Assembly: GCA_016219965.1 (NCBI GenBank)
Contig: JACRJM010000013.1
Coordinates: forward strand, 1-10,329
Origin: Candidatus Schekmanbacteria bacterium
Lineage (GTDB): Bacteria; Schekmanbacteria; GWA2-38-11; J061
Length of the DNA: 10,329 bases
Direction: 5' to 3'
Shown: one piece after another, positions 1 through 10,329 of the stretch
Position numbering within the stretch: position 1 is the first letter of the stretch
Layout of the letters: each line of letters starts with the position of its first letter
Notes under the pieces: model-generated
Seen by the model: only the letters and a program-made list of their open reading frames with translations
What the model was told of the DNA's origin: nothing
Databases searched by the model: none
Program-made: the position numbers and the translations under genes

Positions 1-267
1 CCTCTTACCAATGCCTCTTTTCTGATATTCCCTGTGAACTGCAAGATCAGAAAGATAACAGGCATAATGAAAGTCCGTCATTGAGCGCGCAATGCCTATC
101 AGTTTTCCATCATTCCAGGCCGTAACCATTAGATTGGAATTTTTTACCATTCCTTCCATGCACTCCCGATCATCAATTGGCCTGCGTTCGCCAAGTGTTG
201 ATTCGCGCAGCAGTTCGATGAATTGATCTGCTGTTACCGGCGCGTTCACTTTGTACTCTATGCTCAT
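1..267 (-). CDS. GNAT-family N-acetyltransferase, C-terminus beyond window (integron cassette)
   Basis: The first 89 codons of a GNAT acetyltransferase read leftward off the window edge. The protein begins MSIEYKVNAPVTADQF. It reaches the acetyl-CoA-binding core, with the beta-strand 'CYLSDLAVHREYQKRGIGKR'; Q-x-x-G-I-G-K is the family's motif A pyrophosphate-binding loop. Members move an acetyl group from acetyl-CoA to an amine; the substrate cannot be read from this fragment. The ATG is 13 bases from the core site GTTAGCTG (minus strand 287-280), so this is the first cassette of integron head 1, a common cassette cargo. There is only a weak purine-rich stretch (AAGAAAGAC) before the ATG. Its attC should lie left of the window. 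Seen: motif A and the core site. Inferred: cassette status, since the other end is missing. Confidence 0.88.
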   Translation of the reverse strand, partial: MSIEYKVNAPVTADQFIELLRESTLGERRPIDDRECMEGMVKNSNLMVTAWNDGKLIGIARSMTDFHYACYLSDLAVHREYQKRGIGKR

Positions 268-279
268 GTCTTTCTTATG

Positions 280-457
280 CAGCTAACCATTGATTCCCAT
301 GCAACTTTGCCCTGATCTTATTATATTGGCATGGTTTTCGGGTAGTTTTAACCGATGCCAATATCAAGGCATTATGCCTTGATAACGATAATATAAAGGA
401 CTTACATATGCAGAGTCAAGACCAAAAACAAAAGATGCTTGACCAGGCCCCCAGCAT
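280..457 (+). other. Integron head copy 1: attI, integrase promoter region, intI start
   Basis: This segment closely matches the second copy near 5555-5720. Order: core site CAGCTAAC (280-287, cut site on the minus strand), then 'CATTGATT', an inverted repeat with 10-bp arms ATATTGGCAT/ATGCCAATAT (323-332 and 355-364, 22-base loop), an adjoining 21-bp palindrome (363-383), an AT-rich GATAATATAAAGG stretch, and the integrase ATG at 408. Similarity to copy 2 ends near 457 (CCAGCAT). The arrangement (integrase rightward, cassettes leftward on the opposite strand) is that of a normal integron. On the minus strand TATAAT at 325-320 could be the -10 of a cassette promoter, but no convincing -35 lies upstream. 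Confidence 0.7.
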
Positions 458-500
458 TCGACACGACAAAAATGATGCAAATCCAAGACGGAAATGGTAG
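408..500 (+). pseudogene. intI: Integron integrase N-terminal stub 1
   Basis: Thirty codons starting MQSQDQKQKMLDQAPSI match the first residues of the integrase stub at 5677 (MQSQDQKPKILDQVRSI), then lose all similarity after about codon 17 and stop at 498-500. The catalytic domain of the tyrosine recombinase (R...HxxR...Y) is absent, so the product cannot recombine DNA. Upstream is AAAGG at 396-400 as a plausible ribosome site. The sequence after the break is unrelated to copy 2, so this is a truncation and not a frameshift. The intI assignment rests on similarity to copy 2, which is itself recognisable as the SAM-like N-terminal domain. Confidence 0.6.
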
Positions 501-618
501 CCTTGAACCTATCAAGGCAGGAGGGTAAATCGTGAGTATTCAATCTGCCGGCAAAATGCCGCAGGTAAGCCAGGGGGCTATAGTTCATGCAAATACTACA
601 GATCGAATGGCAAGATGA
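500..618 (+). other. Hairpin, Shine-Dalgarno and 28-codon GTG reading frame; doubtful mini-gene
   Basis: Between the integrase stub and the next gene lies a perfect 7-bp hairpin (GCCTTGA at 500-506, TCAAGGC at 512-518), directly followed by AGGAGGG and a GTG at 532. The frame reads MSIQSAGKMPQVSQGAIVHA... and stops at 616-618 after 28 residues. I do not recognise the peptide. The strong ribosome site suggests a real start whose gene has been cut short, or a small peptide gene. From 619 to 740 I see only AT-rich sequence without a clear feature. Confidence 0.25.
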
Positions 619-753
619 TTAAAACGATAATTGCATAATTTATTTGCAGCTATCGCAAGGGTTAGGAAAAATAATCTGATACGGCATGAAAAAAATACAG
701 AGAAGCAAAAATACTTTGAGACATCAACGTCTGATCGATGGAGGAGGCGCTAA

Positions 754-1047
754 ATGCAAATAACAGTTGATAAGACCCTTGAGATTTTATCAAGAGACTT
801 TAACCTTTCCAAAGAGGAAATCTTAAAAGAAGGATTAAAGTATTTTCTGGAGAAAAGACTGAGAGAAATAAAATCAGAAATTTACAGAATAACCGGCAAA
901 TACAAAATATCATCAGTAGAAGAATTTGAAACCTTATACAAAGAAGGGAAGATAGAAGAAAAAGACTCTTTAGCTGATTTTCAAAAATTAGACCATCTTG
1001 AATTCAAAAAAGAAGAGATCGAAAGACTTCTTCGCGAGATGCAATGA
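754..1047 (+). CDS. Small antitoxin-like hypothetical protein (97 aa)
   Basis: A 97-residue, highly charged, mostly helical protein (MQITVDKTLEILSRDFNLSK...) with no signal peptide or membrane segment. A strong ribosome site, GGAGGAGG, sits about six bases before the ATG. The start 'LEILSRDFNLSKEEILKEGLKYFLEKRL' region (residues 9-36) could form a helix-turn-helix or dimerisation segment, followed by a predicted coiled region rich in E and K. Its stop overlaps the next start as ATGA (1044-1047), the tight coupling usual in type II toxin-antitoxin pairs. I know similar small proteins upstream of DUF6516-like partners, but I cannot confirm the family here. Role as antitoxin is inferred from size, charge and neighbours. 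Confidence 0.6.
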   Translation: MQITVDKTLEILSRDFNLSKEEILKEGLKYFLEKRLREIKSEIYRITGKYKISSVEEFETLYKEGKIEEKDSLADFQKLDHLEFKKEEIERLLREMQ

Positions 1048-1163
1048 TCATTAACACAGGACGACTTAAAGAGATATCTGAGATTGAATTTGGCGATATT
1101 GTTGATGATGTTATCCTCACTGATATTAACTAAATCCGCATCATCTTGATAGTGGGAGGGTGA
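1044..1163 (+). pseudogene. Truncated partner of the preceding gene, possibly a DUF6516-type toxin remnant
   Basis: The frame opens with ATGA overlapping the previous stop and reads MIINTGRLKEISEIEFGDIV, then DDVILTDIN before TAA at 1131-1133. Reading through the stop in the same frame gives IRIILIVGG and a second stop at 1161-1163. 'LTDIN-x-IRIILI' followed by 'DGS' is how I remember the N-terminus of DUF6516-type toxins. This looks like such a gene with a nonsense mutation at the x position and the rest deleted. The deletion joint leaves GGGAGGG, which now serves as ribosome site for the MNT gene at 1165. Family identity is from memory and moderate at best; the truncation is likely given only 29 codons. 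Confidence 0.4.
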
Positions 1164-1164
1164 G

Positions 1165-1482
1165 ATGAACAAAGAAATTTATGCAAGATTAAGAGAGATC
1201 AGTAAGCGATTAAAGAAGGAGTATCACGCACAGGAAGTCATCCTATTTGGTTCTTATGCCACAGGCAAAGCTACAAAAGACAGCGATGTTGACCTGTTTA
1301 TTATTGCATCTACAAAAGAGAGATTTTTTGAGAGAATGGCAACTGTTAAGCGTCTTATACGGGATTTGCGAAATGGATTTCCTGTCTCCCCTATTGTCTT
1401 AACACACATGGAACTGGAAAAGAGGAAAAAAGCAGGAGATCAATTTGTTCGGCAGATTTTAGAATCCGGGATGATTTTATAA
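1165..1482 (+). CDS. mntA: MNT-type nucleotidyltransferase, probable antitoxin (105 aa)
   Basis: A minimal nucleotidyltransferase of the polymerase-beta superfamily. The signature is visible at residues 28-47: LFGSYATGKATKDSDVDLFI, that is G-S-x(9)-D-x-D, with the two metal-binding aspartates in SDVDL. The fold is completed by a helical C-terminus. Proteins of this size are the antitoxins of HEPN/MNT pairs and AMPylate the HEPN toxin from ATP. A HEPN C-terminal fragment follows at 1523-1660, in the expected gene order, but its N-terminal half is gone, so the antitoxin seems orphaned. GGGAGGG lies three bases before the ATG, which is close. The family is clear; the symbol is given by analogy. 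Confidence 0.85.
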   Translation: MNKEIYARLREISKRLKKEYHAQEVILFGSYATGKATKDSDVDLFIIASTKERFFERMATVKRLIRDLRNGFPVSPIVLTHMELEKRKKAGDQFVRQILESGMIL

Positions 1483-1522
1483 AGAAAGATAAAAAGATTG
1501 TGAACGTTGAAGACGTGTGTCA

Positions 1523-1660
1523 GGATATTATTTTGCAGACAGATATCCCCCTCTCGGCGTGTTAGATATTACCTGTGAAGATGTTAAAAAAGATTTAAAA
1601 GAAGTTAGAAAACTTATCAGGACAATGTTTCCGAATGAGAAATTAGATGCCCGAAAATAA
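1523..1660 (+). pseudogene. hepT: HEPN-domain toxin, C-terminal remnant
   Basis: A 45-residue frame reads GYYFADRYPPLGVLDITCED and continues VKKDLKEVRKLIRTMFPNEK to a stop at 1658-1660. Y-x-x-x-RYP followed by an acidic helix is the usual C-terminal end of HEPN proteins, and the position right after an MNT gene fits. Upstream in this frame is a stop a few codons away and no start. The catalytic R-x(4-6)-H motif that makes HEPN proteins ribonucleases would lie in the lost N-terminal part. Between 1483 and 1522 no HEPN-like sequence is visible in any frame, so the missing piece was deleted and not merely frameshifted. Confidence 0.5.
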
Positions 1661-1676
1661 CAATAATAAAAACCTT

Positions 1677-1778
1677 ATGATGGGGAAATTCTAATGCAAC
1701 TGCTCGTGCTATCCTTGATATGTTGGAATACTAAAGTACGGTAGTCTTTTTATCAATTAAAATGGGATGTGTCCCTAA
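1677..1778 (-). mobile_element. 5' end fragment of a REP-associated transposase element (repeat copy A)
   Basis: This 102-bp segment is a near-copy (about nine mismatches and two one-base indels by eye) of 3232-3333. On the minus strand it begins TTAGGGACACATCCCA, with a small GGGA-CACA-TCCC hairpin, and runs into the first codons of a transposase. In copy B these read MPRIARAVALEFPHH; here the ATG has become ATA (near 1720) and the sequence ends after EFPHH. It is therefore an element end plus a start-less coding stub. It cuts the restriction-subunit remnant to its right: the TAG that now ends that frame is supplied by the element. Confidence 0.65.
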
Positions 1779-1959
1779 TATAATAAACGCTGTTGCGCTT
1801 CGCTAAACTGTAGATAGGCCGCGCGTTGATGCCCTTGAGCGCCCACATCCAGCGCGTCGATGTATTGCTTCTCGTTCTCCTTATCAACCTCAACCACCAG
1901 CGGAGTGCCGGGTCAAGGATGGCATAGGGCGATTCGGTGAAGTTGGGATGGAGCGCCAT
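1775..1959 (-). pseudogene. Restriction/helicase (Res-like) subunit, internally deleted remnant
   Basis: The start MALHPNFTESPYAILDPA is what I recall for large DEAD/DEAH-helicase restriction subunits of a type III-like family. About 18 codons in, the sequence jumps, in another frame, to PLVVEVDKENEKQYIDALDV, which resembles a later region of the same family, and ends QFSEAQQRLLY at a TAG contributed by the adjoining element. Translation from the original start instead continues in a meaningless frame (WWLRLIRRTRS...). The large helicase core is missing, so there can be no activity. The ATG overlaps the KilA-N stop as TAATG, so the genes were translationally coupled. Confidence 0.55.
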
Positions 1960-2771
1960 TATTTGTCCCCCGCTTCAAGGCGCTTGATTCCTGTGTCGTT
2001 CGTCAGAAGTCTCATCTGCTGGATTGCAATCTGGTTCAACTTGCTGAGCCGCTCTGCCTGTGACGTCTTTTCCTGGATGAAAAGGGCATTTAGATTTTCC
2101 AGATTGGAGAGGCAAACAAGTTGTGACATATTCGCGTAGTCTCGAATATTGCCCTTATCGCCCGGATGGCTGTCACGCCATTGCCTGGCGGTCATGCCGA
2201 ATAGAGCCATGTTCAGGACATCCGCTTCCGAGGCGTAAATCAGATTTGTCTGTTGCGGAGTGAGTTTCGGCGGGATCAAGTTCTCTTTGACGGCGTCGGT
2301 ATGAATCCGGTAGTTGATTTTTGTCAGATTCCGCCGGATATCCCAGCCGAGCTGCTTGTGCTCTTCGTCCTTTAATCGCTGAAATTCTTTTATGAGATAA
2401 ATTTTAAATTCAGCACTGATCCACATGCCGAATTCAAAAGCAATGTCTTTGTGTGCGTAAGTACCGCCGTATCTCCCCGCTGTAGCCTTCAATCCAATAG
2501 CATTTGTTTTTTCAGTCCACTCTTTAACGCTGAGCTTGTAACTGTTTAAACCCGCCTGACTTTTAATTATGGCAAATTCGCCATAATTAAAAGTAGGATT
2601 ATAAATTCTTTCCCAAACACCCAGAAATTCAACAGTATTTCTATTTCTTAACCAATCTGAAATAAAAAACTCTCCGTCTTTTGCTTTTAGCATATCGGTT
2701 AAAGAGATATAGTCATCGTTATTTACCGTGATTATTGAGATTTCGGTGCCTTTAACTTTGATCTTCGCCAT
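1959..2771 (-). CDS. KilA-N domain protein (270 aa)
   Basis: A 270-residue protein beginning MAKIKVKGTEISIITVNN. The KilA-N DNA-binding domain spans roughly residues 18-135, with the typical blocks DYISLTDMLKAKDG, FFISDWLRNRNTVEFLGVWE and GGTYAHKDIAFEFGMWISAE. The C-terminal 130 residues are helical and hydrophilic and resemble those of KilA-N proteins found next to restriction-modification genes. The ATG at 2771 is chosen because GGGAGGG lies seven bases before it; the longer frame from 2870 only reads methyltransferase sequence in the wrong frame. It overlaps the upstream methyltransferase stop (TAATG) and the downstream Res start (TAATG), so it was the middle gene of a mod-kilAN-res operon. 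It looks intact although both neighbours are broken. Role unknown; DNA binding is the family expectation. Confidence 0.82.
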   Translation of the reverse strand: MAKIKVKGTEISIITVNNDDYISLTDMLKAKDGEFFISDWLRNRNTVEFLGVWERIYNPTFNYGEFAIIKSQAGLNSYKLSVKEWTEKTNAIGLKATAGRYGGTYAHKDIAFEFGMWISAEFKIYLIKEFQRLKDEEHKQLGWDIRRNLTKINYRIHTDAVKENLIPPKLTPQQTNLIYASEADVLNMALFGMTARQWRDSHPGDKGNIRDYANMSQLVCLSNLENLNALFIQEKTSQAERLSKLNQIAIQQMRLLTNDTGIKRLEAGDK

Positions 2772-2899
2772 TATTTCTTCCCTCCCACTGTAACTTCGAC
2801 AATGGTCATCGTGTCGTTGCCGAAGATGTCCACCACCTTGACAGCCAGCTCGCGCCGCACCGAAGGGCATTCGTGAAAAACGCTGGTGAGTTCGCCCTC
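2771..2899 (-). pseudogene. DNA methyltransferase/R-M protein, C-terminal remnant
   Basis: The frame ending at the TAA that overlaps the KilA-N start reads ...EGELTSVFHECPSVRRELAV, then KVVDIFGNDTMTIVEVTVGG and KK. 'VKV(I/V)DIFGNDTM' is a tail I associate with proteins of type III-like restriction-modification operons, most likely the methyltransferase or its fused partner. Everything upstream is replaced by transposase sequence, with the joint between about 2893 and 2899. Identification is from memory of this tail and from its coupling to KilA-N and Res-like genes. Confidence 0.45.
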
Positions 2900-3277
2900 A
2901 CAGGATTTTGTTCTATGTATCTTGCCACTGCCCATAAATACTTTTCCTTATCCACTACACATGAATGATATCTGCTCTCCCATAACCTGCCTGTCCTCTT
3001 GTATGTCCTGTTGAAGTATTGAGTATAGCAAAGGGTTATACCCTGCATCATTTTGTATAACGACTCATTTTTTATCGGCCTTGTCAGAAAATGCACATGA
3101 TTACTCATAAGACAGTAGGCAAGGATGTATGTATCCCATTTACCTGAATATTCTTTGAGGAGTGACAGATATTTCTTTTTATCCCCCTCGTTAATAAAAA
3201 CTCTTTCTCTGTTGTTGCCTCTTTGAACAACATGATGGGGGAAATTCTAATGCAACTGCTCGTGCTATCCGTGGCAT
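2893..3277 (-). pseudogene. REP-associated tyrosine (Y1) transposase, frameshifted and truncated
   Basis: From ATG at 3277 the frame reads MPRIARAVALEFP. A run of five C (plus-strand G 3237-3241) shifts it; with four C, as in copy A at 1681-1684, it would continue PHHVVQRGNNRERVFINEGD and LAYCLMSNHVHFLTRPIKNE. HxH in 'NHVHF' is the metal-binding motif of the IS200/REP (Y1_Tnp) family, and 'RLWESRYHSCVVD' and 'ARYIEQNPVRA' are also family blocks. The family normally runs about 200-240 residues; here it stops after about 130 at the joint with the methyltransferase tail. It is dead twice over. Such enzymes move single-stranded copies of themselves or of REP hairpins. Confidence 0.8.
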
Positions 3278-3333
3278 GTTGGGGTACTAAAGTATAGTTG
3301 TCTTTTTGTCAATTAAATGGGATGTGTCCCTAA
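3232..3333 (-). repeat. 102-bp repeat copy B (element end plus transposase start)
   Basis: The second copy of the repeat seen at 1677-1778, in the same orientation. It holds the element's 5' end, with TTAGGGACACATCCCA on the minus strand at about 3334-3319, and the transposase leader and first 15 codons with an intact ATG (3277-3275). Its outer end lies inside the attC of the TIR cassette, so the element landed in, or recombined with, that recombination site. Confidence 0.7.
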
Positions 3334-3400
3334 ATTCCTCCTCCTTGAATAAAAACCACCAGAGGCTAATCCCGGTCGGCTCGATGGCTTTGTTGTACGC
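3334..3400 (-). other. attC site of the TIR cassette, truncated
   Basis: On the minus strand the TIR cassette ends with GCGTACAAC (3400-3392), the exact complement of its first bases GTTGTACGC (4924-4916), as required for R'' and R' of one attC. It continues AAAGCCATCGAGCC, a plausible L'' arm, but the complementary L'-R' half is missing: the transposase element begins at 3333. The cassette could no longer be excised as a unit. Confidence 0.55.
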
Positions 3401-3458
3401 TGTCTTATTTTCTCAATTTTGCAGTTGACGTCTCCCTCGCAGTCATTTCTTAGCATTA

Positions 3459-4853
3459 TCAAAAGCTCAAATTAAAATCATCGATTAAATCAATTATTAC
3501 GTCAGAAGGATCGAGTTTTTTATATTTCCGTCTCAGCATTTCTTTTAAGTGATCATTGGAAACAAAAAGCACTAGCTTGTTCTGTTCTATGAATGTATCC
3601 TTTCTTTTTTCTATCCCACTATTATTAGGCAGTTTTCTGCTACAAATAATACCAAAGCGTCCAATGGTCTTCTTTAAATAATCACTGATTTGTAGAATAG
3701 TTTGTTTGTCTATATCACTACCCTTCTCTGAATAATTATTGAACTCGACCACGATATATTTGGCGTCATAATCCTCGCGTATAAATCTCCAATTCTCTTC
3801 CTTACTTCTATTCGGAAATATTGCATCTCTTATGTCAATTCCTGATTGTCTTCGTGATTGAAGTTTAGGTGTACCGAGGGGAGGCACAAATAATTGTGTT
3901 AATATCTTAACGCAAATGTCCTCGTATTGCTTCCATCCTTTTTCTCCTTCGGAGCAATTATCGAGTTCCTGTATTAACTGTTGGATGTTGCTAAACTCCT
4001 TATCGATAAGTTTCACTTGCCTTGGTTCTTTTAATGGTTTTATTGAAAAATATTTTTCAAGTATGTCTGGAGACGTATATAATTTGTTAAGTAACTTTTG
4101 TTCTTCCCAAACAACAATATTAGTAGCTGAATGAGAAAGAAAATCTCTTGAGCTGTTGGTCAGTTCTGAGTTAGTTACAAGGAATACCTTATCTGCTTTC
4201 TCAGATAAAGACAGAGAGTAAAGCTGACGTAAAATATCAATAGATATCTTTTGATTATTGTAAAATTTTGTTTCAATTAGAATTTTATCATTAGACTCAA
4301 ACTTATTGGGAATTGTAGCAACAAAGTCAAAGCCGCCATCGCGAGTTTTAGGAGTTCTTGAAATTGCAAAACCTTCTTTAGTAAGCAACTCGTAAATTAA
4401 GTTCTCGAAATCCTTATAATTAAGTTTTTTCCAATCTAGTTTAGAATAAGTTGCTACTGGGGCTAATTTTATTTCTTTAATCAGATATTCTAAACCTTTC
4501 TCTCTATCCTTTGATAAGTCAATATATAAGTAACCTGCAATATCTGTTGGAATGACTACATCATCGATTTTTAGTATGATAATTCTGATACCTTTTGTAA
4601 TCGAATTATGTAGTAAGGCGGAATTAAACTCATGTCTAACCCATTCTGATTTTGACGAGTTCTTACTAAAAACAACTATTATGCTGCTACTGGCTTCAAG
4701 TCCTTCTTTAATTCTCTGTTTTATGCTGTCGCCGAGCTTTATTTCATTTGAGTCATACCAAGTATTAATATTGCTCTCATTAAGTTTACGCGTCAGCCAG
4801 TCAACAAATAACTTGTCGCTGTGAGAGTAGCTTATGAATATTTTAGTTCTCAT
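3459..4853 (-). CDS. TIR domain plus restriction-endonuclease-like domains, probable anti-phage effector (464 aa, integron cassette)
   Basis: Domain order by inspection: TIR (residues 1-130) with FISYSHSD at 6-13, 'WYD...EI.LGDS' at 32-43 and 'SEWVRHEF' at 69-76, whose Glu75 aligns with the catalytic glutamate of TIR NADases. Then an Mrr-like nuclease domain (about 140-270) with FENLIYELL, D176 in GGFDF and E194-T-K196, a complete D...ExK site. Then a second REase-like domain (about 300-460) with YEDICVKIL, GIDIRD at 338-343 and VVEFNNY, where the expected ExK is E370-F-N372, so it may be inactive. TIR domains cleave NAD+ or signal; Mrr-like domains cut DNA. The combination suggests an abortive-infection or modified-DNA-dependent defence protein. 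It is the only gene of a cassette bounded by GTTGTACGC and GCGTACAAC. It is visibly AT-richer than the genes at either end of the window, which fits horizontal origin. The ribosome site is weak (GAGAAC, 7 bases before ATG). Confidence 0.85.
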   Translation of the reverse strand: MRTKIFISYSHSDKLFVDWLTRKLNESNINTWYDSNEIKLGDSIKQRIKEGLEASSSIIVVFSKNSSKSEWVRHEFNSALLHNSITKGIRIIILKIDDVVIPTDIAGYLYIDLSKDREKGLEYLIKEIKLAPVATYSKLDWKKLNYKDFENLIYELLTKEGFAISRTPKTRDGGFDFVATIPNKFESNDKILIETKFYNNQKISIDILRQLYSLSLSEKADKVFLVTNSELTNSSRDFLSHSATNIVVWEEQKLLNKLYTSPDILEKYFSIKPLKEPRQVKLIDKEFSNIQQLIQELDNCSEGEKGWKQYEDICVKILTQLFVPPLGTPKLQSRRQSGIDIRDAIFPNRSKEENWRFIREDYDAKYIVVEFNNYSEKGSDIDKQTILQISDYLKKTIGRFGIICSRKLPNNSGIEKRKDTFIEQNKLVLFVSNDHLKEMLRRKYKKLDPSDVIIDLIDDFNLSF

Positions 4854-4915
4854 TGTAAGTTCTCGGATAATGGCGAACTACTATCATTAGTGCCATTGAT
4901 TTTCAATTTATTTTT

Positions 4916-4984
4916 GCGTACAACACGATGCTCACCAGCGTGGCGCGCCGTTTTGCCACGTCCGGTGGAGCTATTTGTTAGCTG
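4916..4984 (-). other. attC recombination site between the HNH-like and TIR cassettes
   Basis: Read on the minus strand: R'' CAGCTAAC (4984-4977), L'' arm AAATAGCTCCACCGGACGTGGC, loop AAAACGGC, an answering arm GCCACGCTGGTGAGC, then R' GTTGTACGC. The arms pair along CTCCACCGGACGTGGC/GCCACGCTGGTGAG with unpaired extra bases on one side, which is the hallmark by which integron integrases choose the attC bottom strand. The core matches the Y-A-A-C...G-TT pattern. This is the only complete attC in the window. It contains the stop codon of the HNH-like gene (4973-4971). Confidence 0.8.
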
Positions 4985-5402
4985 TTTTTACTACTTTCTT
5001 GCACAAATCCACGAATTCTTTATAGGACAGGTCGTTCTTTGCATCATTAGTTCTCCAAGAGCATATCTTAAATTCTGCTTTGCCTTTTCCATCGCCAACG
5101 TGATCGGCTGATGGAAGGAGGGCGAACTTCTTCTTGTACTGCCTCCCCTGTTCCTTGGATTCGTTATTATCGTATTTACTTAATAGATGCCATTCTAACT
5201 CTTCCCCAGTATAGACGTCGTTGCCCTTCGACTCATTGACCGCATTATGGATCTCGATTTTATATTATTCGGTTGTGGCTTCAGTGTTTCCTCGCCCCCT
5301 ATCCCGTCTTACATGCGATGCAGCCTTTCTATGCAGCCAAAGTTCGTAATGTGCCTGGGTGATCTTCCCTTTAAGGAATGTCGGCAATTCGTATTTTCTC
5401 AT
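4971..5402 (-). pseudogene. HNH-like cassette protein with one internal stop codon
   Basis: The frame from ATG at 5402 reads MRKYELPTFLKGKITQAHYE, then ...RRDRGRGNTEATTE and meets TAA at 5267-5265. Past that single stop the same frame continues for 97 sense codons (YKIEIHNAVNESKGNDVYTG, ...SADHVGDGKGKAEFKICSWR, TNDAKNDLSYKEF...) to TAG at 4973-4971 inside the attC. The 'YTGE...DH...F.IC.WRTNDAK.DLS' order resembles HNH endonucleases, and I recall similar proteins as frequent integron cassettes. GAA to TAA (one G to T change) would explain the stop. The ATG is 9 bases from the cassette boundary. A longer N-terminus reading into the MITE is false. No frameshift is present, so either a recent nonsense mutation, a sequencing error, or readthrough. 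Confidence 0.65.
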
Positions 5403-5410
5403 TTTCTTTT

Positions 5411-5422
5411 CAGCTAACCATT
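5411..5422 (+). other. Left part of attI copy 2, split from the rest by a MITE
   Basis: CAGCTAACCATT is the core site of head 2; on the minus strand GTTAGCTG begins the HNH-like cassette. The continuation GATTGACAGG is found at 5561 on the other side of the inserted element, as shown by the uninterrupted copies at 280-294 and 6504-6524. Confidence 0.65.
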
Positions 5423-5554
5423 GATGACTTCGTAAAAAGTCATTATTGTCACCCTGAACTTGTTTCAGGGTCTCGTAACTTAGTAATTTTATTAGATGCT
5501 GAAACAAGTTCAGCATGACAAATTGGGCATTGTCCGACTTTTTACGAGTTCATC
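5423..5554. mobile_element. 132-bp MITE with terminal inverted repeats, inserted in attI
   Basis: The ends are GATGACTTCGTAAAAAGTC (5423-5441) and the reverse complement of GATGAACTCGTAAAAAGTC (5554-5536), imperfect 19-bp inverted repeats. Inside are two similar hairpins, CCCTGAACTTGTTTCAGGG and TGCTGAACTTGTTTCAGCA. ACCATT is duplicated at 5417-5422 and 5555-5560 (or ACCATTGAT if the element starts three bases later). There is no transposase, so it must have been moved in trans. Such 'CTGAACTTGTTTCAG' elements are widespread in bacterial genomes, and translations of them (MLNLFQHL...LKQVQGD) are often mis-annotated as proteins. Confidence 0.85.
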
Positions 5555-5862
5555 ACCATTGATTGACAGGCAAATTTGCCCTGATATTACTATATTGGCA
5601 TGCTTTTAGTGCAGTTTTGCCCGATGCCAATATCAAGGCATTATGCCTTGATAACGATAATATAAAGGTTTTACACATGCAGAGTCAAGACCAAAAGCCA
5701 AAAATACTTGACCAGGTCCGCAGCATAATGCGCCTGCACCATTACTCCATCCATACCGAACGGACTTACATCAACTTGATCAAACGATACATTGCTTTTC
5801 ATCGGATGAAGTCACGTAAAGACCTGGCGAATGGAGAACGCAGGATCGAGGCGTTTCTCACT
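5555..5862 (+). other. Integron head copy 2: attI remainder, integrase promoter region, intI start
   Basis: Best-preserved head. After the duplicated ACCATT come GATTGACAGG, the palindrome GGCAAATTTGCC (5569-5580), a 10-bp-arm inverted repeat (ATATTGGCAT 5592-5601, ATGCCAATAT 5624-5633), a 21-bp palindrome (5632-5652, arms ATCAAGGCAT/ATGCCTTGAT around one base), GATAATATAAAGG and the intI ATG at 5677. The 21-bp palindrome is conserved base for base in copy 1 and lies where the -35 region of an integrase promoter with GATAAT as -10 would be, so it may be an operator. Its arms do not match the LexA box CTGT-N8-ACAG. Confidence 0.7.
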
Positions 5863-5889
5863 CTAAATCAGCGGCGGGGTTTTACCTAG
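5677..5889 (+). pseudogene. intI: Integron integrase N-terminal stub 2
   Basis: Seventy codons begin MQSQDQKPKILDQVRSIMRL and HHYSIHTERTYINLIKRYIA. This is the SAM-like N-terminal arm-binding domain of IntI-type tyrosine recombinases: 'R..HYS..TE.TY..WI.R.I.FH' and 'IEAFLT' are family blocks. Homology stops after IEAFLT (5862), where the family continues with HLA; the last eight codons (LNQRRGFT) read attC sequence and end at TAG 5887-5889. Full-length IntI is about 320-340 residues, so nearly 80% including all catalytic residues is missing. The start is set by identity with copy 1 and by AAAGG at 5664-5668; an upstream extension of the frame to 5563 reads only attI. Confidence 0.8.
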
Positions 5890-5914
5890 TTCGCTGGAGT
5901 GATTTGTTATGCCT
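5863..5914 (-). other. attC site of the toxin-antitoxin cassette, truncated
   Basis: On the minus strand: R'' GGCATAAC (5914-5907), AAATCACTCCAGCGAAC, then GCCGCTGATTTAG. AAATCA(CTC)CAGCG can pair with CGCTGATTT with extra bases on one side, as in attC folds. The final R' (GTTRRRY) is lost because the site runs directly into integrase stub 2 at 5862. R'' matches GTTATGCC at 6511-6504, proving it belongs to the cassette to its right. Confidence 0.6.
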
Positions 5915-6206
5915 TCTTTTCCCTCTTTTTCCAATAGTTGGGTTCTCTGTTGAGATGCATCACAGCCATTATAAATACCTCTTCACTTGTAACTTGGTAT
6001 ATAACCCCGTAAGGGAAACGATTTGTAAAACATCTTCTGGTATTTGCAGAAAGTGGAGCCCAGGCAAGAGGAAACGAAAGAATATTTTGAATTGCTAAGT
6101 AGACTTCTTTTGCGAATTCCAATCCGAGGCCATTTTGGCATTCGTTATAATAAGCGATAGCCTCAGTTAACTCCTTTTCGACATCGGGATGGAAAGAATA
6201 ATTCAA
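5907..6206 (-). CDS. ParE/RelE-superfamily toxin (99 aa)
   Basis: A 99-residue protein starting (M)NYSFHPDVEKELTEAIAYYN, with the family pattern of an N-terminal strand, a long two-helix hairpin (E.E...A..YY......G..F...V..A...I...P) and C-terminal strands ending R.FPYGVIYQV and MAVMHLNREPNYWKKR. RelE-type members cut ribosome-bound mRNA, ParE-type members poison gyrase; 'A..YY' plus 'R..FPY.V.Y' are shared by both, so the target is not assigned. The start codon is TTG, with AGG ten bases before it, five bases after the antitoxin stop. The stop TAA lies inside the attC core GGCATAAC. Such pairs are typical stabilising cassettes of chromosomal integrons. Confidence 0.85.
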   Translation of the reverse strand: MNYSFHPDVEKELTEAIAYYNECQNGLGLEFAKEVYLAIQNILSFPLAWAPLSANTRRCFTNRFPYGVIYQVTSEEVFIMAVMHLNREPNYWKKREKKA

Positions 6207-6211
6207 GAGAT

Positions 6212-6430
6212 TTACCTGCCAAATATTTTCTTAAATACTTCATCACCTGGTATCGTTTTTACTTTACCACTTTTTATTTCTTCAACCCTCTTTTCTGCCT
6301 CCGCTGCCCACAATTCGTCTATTTCTTTCTGAATGGGATGAAGGCTTCGGAGAAGTTTATCTACAAGTTGCGCCCTTATCTCGACTGGTAGCGAAACTGC
6401 TTCGTCAAAAAGTTCATTGGTCTTTATCAT
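6212..6430 (-). CDS. Addiction-module antitoxin (72 aa)
   Basis: MIKTNELFDEAVSLPVEIRA, then QLVDKLLRSLHPIQKEIDEL, then WAAEAEKRVEEIKSGKVKTI. The 'A..LP...RA.L...LL.SL' start, the 'E...W..EA..R..E...G...' middle and the 'P..EV...' tail are those of the 'putative addiction module component' family (TIGR02574/Unstab_antitox), short proteins paired with RelE/ParE toxins. The ATG at 6430 follows GGGGG by five bases; a GTG four codons earlier overlaps that ribosome site and is unlikely. It lies first in the cassette, upstream of the toxin, as usual for type II pairs. Confidence 0.85.
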   Translation of the reverse strand: MIKTNELFDEAVSLPVEIRAQLVDKLLRSLHPIQKEIDELWAAEAEKRVEEIKSGKVKTIPGDEVFKKIFGR

Positions 6431-6503
6431 GTTTACCCCCACATAAATATTGTTTTATTTTAGCATATCATGTTTCACCGAGTGTAGATATATCTTTTGT
6501 TGT

Positions 6504-6560
6504 GGCATAACCATTGATTGACAGGCAAATTTGCCCTTATATTATTATAACGATAATATA
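6504..6560 (+). other. Integron head copy 3: attI and end of the integrase promoter, intI lost
   Basis: GGCATAACCATTGATTGACA and the palindrome GGCAAATTTGCC repeat copy 2, but the roughly 70 bases carrying the two inverted repeats are deleted: TTATATTATTA is joined to TAACGATAATATA. Similarity ends at about 6560 and no integrase codons follow. The next 18 bases lead straight into the 3' end of the FAD-oxidoreductase gene, marking the edge of the integron-derived DNA. Confidence 0.65.
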
Positions 6561-6578
6561 GGTGAGCCTTAATATAGT

Positions 6579-8189
6579 TTACAGACTTGCCTCCACAGCC
6601 TTTATAGCATCCGCTGCCGAACTCGTTATACCGCCTGTGTACCCTGAACCTTCACCTATCGGGTAGAGGTTTTTTATATTTACTGATTCATATTTTCCCG
6701 TGCGTTTAATTCTTACAGGGGAGGAAGTTCTCGTCTCTGCACCTAACAATATCGCATGGTCTGAAACAAACAAAGGATAATCCCTTTCCCAACTCTTGAA
6801 TGCGTTTAAAAGCGCCACGGTTATAAAGTCAGGAAAGATTTCATTCATATCAGCAGATGCGGCCCCCATCTTAAACGAATTATTATTTAAGTTAACAGAG
6901 GTCTTGCCGGATAAAAAATCTATTAGATTCTGCGCAGGGACTTCCCATCTTCCTCCTCCTGCATTAAAGGCCTTTTGCTCTATATCCTTCTGGAACTCAA
7001 TACCGGCCAATGGGGCGATTGATTTATAATCATCCGTATGACAGGTTACAACAAGGGCTGAATTTGAGAATTCTGAAGACCTGCCCGAGTAGCTCATGCC
7101 GTTTACAACCAGCATACCATTTTCAGAAGAGGCATTTATTACCTCACCTCCGGGGCACATGCAGAATGTGTACACCCCCCGCCCTGCTTTTCGATTGGTG
7201 TAGTTAAATGAATAGGTCGCAGCCCCTATACCAGGGAACTTCTTGTACTTATTGCCATACCTTATAAGATTGATAATTTCAGCAGGATGCTCTACCCGTA
7301 CTCCAACTAAAATTGGCTTCTGCTCAATAGCTATACCTTTTTTGTGAAACATCTCAAATGAGTCCCGCGCAGAATGTCCCACCGCAAGATAGAGGGTTGA
7401 AGAACTATACTCCTTCTCCCCGTTTATTACCACGCCTGAGACTTTATCACCTGATATAAGGATATCAGTTACTTTTGAACCATAATGTATCTCTCCGCCT
7501 CTTTCAAGGATATAGCTCCTTATATTACGAACTATTCTGCACAAGATGTCCGTACCGACATGGGGTTTGCTGATATACCCTATCTCTTCAGGGGCGCCAA
7601 ATTTTATAAATGTATCCAGCACCCTGTTTATATGTTTCGAATTTTTTGTCCTGGAAAACAGCTTACCATCCGAGTATGAACCGGCGCCCCCTTCACCAAA
7701 CTGAATATTTGATTCAGGGTCTAACACCCTTTCTTTGATAAATCTTTGGACATCAATGGAGCGCTCTTCTATTTTTTTACCCCTTTCAAATATCAGAGGT
7801 TTAATACCATAAGCAATAAGCTCAAGGGCTGCGAACATTCCGGCAGGACCGAAACCTGCTATTACAGGCCTCTCTTTGATGTTTTTGGGGTTCCTGTCTG
7901 CCTTTATCTCTTCAGTGTATATGGGGTATACAGGGAGGTTCTCCTTGTTGTCGAAGATATCAGGAGTAGTGACAACTATTGAAACTTCGTAGTAGAACTG
8001 ATCCTTATTGTTCGTATCAAGTGATTTATGCAGAATTTTAACTAATTTAACATCTGATTCGCTGATGTTCAGCCTTTGTGAAGCGGCCTTTAGATATTCA
8101 TCAATCCCGTCTTTTTCAACAGGTATCCGCAAACCGCTTATTATTAAATTCAGGAAATACCCCTGATCTTCCCCCGCTATTGCGGACAC
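6579..8189 (-). CDS. FAD-dependent dehydrogenase, COG2509-like (536 aa)
   Basis: A 536-residue flavoprotein. Residues 13-100 form the small N-terminal domain of this family; 'PVIAGFGPAGMFAALELIAY' at 108-127 holds the G-x-G-x-x-G (112-117) for the ADP part of FAD, followed by the glutamate of FERGKK. 'FGEGGAGSYSDGKLFSRT' and the C-terminal 'LYPIGEGSGYTGGITSSAAD' are hallmark blocks of the COG2509 group of uncharacterised oxidoreductases (HI0933/GidA-like fold). There is no signal peptide, so it is cytoplasmic. Substrate unknown. The frame opens with GTG at 8189 (MSAIAGEDQG), without a good ribosome site; the family usually starts near 'FLNLIISGLRIP', so the true start could lie within the first dozen codons. 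Same strand as the YchJ gene, 92 bases apart. Confidence 0.85.
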   Translation of the reverse strand: MSAIAGEDQGYFLNLIISGLRIPVEKDGIDEYLKAASQRLNISESDVKLVKILHKSLDTNNKDQFYYEVSIVVTTPDIFDNKENLPVYPIYTEEIKADRNPKNIKERPVIAGFGPAGMFAALELIAYGIKPLIFERGKKIEERSIDVQRFIKERVLDPESNIQFGEGGAGSYSDGKLFSRTKNSKHINRVLDTFIKFGAPEEIGYISKPHVGTDILCRIVRNIRSYILERGGEIHYGSKVTDILISGDKVSGVVINGEKEYSSSTLYLAVGHSARDSFEMFHKKGIAIEQKPILVGVRVEHPAEIINLIRYGNKYKKFPGIGAATYSFNYTNRKAGRGVYTFCMCPGGEVINASSENGMLVVNGMSYSGRSSEFSNSALVVTCHTDDYKSIAPLAGIEFQKDIEQKAFNAGGGRWEVPAQNLIDFLSGKTSVNLNNNSFKMGAASADMNEIFPDFITVALLNAFKSWERDYPLFVSDHAILLGAETRTSSPVRIKRTGKYESVNIKNLYPIGEGSGYTGGITSSAADAIKAVEASL

Positions 8190-8281
8190 CTGAAAAAATA
8201 CAATGGGTCACATCTTGAAAAATCAGTTAGCTTCAGCATAAAAAATCTCTAAGCATCTATTCCCTGCCAATACCAGCCGGG

Positions 8282-8770
8282 TCACTGGCCACAGCATTTT
8301 TTGAATTTCTTTCCGCTGCCGCACTCGCAGGGGTCATTGCGTCCGGTTTTGGGCGTTGTCCGGACAACAGGTTTTGGCCCCTGGATTTTCCCTGTGGTAA
8401 AGTACCATATCCCCTCCTGCTTCTTGAACGATGACAATTCCCGGTGTTCTTTATTTATCCCCTGATCTGTAAAGGTTGCGATAAATTCAACCTGGCCGTC
8501 ATCATCTCCGGGTCCGCCTTTCTTCGTGTCCAGGATCTCAAAGGCATGCCACTCTGCGCTTTCTGCCCAGTCCCGGGTGCTTTTTTCGTCATAGTCCGAA
8601 CGGAAATCCGGATGGAGAGACGTATAGATATACCCCATCTCTTTTTTGACGTATGCGCTGTACCGGGACCTCATAAGTTGTTCAGCGGTTAATACAGGCC
8701 GCTCTGCCTTTATCAAAGGCCGGCAGCATTCAGCATATGCGATATTAGAACCGCAGGGACACAGATCCAT
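8282..8770 (-). CDS. ychJ: YchJ-family SEC-C protein (162 aa)
   Basis: A 162-residue protein with two zinc-binding SEC-C motifs, one at each end: [13 protein letters not shown] (residues 4-16) and [16 protein letters not shown] at the C-terminus, framing an NTF2-like YchJ middle domain ('[12 protein letters not shown]', 'WHAFEIL', 'GQVEFIATF'). This is the full two-motif architecture of YchJ/UPF0225. The cellular role is not settled; SEC-C motifs bind zinc and, in SecA, contact the chaperone SecB and ribosomes. The start MDLCPCGS at 8770 is chosen because AAGGAG lies seven bases before it; the earlier ATG at 8788 would place that site within the coding region. Confidence 0.9.
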
Positions 8771-8898
8771 GTTTAACTCCTTATACAATAATGAACGCTT
8801 TCCATTCAGCCGTCGCCTGGAATCTGCTTTTTCGAGGGTATGGTAACAGGATGATTTCTGGGTGTCAACGGGACGTTAGCTTTGTGTGTTTGTTAAGA

Positions 8899-8927
8899 TT
8901 GAAGATGTCAGTTTAACGTGTTAGTAT
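8899..8927 (+). promoter_or_regulatory. Promoter of the VOC gene, apparently giving a leaderless mRNA
   Basis: TTGAAG (8899-8904) and TAGTAT (8922-8927) are separated by exactly 17 bases, a good sigma-70 fit. Transcription would begin near 8934-8935, that is at the ATG itself (8935-8937). No Shine-Dalgarno sequence lies before the ATG. TATTAT at 8925-8930 is an alternative -10 with poorer spacing and would start even further downstream. Confidence 0.5.
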
Positions 8928-8934
8928 TATACGC

Positions 8935-9318
8935 ATGATTAAAAAACTGCTCCACACGCGGATGCGCGTCAATGACATGGAAGAGACATTGCGTTTCTAC
9001 GTGGATGTCCTGGGACTGACGGTCGAGAATCGCAAGCGTTCCCCACGCGGATCAGAGCTAGTCTTTCTGTCTGTTCCAAACAGTGATGAGGTGATCGAGA
9101 TATGTTCATTTCCTCCTGGCGGAAAAGTCGAGGTGCCGGAGGACCTTGTGCATCTGGCCTTCGAAGTGGATGACCTTGATCAGATGATCCTGCACTTTAA
9201 GGAGAAGGGAGTCCTGATTACAGATGGCCCGACAGTGACCTCGTCAGGCAGCCGTCTCTGTTTTATCGAGGCCCCGGATAAGTACGAGGTCGAATTGATC
9301 GAGCGGCCCGTGAAGTAG
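8935..9318 (+). CDS. gloA: Lactoylglutathione lyase-like VOC protein (127 aa)
   Basis: A single-module pair of beta-alpha-beta-beta-beta units of the vicinal-oxygen-chelate fold, 127 residues, close to GloA's usual 130-135. The four metal ligands of glyoxalase I can be placed: His7 (LLHTRMRV), Glu55 (EVIEICSF), His73 (LVHLAFEV) and Glu120 (YEVELIE). GloA converts the methylglyoxal-glutathione hemithioacetal to S-lactoylglutathione. Family blocks 'RFYVDVLGL' and 'IEAPDKYEVELIE' are clear. A related activity is possible, for example methylmalonyl-CoA epimerase, or fosfomycin-type thiol transfer, but the E-L-I-E end favours GloA. The start is fixed by family length; there is no ribosome site, see the promoter entry. 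The regulator at 9367 lies 48 bases downstream on the same strand and may be cotranscribed. Confidence 0.82.
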   Translation: MIKKLLHTRMRVNDMEETLRFYVDVLGLTVENRKRSPRGSELVFLSVPNSDEVIEICSFPPGGKVEVPEDLVHLAFEVDDLDQMILHFKEKGVLITDGPTVTSSGSRLCFIEAPDKYEVELIERPVK

Positions 9319-9366
9319 GACTTAGATGCGGCATGGTGATTATTTAACTTTTCCACCGGTCGTTCT

Positions 9367-10107
9367 ATGTTTTACCTGATGGACGTCCTAAGACCGGGTG
9401 AGGAGGAAGCGCCTGTGCGAAATATCACTCCAAGCAAGTACTGGTATCTAAAACAGATCAAATTGTTCTCTGACCTTTCTGATGAAGAGTTGAAGACCAT
9501 GGAGGCTATGACCAGAATGGAATCTGTCCGGAAGCGACAGATTGTCTATATCCCCGGTGAACCTGGCAATTCTGTTTACATTCTTAAAGAGGGGCGGATT
9601 AAGATTTCGAGGCTAATGGAAGATGGTCGTGAGCTTACACTGGTCATCTTAGAGCCCGGAGAGATTTTCGAGGAAATAGATGCCCTGGAAAATACCAGCA
9701 GAGACACCATGGCATCTGCAATGGATGACTCCAATATATGTGTTATCCGAAAGGAAGACTTTGAGAAATTCCTCAGGACTAAACCGGACATACCTATCAA
9801 ATTAACAAAGTTGATCGGGCTGCGTCTTAAAAGGATCGAAAACCGCATTGAAAATCTACTATACAAGGATGTTCCTTCACGCCTTGCACACATACTACTC
9901 GATCTGAGTAATGAAGCTGGCCACATTGATAATATGGGAATTCGCCTTAAGGCCAGGCTGACCCATCAGGAGCTCGCAAACCTTATAGCCTCAACACGGG
10001 AAACAGTCAGTCTCACCCTTAGAGAGTTCCGGGACAAGGGGTTGATAGAATTCAACCGGAAGGAGATCATCATCCGGAATAAGAACGGTCTCATCAAATA
10101 TCTTTAA
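9367..10107 (+). CDS. Crp/Fnr-family transcriptional regulator (246 aa)
   Basis: N-terminal cNMP-binding-like beta-barrel (residues about 28-150: 'KLFSDLSDEELKTME', 'VYIPGEPGNSVYILKEGRIK', 'LTLVILEPGEIFEEIDAL'), a long dimer helix, and a C-terminal winged helix-turn-helix (about 185-240) with 'LTHQELANLIASTRETVSLT'. The cAMP-contacting FGE...RSA of CRP is replaced by FEE...SRDT, and there is no N-terminal cysteine cluster, so neither cAMP nor an FNR iron-sulfur cluster is expected; the signal is unknown. The recognition helix keeps CRP's R-E-T-V but has Leu where CRP has Arg185. The frame starts at 9367; MDVLRP at 9382 is an alternative, neither having a clear ribosome site. It probably acts on the next gene or on itself through the palindrome at 10112. 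Confidence 0.88.
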   Translation: MFYLMDVLRPGEEEAPVRNITPSKYWYLKQIKLFSDLSDEELKTMEAMTRMESVRKRQIVYIPGEPGNSVYILKEGRIKISRLMEDGRELTLVILEPGEIFEEIDALENTSRDTMASAMDDSNICVIRKEDFEKFLRTKPDIPIKLTKLIGLRLKRIENRIENLLYKDVPSRLAHILLDLSNEAGHIDNMGIRLKARLTHQELANLIASTRETVSLTLREFRDKGLIEFNRKEIIIRNKNGLIKYL

Positions 10108-10111
10108 TAAA

Positions 10112-10127
10112 TGTAAGCTGCCTTACA
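10112..10127. promoter_or_regulatory. Crp-type operator candidate TGTAA-N6-TTACA
   Basis: TGTAAGCTGCCTTACA is a perfect 16-bp inverted repeat (arms TGTAAG/CTTACA) with the half-site geometry of a CRP site (TGTGA-N6-TCACA). It lies five bases after the stop of the Crp/Fnr gene and about 70 bases before the next start. If TATCCT (10150-10155) is the -10, its centre would be near -42, the activating position of class II sites. With no T-tract after it, a terminator is unlikely. Confidence 0.45.
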
Positions 10128-10190
10128 GATTTAAAGATGCATGGGATGTTATCCTTATATCACCAATAAACCACAAAGGAGGTGAATATT

Positions 10191-10329
10191 ATGAAAAGAA
10201 AAAACATATTTATCTATTCAGGTGTAATCATGCTTATCGTAGGGATTCCGCTCGGAATCATCAGAGCAGAAGAGATGATGAAGAAGATGTCACCCTACAT
10301 GCCAGAGGAAAAAGTAAAGATGATGCAGG
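10191..10329 (+). CDS. Small membrane-anchored or exported protein, C-terminus beyond window
   Basis: Forty-six codons are visible: MKRKNIFIYSGVIMLIVGIP, then LGIIRAEEMMKKMSPYMPEE and KVKMMQ. A positive start (KRK) followed by about 17 hydrophobic residues makes a signal anchor or signal peptide, with 'IIRA-EE' a possible cleavage site. The part after it is hydrophilic and methionine-rich (MMKKM...MMQ), pointing to the periplasmic side. It has the best ribosome site of the window, AAAGGAGGTGA, six bases before the ATG, so strong translation is likely. I do not recognise the family. The Crp-type palindrome upstream suggests control by the neighbouring regulator. Confidence 0.75.
   Translation, partial: MKRKNIFIYSGVIMLIVGIPLGIIRAEEMMKKMSPYMPEEKVKMMQ

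Follow-up and report, generated by a model that had tools for sequence, protein, structure and literature searches.

The gene at positions 3459-4853 of the DNA analysed here, a 10,329-nt stretch from a Candidatus Schekmanbacteria bacterium that as a whole we call the window, encodes a fusion protein that couples a TIR domain of the NAD-cleaving type to two DNA-nuclease folds. In relatives, the same parts are divided between two adjacent genes, gene A for a TIR-Mrr protein and gene B for a FokI-like nuclease. On the basis of the domains and folds observed, the operon and its fusion, the conserved sites and the cassette borders, we consider the chances about even that the fusion is the single-chain form of a two-protein defence complex, whose nuclease half would engage foreign DNA and whose TIR domain would consume NAD+. 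The gene and the domains of its product are located as follows.

3459..4853, minus strand: TIR-Mrr-FokI-like fusion gene, an intact ORF of 464 codons (464 aa)
4449..4853, minus strand: TIR domain, residues 1-135, with catalytic-type Glu75 (TIR_2 and structure match)
4047..4430, minus strand: Mrr_cat nuclease domain, residues 142-269, with D176, E194 and K196 (Mrr_cat and structure match)
3462..4001, minus strand: second PD-(D/E)XK-fold domain, residues 285-464, with D343, E370 and N372 (model and structure match), a separate gene in relatives

The preliminary description of this DNA had read the gene as a cassette for a TIR domain and two nuclease-like domains; the gene is indeed intact and its product has three folded domains, and its strand has to be corrected to minus. 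The GC content of the gene is 0.329, compared with 0.411 for the window. An AlphaFold2 model of the fusion protein made from 27 sequences (mean pLDDT 86.4, pTM 0.51) consisted of three separate folded domains; by these values, each domain can be relied on but not the way the domains are placed relative to one another. Nuclease folds were thus present past residue 140, where the preliminary description had proposed that structure prediction be used to look for them. An Rfam scan of the window gave zero matches.

The Pfam profile TIR_2 matched residues 5-123 (E 1.1e-26; 94.1 bits against a cut-off of 28), and the glutamate proposed earlier as catalytic was found at its number, E75, within EWVRHE. 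The structure closest to the TIR domain was TIR-APAZ of SPARTA (Z 16.5, 132 aligned residues, rmsd 2.5), and AbTir (7uxu) was matched with a Z of 14.2; these NAD-hydrolysing TIRs were nearest both by structure and by sequence. In all gene A sequences that we aligned, archaeal and bacterial, the catalytic-type glutamate was invariant. By its fold and this glutamate the domain belongs to the bacterial TIR NADase type, and NAD+ turnover is predicted. Weak similarity to Thoeris ThsB models (ThsB_TIR, 3.4e-11; ThcB4, 8.9e-6) would fit a signalling function, in which a cyclic ADP-ribose-type molecule made by the TIR would activate the nuclease or nucleases of the same chain or of gene B. We regard such signalling as quite improbable: the nearest structures are SPARTA TIRs, domain profile scans of the fusion protein detected no ligand-binding domain of the SLOG, SAVED or Macro type, and a producer and a receiver in one chain would make a diffusible signal needless.

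The middle domain matched Pfam Mrr_cat at residues 142-256 (E 3.6e-20; 72.7 bits against a cut-off of 21). The Mrr-like site suggested earlier was present at the numbers given for it, as D176 and E194-T-K196, and the aspartate and ExK were invariant in every gene A sequence aligned. By structure, residues 145-262 matched AF1548 (1y88; Z 13.9) and residues 135-271 matched AspBHI (4oc8; Z 13.3), and MspJI was also among the Foldseek matches. AspBHI and MspJI, which with AF1548 have the nearest folds, are modification-dependent enzymes. With its Mrr_cat domain, aspartate and ExK, this part can be classed as an Mrr-type restriction endonuclease for which DNA cleavage is predicted.

Over residues 285-464 there was no convincing Pfam match. 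Modelled alone, this third domain reached a pLDDT of 93.4 and aligned with the FokI cleavage domain (1fok; Z 11.8, 158 aligned residues, rmsd 3.5) and the small subunit of R.BspD6I (2p14; Z 11.7, 150 aligned), both of which scored well above the next structure groups. The model thus gives a genuine FokI-cleavage-like PD-(D/E)XK fold. RPB5, top-ranked by Foldseek (E 2.8e-3), was rejected, as FokI and BspD6I align over the whole domain with a much higher Z. The earlier suggestion of a third, REase-like region at about residues 285-464 therefore held for the fold but not for the site, which is ExN instead of ExK: it reads D343...E370-F-N372, with asparagine in place of the catalytic lysine. Every gene B sequence aligned kept the aspartate, the glutamate and the lysine, and asparagine occurred in the window copy only. 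In the wider family, all third domains examined had the ExK lysine, and the acidic site residue varied in two (YAKNY in L002, DPKNY in L076). The change from lysine to asparagine at residue 372 suggests that the second nuclease site of the window copy is probably dead or altered; the N372 codon may also be an assembly error.

A tblastn search of plasmids and phages gave no match over 80% of the fusion protein, the matches being to Mrr plus third domain, the third domain or single domains only. Stand-alone proteins of ~340 aa, encoded on plasmids and on prophage-like contigs (Rhodococcus, Agrobacterium, IMG/VR contigs), matched residues 142-464, and both D-ExK sites were largely conserved in them. 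These TIR-less proteins, together with the AspBHI/MspJI-like and FokI-like folds, speak for direct restriction, in which both nuclease domains would be the effectors, as in a type IV-like enzyme, and the TIR would just assemble or regulate the complex; the TIR could then be a scaffold. As a variant, each nuclease domain would perhaps cut one strand, as in the BspD6I pair. We consider direct restriction unlikely, given that the TIR glutamate is invariant across archaea and bacteria and that the window copy lost one nuclease site yet kept this glutamate.

The third domain also occurred in other company. It was joined to a P-loop ATPase on Citrobacter/Klebsiella plasmids and in Klebsiella phage records (P0004, L025), to a helicase-like part (L031), to WD40 repeats (L039) and to the N-terminus of PDC-M36A (L041). 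Such varied partners indicate a mobile module, one without a Pfam family. In L076 (1495-2445), an Mrr plus third-domain protein is encoded beside a gene for a HerA/FtsK-like ATPase and another nuclease-like gene.

The composition of the fusion has its closest counterpart in a pair of genes. Genome G514 encodes the TIR-Mrr part (290 aa) and the third domain (179 aa) separately, in two ORFs that share four bases and whose products have 32% and 40% identity, respectively, to the window protein. A profile of the third domain only, searched against 84,980 species genomes, yielded 12 loci: a Thermoplasmatales archaeon, a Bathyarchaeota archaeon, five Nostoc, two other cyanobacteria, Tenacibaculum, a Flavobacteriales MAG and Actinacidiphila. 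One of the two non-Nostoc cyanobacteria, Snowella, apparently corresponds to G514. A TIR-Mrr gene lay directly upstream of the third domain in all 12 loci, mostly overlapping it by 1-14 bases, a count to be read with the interrelatedness of the cyanobacterial loci and with the fact that one query row was taken from such an operon. Since the query contained neither TIR nor Mrr sequence, the linkage was not created by the search. We conclude that a conserved gene pair is fused in the window gene, and the adjacency together with the natural fusion implies that the two halves work together. One of the 12 loci, that of Nostoc spongiaeforme (L046, 7983-8522), has a whole TIR-Mrr gene but lacks a full-length ORF for the nuclease gene downstream.

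Profile searches of 386, 291, 388 and 394 genomes gave no second fusion of TIR, Mrr and third domain, and it was one of these searches that found the split version in G514. Among relatives of G054, 11 third-domain matches lay in open frames of 308-508 aa; the six examined for TIR fusions were all PDC-M36A-like, Mrr-third-domain or otherwise TIR-less proteins. With the whole protein as a single query, neither the genome nor the viral collections gave any relatives, the family being too divergent for that kind of scan. The one-gene system of the preliminary description is therefore accurate for the window, where there is one gene, but is an exception, as the relatives form a conserved two-gene operon that had not been foreseen.

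The fusion gene lies in the remains of an integron, whose parts are the following.

5677..5889, plus strand: N-terminal fragment of an integron integrase, ~70 codons, in the divergent orientation relative to the cassettes that intI should have
5411..5425, minus strand: attI-like junction ATCAATG/GTTAGCTG before the first cassette
4971..5402, minus strand: preceding cassette gene (MRKYELPTFLKGKI...DHVGDGKGKAEFKICSWRTNDAKND), with one in-frame TAA after ...TEATTE and otherwise whole
4916..4982, minus strand: attC-like site of 67 nt with the core GTTGTACGC at its end, the 5' boundary of the TIR cassette
3392..3400, minus strand: inverse core GCGTACAAC, where the TIR cassette's own attC begins, its remainder being truncated
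3238-3317, with another copy at 1682-1761: 80-nt repeat that adjoins the damaged 3' cassette end

Read along the minus strand, these parts follow one another as attI-like junction (5425-5411), first cassette gene, attC-like site, TIR gene and inverse core (3400-3392). The core sites GTTGTACGC/GCGTACAAC reported earlier at the cassette ends were confirmed: the window contains GCGTACAAC exactly twice, at 3392-3400 (minus) and 4916-4924 (plus), inverted at the two ends, compared with 0.01 occurrences expected from shuffles. As expected of an attC, the core of the 4916-4982 site forms an imperfect hairpin (-15.1 kcal/mol, z -1.9; 8 of 200 shuffles were as good). Of the downstream attC, just the inverse core and a few bases are left, with no comparable hairpin (z +1.3). 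Thus, the reading as a single-gene integron cassette was borne out by the core sites, the upstream attC-like site and the orientation, but the 3' attC is damaged. The product of the first cassette resembles an integron-cassette protein of unknown function (DHVGDG...CSWRTNDAKND).

The integrase fragment matched Phage_int_SAM_4 (8.5e-9) and positions 1-51 of TIGR02249 (2.1e-8), a model that is not IntI-specific and also matches other tyrosine recombinases. Our assignment of the fragment to IntI relies on its position and orientation and on its resemblance to IntI N-termini. No match above the IntI cut-off, and hence no intact integron integrase, was found in the genome. The integron is a relic, and the TIR cassette has probably lost the ability to move on its own.

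Further traces of integrons and other elements were seen in the window. Front ends, each with an attI-like ATCAATGGTT core and the promoter and 5' end of intI, occur three times in the same orientation (280-457, 5411-5726 and 6505-6549), the two longer copies being 88% identical over 172 nt; their own cassettes are a GNAT-like gene, the broken first cassette with the TIR gene, and a ParE-type toxin with antitoxin. Within the attI-like region, a 134-bp element at 5422-5555 resembles an inserted MITE, with 20-nt inverted ends (90%) and an internal hairpin (CCCTGAACTTGTTTCAGGGT). The 80-nt repeat (89%) brackets the gene of a KilA-N protein (1959-2870) and a truncated Y1 transposase (2806-3108).

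The damaged 3' attC, the lack of an intact integrase in the genome and the lost catalytic lysine mean that the window copy may be decaying. Carried to its end, this would make the gene a mere relic, trapped in a dead integron and no longer under selection, and the fragmentary intI and the in-frame stop in the neighbouring cassette agree with it. We find that distinctly improbable, because the 464 codons are open without a frameshift, the TIR and Mrr sites are intact and all three domains were modelled confidently.

A defence role of the TIR-Mrr/FokI-like family is plausible from its domain types, its scattered distribution across domains of life and some of its neighbourhoods. The Bathyarchaeota pair adjoins a complete type I restriction system, a DNA methyltransferase gene lies near one cyanobacterial pair, and the Actinacidiphila pair has genes for a phage-type integrase and for another Mrr protein around it. 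Among the cyanobacterial and Bacteroidota copies, several lie beside housekeeping or transport genes and not beside defence genes. A consistent position of homologues outside defence contexts, which the preliminary description had named as speaking against its proposal, was thus not seen. The scattered distribution, the low GC content and the carriage on a cassette suggest horizontal spread.

SPARTA serves as the analogy for DNA engagement by the nuclease half and NAD+ use by the TIR; according to PMC11156904, its TIR hydrolyses NAD(P)+ once invading DNA is bound. In a defence complex of this kind, relatives would produce the TIR-Mrr protein from gene A and the FokI-like nuclease from the adjacent, mostly overlapping gene B. 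The Mrr and FokI-like domains would jointly bind, and in relatives also cut, foreign or modified DNA. This engagement would lead the TIR domains to assemble and hydrolyse NAD+, and the infected cell would halt growth upon NAD+ loss before phage release, as in SPARTA. With the lysine of the second nuclease lost, as in the window copy, the Mrr site could still nick or cut, and the third domain would serve mainly in binding or assembly.

The components are of known kinds. PADLOC 2023 models matched single domains of the fusion only, with no named system of the same composition; NCBIfam 2026 had no model near its cut-off for gene A or gene B, and the open-licence papers searched gave no account of a TIR-Mrr plus FokI-like composition. 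As far as these three sources were searched, the combination is uncatalogued. We tentatively propose, at somewhat less than even confidence, that it represents an undescribed immune system of bacteria and archaea, which would unite a heteromeric nuclease and an NAD+-consuming TIR in one complex and which, in the window, would be compressed by the integron, with the third domain as a non-catalytic DNA-binding part. None of the defence catalogues searched contained this conserved TIR/nuclease pair of archaea, cyanobacteria, Bacteroidota and Actinomycetota, which would couple two immune outcomes that are usually separate, namely the cutting of DNA and the depletion of NAD+. Its occurrence as a natural fusion shows that the two products belong together and offers a compact one-gene construct for structural work.

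Several known systems share parts with the fusion. A phage-defence candidate of PADLOC, PDC-M36A, has the third domain in common (residues 294-453, E 3.4e-23) but a different N-terminal part; the window protein covers positions 289-444 of its 457-position model, whereas L041 covers 1-457. Modification-dependent enzymes of the Mrr/MspJI/AspBHI type share Mrr_cat with D-ExK and the AspBHI fold (Z 13.3). In contrast to them, the fusion has a TIR and a second nuclease fold, and no recognised reader of modified bases (such as SRA) was seen. The FokI cleavage domain and the R.BspD6I small subunit share the fold of the third domain at an identity of ~10-12%, and their catalytic lysine is asparagine in the window copy. 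No ThsA-type partner, as in Thoeris, was found among the window proteins scanned with Pfam. Like the anti-phage cassettes carried by integrons (PMC12409362), the fusion is a defence-type gene between attC-like sites; here, however, the integron is degraded, the phylum is sparsely sampled and the defence role is predicted from sequence. According to a 2025 review (PMC12409362), integron-borne defence systems have a reduced size, which fits a two-gene system fused into one gene. From SPARTA the fusion differs in having no APAZ or Argonaute, residues 142-464 being an Mrr and a FokI-like fold, and no Argonaute was found among the window ORFs scanned with Pfam. What the two share is a TIR that is nearest in structure, the order of a TIR followed by a nucleic-acid-handling part and, in the relatives of the fusion, a two-gene operon.
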